A DNA stretch of 64,000 nucleotides from Affinundibacterium amnicola (lineage in GTDB: Bacteria; Pseudomonadota; Gammaproteobacteria; Burkholderiales; Burkholderiaceae_D), in assembly GCF_014284275.1 (NCBI RefSeq), contig NZ_JACOFU010000003.1:186001-250000 (forward strand), read 5' to 3'. The stretch's first letter is position 1. Each line of letters starts with the position of its first letter. The notes under the pieces are model-generated. The model saw only the letters and a list, made by a program, of their open reading frames with translations. It was not told the DNA's origin and did not search any database. Below are positions 1 through 64,000 of the stretch, in pieces. The position numbers and the translations under genes are program-made.

Positions 1-1240
1 GCCAGAAGCGGTACAAGCGATTTTAGATGGTATGAATTGGCTGAACTTGCAACATGACGAAGGTCCATATTATCAAATGAAACGCATGGATCGCTATCGT
101 GAAGTGCTCGCAAGAATGTTGGAAGATGGTACTGCTTATCACTGCTATTGTTCGACCGATGAAGTCGAGGCGATGCGTGAACGTCAACGTGCTGCTGGTG
201 ACAAACCTCGCTACGATGGTACTTGGCGTCCAGAGCCGGGAAAAACTTTGCCAGCGATTCCTGCTGATCGCAAACCGGTGATTCGCTTTAAGAATCCTCA
301 AGATGGCGATGTTAGTTGGAACGATGTCGTCAAGGGCACGATCACGATCTCAAATCGTGAATTGGATGATTTAGTTATCGCCCGCCCAGATGGCACGCCG
401 ACCTACAATTTTTGCGTAGCGGTGGATGATAGTGATATGCAAATCACCCATGTCATTCGTGGTGATGATCACGTGAATAATACACCGCGCCAAATTAATA
501 TTTTGAACGCGTTGGGTGCGCCACTACCGTTCTATGGTCATGTGCCGATGATCCTCGGAACCGATGGGCAGAAACTGTCTAAGCGCCGTGATGCTGTGAG
601 TGTGATGGATTATCTAGACAAAGGATTTTTGCCAGAAGCTCTATTGAACTATTTGGCACGATTAGGTTGGAGTCATGGTGATGACGAAGTCTTTAGCATG
701 GAGCAAATGATCAGTTGGTTTGATCTGACACATTTGTCGAGTTCTGCTGCGCAATTTAATCCAGAAAAACTGGCGTGGTTGAATAATCATTACATCAAGG
801 CGGCCGACAATCAGCGTTTAGCGGATTTGATTCGAGTTGATATGGAAAAACTCGGCGCGCAATTCGAAGGCGCGCCAGCATTAGCATCTGTGATTGCTTT
901 GCTTAAAGAGCGCACCAATACCACAATCGAATTGGCGCAAGCAGCGATGCTGTTTTATCGCCAGCCAGCACCCGACTTGGCTTTGGTGGAACAACATATT
1001 ACTGATGCGATCAAGCCAGCTTTACAAGAATTTACGCAAGCATGTGCTACTGTCGAATGGAGTAAAACCGCCATTGCGGCAACGATGAAAGAGATCTTGG
1101 CAAAGCATAGTTTGAAAATGCCGCAACTCGCCATGCCTCTGCGTTTGCTGTTGACAGGTCAATTGCAAACTCCATCGATCGATGCAGTGATTGAATTGTT
1201 TGGTCGTGAAGTTGTGTTAGCACGCCTCGCGAAAGCTTGA
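1..1240 (+). CDS. gltX: Glutamate--tRNA ligase, 5' end outside window
   Basis: Cytoplasmic class I aminoacyl-tRNA synthetase that charges tRNA-Glu. The frame is open from base 2 with no start, so the N-terminal HIGH-motif region lies upstream; about 412 residues are visible against roughly 465 for the family. The KMSKS-type loop reads KLSKR at bases 572-586. A HCYCS cysteine stretch lies near bases 140-155 in the catalytic domain, followed by the helical anticodon-binding domain up to the stop. It is the cognate synthetase of the tRNA-Glu encoded 350 bp downstream, which may be coincidence. No terminator is obvious after it. The identification is secure; only the missing start is uncertain. 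Confidence 0.96.
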
Positions 1241-1289
1241 GCATTTCGCTTCAATATTGAATCTGCAAGTTGTCTGTCAAGCTTTAAGC

Positions 1290-1319
1290 TTTACAAGCAA
1301 ACTTGAAACTTGCTATACT
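1290..1319 (+). promoter_or_regulatory. Sigma-70 promoter of tRNA-Ala
   Basis: TTTACA (1290-1295) and TATACT (1314-1319) are separated by 18 bp, with the tRNA starting 18 bp after the -10 box. It lies in the gltX-tRNA gap, so the tRNA is probably transcribed on its own. Confidence 0.55.
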
Positions 1320-1337
1320 CCCGTTTCTGTTTTGTAC

Positions 1338-1413
<76 letters not shown>

Positions 1414-1471
1414 CGATCAGTTTGTAACTCAAATCAGCAAAGTAATTTTTTAAGAAGTTTTAGAAAAGTGC

Positions 1472-1501
1472 TTGCAAGAATGAAGAAGTTGAGTATATAA
1501 T
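1472..1501 (+). promoter_or_regulatory. Sigma-70 promoter of tRNA-Glu
   Basis: TTGCAA (1472-1477) and a consensus TATAAT (1496-1501) with an 18-bp spacer, about 90 bp upstream of tRNA-Glu. It is the strongest promoter-like sequence in this gap. Confidence 0.5.
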
Positions 1502-1592
1502 CTTGGTCTTACTTGATCGCAAACGTAATTAACGAAGCGAAATAATTCAGGTAAAAGCAGCAAAACAAGGTCAGTAATAAGGACAGATTTAT

Positions 1593-1668
1593 GTCCCCAT
1601 CGTCTAGAGGCCTAGGACATCACCCTTTCACGGTGAGTACAGGGGTTCGAATCCCCTTGGGGACGCCA
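1593..1668 (+). tRNA. tRNA-Glu (anticodon TTC)
   Basis: A 76-nt cloverleaf starting GTCCCCA and ending TGGGGAC-G-CCA with encoded CCA. The anticodon stem TCACC/GGTGA encloses loop CTTTCAC, anticodon TTC. The T-arm carries GGGTTCGAATCCC. The last 20 bases are repeated 147 bp downstream (see the direct repeat entry). A translated frame through this gene is an artefact. Confidence 0.96.
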
Positions 1669-1859
1669 GATAAAGCCGCTAAGTTTAAAGACTTAGCGGC
1701 TTTTTTGTTTTGTCAAAGCAAAGCGAGCATTGCTCGCGCTGGGGATTCGAAGGGATTCGCTTGCAAGCGAATCCGCGGCCTGCGCTAGTGTAGGAGAATC
1801 CCCTTGGGGACGCCAGATAAAGCCGCTAAGTTGAAAGACTTAGCGGCTTTTTTGTTTTG
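1649..1859. repeat. 64-bp direct repeat of tRNA-Glu 3' end plus terminator
   Basis: Bases 1649-1712 recur at 1796-1859 with one mismatch (T1686 versus G1833). Each copy holds the 3' half of the T-arm, the acceptor 3' strand with CCA, and the complete terminator hairpin. The 83-bp spacer (1713-1795) contains two palindromes: GCGAGCATTGCTCGC and a 22-bp perfect inverted repeat at 1753-1774. The second copy has no 5' tRNA half, so it is not a gene. A 3'-tRNA duplication of this kind is what integration at a tRNA gene leaves behind, but local duplication is equally possible. The 176 bp after it, up to 2035, show nothing I can support. Confidence 0.85.
1672..1706 (+). terminator. Rho-independent terminator of tRNA-Glu
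   Basis: A 13-bp perfect stem AAAGCCGCTAAGT / ACTTAGCGGCTTT with a 6-base loop, followed by a T run. A near-identical copy lies at 1819-1853 inside the downstream duplication. Confidence 0.9.
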
Positions 1860-2035
1860 CGAATAAAAATGATCTTACTCATGCGAGAACATTTGACAAA
1901 GTTCAGCCTTGCTGCGGGATTGCGAGCTGCATTCGTGGATGAAAGTCAGCGCCTGTAATGCCAGATCAAATCCTAGACATCTAGTCATTTAAGGGAATGT
2001 TTATCTGTTTGATAGCTACTTATAAGCTCATTCGA

Positions 2036-3028
2036 TTATGTTGAATGTGTCAGACGTAAAGATTCTAGTTGTTGGTAAAGTTCTCGCGTCGCTTTGAAAT
2101 GGGCATGTTCTTTCAGTAGCGGTGGATCTCCGTTAAATGATTGATGTGGATGTTTCGAATGAAATTGTGAACGTGCTTTTAGCTGTGCCAATTCTTCTAC
2201 ACTGCAATCAATACTTAATTGCGATAACAATTTTTTCCAAATAAACATTGGTAATTCGCAGTAATTAATTAGCTTCAGATCGTTCTGGTGTTGGTGCTCA
2301 ATCGCGGTGGCATAGAATCGGTCTAACACTCTGAGGCAGTATCCATCAAGATCCCCCTGAGATAATTCACTTTTATCAATGCATAAACAACCCATGTCAA
2401 CAAAATCAGGAATCATTTGCGGGCCACGTTGGCGCTGATGCGATGCTAGTACTTGCTGTGGATCTCGATATAAAAAAAGAAGAGGTGTTTGCGGGAAAGC
2501 CGCGCGGATAAAAGCTATTCGTCCCAAATGCCAGCTATCTAACTTAATAATTAAATTTCTATCATTATCGAAGCGTTTTTGTCCTAGTGCTGAGACTAAT
2601 TGTCGAAAGGTGTCGATGTTTCTTTCGTTTGATTCTTTATGAGTGCGAAAAAATATATCGATCACAGGCGGTTCAGAAAGCACGATACAGTGAGCTAAGG
2701 TGCTGAGCATTTGTGTCAATAAGGTTGAACCACAACGCGAAACGTGGAATACAAATGCGGTTGGCTCAACAGAATTTGTAAATTGAGCTAACGCGTTGAC
2801 TGATGTTCTGCAAACGCGACGCCGCTCTTGGGCTTGCTCATGTAAAGTGTTTTGAAAAAAAGATGCGTGAAATTTTTGTTCACCCATATCGCGCCAAAAA
2901 ATATCTAAGGTTTGATCGCAAATGCTGACTGGATACCAATTTTTCAAAGAGGAAAGCTGATTTTGTTCAACTAACTCTCCCTGAATTAAGGAACGATGTT
3001 CTGCTACAAAACTAAGCGATGTTTGCAT
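2036..3028 (-). CDS. Sulfotransferase-family protein
   Basis: A 330-residue protein with a P-loop-like motif FHVSRCGSTLL at about residues 94-104. This matches the 5'-phosphosulfate-binding loop of PAPS-dependent sulfotransferases. The following segment SEPPVIDIFFR and the later FLYRDPQQVLASHQR fit the 3'-phosphate-binding region of the same fold. No signal peptide or membrane segment is seen, so it is probably cytoplasmic. It is transcribed towards the tRNAs and divergently from recA, alone. The acceptor substrate cannot be told from the sequence. It could be another P-loop transferase, but the motif pair favours a sulfotransferase. Confidence 0.72.
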   Translation of the reverse strand: MQTSLSFVAEHRSLIQGELVEQNQLSSLKNWYPVSICDQTLDIFWRDMGEQKFHASFFQNTLHEQAQERRRVCRTSVNALAQFTNSVEPTAFVFHVSRCGSTLLTQMLSTLAHCIVLSEPPVIDIFFRTHKESNERNIDTFRQLVSALGQKRFDNDRNLIIKLDSWHLGRIAFIRAAFPQTPLLFLYRDPQQVLASHQRQRGPQMIPDFVDMGCLCIDKSELSQGDLDGYCLRVLDRFYATAIEHQHQNDLKLINYCELPMFIWKKLLSQLSIDCSVEELAQLKARSQFHSKHPHQSFNGDPPLLKEHAHFKATRELYQQLESLRLTHST

Positions 3029-3174
3029 GGGTGGGCTAAGGTGGAATAGTGAAATTGTAATTATTTCGATTCGACTATTGTAGGTTTGATAGATTTAGTT
3101 GGGAAGTTAATATTATTGGTTCTAACCGTTATCTGCGATTAAATCCAGCAGCAAAAAATATTTTAAAAAGAAGC

Positions 3175-3203
3175 TTGCACAAACTACTGATTTTTTATAC
3201 AGT
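3175..3203 (+). promoter_or_regulatory. recA promoter with LexA (SOS) box
   Basis: CTGATTTTTTATACAG at 3187-3202 has the CTG-N10-CAG form of the LexA operator. It overlaps a sigma-70-like promoter: TTGCAC (3175-3180), 17-bp spacer, TACAGT (3198-3203). LexA bound here would cover the -10 region, the usual logic of recA control. The recA start codon lies about 105 bp downstream. Confidence 0.75.
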
Positions 3204-3307
3204 GTCGACATGCAGTGATTTGCGCAGGTTTTTATCGCACTGCTACAGATTTTGCCAGCACCTTAATATTATTTGATACATATCTTTGTACTAACCAGGA
3301 AGAAATC

Positions 3308-4348
3308 ATGGACGACAGAAAAACTGATAACAGCGCCGATAAGAGTAAAGCCTTAGCTGCTGCTTTAGCGCAGATTGAAAAGCAATTTGGTAAAGGCTCA
3401 ATTATGCGTTTAGCTGATGGCGCTGCGGTTGAGGAAATACAAGTTGTCTCCACAGGCTCTCTTGGTTTGGATATCGCGTTGGGTGTTGGTGGTTTGCCAC
3501 GTGGTCGTGTAGTTGAAATTTATGGCCCAGAATCATCTGGTAAAACGACACTGACTTTGCAAGTGATTGCAGAAATGCAAAAGTTAGGCGGCACATGTGC
3601 TTTTATTGATGCGGAACATGCCTTGGACGTTGGTTATGCACAAAAGCTTGGCGTTAATTTGAATGATTTGCTGATTTCACAGCCAGATACAGGTGAGCAG
3701 GCATTGGAAATTACGGATGCCTTGGTGCGTTCTGGTAGTGTCGATTTAGTGGTCGTCGATTCAGTTGCTGCTTTGACGCCAAAAGCAGAGATTGAGGGCG
3801 ACATGGGGGACTCTTTGCCTGGCTTGCAAGCACGCTTGATGTCGCAAGCATTACGCAAATTGACTGGTAGCATCAATCGTACTAATACACTGGTGATTTT
3901 CATTAATCAGATTCGTATGAAAATTGGTGTGATGTTTGGTAGTCCGGAAACAACGACGGGTGGTAATGCATTGAAGTTTTATGCTTCTGTACGTTTAGAT
4001 ATCCGTCGTACTGGCTCTATTAAAGCGGGCGATGAAGTGATTGGTAATGAAACCAAGGTGAAGGTTGTTAAGAATAAAGTTGCACCACCGTTTAAAGAAG
4101 CACATTTCGACATTCTGTACGGCGCAGGCACTTCGCGTGAAGGTGAAATTTTGGATTTGGGTGCCGACTGTAAGATCGTTGAAAAATCTGGTTCTTGGTA
4201 TAGCTATAACGGCGAGAAAATCGGTCAGGGCAAAGATAATGCACGTAATTTCTTGATTGAGCGTCCTGCGCTAGCCTATGAAATTGAAAATAAAGTTCGC
4301 GAACAGTTAGGCGTTCCACTCTTGCCAGCGCTTCCTGAGAGCGCATAG
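3308..4348 (+). CDS. recA: Recombinase RecA
   Basis: DNA-dependent ATPase that forms filaments on single-stranded DNA, drives homologous recombination and triggers LexA cleavage. The protein has 346 residues. Walker A is GPESSGKT at residues 73-80; the VVVDSVAAL Walker B strand and the [12 protein letters not shown] segment (loop L1 side) are intact. I chose the ATG at 3308, preceded by AGGAAG and giving the MDDRK N-terminus usual in Burkholderiales, over an in-frame upstream start at 3215 that would cross the promoter. recX follows 208 bp downstream, after a terminator. An overlapping SOS box indicates LexA control. Confidence 0.98.
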
Positions 4349-4409
4349 TCAGTCATCGCGATAAAGTTTGGATTGATCAATTCACTTTTTTATAGATCAC
4401 GGTAGTCTT

Positions 4410-4447
4410 AAATCGACCTACTTGGCAACGAGTGGTCGATTTTTTTT
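4410..4447 (+). terminator. recA terminator
   Basis: The stem AAATCGACC / GGTCGATTT encloses a loop with a small CTT/GAG inner pairing and runs into at least seven T residues. It separates recA from recX, so recX depends on read-through or its own promoter. Confidence 0.85.
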
Positions 4448-4556
4448 GTTTATTGGTCAATCGATGCTTCATCTATTTTATGTGTTGAGTTGATGCACTG
4501 TAATTTTCAAGTAAATTCAATGCTACTTATGATTTCTATAGGTAACTCCTTTCGTC

Positions 4557-5012
4557 ATGAATAGACCTAAAATTAGTTTAAAGGCGCGTGCTTTACGCTA
4601 TCTTTCTATGCGTGAGCACAGCCGTCTTGAGTTAGTACGGAAGCTTTCTCCTTATGTGGAAGAAGCTAGTGATTTGGAGGGGCTGCTCAATTGGTTGGAA
4701 GAATCTAAATTCTTGTCTGATCAGCGTTTCTCTGAAGCTTTGGTGCATAAGCGACAGGCGCGGTTTGGAAATCAGAAGATTTTAGCGGAGTTGCAAAGCC
4801 ATAACTTGAGCAAAGACGATTTGTCCGATATTAAAGAAGAATTGCAAGAAACAGAGATGCAAAGGGCGCTTGAAGTTTTATGGAGAAAGTTTTCAACCGC
4901 GCCTGTTGATCATCGCGAAAAAGCAAAACAAATGCAGTTTCTCGCGCAGCGCGGTTTTTCAAGTCGTGCAATTAACCAAGCTTTGCGGGCGCCTCGTGAT
5001 GACGATGAATAA
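4557..5012 (+). CDS. recX: Regulatory protein RecX
   Basis: Small cytoplasmic protein that binds RecA filaments and modulates their extension. At 151 residues it has the normal length, built from helical repeats; the N-terminal ISLKARALRYLSMREHSRLELVRKL and the LAQRGFSSRAINQAL ending are typical of the family (each part read separately). It sits directly after recA, as in most proteobacteria. The ATG at 4557 is the only start matching the family N-terminus. Identification rests on motif pattern plus position. Confidence 0.93.
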   Translation: MNRPKISLKARALRYLSMREHSRLELVRKLSPYVEEASDLEGLLNWLEESKFLSDQRFSEALVHKRQARFGNQKILAELQSHNLSKDDLSDIKEELQETEMQRALEVLWRKFSTAPVDHREKAKQMQFLAQRGFSSRAINQALRAPRDDDE

Positions 5013-5634
5013 AATCGCATCGTTTTTTTGTTCCTTGATATTGTTTTGTACTTTGACTTGGATCAGACAGAATTGAGAATGCATCAAAAATGCTGTTAAA
5101 GCGTTAAAAAAAGGTATTTTTGACGATTGTCTGGACATAATTGGTCTAACCAAAAAATAGAATTCATCGCTTAGCTGTGCTAGAATCCACAGGTTTTTTG
5201 CAATGCCGCAAGAGCGGCTGTGATCGTAGAAACTGCGATGACGCACGCAATTGTGGCTTTTTATATTCAAATTGCCGCCTACAGGCATGATGGCCTTAAT
5301 CAAATTGATTACTTTTTTGACGCCCGTTTCAGGGTTTGAATTCTTTGTCCAGCTTTGTCAACAAAGCTCGGATAAATTGATATGTGATCAGGCCGATCGT
5401 GCTTTTGCTCGTGCTGAATTGATGCACACAAAATTTTCTCACTGTTCCAGTGGTTTTGCTTAAGAGACGTAACATCCAAGTTGGCTGTTACGTTTTTTTG
5501 TTTGTACCGTAGATTTTTTGTGTTGTAGCTAGACTGAATTTTGAATGTTTGTGCTTTAACAGTGTGTATATCGAGTTTAGGTTTTTTTTGTTTTTACTTT
5601 TTAACTAATACCTCAGTGTCTGAAGGGAAGTCGT
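5013..5634 (+). other. recX-sucC gap: possible small transcript or 58-aa ORF
   Basis: There is no convincing gene here. A short open frame (ATG 5287, stop 5461-5463) would give 58 residues of no recognised family and has no clear Shine-Dalgarno site. Upstream lie a -10-like TAGAAT (5182-5187) and a small hairpin GCCGC-AAGA-GCGGC near 5206-5219. The stretch ends in a clear terminator, so something is probably transcribed: a small RNA or a small protein. Relatives often have another gene at this place; here it may have decayed. The last 130 bp lead into sucC. Confidence 0.3.
5467..5499 (+). terminator. Rho-independent terminator before sucC
   Basis: The stem ACGTAACA (5467-5474) / TGTTACGT (5486-5493) is followed by a run of T. 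It begins four bases after the stop of the short frame 5287-5463, which argues for a transcript ending here. Confidence 0.8.
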
Positions 5635-6804
5635 ATGAAAATCCATGAGTATCAGGGTAAAGAAATCCTCCGTAAATACGGAGTGACCGTACCGCGCGGT
5701 ATCCCATGCATGTCCGTTGAAGAAGCAGTCAAAGCTGCTGAAACTTTAGGCGGTCCAGTATGGGTAGTCAAAGCACAAATTCACGCCGGTGGCCGTGGTA
5801 AAGGTGGTGGCGTTAAAGTCGCTAAATCCATGGAGCAAGTACGTGAATATGCGGAAGCAATCATGGGCATGCAATTGATCACGCATCAAACTAGCCCTGA
5901 AGGTCAAAAAGTTCGTCGCTTATTGATCGAAGAAGGCGCTGACATCAAAAAAGAACTGTACGTCAGTATGGTTACTGACCGTATCAGCCAACGCGTGGTG
6001 TTGATGGCGTCTTCTGAAGGCGGTATGGACATCGAAGAAGTGGCTGAATCTCATCCAGAATTGATCCACTCTATCGCGATCGATCCAACTGCTGGCCTGC
6101 AAGATGCAGAAGCAGATGATATCTCCCGTAAAATCGGTGTACCAGAAGGCTCTATCGAAGACGCACGTGTTCAGTTGAAAGGCTTGTACAAAGCTTTCAT
6201 GGAAACCGATTGCTCTTTAGCAGAAATCAATCCTTTGATCTTGACTGGTTCAGGCAAAGTGATCGCGCTCGACGCGAAATTCAACTTCGACGCAAACTCT
6301 TTGTTCCGTCAACCAGAAATCGTTGCGTACCGCGATTTGGATGAAGAAGATCCAGCAGAAATCGAAGCATCTAAATTTGACCTTGCTTACATCTCCCTCG
6401 ACGGTAACATCGGTTGCTTGGTGAATGGTGCTGGTTTGGCGATGGCAACGATGGATACGATTAAGTTGTTCGGCGGTGAGCCAGCTAACTTCTTGGACGT
6501 AGGTGGTGGTGCGACCGCAGAAAAAGTGACTGAAGCATTCAAGATCATGTTGAAAAACCCAGGTTTGAAAGCAATCTTGGTCAACATCTTTGGCGGCATT
6601 ATGCGTTGCGACGTGATCGCTGAAGGCGTGATCACTGCATCTAAGGCAGTGTCCTTGCAAGTACCTTTGGTGGTACGTATGAAAGGTACTAACGAAGAAA
6701 TCGGCAAGCAAATGCTGGCTGACTCTGGTTTGCCTATCATCGCTGCAGACACGATGGAAGAAGCGGCGCAGAAGGTTGTTGCCGCTGCTGCCGGTCAATC
6801 TTAA
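5635..6804 (+). CDS. sucC: Succinate--CoA ligase, beta subunit
   Basis: Beta subunit of succinyl-CoA synthetase, the TCA-cycle enzyme that makes ATP (or GTP) from succinyl-CoA. At 389 residues it is full length. It has the ATP-grasp N-terminal half starting [17 protein letters not shown], a nucleotide-binding region with [11 protein letters not shown], and the CoA-ligase C-terminal domain with [15 protein letters not shown]. The start is preceded by GAAGGGAAG. Its partner sucD normally follows within a few dozen bases; here a 373-bp GIY-YIG element lies between them. Confidence 0.98.
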
Positions 6805-6816
6805 TAATTTAGAACT

Positions 6817-6852
6817 GTCGTTCCCGCGGTATTAGGCGGGAACCTAGCGTCG
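6817..6852. repeat. Left terminal repeat of GIY-YIG element
   Basis: A 36-bp hairpin-forming end, with TTCCCGC and GCGGGAA arms, 12 bp after the sucC stop. It matches the reverse complement of 7154-7189 except at four positions. Confidence 0.85.
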
Positions 6853-6859
6853 TAGATTG

Positions 6860-7153
6860 ATGGACAAATACTATTACGTTTACATGTTGGCGAGTCAGCG
6901 CAATGGCACTTTATATTTAGGTGTGACGGCAAATCTGATGGAGCGAGTGTGGCAGCATAAGAATAAATTTGTTGAGGGTTTTACCAAGCAACACGGTATC
7001 GATCAATTGGTTTGGTTCGAACAACATGAAGAAATCGCCGGTGCGATTTTGCGTGAGAAGTAAATCAAAAAATGGAACCGTGATTGGAAAATCAGATTGA
7101 TCGAAAACGCTAATCCTTATTGGAACGATTTGTATTTAAACCTGACTGCATAA
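6860..7153 (+). pseudogene. GIY-YIG nuclease, interrupted by one stop codon
   Basis: A 97-codon frame for a small GIY-YIG domain protein of the UPF0213 type. It begins MDKYYYVYMLASQRNGTLYL (the YVYML...GTLYLGVT motif) followed by ERVWQHK. After residue 67 (REK) a TAA at 7061-7063 interrupts the frame. The same frame then continues with IKKWNRDWKIRLIENANPYW to a TAA at 7151-7153, which is the normal C-terminus of the family. The family usually has REKQIKKW here, so a single CAA-to-TAA change explains the break. The ATG at 6860 is preferred to the TTG at 6857. It belongs to the inverted-repeat element around it. The truncated form keeps the catalytic tyrosines but loses the conserved C-terminal third. 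Confidence 0.85.
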
Positions 7154-7189
7154 CGACGCTGGATTCCCGCCAAAAACCGCGGGAACGAC
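7154..7189. repeat. Right terminal repeat of GIY-YIG element
   Basis: A 36-bp inverted copy of 6817-6852, starting at the base after the GIY-YIG stop codon and ending 19 bp before the sucD ATG. Confidence 0.85.
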
Positions 7190-7208
7190 AAGTTAAAAGG
7201 AAAGAAAA

Positions 7209-8090
7209 ATGAGTATCCTGATTAATAAAGACACTAAAGTCATCACCCAAGGTATCACTGGTAAAACTGGCCAGTTCCATACACGTATGTGCCGCGATTA
7301 CGCGAACGGTCAAAACTGTTTCGTTGCTGGCGTTAATCCTAAGAAAGCTGGCGAAGACTTCGAAGGCATCCCAATCTACGCGAATGTTTCTGAAGCTAAA
7401 GCGGCTACTGGCGCGACAGTTTCCGTAATCTACGTTCCACCAGCAGGCGCAGCAGCGGCGATCTGGGAAGCGGTTGAAGCGGATCTCGATTTGGCGATCT
7501 GTATCACAGAAGGTATTCCTGTCCGTGACATGATGATGTTGAAAGACCGCATGGCTAAAGCTGGTAGCAAAACAAAATTGCTCGGCCCTAACTGCCCAGG
7601 TTTGATCACACCAGACGAAATTAAGATCGGCATTATGCCAGGTCATATCCACCGTAAAGGTCGTATCGGCGTGGTTTCCCGCTCTGGTACATTGACTTAC
7701 GAAGCAGTTGGTCAATTGACAGCGCTCGGCTTGGGTCAATCTTCTGCAGTTGGTATCGGTGGCGATCCAATCAATGGTTTGAAACATATCGACGTCATGA
7801 AGATGTTCAACGATGATCCAGATACAGACGCTGTGATCATGATCGGTGAAATCGGTGGTCCAGACGAAGCGAATGCTTCTTACTGGGTACGTGACAACAT
7901 GAAGAAGCCAGTCGTTGGTTTCATCGCTGGTGTAACTGCGCCTCCAGGCAAACGTATGGGCCATGCTGGTGCATTGATTTCTGGTGGTGCTGATACTGCG
8001 CAAGCAAAATTGGATATCATGGAAGAATGCGGTATCAAAGCAACTAAGAACCCGTCAGAAATGGCGCGTTTGTTGAAAGCAATGTTGTAA
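7209..8090 (+). CDS. sucD: Succinate--CoA ligase, alpha subunit
   Basis: Alpha subunit of succinyl-CoA synthetase; it binds CoA and carries the phosphohistidine intermediate. At 293 residues it is full length. The Rossmann CoA-binding start ITQGITGKTGQFHT and the LLGPNCPGLI segment are intact. The active-site histidine is His252 in GHAGALISGG. AAAAGGAAAG lies just before the ATG. It must be co-made with SucC, but the intervening element adds two hairpins and a broken gene between the cistrons. A strong terminator follows. A long open frame antisense to this gene (7110-8003) is a codon-bias shadow. Confidence 0.98.
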   Translation: MSILINKDTKVITQGITGKTGQFHTRMCRDYANGQNCFVAGVNPKKAGEDFEGIPIYANVSEAKAATGATVSVIYVPPAGAAAAIWEAVEADLDLAICITEGIPVRDMMMLKDRMAKAGSKTKLLGPNCPGLITPDEIKIGIMPGHIHRKGRIGVVSRSGTLTYEAVGQLTALGLGQSSAVGIGGDPINGLKHIDVMKMFNDDPDTDAVIMIGEIGGPDEANASYWVRDNMKKPVVGFIAGVTAPPGKRMGHAGALISGGADTAQAKLDIMEECGIKATKNPSEMARLLKAML

Positions 8091-8130
8091 TTTAAGTTTC
8101 CTCTAGATGCCAATTATTTAGAGATATTGA

Positions 8131-8158
8131 TAAGGGAGCTGCGGCTCCCTTATTTTTT
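8131..8158 (+). terminator. sucCD terminator
   Basis: The stem TAAGGGAGC / GCTCCCTTA has a tiny loop and is followed by a run of T. It closes the sucCD unit. Confidence 0.9.
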
Positions 8159-8333
8159 GATCCTTCTAAAAATAATCTGATCAGACGAATGTTGTAGTTG
8201 CGCTATTGAAACATTAAAATTTGCAAACTAAGTTCATAATACTTCTGGTTAATGGTAAGCTCATTTCGCTTAGCATTTTTTTGGGCAACTTCTAGCTTTC
8301 TTAATTTCGATGTCATTCTGATTATTCTTGTAC

Positions 8334-9140
8334 ATGTCCGCACACACAGTTTTGGAGTTTGCCAGTCACACAGACACAGGTTTAGTCCGTAGTCATAACG
8401 AGGACGCGATCGTTATTTGTTCTGATATTGGGTTGGCAATCTTGGCAGATGGTATGGGCGGTTACAACGCTGGTGAAGTCGCCAGTCAAATGAGCGTCGA
8501 TTTAGTTCGCGAGCAAATTCAGCAAAAACAAGCGGGTTCTTGGATGCCGCGATTGCCTTGGCAGACATCTATTCCCGCAAAGTGGATAAACGATGCCATT
8601 GTTTATGCGAATCAAAAGGTGATTGAGCAAGCTAACAAAAACCCCGATAACTTTGGCATGGGCACGACGATCGTTACTGCCTTGTGCCATCAGGATAAGT
8701 TGGTCGTTGGCCATGTTGGAGACTCCCGCGCTTACTTATTTCGCGATCAATATTTAGAGCAAATTACGCGCGACCATTCCGTGTTGCAAGCACAAATTGA
8801 TGCGGGCTTAATATCGCAAGCCGATGCACATTTGTCGCCAATTAAAAATTTAATTACACGTGCAGTCGGCTCAAATGATGACATTGAGGTCGAAGTGCAT
8901 GATCATCAAATGCGCGTCGGCGATATTTTTGTTTTGTGTTCTGATGGCTTAAGTGACATGCTTGATCAGATTCATCTACAAACAGTGTTGCGTGAACAAT
9001 CAAATGATTTAGATACTTGCTGTAAAACTTTGGTGTATTTGGCAAACCGTCAGGGTGGTTTTGATAATATTTCCGTTGTTTTAATACGCGTTAAAGAATT
9101 GCATGAACGAGGGTTTATGGAGTATATTTTTGCTAGTTAA
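8334..9140 (+). CDS. PP2C-family Ser/Thr protein phosphatase
   Basis: Metal-dependent protein phosphatase of the Stp1/PrpC type. All family motifs are present in order: RSHNEDA, LADGMGGYNAGE, GMGTT, VGHVGDSRAYL, ITRDHS, LITRAVG, VLCSDGLSDML and DNISVVLI. The aspartates of DGMGG, SDG and DN are the expected metal ligands. The length, 268 residues from the ATG at 8334, is normal; a TTG two codons earlier is less likely. It is cytoplasmic, with no membrane segment. The FHA gene follows 56 bp later; such pairs often act with a Hanks-type kinase, which is not in this window. Confidence 0.93.
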   Translation: MSAHTVLEFASHTDTGLVRSHNEDAIVICSDIGLAILADGMGGYNAGEVASQMSVDLVREQIQQKQAGSWMPRLPWQTSIPAKWINDAIVYANQKVIEQANKNPDNFGMGTTIVTALCHQDKLVVGHVGDSRAYLFRDQYLEQITRDHSVLQAQIDAGLISQADAHLSPIKNLITRAVGSNDDIEVEVHDHQMRVGDIFVLCSDGLSDMLDQIHLQTVLREQSNDLDTCCKTLVYLANRQGGFDNISVVLIRVKELHERGFMEYIFAS

Positions 9141-9196
9141 AAAACAAGAAACTCCTTACTCTCCTATCAATTAATTTTGTATTTAGCGGACATATT

Positions 9197-9778
9197 ATGG
9201 CAAAAGTTGTGGTGGTTTTTAACGGTCAGGTTCAGAAGGAAATGAGTATTGACCGTGCACGCTTGAATATTGGTCGTCGACCAGGTAATGACTTAGTGTT
9301 AGATCATCTTGCTGTAAGTGGTCGTCATGCGGCGATTGATACAACCTCTGAAGGTACTTACGTGCTTGATTTAGGTAGCACGAACGGTACATCGGTCAAC
9401 GGTCAACCTATTAAGAAGCATCTTTTGCAGCATGATGATGTTATTGAAATGGGAAAGTATCAATTAAAGTTTGTGGTTGAAGTTGATAACTATCAGGTGT
9501 CTCCAGACGAAACTCTGAAAGTTGGGAAAATCAAAGTGTTGACAGGTTCAAACGCTGGCAAAGAAATGATTTTATCTAAACCAGTAACAACTTTAGGGAG
9601 TCCTGGTATTTTGGTGGTGTCAATTGCACGTGATGGCAATCGTTTTAAAATTACCTTTGTTGAAGGTAAAGTATTTCCTAAAATAAATGGCGAAGCTACC
9701 GATGCTCGTCCTAGAGTATTAGTGCATGGTGATGAGATAGATTTGTCTGGCACCAAAATGGAATTTCAACTGCATTAA
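9197..9778 (+). CDS. FHA-domain protein
   Basis: A 193-residue protein with an N-terminal forkhead-associated domain that binds phosphothreonine. The signature is complete: NIGRRPGNDLVLDHLAVSGRHAAI in two parts (GRRPGNDL; SGRHA) and LDLGSTNGTSVNG near residues 60-75. The second half is a conserved extension of unknown role with a repeat-like beta pattern. It lies just after the PP2C phosphatase and probably shares its transcript, so it may bind substrates of the same phosphorylation circuit. A terminator follows. Confidence 0.88.
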   Translation: MAKVVVVFNGQVQKEMSIDRARLNIGRRPGNDLVLDHLAVSGRHAAIDTTSEGTYVLDLGSTNGTSVNGQPIKKHLLQHDDVIEMGKYQLKFVVEVDNYQVSPDETLKVGKIKVLTGSNAGKEMILSKPVTTLGSPGILVVSIARDGNRFKITFVEGKVFPKINGEATDARPRVLVHGDEIDLSGTKMEFQLH

Positions 9779-9796
9779 TTCATTGGGATTCAGAAG

Positions 9797-9831
9797 AAGC
9801 GAGACACAATATTGTTGTGTCTCGCTTTTTT
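9797..9831 (+). terminator. Terminator after FHA gene
   Basis: AAGCGAGACACAA / TTGTGTCTCGCTT forms a 13-bp stem with a TATT loop region and a T run. It could also slow transcription from the convergent gene at 9869-10618. Confidence 0.9.
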
Positions 9832-9868
9832 ATTGATGATTCTCACTCTTCAGTTTGAGAGGTAAGAA

Positions 9869-10618
9869 TTAGTTCGTTTGAATTGGTGCGCCAGTTTTTG
9901 CATCAACGATCACAAATAATTGCTTGGTTTTTGTTAGTAACGGCGCAAATAAAACTTTCTGGCCTTTTGCTTCTGATGCCTGAGCTATCAATTCAAGTGG
10001 CGCTTTACTTTCTTGGTCTATTGATAATCCCGAAATAGATGCGCTTGCGGTACGAATCTGATTTTGGATATCTTTAACGGGAACATAAAATTGTGGCAAA
10101 TTCTGTATTCCCATTCCGCCTAATTTAGCAAACATGATTTCTTCTTGTTTTTCCTTGGATTCGGGAAGTTGGGTTCCTACAAACATCGGTCCAAATTGGG
10201 GCAAGCTTTTAAATTCCGCTAATTGTGCTTTCTCCAAATCTTTATCTTCAACTTCATTCGCCTTTACTAGGTAAAATTGTTTTTCGACGAAGGCGATGTA
10301 GACCGGACGTACCGTATACAATGACCAGACTCCATATCCAAGGAATAAAAGTTGGCATACTAAGACAGTGCTAATATCGAACTTGAGGGATTTCTTTGCC
10401 GGATTGAAGATGATTAACATAATCAATGGTCCTAAAATCAGATCGACTAAGACCAAGATTTTTAGCAGTTCAAAGCCATCCGCGGCTTCAAACAATTGAT
10501 GTGGATACCAGACAAGTTTCACAAAACTAAAAATGATTGCGATCACTGCGGCACTTGCCAGAAAGTGAAAACCGAAGGCTTGGAGACGGCTCAGACTTGA
10601 TAAGCGATGTGTAAACAT
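9869..10618 (-). CDS. TfpX/TfpZ-type type IV pilin accessory protein
   Basis: A 249-residue inner-membrane protein with about four N-terminal membrane segments (roughly residues 15-120: FLASAAVIAIIFSFVKLVW, LLKILVLVDLILGPLIMLII, VLVCQLLFLGYGVWSLYTV) and a soluble C-terminal half. The WYPHQLFEAADG and LVDLILGPLIML segments are typical of TfpX/TfpZ, needed for assembly or glycosylation of certain pilin alleles. It is divergent from the PglL-like glycosyltransferase at 10792, its usual partner. The cognate pilin gene that normally accompanies these genes is absent from the window. Confidence 0.82.
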   Translation of the reverse strand: MFTHRLSSLSRLQAFGFHFLASAAVIAIIFSFVKLVWYPHQLFEAADGFELLKILVLVDLILGPLIMLIIFNPAKKSLKFDISTVLVCQLLFLGYGVWSLYTVRPVYIAFVEKQFYLVKANEVEDKDLEKAQLAEFKSLPQFGPMFVGTQLPESKEKQEEIMFAKLGGMGIQNLPQFYVPVKDIQNQIRTASASISGLSIDQESKAPLELIAQASEAKGQKVLFAPLLTKTKQLFVIVDAKTGAPIQTN

Positions 10619-10791
10619 AATAGTGTCGATAGAAAAGTATGAGGTTGGAAAGGAATCTGTATATCAGAAAATGGCTGTTTAGTGCAGACATATCATGTCG
10701 CGGCAGCGCTAAAAACCATTCGTTTAAAATATGATGGTCTACGTGAAATTTCAATAGCCAACATTCACTCAACAAATTATATCTAGAAAAG

Positions 10792-12507
10792 ATGTTTCTT
10801 AAAAATAGCACTCGCCCCTCTATCCTGATTTTCGGAATTTGTTTGCTGTTTGCTCAGCTGTATTCAGGGCATATTCATCCCTACCGTAGTTTTTATCATG
10901 AGTTTGCAGTCGTGCTCGGGGTATTTCTTGCCTGCCTTCCTCTCTTCGTATTTTCTAAGCATAAGTTGGTAGTGCCAGCGATTGTTGTGATCGTTCTTCT
11001 ACTTATGATGTTCATGGGTCTGCAAGCGGTAGTTGGTTTGGTCGCTGGTGCGACGATTTACTATCCGTTGTTCTTCCTGTTCTGCACCATGCTCGCGATG
11101 GCGCTTGGTGCGACTTGGGTGCGATTAAATGGCAATGCGGATGATCTGTGTCAAATGTTTGCTGTGGTTTACTTGCTGGCTGCGGTGTTATCTGTTTTCA
11201 TGCAACAGGTGCAAATTATGGGGCTGGATTGGCGCCCCCTAGTGATGTATATGAGTAATGACGGTGTGAATCCAATTCGCGCTTTTGCGAATGTTGCACA
11301 GCCAAATCAGTTGGCTTTATTAATTTCTTTTGGATTTGCGTCTTTGTGGTGGTTGTTAGAAAACAGTCGCTTGTCTGGGAAAATTGCTTGGTGTATCGCG
11401 GTGTTTTTATTGTGGGGGCTGGCCTTAACGCAATCGAGGATAGGCTGGATTATTTTGCCGGCCTTATTCGTTTTAGTGCTCTATCTGCGTAAAACCACGC
11501 AGAAGCTAACTTTGCTTGGCATGCTGAGCCTTTTGGCGATTTATGTGAGCTTGGTCATTGCTTTGCCGACGCTTGCCAAATTCTTAGGATTTGCTGTTGG
11601 TACTTTAGGCGAACGGGTTGGCGGTCGATCCGAGCGATCGGTGTTGTTGCAACAGGCATGGGCGATGGCCACGACGCATCCGTGGCTAGGCGCAGGTTGG
11701 TCTGGTTTCGGTGCGCAGCAGGTAGCGATAGCGGCAGATTTTACTTCGACGATTTATGCTGAACATTCGCATAATATCGTCTTGAATTTTGCTGCTGAGT
11801 TAGGTTTACCGTTTTCGATTTTATTTTTTGGGATTTTGTTAGTTTGGCTTTGGAAAACTTTTGGCACTCGTGAGCAGCATCAAAACAAGCCTGTCACATT
11901 TATTTTCATGATCTTAATTGCTGTTGGTGTGCATAGCTTGGTGGAATTTCCTTTGTGGTATGCCTATGTACTTTTGCCAATTGGTTTAATGATGGGGGCA
12001 ATACATCAATTGCATTGGTCAACTTCGGGTTGGCAGATTTCGCGAGGATTTGTGCAAGCAGCGTCGGCTGTATGCTTTGCGATATTGGCTTTTGCTTGGG
12101 TTGATTATCACCGCGTGGTTGATGGTTTTGTCGCCTTTCGACAAAACAAAGACTATGCCCTCATTCCCAAAGAAAAAATTCAAGCACCGCGTTGGACTTT
12201 GATGCCGGACTATTTTGATTATTTCAAATTGTTGTTAGTGAAACCTCGTAGCGACATGTCGGCAGAAGAGTTGCAGTTTGTGGTCATTACCAGCCATCGC
12301 TTTGGCTATGTTCATATTTTGGATAAGCTTGCACAGGCATATGTTTTAAATAACCAGATTGATGCTGCTAAACGCACCATGCAGAGTTTGCAGCGACTGC
12401 ATCCGATTGCGTATCCAGAATATTACGATTACTGGCAAACACTTGCGAAAACGGATGCGCGATATAGCGCTGTATTCGCAGCCATGCCGGCGCGAAATGC
12501 GCCGTAA
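10792..12507 (+). CDS. PglL/PilO-type O-oligosaccharyltransferase
   Basis: Integral membrane protein of 571 residues with about twelve hydrophobic segments and a Wzy-C (O-antigen ligase-like) core. The region GLALTQSRIGW and the large periplasmic loop ending YAEHSHNIVLNFAAELGLP match the PglL family. The C-terminal 130 residues form a Wzy_C_2-like soluble tail. Enzymes of this class move a glycan from undecaprenyl phosphate to serine or threonine of pilin. It starts with ATG 10792 and runs divergently from the TfpX-like gene, a common gene pair. The glycan and acceptor are unknown. Confidence 0.8.
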   Translation: MFLKNSTRPSILIFGICLLFAQLYSGHIHPYRSFYHEFAVVLGVFLACLPLFVFSKHKLVVPAIVVIVLLLMMFMGLQAVVGLVAGATIYYPLFFLFCTMLAMALGATWVRLNGNADDLCQMFAVVYLLAAVLSVFMQQVQIMGLDWRPLVMYMSNDGVNPIRAFANVAQPNQLALLISFGFASLWWLLENSRLSGKIAWCIAVFLLWGLALTQSRIGWIILPALFVLVLYLRKTTQKLTLLGMLSLLAIYVSLVIALPTLAKFLGFAVGTLGERVGGRSERSVLLQQAWAMATTHPWLGAGWSGFGAQQVAIAADFTSTIYAEHSHNIVLNFAAELGLPFSILFFGILLVWLWKTFGTREQHQNKPVTFIFMILIAVGVHSLVEFPLWYAYVLLPIGLMMGAIHQLHWSTSGWQISRGFVQAASAVCFAILAFAWVDYHRVVDGFVAFRQNKDYALIPKEKIQAPRWTLMPDYFDYFKLLLVKPRSDMSAEELQFVVITSHRFGYVHILDKLAQAYVLNNQIDAAKRTMQSLQRLHPIAYPEYYDYWQTLAKTDARYSAVFAAMPARNAP

Positions 12508-12568
12508 TACAAGTGATAGCTTGTGAGTTGATAATCTATTTTATGAATCAAATTTAGGTCAGACAAAG

Positions 12569-14104
12569 ATGACGATTTCATCCCGCATTCAACATCCATT
12601 ATTGAAACAAAAAATCATGAGCGCAGAGGAAGCTGCGATGTTGATTGAAAACGGTGATCATGTAGGAATGAGTGGATTTACCGGTGCTGGTTATCCTAAG
12701 TTGATTCCGCAAGCTTTAGCGCGTCGGATAGAGTTGGCCAATCAAGGTGAATCGAAATTTAGTATTGGCGTGTGGACGGGAGCATCAACGGCACCCGAAT
12801 TGGATGGTGCCTTAGCCAAAGTGGGTGGCATTAACATGCGACTGCCGTATCAATCAGATCCAACCTGCCGTGCGCGGATTAATGCGGGTCAGATGGATTA
12901 TGTCGATCTGCATTTATCTCATGTAGCACAAATTGTGTGGTTTGGTTTCTTGGGTAAGTTAAATGTCGCCGTCATTGAAGTTGCTGGTGTATTGCCGGAT
13001 GGTCGCTTGATTCCATCTTCGTCAGTAGGTAATAACAAGACCTGGTTAGACCAAGCGGATAAGGTGATTTTGGAAGTCAACTCGCATCAGAGCGCAGCGC
13101 TTGAAGGCATGCACGATATTTATTATGGCACTGAGCGCCCACCGCATCGCAAACCGATACCCATGGAACACACAGGTGATCGCATCGGCGAACCGTATTT
13201 GCGCGTCGATTTGAATAAAGTGGTTGCGGTGGTTGAAACGGACTTGTCTGATCGAAATACAGAATTTAATGCACCTGATCAAACTTCAGAGAAAATAGCT
13301 GCGCACATCTTGGAATTTTTTGCGCAAGAAGTAAAAATGGGGCGTATGCCGCCAGCACTTTTGCCTTTGCAATCAGGTGTCGGCAATATTGCAAACGCGG
13401 TATTGGCTGGATTGAATCGCGGGCCATTTGAAAATCTAACTGGATTCACCGAAGTGCTGCAAGACGGCATGCTGGCAATGATCAAGTCTGGCAAGATGAC
13501 TATGGCTTCGGCGACAGCATTGTCTTTGAGCCCTACGGCGAACGAGGAATTTTTACAAAACTTAGATTTCTATCGCAATAAGATCATTTTACGCCCGCAA
13601 GAAATTTCAAATCATCCTGAATTAATTCGACGCCTCGGTGTCATCTCTATGAATGGTATGTTAGAAGCCGATATTTATGGCAATGTCAATTCAACCCATG
13701 TGATGGGCACACGCATCATGAACGGAATAGGTGGCTCAGGTGACTTTGCGCGCAATGCCTATGTGTCGATGTTTATGACACCATCGACCGCCAAGGGAGG
13801 TGCGATTTCTTGTATTGTGCCGATGGTTAGTCATGTTGATCATACTGAGCATGATGTACAAATTGTCGTGACCGAACAAGGCTTAGCCGATTTGCGTGGT
13901 TTAGCACCGCGTCATCGCGCTGAATTAATTATTCAACGCTGCGCCCATCCTGATTATCGTCCTGCACTGCTTGACTATGTTCAGCGTGCGCAACACAGCG
14001 CGCAAGCAGGACATGGCGGCATGCATACGCCGCATATTCTTGATGAAGCTTTGTCTTGGCATAGTCGTTATGAGCGCGAAGGGCGCATGTTGCCTTCGGT
14101 TTGA
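12569..14104 (+). CDS. Acetyl-CoA hydrolase/transferase family (succinate CoA-transferase-like)
   Basis: A 511-residue class I CoA-transferase-like enzyme. It has both halves of the fold and the loops SGVGNIANAV and GAISCIVPMVSHVDHTEHDV. Glu295, in the segment GFTEVLQDGM, sits where the catalytic glutamate of the AarC/Cat1 type lies and would form the glutamyl-CoA thioester. Members use acetyl-CoA with succinate (or propionate). Its substrate cannot be fixed from sequence. A succinate:acetyl-CoA transfer would link it to the sucCD product, but the genes are not adjacent. It starts 61 bp after the PglL gene and is probably monocistronic. Confidence 0.88.
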   Translation: MTISSRIQHPLLKQKIMSAEEAAMLIENGDHVGMSGFTGAGYPKLIPQALARRIELANQGESKFSIGVWTGASTAPELDGALAKVGGINMRLPYQSDPTCRARINAGQMDYVDLHLSHVAQIVWFGFLGKLNVAVIEVAGVLPDGRLIPSSSVGNNKTWLDQADKVILEVNSHQSAALEGMHDIYYGTERPPHRKPIPMEHTGDRIGEPYLRVDLNKVVAVVETDLSDRNTEFNAPDQTSEKIAAHILEFFAQEVKMGRMPPALLPLQSGVGNIANAVLAGLNRGPFENLTGFTEVLQDGMLAMIKSGKMTMASATALSLSPTANEEFLQNLDFYRNKIILRPQEISNHPELIRRLGVISMNGMLEADIYGNVNSTHVMGTRIMNGIGGSGDFARNAYVSMFMTPSTAKGGAISCIVPMVSHVDHTEHDVQIVVTEQGLADLRGLAPRHRAELIIQRCAHPDYRPALLDYVQRAQHSAQAGHGGMHTPHILDEALSWHSRYEREGRMLPSV

Positions 14105-14143
14105 AATTTCAACGAGAAATCCGAATGTGAATTTTGTGGAATT

Positions 14144-14259
14144 CCCTCCCTTCAAGGGCAGGGCTAGGGTGGGGATGGGTGTTTCGTGTTGCATTCTGCA
14201 GCTTCAATTGTACGACTTAACCCATCCCCATCCCAACCTTCCCCTTGAAGGGGAAGGAG
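14144..14259. repeat. Imperfect inverted repeat, CCTTCAAGGGG type
   Basis: The left arm 14144-14180 (CCTCCCTTCAAGGGC, then GGGTGGGGATGGGT) is mirrored by the right arm 14221-14259 (CCCATCCCCATCCC, then CCCCTTGAAGGGGAAGG). Each arm also carries its own small palindrome around TTCAAGG. It fills the gap between the CoA-transferase and moaC genes and could work as a terminator-like hairpin for both converging transcripts. Confidence 0.7.
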
Positions 14260-14357
14260 CCAAACAAGGCGCGCTGAACTGCCAAGAAACTTATTTCGGA
14301 CTACATTGTGCGAAGGTTAGAGATTACCTTTTGATAGGCATACTTAATCAGTACGTA

Positions 14358-14879
14358 TCAATCAATAACAGCAGTCCAATCGCCCGATTTTCCACCGTGT
14401 TTTTCTAACACGCGAATATCACTCATCACCATCCCACGATCAACCGCTTTGCACATATCGTAGATGGTGAGTAAACCAACTTGCACGGCGGTGAGGGCCT
14501 CCATTTCTACCCCAGTTTTGCCATAGGTTTCCACTTGCGCCTGGCATTCAACACTATGGCTTTCTGGCACAAGTTGAAAATCCACCGTTACACGCGTCAG
14601 CGCGAGCGGATGGCATAAAGGAATCAAATCACTGGTACGCTTTGCCGCCATGATCGCGGCAATTCGGGCGATACCGATAACGTCGCCTTTCTTTGCATTA
14701 CCACCTTGAATAATTGCAAAGGTGGCTGCCTGCATGCGTATTTTTCCAGCGGCAACGGCGATACGATGCGTGCTATTTTTATCACCGACGTCCACCATAT
14801 GCGCTTGCCCACCTTGATCAAAATGGGTTAAGCCACCATTTAGTTCTGTGACGGAACTTGTAGAAATTTTGCTAGTCAT
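14358..14879 (-). CDS. moaC: Cyclic pyranopterin monophosphate synthase MoaC
   Basis: Second half of the first step of molybdenum-cofactor synthesis: it converts the MoaA product to cyclic pyranopterin monophosphate. At 173 residues it is full length, with [36 protein letters not shown] and the C-terminal [10 protein letters not shown]. It is cytoplasmic and hexameric by family. It stands alone between two plus-strand genes; no other moa gene is visible here. Confidence 0.97.
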
Positions 14880-15028
14880 AAATAAACACTCGATTCGATT
14901 GTGAGCGATTGTAAGTTAAGATACTCTGTCATTAAAAGGCGATAAACTCAGTCTGACTCGACCTTATGTCAAGCATAGTCACAAGTTTGTTGTAACGCAT
15001 TTTTAATCTAATTCGTGATCATATCATC

Positions 15029-16630
15029 GTGAAAAAAGAATTCCCGCAATTTCGTTTTAAGTTGATCCAGCTCACACTCTCACTGAGTTTTGGCTGTTCA
15101 TTTGTCTTGTCACCATGGGGATATGCGCAAACAGGAACAATCTCCACCGTTCCTTCGACACCTTCAAGTACGACACAAAGCGTTCCTAAAAATCAAAGCT
15201 TGCCCACCTTAGGCGATGCCGCTCGTGGCGATCTGTCGCCTATCATGGAACGTAAGATTGGTGAGCAAATTATGAGTAGCGTCAGGCGCGATCCTGATTA
15301 TTTGGAAGATGGCCCGGTCATTGAATATTTAACCAAGCTGGGCAATTCTTTATTAGATAAGCGTCCAGATGCGCGTGGCGAAGAGTTCTATGAATTTGAG
15401 TTTTTTGCGGTACGTGATCCAGTCTTGAATGCGTTTGCCTTCCCTGGTGGTTTCTTGGGTTTTCATACTGGATTGATTCTGGCAGCGCAGTCTGAGTCTG
15501 AATTAGCGTCCGTTATGGGGCATGAAATTGGTCACGTCTCACAGAGGCATATTGCCCGTATGTTGGGTAACCAAAAAAATGATTATTTAATTCCAATCGC
15601 CGCGATTATTTTAGCGGCGTTGGCGGCACGTTCTAGTCCAGATGCAGCGATGGCAATGGTCATGGGTGGACAAGGTTTGGCGATACAAAGGCAATTAAGT
15701 TTTAGTAGAGATGCTGAGCGCGAGGCTGATCGTATCGGTTTTCAGATCTTAAAAGACGGTGGTTACGATACTGCGGGTATGCTAGCTTTTTTCGGACGCA
15801 TGCAACATGCATCGCGTAACTACACAGATAATGGCTTGTCTTATTTACGCAGTCATCCGCTCACCGGCGAAAGGATGGCCGATATTCAAGGACGTTTGTT
15901 CGGTGAACGTTATCGTCAGCGTGTCGATGGTTTAGATTTTTATTTAACGCAAGCCCGCGTGCGCGTTTTGCAAGACAGTAAAGCGCAAGGCTTGATGGAT
16001 GCGACCGTCGCATTTGACAATCAAATCAAAAATGGAAACGAGGAAAGTCGCTTGAGCGGCCAATATGGTTTGGCTTTTGTCGCCTATAAGAAAAATGATT
16101 TTCTAAAAGCTGAAAAGCTCTTGGATGCCTTAACGGCACAAATCGCGCAATTGCCAAATCAAAAGAAATGGCTAAAAGAAACCAGTGCTTTTGCGAGTTT
16201 GGCGATCGATATTGAAATGGGTAAAAAGCGCCCAGATTTAGCGGTTGCCAAAGCAAAAATTGCATTGCGTGATCTACCCTTAGCGCGTGGTTTAGCACAT
16301 CAATATGCCGAAGTATTGATCGAAGCAAAAAGCTACAAAGAAGCCGAAGCATTTCTGCGTGACCAAATTAGCCTGTACCGTCGTGAGGCAAAGTTACAGC
16401 ACTTATTAGCCAAAGCCTATGCAGCAGAAGGCAAGCAAGCACTACAACATATCGCCTTGGCCGAAGCCTATGCCTTAGAAGGTGCATTACCTGCCGCGCT
16501 AGCACAGTTAGAAATCGCCCGCCTTGATCCCGATGTGAAGTATTACGACTTGTCGGTGATTGACGCGCGTGAGCGGGAGTGGAAAGAAAAGCGTAAAGAG
16601 GAAATGGAAGAAGAGAAGAAGGGGAAGTAG
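15029..16630 (+). CDS. M48-family metalloprotease, BepA-like, with TPR tail
   Basis: A periplasmic zinc protease candidate of 533 residues. A long N-terminal hydrophobic stretch (residues about 12-33, ending GYAQ) looks like a signal peptide. The zinc site HEIGH is at residues 165-169, with the downstream FSRDAEREADRIG supplying the third ligand. The C-terminal 250 residues are helical, TPR-like, as in BepA/YfgC, which oversees outer-membrane protein assembly. The start is GTG at 15029, chosen because it gives the complete signal sequence. A probable cassette insertion begins right after the stop. Confidence 0.88.
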   Translation: MKKEFPQFRFKLIQLTLSLSFGCSFVLSPWGYAQTGTISTVPSTPSSTTQSVPKNQSLPTLGDAARGDLSPIMERKIGEQIMSSVRRDPDYLEDGPVIEYLTKLGNSLLDKRPDARGEEFYEFEFFAVRDPVLNAFAFPGGFLGFHTGLILAAQSESELASVMGHEIGHVSQRHIARMLGNQKNDYLIPIAAIILAALAARSSPDAAMAMVMGGQGLAIQRQLSFSRDAEREADRIGFQILKDGGYDTAGMLAFFGRMQHASRNYTDNGLSYLRSHPLTGERMADIQGRLFGERYRQRVDGLDFYLTQARVRVLQDSKAQGLMDATVAFDNQIKNGNEESRLSGQYGLAFVAYKKNDFLKAEKLLDALTAQIAQLPNQKKWLKETSAFASLAIDIEMGKKRPDLAVAKAKIALRDLPLARGLAHQYAEVLIEAKSYKEAEAFLRDQISLYRREAKLQHLLAKAYAAEGKQALQHIALAEAYALEGALPAALAQLEIARLDPDVKYYDLSVIDAREREWKEKRKEEMEEEKKGK

Positions 16631-16724
16631 GATAGCGCCGTTAGCATTGCCAAAGTGTTTGGTGAAATGCATATTTATCATTATGTATTTTTTAAGAGTT
16701 TTGTGCCGATGAAATGGGAAGTTC

Positions 16725-17024
16725 GTGCAGAAATATCAAGCGTTACTTAATGGAACCAATTTTTGGTTAAAGGACTCTGGAAAAATTAAATCCTTTGGTT
16801 ATTATCAAACAGTTTACGTGGAAGCTGAAAACGTAGAAGAGGCTCAAGATAAAGCCATTGATATTTCGATTAATGGGTTAGCCGAAGAAATTCAAAATCC
16901 TGACAGCGAACCGCTTGTCGTTCAGGTCAGTAAATTAATATCAGTGCAACAGTTCCCAGAGGGCGAGATAAATGTGGGTAGAACATTTTATATTGAAAAG
17001 AAGTGGTGGCAATTTTGGAAATAA
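16725..17024 (+). CDS. Hypothetical 99-aa protein, probable integron-cassette gene
   Basis: I do not recognise the family. It is a soluble, acidic protein of 99 residues ending in the aromatic tail EKKWWQFWK. The centre, VEAENVEEAQDKAIDISING, looks like a two-layer alpha/beta fold. GTG at 16725 is the likely start, since GGGAAG stands just before it; the ATG at 16710 is out of frame. An attC-like site begins three bases after the stop codon, as in integron cassettes. The left limit of the cassette would be somewhere in 16631-16724; a degenerate GTTAGC at 16640 may mark it. Confidence 0.6.
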   Translation: MQKYQALLNGTNFWLKDSGKIKSFGYYQTVYVEAENVEEAQDKAIDISINGLAEEIQNPDSEPLVVQVSKLISVQQFPEGEINVGRTFYIEKKWWQFWK

Positions 17025-17027
17025 AGT

Positions 17028-17081
17028 GTTCAACTAAATACTCAAGTTCGCTCCATTTATCGCCATCGGACTTCGTTAGGC
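17028..17081 (+). other. attC-like recombination site
   Basis: It begins with GTTCAAC (17028-17034, fits RYYYAAC) and ends with GTTAGGC (17075-17081, fits GTTRRRY), the two outer boxes of an integron attC site. Inside, CAAGTTCG and CGGACTTC form the inner pairing boxes with one mismatch and a 16-base central spacer. At 54 bp it is at the short end of the known range, and the spacing on the left side is wider than on the right. It lies exactly between two small unknown genes, where a cassette junction should be. No integron integrase is in the window. Confidence 0.6.
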
Positions 17082-17085
17082 CGTT

Positions 17086-17409
17086 ATGAAACAACACAGG
17101 CTTTTCTCAATAGTGGTCGCAATCATTTCTGCGGGTTGGTTAATCCCGCTGTGGCTTGGTGTAGATACGTATATGTCGTTTTGGCATGCCGAGGTGTTGC
17201 CACGTTTGCTTGGGGAGAGCCCTGCTAATTCGTTTCCCTACATTGCTTTCGCGGCGAGTTGCTTCAAGGTCGCCTTTCTTTGGCTTGGACTGGTTATATG
17301 TTTCTGGGCTTACTGGGCATTTAGCACCAACTTTGGTCGGCGTGCGGTTTACGAATCCATTGACGCCGAACCCGCATCAGGGCGGCTTAATTCAAGCGAT
17401 AAAAATTGA
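17086..17409 (+). CDS. Hypothetical 107-aa membrane protein, probable cassette gene
   Basis: A small protein with two hydrophobic segments, about residues 7-27 and 53-80, probably spanning the inner membrane twice, with a polar C-terminal tail. I know no family for it. Its ATG stands four bases after the GTTAGGC end of the attC-like site, a spacing typical of cassette genes. No second attC is visible after its stop, so the cassette may be truncated. An overlapping frame at 17186-17470 is less likely because it lacks a start region. Confidence 0.5.
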   Translation: MKQHRLFSIVVAIISAGWLIPLWLGVDTYMSFWHAEVLPRLLGESPANSFPYIAFAASCFKVAFLWLGLVICFWAYWAFSTNFGRRAVYESIDAEPASGRLNSSDKN

Positions 17410-17483
17410 TTGTACAAATCTGATTCATAGAAATACTGACAAACAACGCAGCCGGAACGATAACGATTAAACCCAAGGAAACT

Positions 17484-17684
17484 TCAAGCCGAGGGCTGCG
17501 GAAGTCCGGTTTGCAGCGGCCGTTGGCAACAGCCAGTGTCGTTTAGCAAGCTAACCAAATCCGCCTTTTGCAAAGCCATTTCCTGCCAACCTATTCGCGC
17601 AATGATCTTGAATGGTGATACACTTCCGGTAGGCGCTTCCATAAACGCGAGCAAACGCTCTTCAACCCGGTAAGACGCAATCAC
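17484..17684 (-). pseudogene. C-terminal remnant of a second DUF2946 gene
   Basis: The 66-residue frame RLLAFMEAPTGSVSPFKIIA... parallels the C-terminus of the intact gene next to it (RLLEFMEASAEAVSEFTISA...), including LVSLL/LISLM and the CCQRP/YCQQP ending. Only the last quarter of the family is left; upstream of the ATG at 17684 the similarity stops. It is therefore a fragment of a duplicated or replaced copy, not a working gene. It lies between the cassette genes and the intact DUF2946 gene. Confidence 0.65.
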
Positions 17685-17786
17685 ATCGTAGCGCCGTATG
17701 AAGCTTGATTATGGGGGCCAATGATTTTCTTCGCTTTTTTGTTCGATAAATAAATTGCTTTGCCGTTGATCGAACAATCTTCGGTC

Positions 17787-17814
17787 GGTGCAATACGCCT
17801 TTGGCTATTGCACC
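17787..17814. repeat. Hairpin downstream of DUF2946 gene
   Basis: GGTGCAATA / TATTGCACC, a perfect 9-bp stem with a 10-base loop, 14 bp past the stop of the minus-strand gene. There is no T run, so a terminator role is unproven. Confidence 0.45.
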
Positions 17815-17827
17815 TTACTTATTATTG

Positions 17828-18442
17828 TCAATTATTCTCAGGCAAGCGAGGTTGCTGACAATAAGCAACCTCTAACATCAAGCTGATTAAATCACTTTTT
17901 TCTAAACGAACTTCCTGATCTCTTATCCGCGCAGAGATGGTGAATTCTGAAACCGCTTCCGCTGATGCTTCCATGAATTCAAGTAAGCGAGTCTCACTCA
18001 AGGGCAACTGATTTTCTGTGAGTGTCTCTAGAAATAAAGCGATATCTCTATCGTCAAGTTGAGATAGAAATTGGTCGGCCAGACAAACAATATTCCCATC
18101 ATCCAAAATCCAGACGCGTGTCGCTGCGGGCATGATTTGTCCGGTATGTAAGCGCCATTGATTGTCAGGCAAAATCTGAGCGATATAAGGCGTTGCTGCT
18201 AAATCGACATAGACTTTTTGCGGGCCATTTTGAAAGTACCAATTGCCATTACCATCGCACAGATAATTGCGATTGATAAAACCTTGCAATGTGGGGTTGC
18301 GAATAATATCGCCTGCCAAGTTCAAAGCTTGTGCGCGTTCGTCGCGCATACGCCAATTGCCGCGTGCATCGAGTGCTAACCAGCCGTAGCAATGCGGTAC
18401 ATTTGGCCATTTGGCCATGGCGGCTGCAACGATGTCATCCAT
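17828..18442 (-). CDS. DUF2946-family protein
   Basis: A 204-residue protein with the family start MDDIVAAAMAKWPNVPHCYGWLALDARG (recognised from its WPNVPHCYGWL core). It goes on with a beta-rich middle (NWYFQNGPQKVYVDL, WRLHTGQIM). The function of the family is unknown; the layout suggests a soluble cytoplasmic protein. Its start overlaps the end of the YheT-like hydrolase by 8 bp, so they are one transcript. A truncated second copy of its 3' end lies downstream. Confidence 0.75.
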   Translation of the reverse strand: MDDIVAAAMAKWPNVPHCYGWLALDARGNWRMRDERAQALNLAGDIIRNPTLQGFINRNYLCDGNGNWYFQNGPQKVYVDLAATPYIAQILPDNQWRLHTGQIMPAATRVWILDDGNIVCLADQFLSQLDDRDIALFLETLTENQLPLSETRLLEFMEASAEAVSEFTISARIRDQEVRLEKSDLISLMLEVAYCQQPRLPENN

Positions 18443-19391
18443 ATGCTTGAAGGTGAGTGATGATTTTTTCAGGTAACCAATCTAACTTGCCTGGGAAGCT
18501 TCCCTGCGCAAAGCCCACGTGACCACCGTGTTGTGGGTAGTCGAGTGTGACATAAGTTGATGCGACTTTGGGTAAAAATTGCGCTGGCATAAACGGGTCA
18601 TTTTGCGCGTTCAACACCAAGGTCGGCACCTGAATATCATTTAATACCAAACACGCACTGGCACGATGCCAATAGTCATCGACATCGCGATAGCCGTGCA
18701 AAGGTGCGGTCACGACATTGTCGAACTCGTATAAGTTTTTTGCACTGAGCATGCGCTCGCGATCAAATAGCTTGGGGAATTGCGTGAGCTTATGCAGACA
18801 TTTTGGCTTTAAAGTCTGTAAGAAATTTTTTGTATAAATGTGATTAAAGCCACGCGATAAAGTGGCACCGCTATTGGTCAGATCTAGCGGAGCGGAAACT
18901 GCACAAGCTGCATCGACGATGCTGGCGCTTGATTGCGATTCACCTAACCAACGTAGCAAGGCATTGCCGCCTAAGGAAACGCCACTGGCAAAAAACTTGG
19001 CTTGCGGATTCGCTGCTTTAAATTCGCTATGCAAGCGACGGATGATCCAGTTGATTTCTTGCGCATCGCCAGAATGATAAAAACGCGGTGCTTGATTCGG
19101 CTCGCCTGAGCAGCCACGGAAGTGGGGCACGGCACCTGACCAGCCAAGTGCTTTGAGCTGGTGCATCAAAGCACGTGCATAGTGGCTATTGCTGGAGCCT
19201 TCTAAACCATGAAACAACACCAGAAAGGGCTTGCCCGCTTCGCCATCGAGAAAATCGATGTCGATAAAATCCTGATCTGGTGTGATCCAGCGTTCGCGCC
19301 TGAGTGCTACTTCAGGTTTTTGCATTAAGGTCGCTGGATAAATTGTTTGTGCATGGCCGCCAGTTAGCCACCAAGGGGAAGAATAATGCAT
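18435..19391 (-). CDS. YheT-family alpha/beta hydrolase
   Basis: A 318-residue alpha/beta-hydrolase. It has the YheT signature start WWLTGGHAQTIYP, the oxyanion segment LFHGLEGSSNSHYA, HFRGCSGEPN, the nucleophile elbow GVSLGGN and the C-terminal histidine region YPQHGGHVGF. The substrate is unknown; members are esterase-like and have no signal peptide. It overlaps the DUF2946 gene by 8 bp and the upstream NTF2-like gene by 1 bp, so the three form a tightly coupled operon. Confidence 0.9.
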   Translation of the reverse strand: MHYSSPWWLTGGHAQTIYPATLMQKPEVALRRERWITPDQDFIDIDFLDGEAGKPFLVLFHGLEGSSNSHYARALMHQLKALGWSGAVPHFRGCSGEPNQAPRFYHSGDAQEINWIIRRLHSEFKAANPQAKFFASGVSLGGNALLRWLGESQSSASIVDAACAVSAPLDLTNSGATLSRGFNHIYTKNFLQTLKPKCLHKLTQFPKLFDRERMLSAKNLYEFDNVVTAPLHGYRDVDDYWHRASACLVLNDIQVPTLVLNAQNDPFMPAQFLPKVASTYVTLDYPQHGGHVGFAQGSFPGKLDWLPEKIITHLQAYG

Positions 19392-19822
19392 CAGTGTAAA
19401 ACGTCGCCTTTGGATAGGTCGACAGGTGCGGGCCCGGCAGCGACGGAAGCGTGATGCATGGCAATGCGCCAGCCACGCGGCGTTTTGACATAGACATTGG
19501 TGGCAATGATATGCACGTCTTGGGCGATCTGATCTTTCGGGTGGAATTCTTCGATCAAGCTATGCACGGCTGTCAGCAAATTATGCATCGTGTGCAATTG
19601 ACGCGTATGAATGTGCACACTACCGTTTTCGAAGATCGCTTCCCATGACGCGCGGATATCCGCATGGCCGATTAAGCGAGATGAGTTTGGATGAACGCAA
19701 ACAATTTCTTCATCTTCTGCCCAGAGCGCCATCATGCCGTCGAGATCGCCGCGTGCAATTGCATCGTAGAAGGCGATTTCGACTTCATCGGCACTACCAT
19801 TGAGTTGCTTCTTGGCGGGCAT
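19391..19822 (-). CDS. NTF2-like / SnoaL-like protein
   Basis: A 143-residue protein with the cone-shaped NTF2 fold pattern: helix AFYDAIARGDLDGMMALWAEDEEIVCVHP, then the RLIGHADIRASWEAIF segment and a beta sheet ending GWRIAMHHAS. Members are small enzymes or binding proteins of varied or unknown role. It is the first gene of the NTF2-yheT-DUF2946 operon. The conserved position next to yheT is known in Burkholderiales; the function is not. Confidence 0.8.
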   Translation of the reverse strand: MPAKKQLNGSADEVEIAFYDAIARGDLDGMMALWAEDEEIVCVHPNSSRLIGHADIRASWEAIFENGSVHIHTRQLHTMHNLLTAVHSLIEEFHPKDQIAQDVHIIATNVYVKTPRGWRIAMHHASVAAGPAPVDLSKGDVLH

Positions 19823-19864
19823 GGATACTTTCTGTGAGGCGCTTGATGTTAGGTTCGCCGCAAA

Positions 19865-20062
19865 TTAATGTGCTTTTAATACAGTTCCTGGTGCTAACTT
19901 ATAAACCGTGCCGCAGTAGGAACATGTTGCGGAATCACCATGGGACAAATCCAAGTAAACGCGAGGGTGTGATGACCATAAAGGCATTGCAGGATTAGGG
20001 CAGTGTGCTGGTAAGTCGCTTGCTTGCAATTCGACCGCTGGTGTTGATGGTTTATTAGACAT
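19865..20062 (-). CDS. CHCC-type zinc-finger protein
   Basis: A 65-residue protein with HCPNPAMPLWSSHPRVYLDL and SATCSYCGTVYKL: a cysteine, a histidine and two further cysteines in the CHCC pattern of the small zinc-finger family also seen in a complex I accessory subunit. It probably binds one zinc and is cytoplasmic. AGGAG stands before the ATG. It lies upstream of the NTF2 operon with a 42-bp gap and may be co-transcribed. Confidence 0.85.
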   Translation of the reverse strand: MSNKPSTPAVELQASDLPAHCPNPAMPLWSSHPRVYLDLSHGDSATCSYCGTVYKLAPGTVLKAH

Positions 20063-20270
20063 GTTTTGCTCCTCAAAGAGTGAATTTACTTTAGCGCATG
20101 ATTTTAAAGGATTTCATCAGGTTTGCGTTGAGCGATTGCCTGCTGCGGTTTGATTTGCTTTGAGTTTGAGCAAGCATTTGTCCATCGCGTTACAATATCT
20201 ACCTTGCAGCGTTTGCCTGCAACTATTCGCTCCCCACTGTTTTTCTTCAGCCGCATTTGCGTTTCTTATT

Positions 20271-21035
20271 ATGTTAAAAGATTGGAATTCACCTATTTAC
20301 CGTGAAGGTTTTAGGGCTTGCGCACCATCCTTGTTTGGTATGGGTGCTTGGGGCATGGTAGTTGGGGTTGCGATGATCAAGGCTGGTTTGAGTTTACCGC
20401 AAGCGCTGGGCATGACTTTGCTGGTGTTTGCTGGTTCTGCGCAATTGGCAGCATTGCCACTGATCGTTGCGAATGCGCCGATTTGGGTGATATTCGCTAC
20501 CGCATTAATTGTCAACTTGCGCTTTTTGATCATGTCAGCATTGATCGCGCCACGCTTTGCGCATCTGCCGTGGTTGCGTCGCACTTTATTAGGATTTTTG
20601 ACTGGTGATTTAACCGTTGCTTTGTTCATGCAACGATTTCCAACTATGTGGCAAACGCCTGCGGAAGAACGTGATCAGGTGCTGTATTTGCATGGTTTAG
20701 TGGTGCCCAATTGGATAGTTTGGCAGGTCGGTTCCATTTTAGGAATCTTGGCAGGTAGCCAAGTACCGACGCATTGGGGTCTGGGCTTTGCAGGTACTTT
20801 GGCGATTCTTTGCATTTTGTTGCCATTAATGCGTAATCGCCCTGGCTTTATCGGTGTGGTCGTAGCTGGTGCGGTGGCTGTTGCTGCTCATGATTTGCCG
20901 TATAAATTAGGTTTGTTACTTGCTGTGTTGATTGGTATGGCGGTTTCAATGTGGATAGAAGAGCATATGGATGTCGCTGTAACGCCTGAGGCTAGTGCTT
21001 CCGGATTAGAACGACAGGAGAAGCGCGATGAGTGA
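20271..21035 (+). CDS. azlC: AzlC-family branched-chain amino acid exporter subunit
   Basis: Large subunit of the AzlCD two-component exporter of branched-chain amino acids. From the ATG at 20271 the protein has 254 residues with several membrane helices. It starts MLKDWNSPIYREGFRACAPS, which matches the family; the frame extends further upstream to a TTG at 20160, but that would add an atypical leader. The core carries GMTLLVFAGSAQLAALPLI and NLRFLIMSA. The last 8 bp overlap azlD. Confidence 0.92.
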   Translation: MLKDWNSPIYREGFRACAPSLFGMGAWGMVVGVAMIKAGLSLPQALGMTLLVFAGSAQLAALPLIVANAPIWVIFATALIVNLRFLIMSALIAPRFAHLPWLRRTLLGFLTGDLTVALFMQRFPTMWQTPAEERDQVLYLHGLVVPNWIVWQVGSILGILAGSQVPTHWGLGFAGTLAILCILLPLMRNRPGFIGVVVAGAVAVAAHDLPYKLGLLLAVLIGMAVSMWIEEHMDVAVTPEASASGLERQEKRDE

Positions 21036-21351
21036 TTTAGAAATTTGGATTGTGATCATTCTGTTGACAGTTGCAACGGTGATTGATCGTAGTGCATTTT
21101 GGGTGGTTGGTCACCACATCAATTTACCCAAGCGCGTGCAAGAGGCTTTGCGATATGCGCCAAGTTGCGCATTAGCAGCGATTGTTGTGCCGGATTTTTT
21201 TATTAACGATAATCAAATTGTTACCAGTTGGCATAATCCCAAGTTGATTGCTGGTGTCGCCGCTTCTCTATTTTATCTTTGGAAAAAAGATATGCTCTTA
21301 ACTATTATTTTTGGTATGGGTGTATTTACTTTGATTCGTCTCTATTTTTGA
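21028..21351 (+). CDS. azlD: AzlD-family transporter subunit
   Basis: Small partner of AzlC with 107 residues and four predicted helices, beginning MSDLEIWIVIILLTVATVID and containing the RYAPSCALAAIVVPDF segment typical of AzlD. The 8-bp overlap with azlC suggests translational coupling. About 215 bp of intergenic DNA with an AT-rich promoter-like stretch (TAAAAT at 21427-21432) follow before pgk. Confidence 0.92.
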   Translation: MSDLEIWIVIILLTVATVIDRSAFWVVGHHINLPKRVQEALRYAPSCALAAIVVPDFFINDNQIVTSWHNPKLIAGVAASLFYLWKKDMLLTIIFGMGVFTLIRLYF

Positions 21352-21566
21352 TCTGAGAGACAAATTCTTATATTGCATAAAATGCCAGAAGGGCGAGAAA
21401 AATCGTGATTCGGGCTGCTGATTTGGTAAAATACGCGATTAATTTAAAAAATCCCGAAATTCCTAGTTTGCCAACGCGGATGTTTATTGTGTGAAGTGCA
21501 AGCGGCATTGGAAATTCGGAGTTTTACATCTCGATTTAATTCCTTCTCATCTTAACTGGTCCTGCT

Positions 21567-22760
21567 ATGCAATTTAATCGTCTGAGCGATCTCATCGCTG
21601 CTAATAAACTCCAAGCTCAACGTGTCTTTATTCGTGCAGATTTGAATGTTCCGCAAGATGATGCTGGCAATATTACGGAAGACACGCGTATCCGCGCTTC
21701 TGTGCCAGCGATTCAACAAGCTTTACAAGCAGGTGCAGCAGTGATGGTGACATCACATTTGGGCCGTCCGACTGAAGGTGAATTTAAGCCAGAAGACTCT
21801 TTGGCACCAGTTGCTAAACGCTTGTCAGAGTTGTTAGGTGTGACGGTTGAACTCAAACAAAACTGGGTCGATGGCGTTGAAGTTGCTGCAGGTCAGGTCG
21901 TCTTGTTGGAAAACTGCCGTGTCAACAAAGGCGAGAAAAAGAACGATGACGCACTTGCGCAAAAAATGGCAAAGCTGTGCGACATCTACGTCAATGATGC
22001 CTTCGGTACTGCGCATCGCGCTGAGGCCACAACTCACGGCATCGCGAAATATGCACCTATCGTTTGTGCTGGTCCTTTGCTCTCTGCTGAACTGGATGCT
22101 TTAGGTAAAGCACTCGGCCATCCGGCGCGTCCATTGTCCGCGATTGTGGCGGGCTCTAAAGTATCGAGTAAATTAACGATCTTGAAATCGCTGGCAGAAA
22201 AAGTTGATCAACTCATCGTTGGCGGTGGTATCGCGAATACCTTCATGTTGGCCGCTGGTTTGAAGATCGGTAAATCTTTGGCGGAAGCCGATTTGGTTGG
22301 CGAAGCAAAAGCCATCATGGACATGATGGCAGCGCGCGGCGCGATTGTGCCTATTCCAACGGATGTTGTGTGCGCGAAGGAATTCTCTCCAACGGCTGTC
22401 GCTACAGTCAAAGCCGTTGCAGATGTGCAAGACGATGACATGATTCTCGATATCGGCCCAGAGACAGCGCAAGTGTTAGCTGCACAAATCCGTCAAGCTG
22501 GCACCATCGTTTGGAACGGCCCAGTTGGTGTGTTCGAATTTGATCAATTCGGTAATGGCACCAAAGTTTTGGCTGAAGCCATTGCGGATTCCAATGGTTT
22601 CTCCATTGCTGGTGGCGGCGATACTTTAGCAGCGATTGCCAAGTACAACATCACAGAAAAAATTGGTTATATCTCGACTGGTGGTGGCGCTTTCTTGGAA
22701 TTCTTGGAAGGTAAGACATTGCCAGCGGTAGAAATTTTGTTGCAAAGAGCTGCTCAGTAA
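21567..22760 (+). CDS. pgk: Phosphoglycerate kinase
   Basis: Glycolytic enzyme that makes ATP from 1,3-bisphosphoglycerate. At 397 residues it is full length. The N-terminal signature [12 protein letters not shown], the catalytic [12 protein letters not shown], the hinge [12 protein letters not shown] and the nucleotide-binding C-terminal GGGDTLAAI are present. pyk follows after 72 bp on the same strand, then fba, so these glycolytic genes are clustered. Confidence 0.98.
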
Positions 22761-22832
22761 TCTGCGCCTTTGCGGCAAAAAAGATTTTTAGTTTAAGCCC
22801 GACCTTGTAAAAATTATCCATCAGGAGATTCA

Positions 22833-24263
22833 ATGTTACGCGGAACCAAAATTGTAGCGACAGTAGGCCCGGCATCCAATGATTTGGATACTTTAGTGAG
22901 TATGTTGAAAGCTGGTGTGAATGTAGTGCGTTTAAACTTTTCACACGGCAAAGCACAGGACCATATTGATCGCGCAAATTTGGTGCGCCAAGCCGCCGAG
23001 GTTTGCGGTATTGAAATCGCGATTATGGCGGATATGCAAGGTCCAAAAATCCGTATTGGTAAGTTTGAAAACAGCAAGATTCAAATCGAAAACGGCGATA
23101 AATTTATTCTGGATGCGGATTGCACATTAGGGAATCAAGAACGTGTTGGTCTTGATTACAAAGCCTTGCCACGTGATGTGAAGCCAAAAGACGTGTTGTT
23201 GTTGAATGATGGCTTGATCGTTTTGATCGTTGATAAAGTCATTGGTAATGAGATTCACACCACGGTCAAAATTGGTGGTGAGCTGTCGAATAATAAGGGC
23301 ATCAATCGTCAAGGTGGTGGCTTAACTGCGCCGGCATTGACAGCGAAAGATATGGAAGACATCAAAACGGCGATGTCTTTTCAAGCCGATTATCTGGCAA
23401 TTTCGTTCCCGAAAAACGCCACTGATATGGAAATGGCGCGTCAACTCGCGAATATCGCAGGCGAACCATACAACCATAAACCGATGTTGATCGCGAAGAT
23501 AGAGCGTGCGGAAGCGATCCCAGCATTACAAGAAATTCTCGATGCTTCAGATGGCATTATGGTTGCTCGTGGTGACTTGGCGGTGGAAGTTGGTAATGCC
23601 GCCGTTCCCGCTTTGCAAAAACGCATGATCAAAATGGCACGCGCATCGAATAAATTGGCAATTACAGCGACCCAAATGATGGAGTCCATGATTGTGAACG
23701 CTGTGCCAACCCGTGCTGAAGTTTCCGACGTTGCGAACGCGGTGTTGGATGGCACCGATGCAGTGATGTTGTCGGCAGAAACAGCGTCCGGTAAATATCC
23801 TATCGAAACGGTAGAAACCATGGCAGCGATTTGCTTGGAAGCTGAGAAGTTCCAAGAGTGCAAATTAGATGCAGATTTTTTGAATTTGCAATTTACCCGT
23901 ATCGACCAATCCATAGCCTACGGTGCTTTATTTACGGCACATCATTTGCGCGTGCAAGCGATCGCTGCCTTGACGGAATCTGGTTCGACAGCTTTGTGGA
24001 TGAGCCGCCAAAGTATTGACGTGCCTTTGTTTGCGTTGACGCCAAGTGTTGCAACGATGCGTAAAGCCGCTTTGTACCGCAATGTGCAGACATTTAAATT
24101 GCCATACAACCCAGACCGTGATTTGGTGTTGAAAGAAGCAGAGAATGTCCTGCTCGATAAAGGTGCGGTGAAGAAAGGCGATTTGATCGTCGCGACTTGG
24201 GGCGAGCAAATGGGTAAAGTCGGTGGCACCAATGCAATGCGGATAGTGAAGATCGGCGAATGA
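22833..24263 (+). CDS. pyk: Pyruvate kinase
   Basis: Converts phosphoenolpyruvate and ADP to pyruvate and ATP. The 476 residues hold the start RGTKIVATVGPAS, the NFSHG phosphate loop, the active-site block MLIAKIERAEA with VARGDLAVEVG, and MLSAETASGKYP. AGGAG stands 5 bp before the ATG. The stop codon overlaps the left end of a 120-bp inverted repeat that is probably part of the mRNA end. Confidence 0.97.
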   Translation: MLRGTKIVATVGPASNDLDTLVSMLKAGVNVVRLNFSHGKAQDHIDRANLVRQAAEVCGIEIAIMADMQGPKIRIGKFENSKIQIENGDKFILDADCTLGNQERVGLDYKALPRDVKPKDVLLLNDGLIVLIVDKVIGNEIHTTVKIGGELSNNKGINRQGGGLTAPALTAKDMEDIKTAMSFQADYLAISFPKNATDMEMARQLANIAGEPYNHKPMLIAKIERAEAIPALQEILDASDGIMVARGDLAVEVGNAAVPALQKRMIKMARASNKLAITATQMMESMIVNAVPTRAEVSDVANAVLDGTDAVMLSAETASGKYPIETVETMAAICLEAEKFQECKLDADFLNLQFTRIDQSIAYGALFTAHHLRVQAIAALTESGSTALWMSRQSIDVPLFALTPSVATMRKAALYRNVQTFKLPYNPDRDLVLKEAENVLLDKGAVKKGDLIVATWGEQMGKVGGTNAMRIVKIGE

Positions 24264-24381
24264 AGCCGCTATAAATCCAATTGTAGGGCGCATTGCGTCG
24301 TTGCAAAGCCTCGCAATACTAAAGTATTGCTGCGTTTTGCGCCTAGCACTGCATCCCTAAAATTGAATTTCTAGAGGCTTC
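24262..24381. repeat. 120-bp long imperfect inverted repeat after pyk
   Basis: The outer 27 bases on each side match at 23 positions: GAAGCC...CAATTGTAGGG on the left and CCCTAAAATTG...GGCTTC on the right. The centre is a perfect GCAATACT-AA-AGTATTGC palindrome. The whole could fold into one long hairpin. It starts inside the pyk stop codon. The structure resembles the nearby element at 24444-24566 in size and layout, but the sequences differ. It has no coding capacity. Confidence 0.75.
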
Positions 24382-24443
24382 ATAAAAATGTATGTAATTT
24401 GAAAACGATTCAAAATTCGTAAAGTCCCAAAGCCACAAGCTTG

Positions 24444-24566
24444 TTGAGGCGCTGAGTAAGCGTAGCGAGCGGGCAAAGTTTGAATTAAGAAGCGCAACCG
24501 TACTTAAGTACGGTGAGCATCGCAGATTCAAAATCTGCCCGCGCAGTAGCTTAATCAGTGTCTCAA
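24444..24566. repeat. 123-bp long imperfect inverted repeat before fba
   Basis: The left arm runs TTGAGGCGCTGAGTAAGC...AACCGTAC and the right arm GTACGGT...GCTTAATCAGTGTCTCAA, matching along about 60 bp with a few mismatches around a TTAA centre. It ends 18 bp before the fba ribosome site and so lies in the fba leader. A diverged relative is at 38854-38937, sharing GCGAGCGG, AAGTT, AGAAG and GTAC blocks. Confidence 0.75.
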
Positions 24567-24596
24567 AAGAAGATTTTTTTATTTGGAGTAAAAACT

Positions 24597-25661
24597 ATGT
24601 CTCTCGTATCTATGCGTCAATTGTTGGACCATGCTGCTGAAAATGCGTATGGTATTCCAGCGTTTAATGTGAACAATTTGGAACAAGTAACAGCGATCAT
24701 GGAAGCGGCGAATGAAGTCGGCGCGCCGGTGATTATGCAAGCTTCTGCTGGCGCACGTAAATACGCTGGTGAAGCTTTCTTGCGTCACTTGATTTCTGCT
24801 GCGGTGGAAGCGTATCCGCATATCCCAGTTGTTATGCATCAAGATCACGGTCAGTCGCCAGCGGTTTGTATGGCGGCGATCAAGTCTGGTTTTACTTCCG
24901 TGATGATGGACGGTTCCTTGATGGAAGACGGTAAGTCTGTCGCTAGCTACGAATATAACGTTGCTGTATCAAAAGAAGTGGTGAAATTTTCTCACTCTAT
25001 CGGTGTAACGGTAGAAGCAGAACTCGGCGTATTGGGTTCCTTGGAAACCATGATGGGCGACAAAGAAGACGGTCACGGTGCAGATGGCAAGATGACGCGT
25101 GAACAGTTGTTGACAGACGTTGATCAGGCGGCAGACTTCGTCAAACAAACTCAGTGCGATGCTTTGGCGATTGCGATTGGTACTTCACACGGTGCGTATA
25201 AATTCTCTCGCAAACCTACTGGCGATATCTTGGCGATAGACCGCATCAAAGAAATTCACACACGTATTCCTAACACGCATTTGGTCATGCACGGTTCCTC
25301 TTCTGTACCACAGGAATTGCTCGAAGAAATTCGTCAATTCGGTGGCGACATGAAAGAAACCTATGGCGTGCCAGTCGAAGAAATCGTGATTGGTATCCAA
25401 AACGGCGTACGTAAAATCAACATCGATACCGACATCCGTTTGGCAATGACTGCTGCGATCCGTCGCTACATGTTTGAAAATCCAAGCAAGTTTGATCCAC
25501 GCGATTACTTGAAGCCAGCACGCGAAGCCGCGAAATTGGTATGCAAAGCACGCTTCCTGGCATTTGGTTGCGAAGGTCAAGCCGCGAAGATCAAGCCGTT
25601 GACTTTGGAAAAAGTTGCAGAGCAATACAAGTCAGGTGCTTTGGCGCAGCTTGTGAAATAA
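24597..25661 (+). CDS. fba: Fructose-bisphosphate aldolase, class II
   Basis: Zinc-dependent aldolase of glycolysis and gluconeogenesis (Calvin-cycle subtype by length). From the ATG at 24597, preceded by GGAG, it has 354 residues beginning [20 protein letters not shown]. Zinc and substrate residues are seen in [44 protein letters not shown] and KINIDTDIR. The frame is open further upstream to 24558 but that region is part of the inverted repeat leader, so the later start is preferred. Confidence 0.97.
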
Positions 25662-25804
25662 GCGTTCTTGATTGAATTTAGATCGAAGTAAACCGGGCGC
25701 GTGGTGCGCCCCGCGGGGAGTTTCAAAGGTAGTTTGTTGATGCGTTTTACGTATTGATGAACAACTGATGAATCTCCCTTCAGCATTTTTTTTGAGACCA
25801 CATT

Positions 25805-26701
25805 ATGACTACGCAAATAAACTCCACTTTACATTCGCTACCACTGTTAGGTCGTGGCAAAGTCCGTGATAACTATGCCGTTGGCGAAGATAAATTGTTG
25901 ATCGTGACGAGCGATCGCTTGTCCGCATTTGACGTGATCATGAATGAAGCGATTCCTGATAAAGGTCGTGTGCTCAATCAAATGGCCAATTTCTGGTTTG
26001 AAAAACTTGGTCACGTTGTGCCAAATCATTTGACAGGGATTGATCCTGTTTCTGTGGTGGCACCCGATGAAGCAGAGCAAGTACGTGGCCGCGCAGTGGT
26101 CGCTAAGCGCTTGAAACCTATCATGGTCGAAGCCGTAGTGCGTGGCTACATCATTGGCTCAGGCTGGAAAGACTATCAAGAAACAGGCGCAATCTGCGGC
26201 ATCCAATTGCCAGCAGGTTTACCCCAAGCTGCTAAATTGGACGCTCCGATTTTCACACCAGCGGCAAAAGCCGAAATGGGCGAGCACGATGAAAACATCA
26301 GCTTTGCTGAAATGGAAAAACGCATAGGCGCAGAACTCGCTGCCAAGATGCGCGATATCAGTATTCAGCTCTACACCGAAGCGGCAAACTATGCAGCGAC
26401 ACGTGGCATCATCATCGCCGATACCAAGTTTGAATTCGGTCTCGATGACAATGGCGTATTGCATTTGATGGATGAAGTTTTAACAGCAGACTCTTCACGT
26501 TTCTGGCCTGCAGATTCTTATGCGACTGGCATTTCTCCGCCATCCTTCGATAAGCAATTTGTACGCGATTATTTAGAAACGATTACGACGTGGAATAAGA
26601 CTGCACCTGCGCCAACTTTACCAGATGAAGTCGTACAAAAAACCGCAGCGAAATACCGTGAAGCCTTAGAGCGCTTAACGGGTGAAAGTTTGAAGGCGTA
26701 A
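25805..26701 (+). CDS. purC: SAICAR synthase
   Basis: Phosphoribosylaminoimidazole-succinocarboxamide synthase, which adds aspartate to CAIR in purine synthesis. It has 298 residues: start [28 protein letters not shown] (GKVRDNY and SDRLSAFD motifs), then [14 protein letters not shown] and the C-terminal [12 protein letters not shown]. purE starts two bases after its stop codon, so they are co-translated. Confidence 0.97.
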
Positions 26702-26702
26702 T

Positions 26703-27209
26703 ATGAGTGACGCAACATTAAATGCAGCGCCGATCATCGGTGTCGTGATGGGGTCTTCATCCGATTGGGATGTGATGCAACATGCAGTGAATATGCTGAA
26801 AGAATTCGGCATTCCTTTCGAAGCGCAAGTTGTTTCTGCTCATCGCATGCCAGATGAAATGTTCACCTATGCTGAAACAGCGCGCAGTCGTGGCATACGC
26901 GGCATCATCGCTGGTGCTGGCGGTGCGGCGCATTTGCCAGGCATGATTGCAGCGAAAACCATCGTGCCAGTATTTGGTGTGCCTGTGCCATCTAAGTATT
27001 TGCGTGGTGAAGATTCATTGCTGTCTATCGTGCAAATGCCGAAAGGCGTACCGGTCAACACCTTTGCAATTGGTGAAGCGGGTGCGGGTAATGCAGCCTT
27101 GGCAGCGATTGCGATGTTAGCGACGACTGACGATGCAATGGCAGCCAAGTTAGAAGCCTTCCGCGCCAAGCAAACACAAGTTGCGCGGGATATGCATTTG
27201 CCTTTGTAA
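26703..27209 (+). CDS. purE: N5-CAIR mutase
   Basis: Class I PurE, converting N5-CAIR made by PurK to CAIR. It has 168 residues with [23 protein letters not shown] and [14 protein letters not shown]. The order purC-purE-(repeat)-purK places the three consecutive activities together. A REP pair lies between purE and purK. Confidence 0.97.
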
Positions 27210-27273
27210 TACTGGGGCAAGCGCTTTTGATGTTTTTTCAGAGTTCGTATTTTTCAGGACTTTGGCAAATAAA

Positions 27274-27342
27274 GTAGGGTGCGCCATGCGCACCGTTTTA
27301 TTTTAGTTTTTGATTGACGATGGTGCGCATGGCGCACCCTAC
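27274..27342. repeat. REP pair, GTAGGGTGCGCC type
   Basis: GTAGGGTGCGCCATGCGCACC at 27274-27294 is an exact reverse complement of 27322-27342, with 27 bp between. Each unit also folds on its own (GGTGCGC/GCGCACC). The 5' GTAG foot is typical of REP units moved by RAYT enzymes. A second pair is at 48124-48202. Confidence 0.88.
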
Positions 27343-27404
27343 CAGATACTGTTTTGTGTCAGTCTTATTCGTTTTAAATCGCATTTAATTTGTATCGCAC
27401 CAGT

Positions 27405-28622
27405 ATGGAAAATCCAACGATGTCCTCTTCATCAATCAACAACTCTCCGCAATTTCCAAATACCAAATCCAGCATGTTAGGCATGGTCGGTGGTGGACAA
27501 TTAGGACGCATGTTTGTGCACGAAGCGCAGGCTTTGGGTTTTCAAGTGATGGTGTTAGAGCCTGAAGCTGGCAGCCCTGCAGCCCATGCTGCGGATGCGC
27601 ATATTCAAGCCGCCTATGATGATGCGGCTGGCTTGCAGCAACTCGCAGACGCTTGTTCTTCGTTCACGACCGAATTTGAAAACGTCCCTGCAGCTAGTTT
27701 GGCAAAACTTGCAGAAACTGGTTTTGTCGCGCCAAGCGCCGCTTGCGTTTCGATTGCACAAGACCGTATAGAGGAGAAAGCATTCTTCACTCGTTGCGCA
27801 CCACAAACGGGCATCTTGCCAGCACCGCATGCGATTTTGCGCACAGCGGATGACCTTAATCATGTCAGTGCAGATTTATTCCCAGGGATTTTGAAAACTG
27901 CGCGCATGGGTTATGACGGTAAAGGTCAGGTGCGCGTGAAATCCATAGAAGAGTTACGCGCGGCTTTTGCGAATCTCAACGGCGTAGTTTGCGTGCTTGA
28001 AAAAATGTTACCGCTGGCATATGAAGTTTCGGTGTTGGTCGCGCGTGGTGCAGATGGTCAGGCGGTCGTGTATCCGATTGCAGAGAATGTGCATCGTGAT
28101 GGTATCTTATTCACGACCACGGTACCTAGTCCGCATGTTTCAGCGGAAGCTGCTTTGAAAACGCAAAACGCGGCATTGAAACTGATTGCTGATATCAATT
28201 ATGTTGGTGTGCTCTGCATAGAATTTTTTGTCTTGCAAGACGGTTCCGTCGTCGTCAATGAAATGGCACCACGTCCACATAATAGTGGGCATTACACGAT
28301 AGACGCTTGCGTAACCAGTCAGTTCGCGCAGCAAGTGAGAGCGATGGCGCGTTTGCCTTTGGGCGACGTACGTCTGCATTCACCCTGTGTGATGTTGAAT
28401 ATTCTTGGTGATATTTGGTTTGACGATGTTGAACAAAATACTGAACGTCAGCCAGCTTGGGATAAAGTTTTAGCCTTGCCATCAGCGCATTTGCATTTAT
28501 ACGGTAAGGCAGAAGCACGCCGTGCGCGCAAGATGGGGCATATCACTTTCATCGCACCCACATTAGAACAAGCGCAAGACGAGATGCGCCAAGCTTGTGA
28601 AATCCTCGGCATCGCTGTTTGA
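27405..28622 (+). CDS. purK: N5-carboxyaminoimidazole ribonucleotide synthase
   Basis: ATP-grasp enzyme that carboxylates AIR with bicarbonate. About 405 residues: the N-terminal SMLGMVGGGQLGRMF, ATP-grasp centre GILKTARMGYDGKGQ, and C-terminal VNEMAPRPHNSGHYT. Two starts are possible, ATG 27405 and ATG 27420; the sequence before GMVGGG is poorly conserved and neither has a strong ribosome site. An in-frame TTG at 27390 is less likely. It is in the purine group with purC and purE. Confidence 0.95.
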   Translation: MENPTMSSSSINNSPQFPNTKSSMLGMVGGGQLGRMFVHEAQALGFQVMVLEPEAGSPAAHAADAHIQAAYDDAAGLQQLADACSSFTTEFENVPAASLAKLAETGFVAPSAACVSIAQDRIEEKAFFTRCAPQTGILPAPHAILRTADDLNHVSADLFPGILKTARMGYDGKGQVRVKSIEELRAAFANLNGVVCVLEKMLPLAYEVSVLVARGADGQAVVYPIAENVHRDGILFTTTVPSPHVSAEAALKTQNAALKLIADINYVGVLCIEFFVLQDGSVVVNEMAPRPHNSGHYTIDACVTSQFAQQVRAMARLPLGDVRLHSPCVMLNILGDIWFDDVEQNTERQPAWDKVLALPSAHLHLYGKAEARRARKMGHITFIAPTLEQAQDEMRQACEILGIAV

Positions 28623-28640
28623 TCAAGACTGAGGTTGAGA

Positions 28641-29675
28641 TTGGATTCTTCTGAACAAATCCTTGCCGCAGCACGTGCTTTAGAGCAGGGCGCATTAGTC
28701 GGCTTTCCGACGGAAACCGTGTACGGCCTCGGCGCGGATGCTGAGAATATCGAGGCAGTCGCAAATATTTATAAAGCTAAAGGCCGCCCCTCGAATCATC
28801 CAGTGATTGTACATGTCGCACCGGAGGCTGATATTGCGTACTGGGTGAAAGAAATCCCCGCACCAGCGCAAGCATTAATCGACGCGTTTTGGCCCGGTCC
28901 TTTGACTTTGATTTTAAAGCGAGCAGAACAAATTCCAGATGCGGTTTCTGGCGGCCAGGATTCTATCGGCATTCGTTGCCCATCACATCCCGTCGCCCAA
29001 GCTTTATTGCGTGCTTTTAAAGGTGGTAAGGGCGGCGTAGCCGCACCATCGGCAAATAAATTTGGGCACGTCAGTCCAACTAAAGCCGAACACGTCTTAG
29101 AAGAATTTCCCTCTGAAGTAGCAAATGGCATGATAGCGGCAGTGCTCGATGGCGGGCAAAGCGATGTCGGCATAGAATCCACCATCGTTGATATGAGCCG
29201 CTTAACGACGCATGGCCCCGTCTTGCTGCGCCCGGGGCATATTACTGCAGCACAATTAGAGCAGGTGCTGGGCATGTCTGTAAATGCGCCGGATCAAGCA
29301 GCACCGCGCGCATCCGGCACTTTGGAAGCGCACTACGCACCAAGCACGCCAGTTGCTTTGGTCGCAGTTGATGCTTTAGACCATACGATTGCACAATTAC
29401 TTGCGGCCGGAAAACGAGTCGCCATCATGGCTTATGAAGCGCATCGTGAAACCAGCGGCTTGCAAGCCTGGCGTCAATTGAATAATGACCCTGTTTCTTA
29501 TGCGCACGACTTGTACGCTGATCTACGCGAACTTGATCACGTCAATGCTGATATTATTTTGGTTGAGGCCTTGCCACTTTCCAGCGAATGGCAAGGTGTG
29601 AGTGATCGATTGCGCCGAGCTGCGTTTGATTCACAAGGGGTGTTGCAAAAGCTTTTGAGCGAGAAATTAGCTTAA
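28641..29675 (+). CDS. L-threonylcarbamoyladenylate synthase (Sua5 type)
   Basis: Makes threonylcarbamoyl-AMP for the t6A modification of tRNAs. It is the long Sua5 form: a YrdC domain (residues about 10-200: GFPTETVYGLGADA, YKAKGRPSNHPVIVHV, APSANKFGHVSPT) plus a C-terminal Sua5 domain with SGTLEAHYAPSTPV. I set the start at TTG 28641 because GAGG stands six bases before it; the TTG at 28635 has no spacing for a ribosome site. It follows purK by 18 bp and is probably co-transcribed. Confidence 0.93.
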   Translation: MDSSEQILAAARALEQGALVGFPTETVYGLGADAENIEAVANIYKAKGRPSNHPVIVHVAPEADIAYWVKEIPAPAQALIDAFWPGPLTLILKRAEQIPDAVSGGQDSIGIRCPSHPVAQALLRAFKGGKGGVAAPSANKFGHVSPTKAEHVLEEFPSEVANGMIAAVLDGGQSDVGIESTIVDMSRLTTHGPVLLRPGHITAAQLEQVLGMSVNAPDQAAPRASGTLEAHYAPSTPVALVAVDALDHTIAQLLAAGKRVAIMAYEAHRETSGLQAWRQLNNDPVSYAHDLYADLRELDHVNADIILVEALPLSSEWQGVSDRLRRAAFDSQGVLQKLLSEKLA

Positions 29676-29794
29676 ACCCAGATTTTTCATTAGGTGCACC
29701 TTTAGTGCTATTTGTGTGCTGATGTTTCATTCGCGACAAAACTGTCTCAAAAAGTGCATCCATCATCATTACAAATCCTAATGGAATATATGGC

Positions 29795-30349
29795 TTAAAA
29801 CCGCCACTTAAGACCGGCGCTTAGCTTCTGTTGTGGCACGTGATTTATTTTTCCGTCACGTTCAAATTCTAAAATGAAATCTAAGTGCTCTGCCATCTTG
29901 AAATCAATGCCGAATCCTAGTAGTGGGCGTATCGCTTGCGAAGATTTTTTATTGCTATTTTCAACGCTAAATTCAGAATGAATTTGTGTTAAACCGATTT
30001 TGGCGAACGCATCAAAAGAATCACCGAGCGGCATGCTGTATTTGCCGGCAGCGTAAAACATCTTGACCGATAAATCTGCAGACGATTTATTTTTTTCTGG
30101 GTGTTGAAATTGATAGCCAGAATTTAGATAACCAGCTTCTACACTAAATTGATTTTTGAAATCCAATCCAACGTATATTTTTTTGGATTGCTCATGCTTC
30201 GTATTTGGAATGAATTTCCCTGGCGCATATTGCCACGATCCTTCGCCAGGCGTTGCAATGGCGATGCCAATGTAGGGCTTTTGCGCTAAGACTTCAGCGG
30301 AAAAACACAGGCTGGCTGTGCATAAGAACAATATAAATTTATTCGTCAT
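29795..30349 (-). CDS. Outer-membrane beta-barrel protein
   Basis: A 184-residue protein with a signal peptide (residues 1-22, ending EVLAQ) and alternating amphipathic strands ending in the C-terminal phenylalanine KWRF, the usual OMP assembly signal. The pattern fits the eight-stranded OmpA/OmpX-like barrel class. Its role is unknown. It is convergent to sua5 and alone, with a 105-bp gap to the next gene upstream. Confidence 0.72.
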   Translation of the reverse strand: MTNKFILFLCTASLCFSAEVLAQKPYIGIAIATPGEGSWQYAPGKFIPNTKHEQSKKIYVGLDFKNQFSVEAGYLNSGYQFQHPEKNKSSADLSVKMFYAAGKYSMPLGDSFDAFAKIGLTQIHSEFSVENSNKKSSQAIRPLLGFGIDFKMAEHLDFILEFERDGKINHVPQQKLSAGLKWRF

Positions 30350-30454
30350 GGTGACCTCTGTAGCTCGAAATAATGTTGATTAAAAGTGCTCGCATATTAA
30401 GCGCTACTTTGTCGAGGCAACAGTGCCAAAAGTCATGTTCTCAAATAAGCTTCC

Positions 30455-31132
30455 CTAAATATAGCCAGATTCCAAACCACGCAATACTGCACGAATTCGG
30501 TCGCGGACATCTAATTTACTCAAAATGCCCGACACATAATTTTTGATCGTGCCTTCGCTCAGCGCTAAGGCGTTGGCGATTTCGGCATTACTTAAACCAG
30601 CAGCCATTAACGCCAGAATTTCCGTTTCTCTTTCGCTGAGTTTTGCATTTTGCAACTCGCTACTTTGCCCACTGAGTCGCATCTGTTGTAGCGACAGCAT
30701 TTGGGAATTATTGGCACTATTCAAGATAGAGGCACGCAGACGTTCGGTTAGGGCTGGACGAAACAAACTACCGCCTTGCGCAACATGACGTATGCCATCT
30801 GCCAAGCGTTCTAAAGAAATATCCTTTAATAAGAATCCCTTCGCACCAGCACGAATTCCTTCTAGCATGACTTCATCATCGTCAAATGTTGTCAGTAAAA
30901 TCGCGGGCGGTAGTTGCTTGGCATGTGCCAATAAAAATTCAATGCCAGAACACCGCGGCATACGAATATCTAACAATAGCAAATCAATCTCAGCAGGAAG
31001 CGCCAATAAGGCGCGTGCTTCGATGCCGTCGCTGGCTTCATACTTAACTCGAATATCTGCGGTCATATTCAGTAAGCCACTAATTCCACCGCGAACCAAG
31101 GCTTGGTCATCGACTAGTGCGACATGAATCAT
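30455..31132 (-). CDS. NarL/FixJ-type response regulator
   Basis: A 225-residue two-domain regulator. The receiver has the phosphoacceptor Asp55 in LLLLDIRMP with DDQ at residues 8-10 and the signalling Thr/Lys positions ILLTT and KGFLLKD. The C-terminal LuxR-type HTH reads LSERETEILALMAAGLSNAE. Its start overlaps the end of the kinase gene by 4 bp. The target genes are not known; nothing else in its vicinity is an obvious output. Confidence 0.95.
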   Translation of the reverse strand: MIHVALVDDQALVRGGISGLLNMTADIRVKYEASDGIEARALLALPAEIDLLLLDIRMPRCSGIEFLLAHAKQLPPAILLTTFDDDEVMLEGIRAGAKGFLLKDISLERLADGIRHVAQGGSLFRPALTERLRASILNSANNSQMLSLQQMRLSGQSSELQNAKLSERETEILALMAAGLSNAEIANALALSEGTIKNYVSGILSKLDVRDRIRAVLRGLESGYI

Positions 31133-32487
31133 GTGTGATACTCATTTAAGGGAAATAGCATATTCAAATAGAAACCTTGATTATGAGCATGATCAAGTCT
31201 GAATTCGCCACCACACAGGCGCAGTCTTTCTTGCATACCTCGTAAGCCGTTATTTTCAATGAGCCTATCGCAACCTCGTCCATCATCGTGAATCTGAACG
31301 CTTAATTTGAGTTCGTGTTGCTTGATGGTGATTTTCATGTTTTTTGCATTCGCATGGCGAATGGCATTGGTAATCGCTTCTCGCACACAACAAAAAATAC
31401 TGTGCGCGATATGGACAGGAATGGGCTTGTCCGGAGTGATAAAATGTAAGCCAATTATTGGCGTGGGTATGGATGTGCACAAAATTGTGAGGGCATTTTG
31501 TAAATTAATTTCTCTGTCATTTTTCTCACTACTGACGACAGCGCGCACCTCGGTAAGCAAGTCACGAGCAAGCTCGCGCGAGACAACTAGGGTTTGATGT
31601 AGCGTATTGTCGTTACCTGAATTTGTACTGGTCTCTAAATTCATTAACGAGCTATGCCGAAGTGCCAAGTCCAAATGCAGGTTAAGGGCTGTCAAATGAT
31701 GTCCCAAGATATCATGCAAATCGCGCGCAATTCTTGTTCTTTCAGTGACGCGAACGGTATCGCTTAAAATGACTTGCGTTGCCTGTAGCTCAGCGTAGGC
31801 CACGCTTAATCGCTGTCGTTGCCTGATGTCTCGTTTTAGTGCAAGGACTATTGCAAAGCAAATACCGTAAAGCGATAACTGCGCGAACAGATAGAACACA
31901 CCGATTTTCCAATGATGTATTGCCAGTGTCGGACTGCTAAAGACGTAATATAGATGAACCCCGCTATAGGCCAGCATCAGTAATGCCAACCAAACGAGCG
32001 CACGACGTAGCGAAAGAAAAGCTGCGAACTGAGCCGCTAACACTAGTAGCAGTGCGGACATGCCGAGTAGGCCTGCGATTAATTGTACCGAGAATAAGTG
32101 ATTGTCACGGAAGCCTCGGTGCTGCACACGCAGCCAAAGCAAAGTAGACGACAAAAGAGGTAGCAATGCAAAATAGCTCAAGTAACAGAGATATTGCCAC
32201 TCAAGTCGAGCATTCTCTGTATCGATCAAAATCCAATTGCTTAAGATATTGCGTACAAACCAAATGCAGAGAAAGCCAACAGGGGTTTGAAGATTGGCGT
32301 TCTGTGGCTCGGTAAAAAATAGTTCTAAGAATTCGAATCCACCGAAAATCATGCAAGCGAAAAAGCCGATGATGACGAATCGGTAGGATTGCAGTGTGCG
32401 GATCGACTCGTTCAAAGTTTTGGTGAGTGTGGTGTTCAAAAAAGCTTGAAAGTATTTGCTGAGAAAACTGTGTGTAACACTCGTCAT
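31129..32487 (-). CDS. Histidine kinase, HisKA_3 type
   Basis: A 452-residue membrane sensor. About six hydrophobic segments in residues 35-225 make a membrane sensor domain. A dimerisation and phosphoacceptor block follows, RIARDLHDILGHHLTALNLH, whose histidine is the HDILGHH type. The catalytic ATPase domain has REAITNAIRHANA (N-box) and DDGRGC. It is the partner of the overlapping regulator gene. The signal is unknown; no extracellular domain of size is present, so it may sense through the membrane region. Confidence 0.92.
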   Translation of the reverse strand: MTSVTHSFLSKYFQAFLNTTLTKTLNESIRTLQSYRFVIIGFFACMIFGGFEFLELFFTEPQNANLQTPVGFLCIWFVRNILSNWILIDTENARLEWQYLCYLSYFALLPLLSSTLLWLRVQHRGFRDNHLFSVQLIAGLLGMSALLLVLAAQFAAFLSLRRALVWLALLMLAYSGVHLYYVFSSPTLAIHHWKIGVFYLFAQLSLYGICFAIVLALKRDIRQRQRLSVAYAELQATQVILSDTVRVTERTRIARDLHDILGHHLTALNLHLDLALRHSSLMNLETSTNSGNDNTLHQTLVVSRELARDLLTEVRAVVSSEKNDREINLQNALTILCTSIPTPIIGLHFITPDKPIPVHIAHSIFCCVREAITNAIRHANAKNMKITIKQHELKLSVQIHDDGRGCDRLIENNGLRGMQERLRLCGGEFRLDHAHNQGFYLNMLFPLNEYHT

Positions 32488-32551
32488 ACTTCAACCTTGC
32501 TTTTTACTTACACCATGATGTTGTGCTTCACCAAATTTTGCTTTTTTCAAT

Positions 32552-32806
32552 TTACTTATAGACCAATTTCATCACAAGAATAAACGCGGAAAGCGAAAGC
32601 GAAATCACATTCGCCACAATAATTGGCCATGCGCCAAGCATCAAACCATAGGTTAGCCAGCCAACAGTTCCCGTCACCATAATGCAGTACATGCCCAGTG
32701 AAACGCCTTCGGCACGTTTGCGTCGCCAGGTTAGCCATGCTTGTGGGATGAAGGCGCTCGTGGTCAGGAAGGCGGCTATATAGCCGATGATATCTAATTG
32801 CGTCAT
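32552..32806 (-). CDS. SemiSWEET-type sugar transporter
   Basis: An 84-residue protein with three membrane helices and the PQ-loop motif in TTSAFIPQAWLTWRRKRAEG. It fits SemiSWEET proteins, which dimerise to carry sugars by facilitated diffusion. It is placed 65 bp downstream of nothing obvious: the kinase gene lies on the 3' side and the flavin reductase 8 bp upstream, so it may be the last gene of a two-gene unit with the latter. Confidence 0.88.
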   Translation of the reverse strand: MTQLDIIGYIAAFLTTSAFIPQAWLTWRRKRAEGVSLGMYCIMVTGTVGWLTYGLMLGAWPIIVANVISLSLSAFILVMKLVYK

Positions 32807-32814
32807 AGCGTCAG

Positions 32815-33324
32815 TTACAGCGTTTTACTGGTCAAGAATTGACCATGATGAAATACTAAGGGTGCTTGATTTTTGGATGCACATTGTTCAACTTCGCCGA
32901 CAAAAATTACATGGTCGCCTTCTGGATAACGACTGCGGTTAAAGCATTCGAACCAAGCTGATGCACCTTTTAAAATTGGCAAACCAGTACGTGATAATGT
33001 GTACTCCACACCAGCGAACCTATCTTCGCTACGACTGGCGAATTGTTCCGCCAGATGGCGTTGATCTGCGGCTAATACATTAATTACATAATGTGAATTA
33101 TTGGCAAAAATAGGCATACTTTGCGCGCGGTCGCCAAGGCTCCAAATGACCAGTGGCGGATCAAGTGAAACAGAATTAAATGAGCTCGCCGTTAAACCTA
33201 AAAATTTGTCTTGGTCGAGACGGGTCGTAATCACGGTGATGCCGGTCGCAAATTGCGATAGAGCATGGCGGAAATGACGGCTATCAAAATCAGGTGGGAG
33301 TGCGGTGCTGGTCGGCGTGAGCAT
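32815..33324 (-). CDS. Flavin reductase domain protein
   Basis: Flavin reductase-like, FMN-binding split-barrel protein; members give reduced flavin to monooxygenases or act alone. The core reads FRHALSQFATGITVITTRLD, LTASSFNSVSLDPPLVIWS and the C-terminal HHGQFLT. From the ATG at 33324 (GGAAA seven bases before it) it has about 169 residues; an ATG at 33351 is also possible. No partner oxygenase is nearby. It precedes the SemiSWEET gene by 8 bp. Confidence 0.85.
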   Translation of the reverse strand: MLTPTSTALPPDFDSRHFRHALSQFATGITVITTRLDQDKFLGLTASSFNSVSLDPPLVIWSLGDRAQSMPIFANNSHYVINVLAADQRHLAEQFASRSEDRFAGVEYTLSRTGLPILKGASAWFECFNRSRYPEGDHVIFVGEVEQCASKNQAPLVFHHGQFLTSKTL

Positions 33325-33527
33325 TGGTTTTCCAAAAACATTTTTCGCCATTATCCCAGATTTTTCTCGAAAGCATCGAGTTGCCAATCTGCGCCTATCG
33401 CTGTTGAGCTTAAACCGCGATGAAAACAACGGTCTGTGTTAAACTGTCGCCCTTATTGCTCTATGATGTCTTTTGTAACTAATTGATTTTTAAGAATATT
33501 ATAGAAAACATTCAAAGGAGTGTCAGC

Positions 33528-33875
33528 ATGTTAAATGGTAAATCATTAGGTTTGTTTTTGATTGGTGGCGTGCTCGCTTTTTTTAGCTTGATCTTGAATG
33601 CTGATGCGATGCAGATGGAGCGCAATTTTCCGGTCGATGTAAAGCGTGGAAAATTAAGTACTACGCCACTCGCAGAATTAGTCATCGATGGGAAATTACG
33701 CTTACATACACCTGCTTTGCGGATCTATAGCGAAGATAACTTGACGTTGACGATAGCAAGCGTTGATGTACGTAATATCATGATTAATTACGTAGAAAAT
33801 GAATTCGGAGAAATCCAAAGAATTTGGGTGCTGACCGCAGAAGAGGCGCGTCAGCCTTTACCCAAGAAAAATTAG
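33528..33875 (+). CDS. Hypothetical secreted or membrane-anchored protein
   Basis: I do not recognise the family. It has 115 residues with a hydrophobic N-terminus (LGLFLIGGVLAFFSLILNADA) that could be a signal peptide or anchor. The rest is a beta-rich, soluble domain (RNFPVDVKRGKLSTTPLAE... PALRIYSEDNLTL). The ATG at 33528 has AAGGAG nine bases before it, so it is preferred to the upstream TTG at 33483. It is 103 bp upstream of miaB, with its own promoter region. Confidence 0.6.
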   Translation: MLNGKSLGLFLIGGVLAFFSLILNADAMQMERNFPVDVKRGKLSTTPLAELVIDGKLRLHTPALRIYSEDNLTLTIASVDVRNIMINYVENEFGEIQRIWVLTAEEARQPLPKKN

Positions 33876-33978
33876 ACTGACTGCAATGCAGCTTGATGCC
33901 CGGCTCGAATTTGAGATCGTGTCAATAAAAAATTGTGTTTGATTGTGTTTATTAAAATAGTAGGAAGACCTTAGTTCC

Positions 33979-35304
33979 ATGCAGAAGAAAGTATTCATCA
34001 AAACCTTTGGTTGCCAAATGAACGAGTATGACTCGGACAAAATGCAAGACGTGTTGGCGGCAACTGACGGCATGATCAAAACCGATAGTCCGGAAGATGC
34101 CGATGTGATCTTGCTCAACACCTGTAGTGTGCGTGAGAAGGCGTCGGAGAAAGTGTTTTCTGATCTAGGACGCCTGCGTGAATTGAAAAAATCTAAGCCA
34201 GATTTGTTGATAGGCGTGGGCGGTTGCGTTGCCTCGCAAGAAGGTGAAGCGATTATCCGTCGTGCTCCTTATGTCGATGTGGTGTTTGGACCGCAAACTT
34301 TGCACCGCTTGCCGCAATTGATTAAAGACCGCCGTGATTCAGGTCGTTCGCAAGTCGATATCAGTTTTCCTGAAATTGAAAAATTCGATCACTTGCCACC
34401 AGCGAAAGTAGAAGGCTCAACAGCCTTTGTCTCGATCATGGAAGGCTGCTCTAAGTATTGCAGTTATTGCGTGGTGCCTTATACCCGTGGCGAAGAAGTT
34501 TCGCGCCCATTTAATGATGTCTTAGTTGAAGTCGCAGGCTTGGCAGAACAAGGCATTAAAGAAATCAGTTTGCTGGGACAAAACGTCAATGCCTATCGCG
34601 GCGTGATGGATGACGGCGAAATCGCTGACTTCGCTTTGCTACTGGAATACATTGCGGAATTTCCGCAAATCGAACGCATTCGCTTTGTAACGAGTCACCC
34701 TAAAGAATTTAATCAGCGTTTGATCGATGCTTACGCCAAAATTCCGAAATTAGTCGATCATGTGTATTTGCCTGCGCAGCATGGATCTGATCGCGTGTTG
34801 GCGGCGATGAAGCGCGGTTATACGTCATTGGAATACAAATCGGTCGTGCGTAAGTTGCGTGCGGTGCGGCCGAATATGCACATTTCTTCCGACTTTATCG
34901 TTGGCTTCCCAGGTGAAACCGATGAGGATTTTGACGCGTTGATGAAACTAATTAAAGACGTAGAATTTGATAATAGTTTCAGTTTTATTTTCAGCGCCCG
35001 TCCGGGTACACCGGCGGCGAGTTTGGAAGACACTACACCCGCGCCATTAAAACTCAAGCGCCTACAATTCTTGCAAGCGGTGATTGACGCGAATACCAAG
35101 AAATATAGCAACGCGATGATAGGAACCATACAACGCATTTTAGTGGAAGGCCCATCGGTGAAAGACCCGAATGAATTACAAGGTCGCACCGAAAATAATC
35201 GCGTAGTGAATTTCGCGGGTGGTAAAGAGCTGATCGGTACCTTGGTGAATACGCGCGTCACGGAATCTTATAATTATTCTTTGCGTGGTGAGTTGGTCGA
35301 TTAA
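33979..35304 (+). CDS. miaB: tRNA-2-methylthio-N6-dimethylallyladenosine synthase
   Basis: Radical-SAM methylthiotransferase that adds the 2-methylthio group to i6A37 in tRNAs. It has 441 residues. The N-terminal UPF0004 domain has the three cluster cysteines in [22 protein letters not shown] and [11 protein letters not shown]. The radical-SAM CxxxCxxC is CSKYCSYC, and the TRAM domain lies at the end (ILVEGPS... FAGGKELIG). It is followed by phoH and ybeY as in many proteobacteria. Confidence 0.97.
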
Positions 35305-35310
35305 GGCAAT

Positions 35311-35330
35311 GTAGGGCGGGTGCAACCCGC
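35311..35330. repeat. Single REP unit, GTAGGGCGGGTGC type
   Basis: GTAGGGCGGGTGCAACCCGC, 6 bp after the miaB stop. It folds on itself (GCGGGT/ACCCGC). The paired version of this unit lies at 57729-57810. Confidence 0.75.
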
Positions 35331-35407
35331 GCCGCCAACACTAAGATTTTTTCTGTGTTGAGGGGGGTTTAAATTTCACCTAAATTAATTTTAGAAAATA
35401 AAACATT

Positions 35408-36586
35408 TTGAAAACGAAGACGCCGGTTCCAGTTTTGTATTTTGTTCCTCAGCCCCTAGATAATTTACGGCTCGCGCATTTGTGCGGCCCTTTAGATGAA
35501 AATCTGCGGCAAATTTCTGCGGCTTTGGATTTAAGTATATTCCGCCGTGGTGAGAAATTTATTGTGAGTGGGCACAATGCAGAAAAGGGCTTGGAGTTAC
35601 TCGAAAAGTTTTATGCGCAAGCGAAGAAAATCATCACCATTGATGAAGTACAGTTAGCCTTGGTGGAACAACGTGCCGCAAGTAGTTTGAAAAAAACGGC
35701 AGAGACAGGCTTTGCGCCGGATGAAGAATCTGAATCAGGATTAGAAGAAGTCAAGCCGGTAAAACGTCGTAGCACCAAAGCGACTACAAAGGCAGGTACG
35801 CCATCAAAAAACACACTCAAAGAAATTGCACCCGTCGAAGTTGAGGAAGCGATAGAAAGCCCCATTCTCAAAACGCGTCGTAGCGATTTACGTGGCCGTA
35901 CGCCGCACCAAAATACTTATATCAAATCGATACTGGAGCACGACATTTGCTTTGGTATAGGACCAGCAGGTACGGGTAAAACTTACCTGGCAGTGGCTTG
36001 CGCGGTTGATGCTTTGGAACGTGATGCAGTTAAACGCATAGTGTTGACGCGCCCAGCAGTTGAAGCGGGCGAGCGATTGGGTTTCTTACCTGGTGATTTA
36101 GCGCAAAAAGTTGATCCTTACTTACGTCCTTTGTACGATGCTTTGTACGACTTGCTAGGCTTTGATCGTACGCAGAAAATGTTTGAAAAACAGGTGATTG
36201 AGATCGCACCTTTGGCTTACATGCGCGGCCGTACTTTGAATCACTCCTTCATTATTTTGGATGAAGCGCAAAACACCACGCCAGAACAGATGAAGATGTT
36301 TCTAACGCGTATAGGCTTTGGTAGTAAAGCGGTGGTTACTGGCGACGTTACTCAGATAGATTTACAACGGCATCAAAAAAGTGGTTTAGTGGATGCTTGT
36401 CAGGTTCTACGTAGTGTACGCGGTATCGCCTTCAATCAATTTACTAGCGTGGACGTCGTACGCCATCCTTTAGTCGGTCGTATCGTGGATGCTTATGAAG
36501 AAGCGACTCAACATCAAGATCAGCAAGATGCTGAAATTGTGAGCCTGAAGCATGCTACCGCAATGAATAAGCCTCGACGTCGATAA
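35408..36586 (+). CDS. phoH: PhoH-family ATPase
   Basis: P-loop ATPase of the PhoH/YbeZ type, linked to RNA processing with YbeY. It has 392 residues: an N-terminal KH-like part ([15 protein letters not shown]), a variable charged linker (residues about 95-165), and the ATPase with [18 protein letters not shown] and the C-terminal [13 protein letters not shown]. The start is TTG at 35408, which gives the family N-terminus [15 protein letters not shown]. ybeY follows 20 bp later. Confidence 0.93.
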
Positions 36587-36606
36587 TGTAATTAATTCAG
36601 ATCATT

Positions 36607-37071
36607 ATGAGCACTAGTCCAAAACATAAATTAACGCTATCCGTGCAGTACGCTGACGAACGTTTGAAAGACGTCTTGACGCGCCCTTTACTACGCAAAA
36701 CCATACAAGCTGCCTTGTTCTTTCCCGCAGAATTAACGCTGCGCATCGTGGATGCGGAAGAGGGGCAAGAACTCAATCGTGATTATCGTGGTAAAGATTA
36801 TGCAACCAATGTATTGACCTTTGCCTACACTGAAGACAGTGATGCCGAAGTGACGCAAGCGGACATTATTTTGTGTACCGATGTACTCGAAAATGAAGCC
36901 AAAGAGCAAAAGAAATCCGTACTCGAACACGCCCAACATTTAGTTGTGCATGGCGTTTTACACGCACAAGGCTACGATCACGAAACTGATGAAGAAGCGG
37001 AAGAAATGGAAGCTTTGGAAATCGAGATTTTGGCTGGTTTAGGGTTGGCGAATCCTTACGCTGAATCTTGA
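36607..37071 (+). CDS. ybeY: rRNA maturation RNase YbeY
   Basis: Zinc-dependent endoribonuclease needed for 16S rRNA 3' maturation and ribosome quality control. It has 154 residues. The zinc site is [16 protein letters not shown] near residues 115-130, close to the family HGxLHLxGYDH; a core [12 protein letters not shown]-like segment reads [13 protein letters not shown]. It ends the miaB-phoH-ybeY unit, closed by a terminator. Confidence 0.95.
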
Positions 37072-37091
37072 TTTCTACGTTTGAACTTAGC

Positions 37092-37131
37092 GAGACCTCT
37101 GCAAAAAATTGTGCAGAGGTCTTCTTTTTTT
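37092..37131 (+). terminator. Terminator after ybeY
   Basis: AGACCTCTGCA / TGCAGAGGTCT with a short A-rich loop, followed by TCTTTTTTT. Confidence 0.88.
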
Positions 37132-37161
37132 ACGTGGTAGTTTGTTTGAAATTTTAATCGC

Positions 37162-37803
37162 TTAATCTTGGCGTTGCCGTAACAGTGCAACACCTAGAAA
37201 TCCAAACCAGAGGATTTGGCTGATGCCAAATATCTCTGTGAGTCCGGCAGCGGGGTAGCATGTCGCGATGCCAGCGACGCCGACAGCAATGCCGATATAG
37301 TGAAGTGCCTTCGGAAGTATTTCCGCTTTGAGCCCCGCGCAGCTAATCAGCAATACCCATAAGCCACCAACGATTTCATTGCCACCACCCAAAGCTTCGA
37401 TGACAGTCGTTACGCTTAGCCATAGAGCGCGAGTTTGTTCTGGCTCAGTGAGATTTAATTTGAGCACAGCATTCAAACCGATGTTTGCCAGCATGCCACT
37501 AGCAATGACCAAGCCAATCCACAGCACGCCGAAGATTGACGCTAATTGGGTTAGCGTGCCGGCAGCATTTTTAAGTCGCTCATGTAATGCTAGAACCAAC
37601 ACTGCTAGCAGTACGCCAAAGATGACATAAGCAAGTAAATTACTGAAGAAAAGTAGGCTTTGATGCTCAGCTAAAAAAGTGAGTTTTTGTGCTGCGTTCA
37701 GACCACCTGGCATTGCCAGCACTGTGCCGTAAAGTGCAAATGTGGTGACATAAATTAAGGCTTCACATAGCGCTGCGATGCCAGCTGTTTTTTGTAAATT
37801 CAT
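37162..37803 (-). CDS. DUF4386-like membrane protein
   Basis: A 213-residue integral membrane protein with about six helices (for example residues 6-30, 50-72, 90-112). The N-terminal AALCEALIYVTTFALYG and the GGGNEIVGGLWVLLIS segment fit the DUF4386 family, whose role is unknown. It lies 53 bp downstream of the HTH/DUF2975 pair on the same strand and may share their transcript, which would fit a membrane stress or regulatory module. Confidence 0.65.
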   Translation of the reverse strand: MNLQKTAGIAALCEALIYVTTFALYGTVLAMPGGLNAAQKLTFLAEHQSLLFFSNLLAYVIFGVLLAVLVLALHERLKNAAGTLTQLASIFGVLWIGLVIASGMLANIGLNAVLKLNLTEPEQTRALWLSVTTVIEALGGGNEIVGGLWVLLISCAGLKAEILPKALHYIGIAVGVAGIATCYPAAGLTEIFGISQILWFGFLGVALLRQRQD

Positions 37804-37856
37804 CGTCAGTTTCCTTTATCTAATACGTCGAAATGTTTAGCTTGGAATTGAAAAAA

Positions 37857-38108
37857 TTACTCGGTATTTTCTTTGTCCTTAGTCGCCTCTTGAGCTTCGG
37901 ATAATTTTCCATCAAAGGCCAAAATGTCAGCTGGCTGACATTGCAGCACGTGACAAATTTTTTCCAAGGTATCAAAGCGTATTGCCTTCGCACGTCCTGA
38001 TTTGAGTACCGACAAATTTTGTGGTGTGATATCGACTAACTCTGCCAAGGTGTTGAGGCGCATCTTGCGCTGCGCTAACACCACATCTAAGTTCACAATG
38101 ATAGGCAT
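37857..38108 (-). CDS. Small HTH regulator (Cro/C1, YozG-like)
   Basis: An 83-residue helix-turn-helix protein with RKMRLNTLAELVDITPQNLS and GRAKAIRFDTLEKICHVLQC, the pattern of the YozG-type regulators with the CQPADIL ending. Such genes pair with DUF2975 membrane proteins, and here the DUF2975 gene is directly upstream, 9 bp away. It is probably an autoregulator of the pair; no operator could be identified. Confidence 0.88.
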   Translation of the reverse strand: MPIIVNLDVVLAQRKMRLNTLAELVDITPQNLSVLKSGRAKAIRFDTLEKICHVLQCQPADILAFDGKLSEAQEATKDKENTE

Positions 38109-38117
38109 GCTGTTTCC

Positions 38118-38705
38118 TTAAATGGTAAGTTCGGCTTCTTCGTTGAGGTCGGTGCCGATTTCTAAGGCCCAAAGCATTAAACTTAGGAAACCTAGCTCTA
38201 TCGAGAACAGAAGAACACTGGTGACAAGACTATTTATCCCTAAACCAACGCTAGAACTTGTAGCATAAAAGGTAGTGCAGATCGCCATTAATTGGCAGCC
38301 ATAAAAAAAATAAGCAAAATACAGATTCATTTTGTATGCTTTTCGTGCATGATTTACGGCGACCTTGTTGAATATGTCTCCCTCGTAAAAACACTCAATT
38401 AGTCCATGGAAATAAAAAATAATGTAAGTACACATGTATAGCCCAATTCCCGCGATCGCAATACAGGTTATTTTGCTGGTTAGGTCTAGTTTTGCTTTCC
38501 ATAACCACGCCATTGGGTCATTGATCACTGTCATATTTATGACAACATCTATTAACGTGGTATTCCCTGTTGGAAGGCATGCAAAAATGAGTAATGCGAT
38601 CGCACCCATGAGTCCTGTCAAAATTAACATCGGCATAGAAATCCAAATCAAATACCCACTAACTTTGCGAAATGCGGCAATCCGCTTGTTGCGTTCTACA
38701 TTCAT
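38118..38705 (-). CDS. DUF2975 membrane protein
   Basis: A 195-residue protein with four hydrophobic segments (residues about 20-45, 70-90, 120-145, 160-180), typical of DUF2975. It ends with a short polar tail EIGTDLNEEAELTI. Members are encoded with a YozG-like HTH protein, as here, and their activity is not known. It is the first gene of the DUF2975-HTH unit. Confidence 0.82.
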   Translation of the reverse strand: MNVERNKRIAAFRKVSGYLIWISMPMLILTGLMGAIALLIFACLPTGNTTLIDVVINMTVINDPMAWLWKAKLDLTSKITCIAIAGIGLYMCTYIIFYFHGLIECFYEGDIFNKVAVNHARKAYKMNLYFAYFFYGCQLMAICTTFYATSSSVGLGINSLVTSVLLFSIELGFLSLMLWALEIGTDLNEEAELTI

Positions 38706-38853
38706 CTATCGCTCCTCAAATGGTTTCATGATGGGCGTATTGTATGAAGTAAAAATATGAAAAGCAATGTTTATTTATTGTTTATCGATAATTTATTAAT
38801 GTAAGTGATTTGTTAATAGGGTTTTGAATAAATGAGATTTATGCATAAACCTT

Positions 38854-38937
38854 GCGAGCGGCCGAAGTTCAGATCGAGAAGTGCACCTGTACAAGAGCGC
38901 AGATACATTCCGCTAGCCAGACTTCGATCACGCGCGC
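38854..38937. repeat. Diverged copy of the pre-fba hairpin repeat
   Basis: The left part shares the blocks GCGAGCGG, AAGTT, AGAAG and CTGTAC with 24466-24503, in the same order and spacing. The right part can pair back (CTTCGATCACGCGCGC against GCGAGCG...). The rest of the 301-bp gap between DUF2975 and the transporter gene shows nothing else. Confidence 0.5.
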
Positions 38938-39006
38938 TGCTATCAACACCTTAAAGCTATGCTTGAAGATTTGTTTTTATAGCGTTAAGAAAAAATGGTA
39001 GTAACT

Positions 39007-42000
39007 TCATTTCTCAGATTTTCTTGGCGGTATTTCATGAAACTCTAAGCCGATGTCGCCAAACAAGCGATGCACGTATTCGGGCGATGGACTTTGTTCG
39101 GCGAACCGTGCAACTAGCTCGGGCAAGGTGGCCTGCATATCGTGCTGATGCAGTTCGATGAAATTTCTTAACACCGCATGATATTTTTCATCACCAAGAT
39201 GGTTTTTCAGCGCGTGCAAGATGATCGGTCCTTTGCCATAAGCGATGTACTCTTGTTGCTCCAGATTGAGCAGCGAGGCTTGGTCTTGATGAGCAAATGC
39301 ACGACCACTTTGATAGCGGCGTAAGTTGAATGCCATTAGACTCGTTTGCATGCTTGCGCCATACATCTGACCCAGTACACTCGCCTCAATCTCTTTTGCA
39401 ATAGACTCGGTGAGCACCTTTTCACCACGGGTGATTTTCGGCGTTAGTTTTTCGCCAAACCATTGGTGTGCAACTTCATGGATGGTATTGCGCGCGACGT
39501 TATTGATCGCGGCACCATCCTGATAGTCCTGCAAGAACAGGGTTTCATTGAGCGCGACAATTCCAGCAGAAGCACGGCCACCAAAGGAATGGTAGTGAGG
39601 CACTTCGATGATTCTGAGAGAAGCGTAAGGATAATCACCAAATTGCTTTTGCATTGTTTTCAAGGTAAATGTGGCTGCTTTCGCGATTTCAGTCGCATTG
39701 CGTTGGTGCTCAGGGTGGAAGTAAAGGGTGACTGAAATGCCGTTTGCAGTCACTTGATGCCTTTGATATTGCGCACTGAAATAGCCGACAACTGGGTAAA
39801 TATTTTGTGGCATTTCATATTGATAGTAAGAACGGCCGTCCTGTTGCCATTGTCGAACTAACTCCCCTGATGTCAGTGCCGTTTGCGGACTGGTGGTTGA
39901 GATGGTTGCTGAAAATGCGCGCTTTTGGGTAGTCAAACTTGGCGTCACTGAAGTTTTTTCTGCTAATCCATATGCCTTACGACTAAAACTATCGTCGATC
40001 TCTAGCATCGCGGCATAGCCCAATAAAGGCTCGAACTCGCCTTGATGAAAGTACACGCCGTTTTCCACGATGCCGCGGTTGATGGCAAATGCTTGTGAAC
40101 GCATTTGCAAACTGTAATTGAGTGTTAGCTGTGCGCCTAGTTGCATTGGCTGACTAAGCTCAATGCTATATGTGTGCCAGAGGTTTTCTGATCTTTGCTC
40201 TACTATGCGTCCTGTTTCAATACTGATGTTTTGTAGTGGCTGCTTTGTGGTGACTAAGATCTTGGTAATCGGCTGATTGAAGTGATTGGTGATCTGATTA
40301 CGCGATTGAATATTGACCAGACCTTGTTCTGGGTAGATATCGAGCGAGACCGTAGTTTGGCTAAATTCAGGATGTGGCAAGGTCGCAAAAGCGCGATAAC
40401 TTTTTTCGTAGTCAGCTCTGGCTGCTAACTGAGCGTTGGTTGAATTTAGCCGCACCTGTGGCGGTAAGCTTGATTGTAACCAGACAACAAACAAAGCAAA
40501 TGCGCCAAAAAAAATGATGCCAGCTTTGAATGCCCGCATAGCCTTATGCGCTAACCGCTCCTGTCGTAACCACCATCTCTGGGTGAATAGCGCGATGGCT
40601 AAAGCCAATGCTCCCCAGTAGATCGCCAACAAATTGAATTGTTCAAGGTGACCTGCAAAGCCAGCCAGTGCCGAATAGTCGCGGCTTAAATCGGGGAATT
40701 GATTCAGTTGCCATAAAACGGAGCCGTTCCCCGCAGTCTGCAGCAACTGACTCAAGCTGATCAACACGCCAGCACTGATCGCCATCGCCAGATACTTATT
40801 GGCGGAGGTTTTTTGTGCGATCAGCGTTTGGATAAAAAATATCAGTACGGCATGGTAAAGAGTCGGTAGCAGAAAATAGTAGCTGCTTACGCCATATAGC
40901 GTCCATGCTATGCTTGAATCAGCGATGGTCGTCTGATACATCATGCAGGCGCCAAGCATCAATACCAGCATGACCAGCGGAATGGTCATGCTGCTGATCA
41001 ATTTGGCGAGGTAGTTGGTCGTTGAATACAGTGGCGTCGAGAGGATGATTTCTGCGACCTTCAGTTCGCGTTCTTGCCAGATGCTTTCCGCAATAATGAA
41101 CACGAGTAGTGCCTGGGCAAACAGTCCAAATGCCTCACCAGCCTGTCTGATCAGGCCCGCGCTAGTGATGTATTTTCCGGAAAATTCATGGCTACTAAAT
41201 ACGCCAGCCACCATCAAGATACCAATCAGCAACATGCACGTCCACAGCAACAACAAAATGCGGATGGGCCAGTTCGCCAATAATTGACTGGTATAAAAAG
41301 CGACTTGCCGGCTCAATGTACTTAGCCAGTAGCGAGTGGCAGAAAGTTCTTGTGGTACTGATGTGAGTCTCACAGCTGGCATAGCATGTTGCCAGTCCAC
41401 GGCGTTGTCCGTTGGTGCGGCTGCATGTTTAGCTAAGTTTCGGAGCCGGGCTTGCGGCAGTTGTGATGCTTTTGCTTCGCGCCATAAATAGCCTAATAGC
41501 AGCAAGCTTAGTGCGCTCACCCAAATTCGGTTGAGCAACATAGGTCCACTGAGTTGAAACCATTGTTGATTTTTTTGCTGCGGTAGCCAAAACTGTGTTT
41601 GCTCAAAAAAAGCACTGGCTGCAAATGGATCTACAATGGCAAAAAAAGGTGTCCATGCCGATGTCGACAATAAAGACTCGCCGCTGATTGGTGCCTTGAT
41701 CACGATCAGTGCAGTGCCAGCTAGAGCGACCAGTAGTAGACTACAGCAATAGCTAATTTTGGCGTCGCGCCAGCGCGTGGTGACCGCAATAAGCACGGCA
41801 CTTACCAGCAAAATGTTCGGTAAAACCACCACCAGCCAGGGCCAGGCAAAATCGCTCAAATTTAGCAGCTGTACTTTGGCCGGATCAGCATCAGTCAACA
41901 GTAGTGCCGCCAGCATCCCCAGTATCAGACAAAAAGAAATCAGTACGGATGACACCACAATTGTGATCCAACGGCTGACTAATAGCGGGCGATTGCTTAA

Positions 42001-42267
42001 TGGTTCAATGACACTGGCAAATCGATGTTCCTGATCCTTTAGTAAGACGGTAATGGCGAACAAGGCCACCACAAACGTCAACAATATCGAAACCAGAATT
42101 AAAAAGTAGCTAATGCGATACGGAGAATTCAACGCGAGTTGTTCCATCCCTTCGCCGATCTGCTGGCTATTGATGAGATAACCGTAGCCAAGCGCTAATA
42201 GCGATAACACGATGAGCATACGCTGCTTCACCGCAAAATAGAGTTCAAATCCAAGTAGTGATTGCAT
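39007..42267 (-). CDS. ABC-2 permease fused to M1-family metallopeptidase domain
   Basis: A 1086-residue protein. The first 580 residues are an ABC-2 type permease with about twelve helices in two sets (residues about 15-275 and 335-565). The last 450 are a peptidase of the M1 fold outside the membrane, with HEVAH at 930-934 and VLTESIA providing the expected third zinc ligand, spaced one residue further than in classic M1 enzymes. The ATPase gene lies 12 bp upstream, so the two make one exporter. Known relatives carry this fusion; substrates are not known. Confidence 0.85.
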   Translation of the reverse strand: MQSLLGFELYFAVKQRMLIVLSLLALGYGYLINSQQIGEGMEQLALNSPYRISYFLILVSILLTFVVALFAITVLLKDQEHRFASVIEPLSNRPLLVSRWITIVVSSVLISFCLILGMLAALLLTDADPAKVQLLNLSDFAWPWLVVVLPNILLVSAVLIAVTTRWRDAKISYCCSLLLVALAGTALIVIKAPISGESLLSTSAWTPFFAIVDPFAASAFFEQTQFWLPQQKNQQWFQLSGPMLLNRIWVSALSLLLLGYLWREAKASQLPQARLRNLAKHAAAPTDNAVDWQHAMPAVRLTSVPQELSATRYWLSTLSRQVAFYTSQLLANWPIRILLLLWTCMLLIGILMVAGVFSSHEFSGKYITSAGLIRQAGEAFGLFAQALLVFIIAESIWQERELKVAEIILSTPLYSTTNYLAKLISSMTIPLVMLVLMLGACMMYQTTIADSSIAWTLYGVSSYYFLLPTLYHAVLIFFIQTLIAQKTSANKYLAMAISAGVLISLSQLLQTAGNGSVLWQLNQFPDLSRDYSALAGFAGHLEQFNLLAIYWGALALAIALFTQRWWLRQERLAHKAMRAFKAGIIFFGAFALFVVWLQSSLPPQVRLNSTNAQLAARADYEKSYRAFATLPHPEFSQTTVSLDIYPEQGLVNIQSRNQITNHFNQPITKILVTTKQPLQNISIETGRIVEQRSENLWHTYSIELSQPMQLGAQLTLNYSLQMRSQAFAINRGIVENGVYFHQGEFEPLLGYAAMLEIDDSFSRKAYGLAEKTSVTPSLTTQKRAFSATISTTSPQTALTSGELVRQWQQDGRSYYQYEMPQNIYPVVGYFSAQYQRHQVTANGISVTLYFHPEHQRNATEIAKAATFTLKTMQKQFGDYPYASLRIIEVPHYHSFGGRASAGIVALNETLFLQDYQDGAAINNVARNTIHEVAHQWFGEKLTPKITRGEKVLTESIAKEIEASVLGQMYGASMQTSLMAFNLRRYQSGRAFAHQDQASLLNLEQQEYIAYGKGPIILHALKNHLGDEKYHAVLRNFIELHQHDMQATLPELVARFAEQSPSPEYVHRLFGDIGLEFHEIPPRKSEK

Positions 42268-42279
42268 GTCGTTGCTTCC

Positions 42280-43200
42280 TTATGCTACTTGCGTTTGCTG
42301 AAGATCCAAGCTTGCGTGCTGATGCTGTTGCAACAGGTAGAAATAAGCATCTTGCAAGTCAGGTGCAGCCTGGATAAAATCGGATGAAGGCGCTTGCGCT
42401 GCGAGGACACGCACTTGGCAACGGCCGCTAATAAAGCGGCTGGATAATAGCGGGAACTGCTGTTGAAATGCAGGGATCTGCTCTGGTGAAATGTCGGCTT
42501 GCCACAACTGCTTGGACAGACGTTCGATGAGTGTTTTCGGCGCACCGGAAAAGCGTACTTTGCCATGATCAAGCACCGCCATATTGCTGCACAAATTGTG
42601 AATGTCTTCAACAATATGGGTCGAGAAAATGATAATCATCGACTGGGCAATTTCACATAGCAAATGATGCAGGCTATGACATTCCTGAGGATCGAGGCCA
42701 GCCGTTGGCTCATCTACGATCAGGATTTGCGGATCGGCTAACAGAGCCTGCGCAATACCAAAGCGCTGCCGCATGCCACCAGAAAATTCGGCGACTGCCT
42801 GATGGCGATATTGGCTTAAATTTGTGCGTGCGAGCAGGTAGTCAATCTGCCGTGTGCGCTGTTGTTGGTCGCGGATGCCTTTCAGTACCGCCAAATAGTG
42901 CAGTAACTTTTCTGCCGACACCTTTGGATAAACGCCAAACTCTTGTGGCAAGTAACCTAAGACGCGCCTGATACTTTCCGGCTGTTTGCTAATATCGTTG
43001 CCATTAAATAAAATTTTACCGCTGTCAATTGACTGCAAGGTGGCAATGCTGCGCATCAAAGACGACTTACCCGCGCCGTTGGGACCAAGCAAACCAAACA
43101 TACCGTTGCCCAGCTCCAGATGAATATTGTCCAGCGCTTGGCGATCCCCTGAATACGATTTGCAGACCTGTTGAATGAGCAGATGATTATTGTGCGCCAT
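42280..43200 (-). CDS. ABC transporter ATP-binding protein
   Basis: A 306-residue ABC ATPase with Walker A GPNGAGKSS, signature FSGGMRQRFGIAQAL, Walker B ILIVDEPTAGLDP and the switch histidine in IIIFSTHIVEDI. The ATG at 43200, preceded by AAGGAACC, fits the family start; the frame is open upstream to 43311. It powers the permease-peptidase encoded next. It is divergent from the LytS-type kinase across 267 bp, which suggests shared control. Confidence 0.95.
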   Translation of the reverse strand: MAHNNHLLIQQVCKSYSGDRQALDNIHLELGNGMFGLLGPNGAGKSSLMRSIATLQSIDSGKILFNGNDISKQPESIRRVLGYLPQEFGVYPKVSAEKLLHYLAVLKGIRDQQQRTRQIDYLLARTNLSQYRHQAVAEFSGGMRQRFGIAQALLADPQILIVDEPTAGLDPQECHSLHHLLCEIAQSMIIIFSTHIVEDIHNLCSNMAVLDHGKVRFSGAPKTLIERLSKQLWQADISPEQIPAFQQQFPLLSSRFISGRCQVRVLAAQAPSSDFIQAAPDLQDAYFYLLQQHQHASLDLQQTQVA

Positions 43201-43467
43201 GTTGGTTCCTTGATGAGCAAATGAAAGGACTGCATCTTTCACCGCTGAACTAAGCAAGGCAATACATTCGCCAATTAATATGACTAAGCACCTGAGATCG
43301 ACGGCCAACAATCAGAAATCTAGTGTGTATGCGTTCACCCTTCGTTTACGGGATTTCGTCCGCTAATTCGCAGCGTTGAACATGAATATCAGCGACAGCA
43401 TGGAAAACTGGCGCTAAAACGCGTAATCTCCCACCTTCAGCATAATGAAAAAAATACGGGAGCCTTA

Positions 43468-44670
43468 GTGTTGCGAACTTTTTTTGCCAAGCGTCATCAT
43501 CAAATCGCAGTCATTGTGGTGTTGATTGCGTTCGTCATGTGTAGTTTGCTGATTAGCTTTTATAACAGTACCGCGCTGGATATTTACTCGGTTTCCTTGG
43601 CGTATATAGTCTTTGCTTACCTTCTATTTGCGCTGTTGCTTGCGATGGAAATCACGCAGCGACGCAAGACACAAGCGACCCAGACAGCCACCAACATCCC
43701 TCTGCTAAAGACAGCACTGACCTTGGTAATCGCAAGCTGTTTGCTGATGACGTTAGAAAATATCTCGCAACATCGACTGCTTTACAATAGCGCTGCCGTA
43801 CTTGCCTTTGCGGTGCTGTTGTTTCATGTGATTAGTTATGTGGCGTATAAAATTCCCTTGGACAGTGAGCTGATTGATCTGATGGAACATCAGCAGCGTC
43901 AATCTTATCTGCTGTATGCGGTATTTTTAGTGCTGTTATTTCTACTAAGTACCATCATGGATCAGAGCGACCCCTATGGCCCGCATTTTCAGTTGAGAAT
44001 CGTCTTTTGGATTTTATTCATTCATATGATGCTCAGTTGGATAATCCAATTGTGGAAATTAAATCAGCGGCTACGTAATGAACGCACTAACACTGAATTA
44101 ATGTTACTGAAGAGCCAGATCAACCCACACTTTTTCTTCAATACATTGAACAATCTTTATGGCCTCGCGCGTGAGAAATCAGACCAAACACCCGACGTGA
44201 TATTGCGCTTGTCCGACATGATGCGCTATACCATTTACCAAGGGCAGCGGGATAGCGTGAGTGTGCAAGAGGAAATGGCGTATTTAAAGAATTTTATTGA
44301 ATTACAACAGCTGCGCTTTCAGAAAGAAGTGCAAGTGATATGGATTGTCGATGTGCAGAAAAATGTGCCGTTGCCGCCATTGTTGTTCATCAATTTACTG
44401 GAAAATGCCTATAAACATGGCGTAGAAAAGTTGGTCGATAATGCCTATGTAAAAATTGATCTTTACGCTGACCATACGCAATTGATTTTTAGCGTCGTCA
44501 ATAATTTTGATCCAGAAGAAACAAGCAGTCTGACACAGGGTGGCGGTATTGGTTTAGCGAATCTGCGCAAACGCTTGGCGCTGCATTATCCGGATCGGCA
44601 TTTGCTACAGATCACGCAAACAGATCAATGTTATAGCGCGAAGTTGACGCTAACTCTGGTAGATCAATAA
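43468..44670 (+). CDS. LytS/YpdA-type histidine kinase
   Basis: A 400-residue membrane kinase. The first 200 residues have about six hydrophobic segments; then the His_kinase domain with MLLKSQINPHFFFNTLNNLY and the HATPase domain with NLLENAYKHGVEK and GGGIGLANLRKRL. The start is GTG at 43468 with GGGAG before it. It pairs with the LytTR regulator 20 bp downstream. Facing the ABC/peptidase genes, it probably senses a substance handled by that exporter; this is inference. Confidence 0.9.
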   Translation: MLRTFFAKRHHQIAVIVVLIAFVMCSLLISFYNSTALDIYSVSLAYIVFAYLLFALLLAMEITQRRKTQATQTATNIPLLKTALTLVIASCLLMTLENISQHRLLYNSAAVLAFAVLLFHVISYVAYKIPLDSELIDLMEHQQRQSYLLYAVFLVLLFLLSTIMDQSDPYGPHFQLRIVFWILFIHMMLSWIIQLWKLNQRLRNERTNTELMLLKSQINPHFFFNTLNNLYGLAREKSDQTPDVILRLSDMMRYTIYQGQRDSVSVQEEMAYLKNFIELQQLRFQKEVQVIWIVDVQKNVPLPPLLFINLLENAYKHGVEKLVDNAYVKIDLYADHTQLIFSVVNNFDPEETSSLTQGGGIGLANLRKRLALHYPDRHLLQITQTDQCYSAKLTLTLVDQ

Positions 44671-44690
44671 ATATAGGAGCACTAAGGAGT

Positions 44691-45401
44691 ATGCCAATTC
44701 GTTATATGATCGTCGATGACGAACCCATCGCACACCGCATCATTGAGGATTATTGTGCCGAAATTTCCAACTTGGCGTTAGTCAATAATAGCTACAACGC
44801 CTTGGCCGCGCTGGAATATCTCAACAGCCATACCGTCGATTTAATTTTCCTTGATATTAATATGCCCAAACTCAAAGGTTTTGAGTTTTTGCGTACTTTA
44901 AAACAGGCACCACCTGTCATCGTTACCTCGGCCCATCAGGAGTACGCGATTACGGGTTATGAATTTGACGTATGCGACTACTTACTCAAGCCTTTTAGTC
45001 TGGCGCGGTTTATGATGGCAATCAATAAAGTACCTACGCCATTCGCTAGCGCAATCAAGCAATCAGTACCATCTGCAAAACCGGAAAATATTGAGCTGCT
45101 ATCCATCTTTGTCAAAGGTGACAAGAAACAGCATCAAGTTTTTCTAGCCGATATCGTGTATATCGAAGCCTGCGGTAATTACAGCATTTTGCATTTTAAA
45201 GAGGGCAAATTAATCACTCAACAGACCTTATCAGGATTTGAAAAGCAGCTTCCCAGCGATCAATTTATTCGTATCCACAAATCCTTTATCGTCGCTAAGG
45301 CAAAGGTGCAGGCCATTGAAGCAGCGAATTTGCTGCTAGCGAACAAAACTATTCCAATTGGACAGAGCTATAAAAAAATGCTCAGTGACTGGATAAAATA
45401 G
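44691..45401 (+). CDS. LytTR-type response regulator
   Basis: A 236-residue regulator with receiver (DDEP at residues 9-12, phosphoacceptor Asp55 in LIFLDINMPK) and a C-terminal LytTR DNA-binding domain (ADIVYIEACGNYSILHF, QFIRIHKSFIVAK). AGGAGCACTAAGGAG stands just before the ATG. It forms a unit with the upstream kinase. Confidence 0.95.
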   Translation: MPIRYMIVDDEPIAHRIIEDYCAEISNLALVNNSYNALAALEYLNSHTVDLIFLDINMPKLKGFEFLRTLKQAPPVIVTSAHQEYAITGYEFDVCDYLLKPFSLARFMMAINKVPTPFASAIKQSVPSAKPENIELLSIFVKGDKKQHQVFLADIVYIEACGNYSILHFKEGKLITQQTLSGFEKQLPSDQFIRIHKSFIVAKAKVQAIEAANLLLANKTIPIGQSYKKMLSDWIK

Positions 45402-45777
45402 CTGTACCCAACAAGTTCATAACACGCTTATTTATGCTTGTACTCAAATGACTAATGCTTTGGTTTTTAAAGCGATAAGCACCAAGATTTGCACTTTTTC
45501 CACTGCTAAGTGCTAGCTTGATTGTTGGCGAGGCCAGTAACTCTTTTTATACACCGCTCCTGTGTCGTTGTCGCTTCGAATGAAATATGACGATAAACTT
45601 GTTTTCGATGTTGTTGCGTGGTTTGTTCTAGCGCAAATTCTGTGTTGCTTGTAGCTGTCTGGATCTGTTTTTCACGCAAAACTAGTTCTTTATAACTAGG
45701 TGTTTGATCAAGTAGCTGATTGACCTAGTTGCAGCGATATCTAGACTGTGGAGTTGTATCCACTTTCTGGAGTTCGT
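45402..45777. other. Intergenic region before the TonB receptor gene
   Basis: A 376-bp gap with no gene. It holds a small hairpin CTAGTT-N6-AACTAG (45682-45699) and AT-rich stretches, but no recognisable Fur box or terminator run. I cannot place a promoter with confidence. Confidence 0.3.
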
Positions 45778-48093
45778 ATGAAAACCTCTGCAAGTCTGCA
45801 TAAAAAATCGTTGACGCGTAAGCCCTTGCGTAAGATGGCAATTGCCGTCGGACTGACTTGTATCTGTTCCCTTGCAACGACTGCGTTGTATGCGCAGACT
45901 CAGACTGGCAGCGTGCTTCTGGTGGATAAGGCACCGCAAATCGTCGTGATCAGTGGCACGCGCTATGAGCAATTTGTTGAGAACTTGCCCTTGTCGATTG
46001 ACGTCATTGAACAAAAAGAATTGGAACGTTTGGGGATTGTTGATATTCGCGATCTGGCAAAAAATTTGTCGAATATTGAGGTCAAGCGAGCGCCTGCTCG
46101 GTTCACGGTGACGGGTGTCGGTAATGCCACCGGAAGGGATGGAAATGCTGGCTTTAGTATTCGCGGACAAGATGGCAATCGCGTGTTGATGTTGATCGAT
46201 GGCATGCGCTTGCCGCGTAGTTATATCAATGGCAGCAATGCATTTGGCCGCGATTCAATTGCGATGAATCTGGTACGTCAAGTCGAGATCGTACGTGGCC
46301 CAGCTTCTGTTCTTTATGGCTCTGATGGCTTAGCAGGTTTAGTCAATTTTATGAGTTTGGAGCCACAAGATTTTTTACAGGAGAAAAATGCCGCACCCAA
46401 GGAATTTGGTGGCAAAGTGGTCGCCGCTTGGAGTGGAGATGATCACAGCCGTCATCTCAATGCGAGCTTAGCAGGGCGCTTGAATCCGCAATGGAGTTGG
46501 CTGTTGAGTGTTAACACTGGCAAAGCAAGAGGACTGGAAAATAAGGGCGTCAACGATGCACCAAATATTGATCGTACACGTCCAAATCCGCAGGATGACC
46601 AATCACAATCAGTGCTGGCAAAATTGCAGTATCAGCCTGAGGCAGGCCAAAAGCATAGCTTGAGTTTAGAGCACGTAGGAAAAACTTCGGACTTTGAACT
46701 TTTATCGAGTCGCGCGAAGTTACCAATGACAACCGCAGCGGCTGTTAAAGGTGAAAGTGTACATAAAGATTTCCAACGCGATCACCTTAGCTTGATCAGT
46801 CGTTATGAATTGAAGAACGATTGGATAGATCATCTGCAAAGCCATCTCAGTTATCAAGACAGTAGCGCACAAGATGATGGTGTGACGCATAGAAATACTT
46901 TGGCAGATCGCGTACGTAAAGTATCGTATGCAGAGAAAGCGTGGCAATTTAGTTTGCAGGCCGATAAATTATTTAAGATGCCAGGAAATTGGGCGCAACG
47001 CCTGAGCTATGGTTTCGATTATTCGCGTATAGATGTCAGTAATTTTTTCGACGGGGTTGATCCAGGAAATGCAGATTTCACGCCACGTAAATATTTCCCA
47101 GATACGCGTGATGTAAGTAATGCAGTGTATTTGCAAGATGAAATTTTTTTGGGGAAATGGATTATTACGCCGGGTATTCGATACGATCGATTTGATCTTA
47201 AAGTCAAAACACAGTCTGGATTTTTCCCGCCATCCAAGCTCGCCGCGACCTCACTATCTGATTCTGCGGTCGTACCCAAATTGGGGATGCTGTATAAATT
47301 TAATCCAAACTGGAATGCGTATGCCAGTTTTGCCGGTGGATTCAGAGCGCCAAACGCGCAGCAAATTAACGGTGTATTTGAAAGCAGTACCGTGCCAGCT
47401 GTATTATTAGCAAATCCAAATTTGAAACCTGAAAAGAGTCAACATATCGAGTTGGGGCTGAGGGCTTTATTCCAAGATGTGAATATCGATCTGGCGGTTT
47501 TTAGTGGACGTTATCAAGATTTAATTTACGATAAAAAGCCTTTAGGTGGTCGCGGTGTTGCGGGTGATCCCGCTATCTTTCAAACTGTGAATGTCGACAA
47601 AGCGAAAATTTCTGGTTTTGAAATACGTGGGCAGGTCCAATGGATGAAAATCGCAGGTGGTGAATTAAGTTCACCATTCGCCTATGGCCAGACCAAAGGC
47701 ACAGATGAAGTATCGCACGCGCCACTCAGTTCGATTAATCCAGCAAAATTATTTGCAGGCTTGCGTTACACCACAGATCATTGGGATTGGCAATTGAATG
47801 CGCGTCATCAGGCCGGTAAAGAAGAAGCTGAATTGAGTAGTCCGTATTTGCCCAAGCCTGCCGTTCCTCCAAGAATACGGCAGTTCTTAGTACCTGCTGC
47901 CACCACAATGGATATGCAAGTTCAATGGCGTGTGCAGAAAAATTGGCGCATCAATCTAGGCGTTGATAATATGACGAATAAGAAATATTGGAACTGGACT
48001 GATGTGCAAGGTTTGGCTGCGAACTCACTGGTGGTCGATGCTTATACGCAGCCAGGGCGCTACTATCATGCTTCTTTGGTAGTAGGGCTTTAA
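45778..48093 (+). CDS. TonB-dependent receptor, haem/haemoglobin type
   Basis: Outer-membrane receptor of 771 residues from the ATG at 45778 (GGAG before it). A signal peptide runs to about residue 40 (TTALYAQ). The plug domain starts at VVISGTRYEQFVENLPLSIDV, with RDGNAGFSIRGQDGNRVLML and VEIVRGPASVLYGSDGLAGLV. The barrel follows with ASFAGGFRAPNAQQING and a late RINLGVDNMTNKKYW, ending in LVVGL. The pattern matches the TonB-dependent haemoglobin/transferrin group. No haem-uptake genes or Fur box lie next to it, so the ligand is unproven. Confidence 0.85.
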   Translation: MKTSASLHKKSLTRKPLRKMAIAVGLTCICSLATTALYAQTQTGSVLLVDKAPQIVVISGTRYEQFVENLPLSIDVIEQKELERLGIVDIRDLAKNLSNIEVKRAPARFTVTGVGNATGRDGNAGFSIRGQDGNRVLMLIDGMRLPRSYINGSNAFGRDSIAMNLVRQVEIVRGPASVLYGSDGLAGLVNFMSLEPQDFLQEKNAAPKEFGGKVVAAWSGDDHSRHLNASLAGRLNPQWSWLLSVNTGKARGLENKGVNDAPNIDRTRPNPQDDQSQSVLAKLQYQPEAGQKHSLSLEHVGKTSDFELLSSRAKLPMTTAAAVKGESVHKDFQRDHLSLISRYELKNDWIDHLQSHLSYQDSSAQDDGVTHRNTLADRVRKVSYAEKAWQFSLQADKLFKMPGNWAQRLSYGFDYSRIDVSNFFDGVDPGNADFTPRKYFPDTRDVSNAVYLQDEIFLGKWIITPGIRYDRFDLKVKTQSGFFPPSKLAATSLSDSAVVPKLGMLYKFNPNWNAYASFAGGFRAPNAQQINGVFESSTVPAVLLANPNLKPEKSQHIELGLRALFQDVNIDLAVFSGRYQDLIYDKKPLGGRGVAGDPAIFQTVNVDKAKISGFEIRGQVQWMKIAGGELSSPFAYGQTKGTDEVSHAPLSSINPAKLFAGLRYTTDHWDWQLNARHQAGKEEAELSSPYLPKPAVPPRIRQFLVPAATTMDMQVQWRVQKNWRINLGVDNMTNKKYWNWTDVQGLAANSLVVDAYTQPGRYYHASLVVGL

Positions 48094-48123
48094 ACTATTT
48101 TTTTGAAGTAAAGGTGTTTTAGC

Positions 48124-48202
48124 GTAGGGTGTGCCATGCGCACCGTACGTGCGGGATTGTTAGCGTCGTAAAATTGCCGGAGGTGCGCGCGGCGCACCCT
48201 AC
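48124..48202. repeat. REP pair, GTAGGGTG type
   Basis: GTAGGGTGTGCCATGCGCACC (48124-48144) faces the inverted GGTGCGCGCGGCGCACCCTAC (48182-48202), with 37 bp between. It is the same family as 27274-27342, with two differences. It separates the convergent receptor and d1-like genes. Confidence 0.82.
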
Positions 48203-48246
48203 TGAAAATGCGGGTTCTCACTCAAAAAATTTTACAGGAATGCTAG

Positions 48247-48936
48247 CTAACGTTTGACTTGCTGACCTGTTTTCATGTTGATCATTAAGATGGGGTGGTC
48301 GGCTCCTGTTGTTGCTGAATGCTGCATTTTCAAATGTAGTATAGAAGTGGATCCCATATCCTCAATGACACTCTCACAGGGGAACACCGGATGATCAAAC
48401 TGGGTTTCAATAATCTTGCGACGTATATCGAGATTGATGATTTGAAATTTTCCATGTGTATCAGCTCCAGCAAGGTAAGGGCGTTGTGGATCGAGGATGA
48501 AGCAATCTAGTGAGGTCGTCAGCAGAGTTTTGCGTGGTGCAAATAGTTGCGTATCGGCGATGCCTTCGCCCATTTGATAGTCATGTACCCATCCTTGATA
48601 CACTGGCTCCGCTTTCGGGTCATAGCTGAGTTCCCATAGCTCAGCGATATCAGGTAAAACCAGAATAAAACTTTGGCGTCTTGCATGGTGCAAGACAGCG
48701 CTTAGTCTAGATGGTTTTCTCTGCTTATCTTGCAAAGTGAGCGTGCGTAGAGATTGTTGTGTGGAACGGTCGATAATACTAAGTTGATGTTTTGTCGGAT
48801 CTTCGCTTAATTGATATCGCTCGGTTTCAAATCGCAATTGAGTAGTATGGATATCTTGTGCCCGCGTTTTTGTTGATGCATTGAATAGACAAACGCAGCT
48901 TATAAACAAAAAGAGAAAAGAAGTTAGGCGATGCAC
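48247..48936 (-). CDS. Periplasmic d1-propeller-like protein
   Basis: A 229-residue protein with a signal peptide (residues 1-27). The body shows repeated strand patterns of a beta propeller (FILVLPDIAELWELSYD, CFILDPQRPYLAGADTHGKF, QIINLDIRRKI), which recall parts of the cytochrome d1 domain of NirS, NirF and NirN. It is shorter than these. Full-length d1 proteins have about 400 residues, so it would be a partial propeller or a separate small family. It could instead be a general YVTN-type protein. It lies 36 bp downstream of the PEP-utilising enzyme gene and 3.6 kb from nirS. Confidence 0.45.
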   Translation of the reverse strand: MHRLTSFLFLFISCVCLFNASTKTRAQDIHTTQLRFETERYQLSEDPTKHQLSIIDRSTQQSLRTLTLQDKQRKPSRLSAVLHHARRQSFILVLPDIAELWELSYDPKAEPVYQGWVHDYQMGEGIADTQLFAPRKTLLTTSLDCFILDPQRPYLAGADTHGKFQIINLDIRRKIIETQFDHPVFPCESVIEDMGSTSILHLKMQHSATTGADHPILMINMKTGQQVKR

Positions 48937-48972
48937 GTTTGTTCCTGAGTTATTCGTTGTGGTTTGTTCTGC

Positions 48973-51681
48973 TTAAGTGCTACATAAGCGCAATAAACGG
49001 CCAGCTGGACCATCAATAAAAACTTCATCTCCATCCCGCAGTTGCGTAGTAATGCCCGGTAGATTGACGATGGTGGGTATGCCCAACTCGCGCGCAACGA
49101 TTGCGCTGTGCGATAAATAGCCTCCAGTTTCGACGATCATGCCACCAGCTTTTAAAAAAATTGGTAACCAACTTGGATCGGTGCTGAGTGCAACCGCGAC
49201 ATCGCCTTGCTTCAATTTGGCGATGTCTGCTGGAGAATCAATCAGACACGCTTTGCCGCGGTAACTCGCCATACTGACCGCGATCCCTTGCCATTCTTGT
49301 GTGGCACCTGTCGGAGTGACATGTGGCGCGGCAGCTTGATAATTGTCTGCTTGCGGCGTCGTGAAGATGCCTTGCGCCGTTTGCAGCACCACATCGCACA
49401 TGCTCATTGCGTCCCATTGTGCGATTTGCAGTTTGCGATCAGCGATGCGGTGACGCAAGCTTTGTGCAGATAAACTGCCAGAGAAATTGTTAGATAGGTT
49501 GCCAGTGCAAGCGGCATCGATTTCGCTATAGTCGAGATGAAAAATATCGGTGCTGTCGAGGATAGTTTGTTGCTGATGTAGGCGACGTCCAATTTCTAGC
49601 ATTAAGGCTCGTGAGCGCTCCAAAATCAATCCGAAATGACTACGCGCAAATTCACGTTGATTGCATTCCATTTTGGCTTGTTTCTGCATGAATTTGATGA
49701 TGCTGCGTTGTGCGATACCGCAGCGTTTTCGTAACACCTCCCAGGCCCAGGCGATTTGTTGCGCCTGTCTTTGTTGCAGCGCTAGAGTATCAACTTCTGT
49801 CAAATTTAAAATAGCTAGGTGTAGGGGCTCAGCTTGTTCACGCCAACTGGGGCGTGATATATAGGACTCGTAATTACCACGATGTCCGTATTGATCAAGA
49901 AAATCGGTATAGGCGGTTTTGAATGCAGACGTACAGTCTTTGAAATTGATAGTTTTTGTGGAGTGACTATCTAAAAAATATAAGGCAGCTGGGTCTTCGG
50001 CGGCTAGCTTTGCTAGTCGCATTAAATCATAAGCTTGTTGTGCGCTGACGCTAATTTCACCTTCACTCATCAAAGCCGCGACAACTGACTTCGCTTCCTG
50101 ACCGCAGAGTTTATCCAGCATTTTTTGCAATTGCATCAAAGTTCCACTTGCCCCTTGCATCAGACACAGGCCTTGATGTTTGAGGTAAGTGTTGCGCGCG
50201 CGTTCACGAAGTTCACTTAATAATTCGGTGGTGTCGACTTGGCGTAAATCTTGTTGTCGCCATTGACGACTGAGTGCGGCGATCTGGTTAGCTTCCTGTA
50301 AACCACGACGGCGATACTGAGGGAAACGTGTCATTGCTTTGAAAAAATTAGCAGCGATTTTTCCATAGTCATACCAGCGGCGTTGCGGAATTTGTATGGT
50401 CGCCTGATGTCCTCCGAAAATAAAATTGACTTCGTCAGGATGCAAATTAAAGTGTTGGTAGATTTCCCATTGAATGATGGAAGCATTCAAATAGACATGT
50501 CCATTAAATAGTGCGGCGCGTTGTATGCCTTCGGTAGGCTTTATGCCAACGATTTGCTGTGCCAGTGTGAGCATATGATTGACTGCCACTAACATAGGAT
50601 CGCGTTCACTTATTTTGATCGCATATGGCAGGATTTCTTTGGTATTTCCATTGGTCCACATTGTGCCTTGCTGCTGGAGCGAAGGATAGGTGTGCAAGCC
50701 ACGGGCGCTGACTGGTCTTGCTTGCACCAGAAAAAATTCTTGGCCGTCGAACACCCATTCGATATCTAAAAACGGTTGTCCGTAATCAAAAGCCTTGGCG
50801 GTATCTGTCGCCAATTGCGCAAGTTGAATCGCCGCCGCATCCGACAGAACTTGTGCTTGACCAGTCTTGTCAATAGACTGAGTTTTTTTTGGAGAGGAGT
50901 CGAACATCTCCATGGTTGTTGCGTGGGCGGCGCGTCTACCAGCGATGTGCCAGTCTTGATACGACCAATCATGTTGCACAAGGATGTCTTCACCATTGAC
51001 TTTTCCTGCAACTAAATCATTGGCTAAACCGTGCACACTGCTGATCAGTAACCGATCTTCGCGCCCATCACGGGGATCGCAAGTGAATATAACGCCAGCG
51101 GCAACGCTGTGCACCATGGGCATGATGACCACCGCCATATTTGCGTCAATATGCGGGTATTGAATTTTTTCTCGATAGGCGCAAGCTTGCGGCGTCCATA
51201 AGGAAGTGATGACTTGCAAGATGGCTATTTCTAGAGCATCGCTACCAATAACATTGAGTTCGCTGTGATGAATGCCAGCAAAAGAATGTTGTTGTCCGTC
51301 TTCACCAATCGCTGATGAGCGCACTGCAAGTGCCTGTTGTTGCCAGTTTTGCGTGGACAAGAAGCTGTGAAGTGTGTCCCGAAAATCTGCCCGCAGGCGT
51401 ATGTCCATCATTTGTTGCCGCAAGATTTGCAATGCTTGTCCGACGCTTTCCGTATCGCTGCTGTATTGCGTGCAGAGCGTGCAGGCAGCCTCCCATAGTT
51501 GTTCAGGAATGAGCGCGCGGCAAATGGTGGACGGAATGACAAAACTAGCAGGGACGGGTAAACCATAACGACTTAATAGTGCTAGTTGGGCGCCTTTTCC
51601 GCCAAGTTCAATACTGTTGTCAGGTGTAACTTGGCGACAATCGACGAAACAATCCCTTGTATTCAATGTCGAGAAATTCAT
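48973..51681 (-). CDS. PEP-utilising enzyme with rifampicin-phosphotransferase layout
   Basis: A 902-residue protein. The N-terminal ATP-grasp/PPDK domain (about 1-330) starts SIELGGKGAQLALLSRYGLP, then AVRSSAIGEDGQQHSFAG. A long helical middle (about 330-800) follows, and a C-terminal swivelling domain has the catalytic His858 in GGYLSHSAIVARELGIP. The PEP-binding TIM barrel of PEP synthase is missing, which is the arrangement of rifampicin phosphotransferase. It starts at ATG 51681, overlapping the TetR stop as ATGA, so it is translationally coupled to the regulator. The acceptor cannot be read from the sequence. Confidence 0.75.
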   Translation of the reverse strand: MNFSTLNTRDCFVDCRQVTPDNSIELGGKGAQLALLSRYGLPVPASFVIPSTICRALIPEQLWEAACTLCTQYSSDTESVGQALQILRQQMMDIRLRADFRDTLHSFLSTQNWQQQALAVRSSAIGEDGQQHSFAGIHHSELNVIGSDALEIAILQVITSLWTPQACAYREKIQYPHIDANMAVVIMPMVHSVAAGVIFTCDPRDGREDRLLISSVHGLANDLVAGKVNGEDILVQHDWSYQDWHIAGRRAAHATTMEMFDSSPKKTQSIDKTGQAQVLSDAAAIQLAQLATDTAKAFDYGQPFLDIEWVFDGQEFFLVQARPVSARGLHTYPSLQQQGTMWTNGNTKEILPYAIKISERDPMLVAVNHMLTLAQQIVGIKPTEGIQRAALFNGHVYLNASIIQWEIYQHFNLHPDEVNFIFGGHQATIQIPQRRWYDYGKIAANFFKAMTRFPQYRRRGLQEANQIAALSRQWRQQDLRQVDTTELLSELRERARNTYLKHQGLCLMQGASGTLMQLQKMLDKLCGQEAKSVVAALMSEGEISVSAQQAYDLMRLAKLAAEDPAALYFLDSHSTKTINFKDCTSAFKTAYTDFLDQYGHRGNYESYISRPSWREQAEPLHLAILNLTEVDTLALQQRQAQQIAWAWEVLRKRCGIAQRSIIKFMQKQAKMECNQREFARSHFGLILERSRALMLEIGRRLHQQQTILDSTDIFHLDYSEIDAACTGNLSNNFSGSLSAQSLRHRIADRKLQIAQWDAMSMCDVVLQTAQGIFTTPQADNYQAAAPHVTPTGATQEWQGIAVSMASYRGKACLIDSPADIAKLKQGDVAVALSTDPSWLPIFLKAGGMIVETGGYLSHSAIVARELGIPTIVNLPGITTQLRDGDEVFIDGPAGRLLRLCST

Positions 51682-52346
51682 GCGCTTACTCCTGTCATGC
51701 TTACTCCATGTAAAAAAATCTCTAGCATTTGTTCGTGGCGTTTTCCTAATGATTCTTGTGGGTCTGTCAGCCACGCAATCAGATCCATAGAGCGCATGGC
51801 GTAGAGATATGAGGCAAGACGTTCTGGTGAATGTTGATGTGTAATTTCACCTTGCTGTTGGGCTGCAGAAATGATCCAGCACATCGCTTGCATCATATTG
51901 CTTTGTTTGTTTTGATGATGTTGACCGGAGGTGTATTGCATCCAGCTTGCATGCTGCATGCGATAACGCAGTAAAGGAGCAAGATAGCTTCGTTTATCGT
52001 CTAGATATTCTGCCTCGATGTGAAATAAGTAAGCGAGGCGTTCACGTAAACTGTGGCGTTGCATCAATTGTGTGACGATCAGCTCCTTGCGTGACTGCAT
52101 TTCGCTTTTGAAGCGATGTTCTAGTAATGCTTCTTTGACTGGGAAGTATTTGTAGAGCGTCGCTTTAGCGATATCGGCTTGTAGGCTAATTGTCTCCATT
52201 GTGACGTTCTCGTAGCCATGTTCTTCAAATAGTGCCCACGCGACAGCGGTAATTCTTTCCAGGCTTTGTTCCAATTTGCGTTGCCGACGATCTTCTGATG
52301 GCTCATGTGCAGGGATAGGGCGTGTCGTTTGAATTGGCTTATTCAT
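51678..52346 (-). CDS. TetR-family regulator
   Basis: A 222-residue repressor-type protein from the ATG at 52346. The HTH reads LERITAVAWALFEEHGYENVTMETI then ADIAKATLYKYFPVKEAL, in the standard family form (each part read separately). The C-terminal ligand domain has no recognised class. It is upstream of, and overlaps by 4 bp, the PEP-utilising enzyme gene, so it probably controls that gene and itself through the palindrome in front of it. The ligand may be the compound the enzyme modifies. Confidence 0.92.
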   Translation of the reverse strand: MNKPIQTTRPIPAHEPSEDRRQRKLEQSLERITAVAWALFEEHGYENVTMETISLQADIAKATLYKYFPVKEALLEHRFKSEMQSRKELIVTQLMQRHSLRERLAYLFHIEAEYLDDKRSYLAPLLRYRMQHASWMQYTSGQHHQNKQSNMMQAMCWIISAAQQQGEITHQHSPERLASYLYAMRSMDLIAWLTDPQESLGKRHEQMLEIFLHGVSMTGVSA

Positions 52347-52384
52347 GAAAATCGAGCTTATCAATATGTAGATGATGCATGTAT

Positions 52385-52416
52385 TTGAACGATGTATATA
52401 TTTGAACGTCGTTCAA
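52385..52416 (-). promoter_or_regulatory. Probable TetR operator
   Basis: TTGAACGTCGTTCAA (52402-52416) is a perfect palindrome around one central base. A further half-site, TTGAACGAT, starts at 52385. Together they lie 39-70 bp upstream of the TetR ATG. The TGAACG half-site is common in operators of this family. Confidence 0.75.
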
Positions 52417-52523
52417 TTTTATATTGGAAGTCGCTTTTTAGTCAATGATGAACGGCGTTAAAAATATCATCAGAAGTATCATCAAAAAAATTGGCAAAGA
52501 TGGTTTTTTGTTTTATCGATAAA

Positions 52524-52556
52524 AAAAGCGTACAGACTTTTAATCTGTACGCTTTT
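52524..52556 (-). terminator. Terminator after the nirS-c551 unit
   Basis: AAAAGCGTACAGA / TCTGTACGCTTTT with a 7-base loop. On the minus strand it is followed by a T run, 20 bp past the c551 stop. Confidence 0.85.
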
Positions 52557-52576
52557 ATTTAGGGTTTTTACGGTCG

Positions 52577-52897
52577 CTAATTCAGCGCCAATACGTATTC
52601 CACCATCACCTTGATATCGGCATCGCTGACTGCTTTATTCGGTGACATAGGGATAGGGCCCCAGACACCGCTGCCACCGTCTTTGACTTTTTTCGATAAC
52701 AGGGCAACCGCATCGGCATTGCCTTTGTACTTTTTCGCTACATCTTTAAAAGCAGGGCCGATGATTTTTTTATCGACGCCATGACAACTCATACAATTGT
52801 TTTTCTTGGTGAGGTCAGCGCCCGTATCGGCCATCGCAGGCAAGCTTGCTAAGGCCAATGTACATGTCGCTAACATAGTTGAAAGAGTGAGTTTCAT
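52577..52897 (-). CDS. Cytochrome c551-type electron carrier
   Basis: A 106-residue periplasmic protein: signal peptide (1-23, ending AMA), haem-binding CMSCH at 35-39 and the axial methionine region PIPMSP (Met84). The size and pattern are those of the c551 donors to NirS. ATG at 52897 follows AAGGAG; an open frame 7 codons longer is less likely. It starts 10 bp after the nirS stop, so it is in the nirS transcript and is the probable electron donor. Confidence 0.9.
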   Translation of the reverse strand: MKLTLSTMLATCTLALASLPAMADTGADLTKKNNCMSCHGVDKKIIGPAFKDVAKKYKGNADAVALLSKKVKDGGSGVWGPIPMSPNKAVSDADIKVMVEYVLALN

Positions 52898-52907
52898 CGT
52901 TTTCTCC

Positions 52908-54719
<1,812 letters not shown>

Positions 54720-54811
54720 TCAATGTTGCGTATTCATTCTTTTCACTGAGCTCGTTGCACTTTTGTGCAGTGCGGACAATGTCAGGCTACGCCCCTGCTT
54801 TTCGTAAATCA

Positions 54812-54825
54812 TTGATCGTCATCAA
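54812..54825 (-). promoter_or_regulatory. FNR/DNR-type box upstream of nirS
   Basis: TTGATCGTCATCAA fits TTGAT-N4-ATCAA exactly. With the activator at -41.5, a start would fall near 54777 and the -10 would be TAGCCT (54789-54784), 118 bp before the nirS ATG. It marks control by an oxygen- or NO-responsive Crp/FNR regulator; none is encoded here. The rest of the 414-bp gap (54660-55073) holds no supported gene. Confidence 0.75.
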
Positions 54826-55073
54826 GAAAGAATTTGAAACGAGGAAAGTCTGCGATAGATCAAACGTGGGATGAGATTTGTGGAAATTTTTAGAAAAAAG
54901 AGAGGTAAAAAACAACGCGGATTTATCGTGCCGACGTATCACATTGAAGAATTGAGATAGTAGTTTCTGAATGGAGTGGGATGTCTTTACTACGCTTGTT
55001 TCATCCGTCGTCAGCATCAAGTTTTCAAATTGCGCCATGGCCAGTCGGCCATGGCAGTACAAGAAGATGAGCT

Positions 55074-55580
55074 TTAATTTAGTTGACGTAAACGGTGTAT
55101 GGCAAGTGATAGCCAAAATTCGCTACCATAACTGAGACACAAATTACGTGCGTATTGGTGCCAGCCCGGATGAGTTGCTTGCAAATGTAGCACCTCAAGA
55201 TATTCTCGTTCTACAACAAAATATTGACGACGATAGGGTAATAAAAAACTCTGGGGATGCTTGGTAAGGTAGTCGCATGCCTCTTGATAATCGGCAAACC
55301 AGTGATTCGTGAAACCCATATCCTGATGCCAAAAATCACCGAAATCATCATCAGGTATAGCTGCGCCCGAAAACACGTGATGGACGTGCTGCCAATCATG
55401 GAAACCAACTTGTGCTGCGACCAAGTTCAAGCAATGCTTATGTTGCCATTGAGCTGGAATGGTCCATTGACGTTTACGGCTTAACTTCTCTACTAAAGCC
55501 AAACTAGCGGGATCGGCAAGATTCAGTTTTTTGTGTAAAAAAGATGCCCTGATTTTGAGTTCGTTTAATACGATATTCAT
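55074..55580 (-). CDS. Hypothetical protein
   Basis: A 168-residue soluble protein I cannot assign. The N-terminal LKIRASFLHKKLNLADPASLALVEKLSRKR region and the LVAAQVGFHDWQHVHHVFSG helix look like a small N-terminal module of DNA- or ligand-binding proteins (the GFxDWxxV motif is shared by several unknown families). It lies between nirS and norD on the same strand but is separated from both by more than 240 bp. The adjacent 246-bp gap on its 5' side shows no gene. Confidence 0.6.
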   Translation of the reverse strand: MNIVLNELKIRASFLHKKLNLADPASLALVEKLSRKRQWTIPAQWQHKHCLNLVAAQVGFHDWQHVHHVFSGAAIPDDDFGDFWHQDMGFTNHWFADYQEACDYLTKHPQSFLLPYRRQYFVVEREYLEVLHLQATHPGWHQYARNLCLSYGSEFWLSLAIHRLRQLN

Positions 55581-55826
55581 GAACGTTCTCCCATGAATGG
55601 GAAGGCGCTTAATGTGGGACTAGGTATAAATAAGCTTGTAAATAAAATTGAAAATGACATGATCAATCTCCGTCTCGTTTATTGACGGCCCGCTGACGTC
55701 AAACGAAATGGTGAAATCACATCAAAAGAAGGATTGAGGGTGAACGCGTCTTGTGCGGGAGGGCGCCCCTTCGCACCCTGGCGCGGATTGTAGAGCGATT
55801 CTTTCTCTGGTGTCAAATGATTTGCA

Positions 55827-57692
55827 TTAGCTTTGCTGTGTCAGTTGCGCATACAAACGCGGCAATAATTGCGGTAGTTCCGCCGCATCTTTGACGACGA
55901 TATAGCCCTTTGCGCCGAATAAATGCGGCAAGTAATCTTCGGCCTTTTCATCGATCGTGACGCAAAAGGGAATCAATCCTAATTGTCGCGCTGCGTGGAC
56001 AGCAACGCGCGTGTCTTCGATGCCATAACGACCTTCATACTGATCGAGGTCGTTGGGTTTGCCATCGGTGAGGATTAAGAGTAAGCGACGGGCATTTTTT
56101 TGTTGTTGCAAAATAGCCGACGCGTGCCGAATCGCGGCACCCATGCGCGTGTAGAAACCGGGTTTAATTTCCGCCAAGCGCCCGCGTATTTGATCGCTAT
56201 ATTGTTCGTCAAAGCCTTTGAGGATATGAAAGCGTACATTGTCACGTCGTACCGAAGAAAAACCGTATAAGGCGAAACGGTCACGGGTGGCGGCCAAGGC
56301 TTCACACAGCAAATACAAACTATCACGTATCACGTCAATCACGCGTGCTTGATTATTCACCCAGGTGTCGGTGGACACGGATAAATCTGCGAGTAAGAGA
56401 CAAGCCAGATCACGGCTTTGCTGACGATTGTCCAGGTACAAGCCGGGGCTGGCAACCGCTAGTCCGTGATTGTTTGCACCAGCCCGTTCCGCACTAAAGC
56501 GTACGCAAGCATCGATATCAATATCATCGCCACTTAATTGTCCACGCAGGCGTTGGCGCTCTGGTGTCAAACTTTGAAATTGCTGACGTAATCGCTTGGC
56601 GGTAGCACGTAGATGGACGGGTAGGACTTGTGCTACGGCATCGCGTGCTAACAGCATTTGTATGCACGCATGGTTTTCTAAGAGCTGCTGCTTTTTGTAA
56701 TGCCATTCTGGGTACAAGATGCCATCGGCGAGTAATAGATCATCATCGGCTTCGGCAGGTAAATCGAGATCGAAGCGTACGCGGCTGGCAGTGCTTTTGC
56801 CATCATTTGCCACGCTTAAAACGTCAAAATCATTCGCTGCTCTTTGCGCATCGGGATTGTCGTCTTCATCCAAGGGGCGATTCACTTTCACATATTCTGC
56901 CCAGGAAAACAGACTCTCGGCTCGGAATAGCAACATGAACGGGCTAGGATTGTCGGGCATGTCAGTGCGCTCTGCCATGCGCTTGCGTTGCTCGGTGTCG
57001 CTTTGTGCTGCGCTGCCTTGCGCTTGTTCCGGCGTGAGCTTGCTGGCGGGTTTGCTGCTTTTGTTGTTGGCGTTGGCGCGCGGATGTAACCATAGTGCGA
57101 CTGGAACGACGCTGAATTCTTTGCGCCCGACCTTTTTTAATTCGTTTGGTACACTTCCTGGTTCTAACAAGGCTTGGCGAATGCGTAATTCGTTTTCCGC
57201 TTCTTGCTTTTTCAATGTTGTTGGATCAGGGCGACGTGCGAGTGTCGCTTGCACCAAACGGGCATAGCGTTCTTGCAAAGAGGGGAAAGCGTTTAGTAGT
57301 GCCAGGGTTGCGGATTGATTGCGTTGTAAGTAGGGAGCATCGGGATTGACATCATGCGCGACTAAGGCCAGCAGCCATAAATACAATTCACGATTGAGTT
57401 CGCTTTCAGGGAAATAATCGATGTAGGCAGGCAGGTGCAAAGTCGTTTCATCTGCCCAGGTCAATTCGGTTTTTTCGCCGATACCGGCAATCCGTTCTAA
57501 CCAACGACGACGGGCACCGTGCGTGCTGGCAGAACCCGATTGCAAATTGATGCCGGGATCACCGCCAAGTGCACGGAAAAAGGTCGCAGCAATGTTTTTC
57601 ATCTGCGCTAATTCCACCCGGGCTTCTGGGTAACCTTGATATGCGACTCGAGTGATCAATCTATCCCATAGGCCGCCTATGTATTCTTCCAT
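55827..57692 (-). CDS. norD: Nitric oxide reductase activation protein NorD
   Basis: A 621-residue VWA-domain protein that works with the NorQ ATPase to activate the NorCB reductase, probably by inserting the iron centre. The C-terminal VWA domain (about 440-615) has the MIDAS motif DLSVSTDT and LLILTDGKPNDLDQYEGRYG. The N-terminal half is a helical NorD region. The gene is separated from the rest of the accessory cluster by 149 bp containing a REP pair. Confidence 0.93.
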   Translation of the reverse strand: MEEYIGGLWDRLITRVAYQGYPEARVELAQMKNIAATFFRALGGDPGINLQSGSASTHGARRRWLERIAGIGEKTELTWADETTLHLPAYIDYFPESELNRELYLWLLALVAHDVNPDAPYLQRNQSATLALLNAFPSLQERYARLVQATLARRPDPTTLKKQEAENELRIRQALLEPGSVPNELKKVGRKEFSVVPVALWLHPRANANNKSSKPASKLTPEQAQGSAAQSDTEQRKRMAERTDMPDNPSPFMLLFRAESLFSWAEYVKVNRPLDEDDNPDAQRAANDFDVLSVANDGKSTASRVRFDLDLPAEADDDLLLADGILYPEWHYKKQQLLENHACIQMLLARDAVAQVLPVHLRATAKRLRQQFQSLTPERQRLRGQLSGDDIDIDACVRFSAERAGANNHGLAVASPGLYLDNRQQSRDLACLLLADLSVSTDTWVNNQARVIDVIRDSLYLLCEALAATRDRFALYGFSSVRRDNVRFHILKGFDEQYSDQIRGRLAEIKPGFYTRMGAAIRHASAILQQQKNARRLLLILTDGKPNDLDQYEGRYGIEDTRVAVHAARQLGLIPFCVTIDEKAEDYLPHLFGAKGYIVVKDAAELPQLLPRLYAQLTQQS

Positions 57693-57728
57693 TTTGCTAC
57701 TTTCTTATTTGAAGATCTTTCACCTTTT

Positions 57729-57810
57729 GTAGGGCGGGTGCAACCCGCGCGGCTCATAGGTCGGACTTGGTTGTTCGACGGCTTGGCGGCGCGGGTTGCA
57801 TCCGCCCTAC
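57729..57810. repeat. REP pair, GTAGGGCGGGTGC type
   Basis: GTAGGGCGGGTGCAACCCGC (57729-57748) faces the inverted GCGGGTTGCATCCGCCCTAC (57791-57810), one difference in the arm. The intervening 42 bp can extend the pairing. It lies between norD and the ferredoxin gene. Confidence 0.85.
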
Positions 57811-57841
57811 AAATGCAATGTATTGTCCGCGTTGCTGTGGA

Positions 57842-58867
57842 CTAGGATTGAATTTTGTTCTTCGTATTATGGATCGGTATTGAATTATTCTTTTCCAACT
57901 TAATTTGAATAACACGTGCCGTGCTGCCGTTTAATGCCGCTTCCGATTCTGCATAGGCTTGATTCACCCATTCGAGTAAATTGCCTTGCGGATTGTCGCT
58001 TTGTGTTTGCGTACAGGCATCGGTGCATTGACCACATTGCACACATGCGAACATCATGCGTTTCACATTGCGCGGATTGAGACGCATAGGGCAAACGTGA
58101 TCGCAGGCCGAGTAGCAGGTCGAACAGTCTTTGGCGCGTTCTCGCTGAAATCCGATCACCATCGCCTTGTCATTCGACATCCAAGCCAAGCTTTGGAATA
58201 GACCGAGGGCACAGGCATAGCGGCAAAACAGGTGGCGCGCAAACATAAATTCGACAAAGAAAGCGATGCTGCCCGCGATCAGAAATATGCTTTGATTGCG
58301 CGTTAAAGTACCGTGCCAGATATTGCCGTAGATTTCTGCTGGTGGTAGTAGATACGTCAGCAACACGGTCGCCCAAGTGATCGCGCAAATGATGACAAGT
58401 GGGATCACGCCGAACCACCAGATGGCATCGAGTTTGGTTTCGCTGCCATCAGGATTACGGGTTGGCAGAGCTTCTTTATCCCATAAACTTTGCTTGCCGA
58501 TGGCGCGGCGCAAAGTTTGATTGATGGTTTCGACAATAGAAAAATGCGGGCACAGCCAGCCACAATAAATCCGCCCCCATTTCCAGGCGACATAAATCAC
58601 CGTTGCTGCGACCAGAATTAAGGGCAAGATCGCGTGCAGAAAAATGGCTTTGGCGGCTTGTCCTGCGGTATCTTTGCCAGCAACAAAATCGTTCAGACCT
58701 AAAGTCCAATCCATGCCGAAGATGATGAAGTGCTTGAGATTGAGATCTAACCGAAAGATGTCAAATATCGGCGCAATGACGAATAGCAAAAAGAAGCCGA
58801 CTTGTGTCAAGCGCCGCCATTGTTGGACGGGTACGCCCCATAAACCTGAGTGTGTTTTTACTTGCAT
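57842..58867 (-). CDS. CcoG/NapH-like polyferredoxin membrane protein
   Basis: A 341-residue membrane protein with about five helices and several iron-sulphur cysteine motifs: GWLCP and CRYACALG in the membrane part, then CSTCYSACDHVCP and CVQCGQCTDAC near residues 245-305. It belongs to the CcoG/RdxA/NapH group and is found in nor clusters of Betaproteobacteria. It probably moves electrons at the membrane; whether it serves NorCB maturation is inference. It lies 12 bp after the 135-residue membrane gene. Confidence 0.82.
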   Translation of the reverse strand: MQVKTHSGLWGVPVQQWRRLTQVGFFLLFVIAPIFDIFRLDLNLKHFIIFGMDWTLGLNDFVAGKDTAGQAAKAIFLHAILPLILVAATVIYVAWKWGRIYCGWLCPHFSIVETINQTLRRAIGKQSLWDKEALPTRNPDGSETKLDAIWWFGVIPLVIICAITWATVLLTYLLPPAEIYGNIWHGTLTRNQSIFLIAGSIAFFVEFMFARHLFCRYACALGLFQSLAWMSNDKAMVIGFQRERAKDCSTCYSACDHVCPMRLNPRNVKRMMFACVQCGQCTDACTQTQSDNPQGNLLEWVNQAYAESEAALNGSTARVIQIKLEKNNSIPIHNTKNKIQS

Positions 58868-58879
58868 GCTGAAGCTCGT

Positions 58880-59287
58880 TTAAGCTATTTCTCCGCCTTG
58901 ACTCGCAGATCGTCCTATCAGCGGATAGAAATACAATTTGCCAGACAATGCCTTGGTTAGCGCAAAGACCCCGAACAAGATGAAGACTGAATGCACACAT
59001 AAGACGTATAAAATTAAAATCATCCACGTACCCACATGCTGCCAATCGCCAAAAAGCAAAATGCCAGCGCTGACTAAGATCAGCATAAAACCAGCACAAA
59101 TACTGGCGCGCATCGCTTGGATTAGATGGCATTGCACCAGCGTCGAGACGTTGTGCCGCTGCTTTTGATAAAGTACCAGCAGCAATACGAAGGCGGCAAA
59201 CGGCAGCAGCAAAATGTTCAACAAATATAGTGTTGCTGCGGTGCTTGCGATTTGAATTTCTTCCTTCGTGGGTTCTAGAATTTTCAT
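58880..59287 (-). CDS. Four-helix membrane protein of the nor cluster
   Basis: A 135-residue protein with about four hydrophobic segments (residues 18-40, 62-82, 88-110) and a short C-terminal SGKLYFYPLIGRS segment like that of DUF4870/Tic20-type proteins. I find no further clue to function. Its start overlaps norQ by 4 bp, so it is co-translated with it. It is probably an accessory membrane factor for NorCB. Confidence 0.65.
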   Translation of the reverse strand: MKILEPTKEEIQIASTAATLYLLNILLLPFAAFVLLLVLYQKQRHNVSTLVQCHLIQAMRASICAGFMLILVSAGILLFGDWQHVGTWMILILYVLCVHSVFILFGVFALTKALSGKLYFYPLIGRSASQGGEIA

Positions 59288-60135
59288 GGCGTTTTGCCTG
59301 ATGATTTGCTACTACTGAAGTGCAATTTAACGACTTCCATTAAAGCTGCGATCGTGTCAAGATCGTCAGTCAAAGGCTCGACCAGTGCGGCGGCGCAGGC
59401 TTCTACCACCGGGCAGCCAGCGGCAATTAAATTCGCGGCATAGACCAGTAAGCGGGTTGAGGCGGCTTCATCTAAATCATGTTGCTTAAGCTGACGGAAA
59501 CGCCGTGCAATATCGACCAAGCGGGTTGCCAATGCCAAATCGATGCCTGCCTCTTTCATCAAAATGCTTTGTTCTAATTCGGCATTGGGATAATCAAACT
59601 GTATTGCCAAAAAGCGTTGACGGGTTGATGGTTTGAGATTCTTCAATAAATTTTGATAGCCAGGGTTATACGACACGACCAACATAAATTCATTCGGGGC
59701 AGCGAGTTCTTCGCCTGTGCGTTCAATCGGCAGAATGCGTCGGTCATCGGTGAGTGGATGCAATACCACGGTGGTGTCTTTGCGCGCTTCGACGATTTCA
59801 TCCAGATAGCAAATGCCGCCCTGACGCACGGCACGCGTGAGTGGGCCATCTGACCACAGAGTTTCACCATCACCAATTAAATGACGACCAACCAGATCCG
59901 CTGCAGTCAGATCATCATGACAAGCGACGGTAATTAAAGGGCGTGCCAATTTCGCTGCCATGTGGGCGACGAATCGAGTCTTGCCACAGCCCGTCGGGCC
60001 TTTGATCAACAATGGTAATTGGCGTTGATAAGCGAGTTCAAACAAGGCGCACTCATTCGCAATCGGTTGATAAAACGGTATTTCCGTTTGCGCTGGAGTG
60101 GGTGCGAGAAATGTCTGATGACTTAAATCGTTCAT
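59284..60135 (-). CDS. norQ: NorQ/CbbQ-family AAA ATPase
   Basis: A 283-residue MoxR-type AAA protein. Walker A is GPTGCGKT (46-53), then ICYLDEIVEARKDT (Walker B) and the C-terminal LVEPLTDDLDTIAAL. With NorD it activates the NO reductase. The gene starts downstream of the norB terminator and of a MITE-like repeat, so it needs its own promoter or read-through. It overlaps the next gene by 4 bp. Confidence 0.93.
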   Translation of the reverse strand: MNDLSHQTFLAPTPAQTEIPFYQPIANECALFELAYQRQLPLLIKGPTGCGKTRFVAHMAAKLARPLITVACHDDLTAADLVGRHLIGDGETLWSDGPLTRAVRQGGICYLDEIVEARKDTTVVLHPLTDDRRILPIERTGEELAAPNEFMLVVSYNPGYQNLLKNLKPSTRQRFLAIQFDYPNAELEQSILMKEAGIDLALATRLVDIARRFRQLKQHDLDEAASTRLLVYAANLIAAGCPVVEACAAALVEPLTDDLDTIAALMEVVKLHFSSSKSSGKTP

Positions 60136-60152
60136 GAAAAACTTTCCTAATA

Positions 60153-60285
60153 TAGGACTTACGCAAAACAGACGCTAGCGTCGTTGTTGTCGCCTCGCCG
60201 TACAGTCGTACTGTCTTCGGCGACACGCCCCCGACTATGGCATTCGAGGGCAGGCTCTAGCTAGCGCAATTTTGCGTAAGTCCTA
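60153..60285. repeat. 133-bp MITE-like inverted repeat
   Basis: TAGGACTTACGCAAAA (60153-60168) is mirrored by TTTTGCGTAAGTCCTA (60270-60285), a perfect 16-bp terminal repeat. The inner arm adds CGCTAGC on both sides with one gap. The centre has CGTACAGTCGTACTG and CGCCT...GGCG pairings. The flanks show CCTAATA on the left and CCTAATA on the right, a possible short target duplication. No gene is inside. It splits norCB from norQ. Confidence 0.8.
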
Positions 60286-60300
60286 ATAACATCGATGCTC

Positions 60301-60338
60301 AAAACTAAAAACGCCCGACGATGTTTTGTCGGGCGTTG
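60301..60338 (-). terminator. norB terminator
   Basis: On the minus strand AACGCCCGAC / GTCGGGCGTT with an 8-base loop and a following TTTTTAGTTTT, 7 bp past the norB stop. Confidence 0.88.
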
Positions 60339-60344
60339 TTCTGC

Positions 60345-61769
<1,425 letters not shown>

Positions 61770-62195
61770 TTAGCCTTCGATATTTGGCGGCCAGTTATTG
61801 GTATTGATCTCTGAGCTATATTTCAGAAACTCGACCAGATCGTTCATTTCTTTTTCATTCAAATTGAACTGCGGCATCTGACGACGACCAGGTGCGCCAG
61901 TTGGCTGTGCTGCCATCCAAGCTTTAATAAATTCTGGACCGCGGCGTTTGTAAACATTGCCGAGTTCAGGCGCAAAATACGCACCTTCGCCAAGCAAAGT
62001 GTGGCAACCGATGCAGTTACGGGTTTCCCAAATCTTCTTGCCACGTATGGCAGATTCAGTCAGGTTGGCACTGTTATCACGCTTGGGTAGCGTATTCATC
62101 GTATCGAATGTGAGTCCGAGAAATAACAGGAAGAAAAATACAGAGCCGCCATAAAAAATATTTCTGGCGGTTGACTTGGTGAACGATGAGTTCAT
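61770..62195 (-). CDS. norC: Nitric oxide reductase subunit C
   Basis: The haem-c subunit of cNOR. It has 141 residues: an N-terminal membrane anchor (about 13-32), the haem site CIGCH at 61-65, and the axial methionine in RRQMPQF (Met107). It receives electrons from a c-type cytochrome, for example the c551 of the nirS unit, and passes them to NorB. norB starts 36 bp downstream. Confidence 0.97.
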   Translation of the reverse strand: MNSSFTKSTARNIFYGGSVFFFLLFLGLTFDTMNTLPKRDNSANLTESAIRGKKIWETRNCIGCHTLLGEGAYFAPELGNVYKRRGPEFIKAWMAAQPTGAPGRRQMPQFNLNEKEMNDLVEFLKYSSEINTNNWPPNIEG

Positions 62196-62298
62196 GTCGT
62201 TTAACCCCTAGTGAATGTAAATCATAAAAAGCGCTGACTTTTCTGAGGGATTTGTCATTGCTAATTGATGTTGTGGATGTTATTTCCCCACGTCACTG

Positions 62299-62340
62299 AG
62301 TGTAGGTGGCTAAGGATTTGCTTTCCTTGACTGCGGTCAA
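62299..62340 (-). promoter_or_regulatory. NnrR-type box and -10 of the norCB promoter
   Basis: TTGACTGCGGTCAA (62327-62340) fits TTGAC-N4-GTCAA exactly, the NnrR/NNR-type form of the FNR-family site. If the activator sits at -41.5, the start is at about 62292 and the -10 falls on TACACT (62304-62299), which matches well. The predicted leader is about 97 bases. This supports activation of norCB by an NO-sensing Crp/FNR regulator that is not in the window. Confidence 0.8.
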
Positions 62341-62583
62341 TTTTGGAAAGATGGCAACAGAATCGCGGTGAATAAACGCTGTGTTTTCAAGCATGCTTTG
62401 AGGCGCATCAAAGCTGATAAAGATTTATGGATAAGCACATTTTTTTCAAGGATATTGATGAATAGCCCGTGATTGAAGAAGCGGACAAATGATGCAAACT
62501 ATTTGTTCTTTCAAGGGCTTTGAAATTTATCAGTAGCACTTCTGTAATGAATTTATAATGTTGATTTTTATAAGGGATACTTT

Positions 62584-63324
62584 ATGGCGATCTATTTAGC
62601 GCGTTTGATGACACTGTTGACGCTCGTTCTTTCTATCGGCAATGCGTATGCCGTTGATAAAAATATTGAAGCGAATGTCGGCGGTACACGTATTGCTATC
62701 CCTGAGCCAAAGAATTATTCAGATCCCTCGCCGATGATCCCGAGTGTGCGCAAGTTTGGCGAGAACATGACGGCTTCGACAAATCGACTGCTTGGTTTTT
62801 TTATGAGTGATGACGATGTTAAGGCTTTACTGGCACAAACCGCGCCGCAATTGCACCGCTACTTCATGGTGCAAACTTTGCGAGCCACCGAAGATACCCT
62901 CATGACTGCGCAAGAATTTTCTGTGGTGCGAGATCAGTTGAAGAATCAATACAAGAAATTGTTCGACGACCATGCCGCACTGATGCAGTCAGAGATTAAT
63001 CGCGCAGTTGATCGTATAACAAAAGATGGTAAAACTAATCAGGCAACAGATCTTAATTTGAAATTAGGAGAGATGAAGGTTCTTGAAGTATTGAGTGATG
63101 ATCGCTATGTTTCCTTGGTCGCAAAAACCTTGGTGCAGGCAACGGTGAATGGCGAAATCAAACAGATTCCTATGGCCTTGGGTATGACGAGCACAATGGT
63201 CAAGGGCAAGGTTATTTACTTCTTCTCTTATGCAAGATTCAATTCCGATGAAGATATTCACTGGATCAAAGCGCAGGTCACCGCGTGGATACCTTTACTG
63301 TTTGCAGCGAATAAGTCCGAGTGA
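62584..63324 (+). CDS. Hypothetical secreted protein
   Basis: A 246-residue protein, divergent from norC, with a signal peptide (residues 1-23, SIGNAYA). The mature part is soluble and mixed in structure; a helical middle (AQEFSVVRDQLKNQYKKL) and IYFFSYARFNSDEDIHW near the end are its clearest features. I do not recognise the family. The 388-bp divergent region holds the norC operator. Whether this gene uses it is not known. Confidence 0.65.
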   Translation: MAIYLARLMTLLTLVLSIGNAYAVDKNIEANVGGTRIAIPEPKNYSDPSPMIPSVRKFGENMTASTNRLLGFFMSDDDVKALLAQTAPQLHRYFMVQTLRATEDTLMTAQEFSVVRDQLKNQYKKLFDDHAALMQSEINRAVDRITKDGKTNQATDLNLKLGEMKVLEVLSDDRYVSLVAKTLVQATVNGEIKQIPMALGMTSTMVKGKVIYFFSYARFNSDEDIHWIKAQVTAWIPLLFAANKSE

Positions 63325-63372
63325 TACATTCACTGAGTAGGTAAGAAGATCGTAAGCAAAGATATCGATGAA

Positions 63373-63411
63373 TAAAAAACGCAGGTTCCATGAAGTATTC
63401 ATAAATCCTGC
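63373..63411 (-). terminator. rlmF terminator
   Basis: On the minus strand GCAGGATTTATGAA / TTCATGGAACCTGC with a short loop, followed by a GTTTTTT run. It lies 18 bp past the rlmF stop, between convergent genes. Confidence 0.8.
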
Positions 63412-63428
63412 TGAAATTTGAGATGCGC

Positions 63429-64000
63429 TTACCAACGTAATTTTGCCCAAGCCGCTTGTTGTACTGGATTGAGAAAAGTCCAGGCAACAAAGCGGCTTTG
63501 TTTTTGGCCTTGTTGCATGTCTATCGTTTTGCTTGCTTGAACTTTTGCCTGCTTTAATGCAGTCTTGATCGCTGGTAAGTTACTCGCTTTTGATACTAGG
63601 CTAGTAAACCAAAAACAGCGGCTTGAAAATGCCTCGCTCTCTTTAATCATATTTTGAATAAAGGAGAGTTCTCCTCCATCGCACCATAATTCGGCATCTT
63701 GCCCACCAAAATTGAGCTTATTCAATTGTTGTGATTGTCCGAGATTACTCCACTTTCTTTGCGTACCTTCCTGAGCATCGGCAAGAGAGTGATGAAAGGG
63801 TGGGTTACACATACTGAAATCAAACCACTCGTCATCGAGAAGCACGTTGCGAAAGTAAGCGCTGCGGTCTGTTTGTAAACGTGTTTGGATCTTGTCGCTT
63901 AGCTGTGGATTAGCGAGCAAAATCTGATCGAGGTTAGCGATGGCATTTGGATTAATATCGCTTGCAATAAATCGCCATTGATAACTTGCGGCACCGATTA
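63429..64000 (-). CDS. rlmF: 23S rRNA (adenine-1618-N6)-methyltransferase, N-terminus outside window
   Basis: Methylates A1618 of 23S rRNA. About 190 residues of the C-terminal part are visible. The frame continues open to the right edge; there the sequence reads IGAASYQWRFIASDINPNAI. The MTase active-site motif is NPPFHHS, preceded by WFDFSMC, and a late SRFVAWTFL segment closes the fold. The start lies beyond base 64000. Confidence 0.93.
   Translation of the reverse strand, partial: IGAASYQWRFIASDINPNAIANLDQILLANPQLSDKIQTRLQTDRSAYFRNVLLDDEWFDFSMCNPPFHHSLADAQEGTQRKWSNLGQSQQLNKLNFGGQDAELWCDGGELSFIQNMIKESEAFSSRCFWFTSLVSKASNLPAIKTALKQAKVQASKTIDMQQGQKQSRFVAWTFLNPVQQAAWAKLRW

Follow-up and report, generated by a model that had tools for sequence, protein, structure and literature searches.

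The closest described relatives of the locus analyzed here are the REPs of the CGTC super-family (Di Nocera, De Gregorio and Rocco 2013), which includes the dRS3 elements of Neisseria and RPE-4/6 of Rickettsia, as listed in the consulted part of that article (PMC3733652). As defined there, these REPs carry (i) a CGTC, TGTC, or CCTC tag that is unpaired at one end, (ii) a stem of 8 to 9 bp that starts from A/G-T, (iii) a CCA tail, and (iv) a loop of 4 to 5 nt, with other loop lengths in some species. The same pages place them in five phyla and mostly in head-to-head (HH) dimers, i.e., inverted pairs with the tags outside; for CGTC, they enter a minus under "association to TPAse genes", name no associated enzyme, and know of no dedicated transposase (PMC3733652). 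For the GTAG-tagged REPs, the dedicated partner enzyme is RAYT. We consider it probable, on balance, that a family of small GIY-YIG nucleases is the corresponding partner of the CGTC-tagged REPs. Our literature search, the scope of which left out preprints and most subscription papers, returned no paper that ties GIY-YIG genes to CGTC REPs, and the consulted part of PMC12306157 contains no occurrence of GIY or nuclease.

The window, by which we mean the entire 64-kb stretch of DNA that was analyzed (G000:C23:186001-250000), belongs to a source genome of 4.58 Mb (G000), the genus of which is probably Undibacterium, judged by relatives that bear names. The junction of interest lies between two genes that we take to be sucC and sucD, following the original prediction and general knowledge, and contains the following features.

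5635..6804, + strand: sucC (succinyl-CoA ligase beta subunit), the left host gene, from the ORF list; the gene order is the same in related loci.
6816..6853, + strand: left end, a CGTC-type REP hairpin with its TGTC tag outward and its CTA tail on the gene side, plus a GCGTCGT extension.
6860..7153, + strand: small GIY-YIG nuclease gene, interrupted, of 97 codons plus stop (PF01541).
7061..7063, + strand: in-frame TAA that ends the protein at residue 67, from the ORF list and translation.
7153..7190, - strand: right end, the CGTC-type REP hairpin in inverted orientation, with its TGTC tag outward and its CCA tail on the gene side.
7198..7214, + strand: ribosome-binding region (visual assignment) together with the sucD start, ATGAGT, whose second codon, of the AGY type, marks the filled allele.
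7209..8090, + strand: sucD (succinyl-CoA ligase alpha subunit), the right host gene, from the ORF list.

The end of sucC (6804) and the start of sucD (7209) are 404 bases apart, compared to 14 to 30 bases in 27 congeners in which the junction is empty. The original prediction had placed between these two genes a 373-bp unit with inverted ends, and this unit is real; the 32/36 identity noted at 6817-7189 is the inner part of arms of 38 nt (6816-6853 and 7153-7190) that are 89% complementary (34/38). A chance repeat is ruled out, since only 6/1142 random places in related loci reached an inverted-repeat score of at least 13.65, whereas the arms of the window score about 28 by arithmetic (34 matches, 4 mismatches). 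Each end also folds on its own through TTCCCGC/GCGGGAA, as had been predicted. The left end, with an 8-bp stem (GTTCCCGC/GCGGGAAC), does so at -8.9 kcal/mol (8 pairs, z -2.6) and the right end at -7.5 kcal/mol (7 pairs), with a z of only -1.6, so that the right fold is unremarkable by itself. Beyond these two ends, a strict detector found no further such hairpin in the whole window.

The unit is an HH REP dimer with its tags outward and a gene as its spacer, and it displays the tag, the stem and tail, and the dispersed copies that characterize CGTC REPs. Stem sites of the type TTCCCGC...GCGGGAA number 21 in the source genome, as opposed to 5 or 2 for a backward control (two counts), and 99 and 134 REP sites with the same stem are present in G023 and G037, respectively. 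The hairpin loop measures 8 nt in both ends of the window unit and 4 nt in the right end at the same site of G023 and in most of the 220 ends of the survey described below. The original prediction had likened the layout to REP/RAYT systems, a good intuition that missed the published super-family of these hairpins, and it had stated correctly that the unit lacks a transposase, the only frame between the ends being the GIY-YIG one. An ordinary IS or transposon was rejected because the unit, in spite of its terminal inverted repeats, has no DDE, Y1, serine, or tyrosine transposase, and no duplication was seen. A RAYT system, which may work alike, was rejected because the unit has no Y1 HUH domain and its frame is GIY-YIG. 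A structured RNA family and an anti-phage defence module were discarded on account of a single sub-threshold Rfam match, located outside the unit, and of the lack of a PADLOC match, respectively.

The nuclease frame extends from the ATG at 6860 to a terminal TAA (7151-7153) that abuts the right repeat, as originally described. The claim that the unit holds only one gene was right in that there is a single GIY-YIG frame (6860-7153), but it overlooked that this gene is broken. An in-frame TAA (7061-7063), at codon 68 of 98, leaves a protein of 67 residues and removes K70, R74, K77, N85, and W88, the columns of which are 99 to 100% conserved among 228 proteins. Over the same 228 proteins, the rounded conservation is 99% for Y8, Y19, R29, and H33 and 100% for E66, K70, R74, N85, and W88; Y, Y, R, H, E, and N are the conserved residues to which roles are assigned in PF01541. 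The readable part of the window frame matches PF01541 (1.3e-8, 35.5 bits; cut-off, 22.6) and is 76% identical to the intact protein of G023. Intact gene copies are present at the same sucC-sucD place in relatives, and those of G023 (51.8 bits) and G002 (53.0 bits) both exceed the PF01541 cut-off of 22.6. Small GIY-YIG proteins of similar size are known as YhbQ/UPF0213-like. No NCBIfam model matched the protein, the best match among solved structures was Slx1 with an E of only 0.07, and a homing endonuclease profile of PHROGs matched weakly (E 0.003).

The other small copy of the source genome (C30:240790-241065; L201) has an in-frame stop too, and the third PF01541 place of the genome is a frame of 639 residues; an intact small GIY-YIG gene was thus not found among the PF01541 places of this genome (two small ones, both with a stop, and the one of 639 residues). 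With both small copies interrupted and intact genes present in congeners, the GIY-YIG/REP system of the source genome appears to be in decay. In general, the nuclease gene is under purifying selection, with its best-conserved columns intact. Mean dN/dS values were 0.08 to 0.22 in 8/9 same-site groups, in a crude estimate that omitted saturated pairs, used 7/16 loci of the largest group, and gave no value for the ninth group, the single pair G000/G023. Conserved columns and purifying selection suggest a working enzyme. The upstream neighbor is co-directional with the gene in 153/198 loci and the downstream one in 106/198, and read-through from the upstream gene probably accounts for transcription of the nuclease gene; according to the consulted part of PMC3733652, REPs lie mostly downstream of genes, which may alone account for the upstream co-direction in 153/198 loci.

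The sucC-sucD junction was compared in 30/43 genomes of the genus of the source genome, the latter included. It is filled in 3/30 genomes (G000, G002, and G023) and empty in 27/30. The 15 genomes of a second genus comprise 4 with a filled junction (G123, G141, G229, and G239, the frame of G141 having several stops), 10 with an empty one, and 1 without a match. Relatives thus do not always carry the gene at this place, and the idea of a mobile unit stands in this respect. Across both genera, 7/44 loci are filled; sucD starts with ATGAGY in 7/7 filled alleles and with ATGTCN in 37/37 empty ones. On a tree of the 44 sucC+sucD rows, from which the first 8 sucD codons were excluded, the filled state requires a minimum of 6 changes, and the hypothesis of one clade is rejected (p-AU 1e-5). 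AGY goes with the filled state in 6/6 independent pairs (p 0.031), and the junction is empty in G007, the nearest relative of G000 on this tree (support 82/99).

Visual comparison of the 37 empty with the 7 filled junctions showed no target duplication; as the spacer differs throughout, there may have been an old one that has eroded. Since the differences extend over the spacer and into codon 2 of sucD, and no duplication is visible, simple insertion is not what these junctions indicate. The pattern fits a homing-like copying of the filled allele together with a short edge, and we take the chances for and against allelic copying at sucC-sucD to be about balanced. Of the mobility put forward in the original prediction, the patchy distribution supports the general idea, which is undemonstrated, and the junctions speak against its simple form. 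Convergence could produce a similar picture if there had been independent insertions at a favored site, with AGY selected each time for a stronger translation start of sucD once this gene lay apart from sucC. The marker rests on 6 independent pairs only (p 0.031), and the two element lineages at sucC-sucD differ, both of which favor convergence. A change from TCN to AGY, however, takes two simultaneous substitutions or a non-serine intermediate, and AGY is nonetheless found in 7/7 filled and 0/37 empty alleles; we regard convergence as unlikely, although deserving of consideration, and keep the copying of a filled allele as a tentative reading of this site.

The association of such genes with CGTC REPs was surveyed in three sets of loci, namely, (i) set A, the 80 best relatives from a scan of one genome per species in 84,980 species, belonging to several phyla; (ii) set B, a family search of 392 genomes, 89 of which had a match, with 90/104 listed places used and the 14 lowest-scoring ones left out; and (iii) set C, a phylum search of 398 genomes, of which at least 108 had a match, with 87 loci among the matches listed. 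Sets A and B overlap partially. Of 260 gene places in total, 254 had flanks no shorter than 150 bp (some genes occurring twice), and 239 were left once identical proteins had been removed; the 228 proteins in the tree and the conservation table remained after frames with more than one stop were removed. A structural detector, which demanded GTC, a stem of 7 or more pairs in which one mismatch was tolerated, and then CCA or CTA, retrieved 255 hairpins in the set A loci versus 5 in shuffled loci.

Outward-tagged CGTC REPs were found within 300 bp on both sides of 110/239 non-identical small GIY-YIG genes, on one side of 81/239, and on neither side of 48/239; before removal of identical proteins, the counts were 119, 87, and 48 of 254. 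REPs on both sides were seen in 38/77 (set A), 41/88 (set B), and 40/89 (set C) cases. As a control, the remaining ORFs in these loci, counted once each, had REPs on both sides in 9/567 cases and on one side in 82/567, and ORFs of less than 450 bp had them on both sides in 4/113. A motif-free inverted-repeat test was passed by 157/239 genes (54/77, 40/77, and 63/85 by set) versus 20/481 control ORFs. In its first version, applied to set A, 53/80 genes passed, the corresponding figures being 6/1142 for random places and 21% for 800 pairs taken across loci. The kind of ends first noticed in the window is thus related to GIY-YIG genes in other genomes as well, so that the mobile-unit idea is not refuted on this count either. 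The union of detector and motif-free test covers 166/239 genes; neither was positive for 73/239, which counts against a partner enzyme.

The nearest REP has its tag outward in 134/162 upstream and 117/159 downstream cases. On the tree of the 228 proteins, which is poorly resolved, the unflanked label needs 33 changes versus 42 in shuffles; flanked and unflanked genes are interspersed, so that the pairing extends beyond a single branch. A facing pair of one stem and one spacing, GCGGGAATCCA N370-400 TGGATTCCCGC, occurs once each in 5/392 genomes, and 4/5 of these pairs enclose a small GIY-YIG gene (G297, G311, G354, and G378; not G053). Taken together, small GIY-YIG genes lie beside CGTC hairpins in many bacteria that are only distantly related, and one orientation of the hairpins prevails.

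As many as 40 different upstream 8-nt stem types occur among the 110 genes flanked on both sides. An identical 8-nt stem is found at both ends of the gene in 64% of these 110 cases, compared to 12% between loci (permutation p 1e-4). The start of the stem is nearly constant over the 220 ends, with A/G (78/20%), T (95%), mostly T or C, C (96%), and C (93%), none of which was demanded by the detector. The base before GTC, a motif that the detector imposed, is C in 79% and T in 17% of the 220 ends. An enzyme that reads tag, foot, and tail would be expected to leave such a trace, a foot that stays constant below a freely varying apex. Stems covary with their proteins (Mantel r 0.32, p 5e-4), which physical linkage alone would predict likewise. 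Some REP dimers have unusual forms. Several of those in genus g29 (L381, L383, L384, and L387) have GGTC in place of the CGTC tag at one end and a common outside sequence, CGGGACGCG or CGGGGCGCG, as if inserted in or carrying another repeat. The dimer L389 (G037:C1:1832266-1832710) has a 63-bp spacer that itself contains a hairpin, GAAAATGCCA...TGGCATTTTC; its genome, G037, has three gene places.

REP numbers per genome were determined as sites of the form TTCCCGC N2-12 GCGGGAA. At least 10 REPs were present in 64/89 gene-bearing versus 36/303 gene-less genomes of one family, with a Mantel-Haenszel OR of 12 (p 1e-13) when stratified over 12 genera; in genus g19, the respective numbers were 28/28 and 4/28. 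The difference was non-significant in 7/12 genera (g4, g5, g9, g12, g15, g37, and g42), which are mostly small. In genera g5 and g27, the gene is present and this stem is nearly absent, the loci shown using other stems. The correlation could also run in reverse, in that more REPs provide more chances of enclosing the gene, and the 36 gene-less genomes with at least 10 REPs count against a partner enzyme. Gene-less HH REP dimers were found in related genomes. We inspected 20 stretches around REPs, 19 from other genomes of the family and one from the source genome, which were chosen non-randomly (at least 7/20 were picked for two close REP sites); by the strict detector, 14 contained an HH pair of about 70 to 125 bp and 3 an isolated unit, and no hairpin was detected in the remaining 3. 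The gene-less genomes G155 and G247 (genus g29), with 46 and 47 REPs, are candidates for enzyme loss.

Gene-less dimers and the 36/303 gene-less genomes rich in REPs are also what one would see if the GIY-YIG gene were the cargo of a composite REP-ended unit that is moved in trans by, for example, a RAYT or IS transposase, and these genomes frequently encode Y1 transposase domains. Such a passenger, however, should be one of many genes, yet REPs enclose other ORFs in only 9/567 cases and were found on either side in 0/28 ParE toxin loci of a REP-rich genus. Y1/RAYT-type transposase domains occur in 59/61 genomes of that genus, including those without REPs of this stem, so that the presence of Y1 domains does not explain the REP number. 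In addition, the consulted part of PMC3733652 reports no association of CGTC REPs with transposase genes, and the conserved columns and purifying selection suggest a working enzyme. Carriage as a passenger is thus quite unlikely in our view, and a partner enzyme encoded in the spacer remains our preferred reading.

The 90 family loci correspond to 44 sites, 11 of which are common to 2 to 16 loci. The largest shared site comprises 16 genomes of three genera (g1, g5, and g27) and includes L201. At this site, the second shared one besides sucC-sucD, a relaxed detector found REPs on both sides in 3/16 loci and on one side in the rest, which counts against the partner reading. The stems at this second site differ from those at sucC-sucD, e.g., CTCCTGC versus TTCCCGC in G000. 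Since many copies reside at shared sites, in up to 16 genomes, movement is rare and old copies are common. A tblastn search of plasmid records found 33, five of which were examined. On plasmid AZO_p3 of Azospirillum lipoferum 4B (L405, NC_016623.1 254606-256696), the gene lies between sufB and sufC, co-directional with them, and is flanked, according to the detector, by one HH REP dimer to the left and one to the right; sufB-sufC is a second case of a split linked gene pair. CGTC REPs of the dRS3 kind are present on both sides in a Neisseria gonorrhoeae record, but the nearest ones have their tag toward the gene, which counts against the partner reading. By eye only, and missed by the strict detector, repeats were seen on both sides of the gene in S. 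meliloti (CCTC tagged), Novosphingobium (GTCGCCCCGTG), and Planktothrix (GTCATTCTGAG...GAATCTC). The repeat GTCATTC...GAATCTC surrounds the gene in Planktothrix agardhii plasmid p1 (L408) and in L267 and may represent the super-family with yet another form of tail. For Moraxella catarrhalis, one table in the consulted part of PMC9465073 lists RAYT and, apart from it, a GIY-YIG gene, both as genes confined to a single clade.

Residence at shared sites, purifying selection, and the occurrence of 1 to 4 gene places in each family genome that has the gene would also suit a domesticated nuclease that serves the host together with its REPs, e.g., in the control of REP-bearing mRNA or in cruciform removal, apparent movement being ordinary recombination. 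An important host function fits poorly with the patchy state of sucC-sucD (at least 6 changes), and a match in only 89/392 family genomes and the broken copies likewise argue against it, making a host-serving pair improbable. That the element is old, was inherited vertically, and was repeatedly lost from sucC-sucD, as opposed to being gained horizontally, is very doubtful: the site is filled in two genera, several other sites are common to related genomes, and the elements of G000 and G023 are nearly as alike as their flanks (77% versus 81 to 83%), but every loss would have to restore the TCN serine codon of sucD (37 empty TCN, 7 filled AGY), and the elements of G000 and G002 are 69% identical within flanks that are 91 to 94% identical, so that the element was not inherited jointly with them.

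From the association of gene and hairpins we infer cleavage and movement. It is rather likely that the nuclease acts on its own REPs. The enzyme would recognize the constant foot of the extruded hairpin, i.e., the YGTC tag, the RT-CC / GG-AY foot, and the CCA tail, irrespective of the variable apex, and would cut near the tag. GIY-YIG enzymes hydrolyze DNA and do not join ends, and host recombination would therefore repair the break by copying. The insertion of DNA lies outside GIY-YIG chemistry alone, which counts against a partner enzyme. Copying repair would spread the unit into empty alleles together with a short co-converted edge, in a homing-like manner, and gene-less REP dimers would spread in trans. 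We tentatively advance, as a serious possibility, that this is a new class of selfish element, in which a GIY-YIG nuclease cuts CGTC hairpins and host repair spreads its own gene and many gene-less dimers among distant bacteria, and which may be the motor of CGTC REPs, including Neisseria dRS3 and the Rickettsia palindromic elements. If this is true, the enzymes that power mobile repeats of bacteria would include GIY-YIG nucleases, for which the sucC-sucD junction offers a natural test. Now that a specific candidate can be named, with the hairpins presumed to be its substrate lying on both sides of its own gene, the question of which enzyme serves the CGTC REPs becomes testable.

In comparison with known systems, the layout of REPs plus enzyme is of a known kind, and the class of enzyme is, as far as we have seen, new for that layout. 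(i) CGTC REPs are alike in the outward YGTC tag, the stem of about 8 bp starting with RT, the CCA/CTA tail, and the head-to-head dimers, and the pairing of gene and REPs is found also in A. lipoferum, a species named in the consulted part of PMC3733652; unlike in CGTC REPs as described, the dimer spacer here is a nuclease gene, and the loops in the window measure 8 nt instead of the typical 4 to 5 nt. (ii) YhbQ/UPF0213-like proteins are alike in size and in the GIY-YIG domain; none of the papers listed by our searches was seen to connect them with REPs. (iii) GIY-YIG homing endonucleases, which are free-standing or intron-encoded, share the GIY-YIG core, the presence/absence alleles at one site, and the edge marker that goes with the filled allele, whereas the elements described here have full hairpin repeats at both ends and non-coding derivatives, and no split recognition site was seen. 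(iv) The RAYT/REPIN system (REPtron) shares the arrangement of one enzyme gene amid inverted tagged REPs, the few gene copies, and the gene-less dimers elsewhere; it differs in that the enzyme here is a GIY-YIG nuclease and not an HUH tyrosine (Y1) transposase and that the tag is CGTC and not GTAG.
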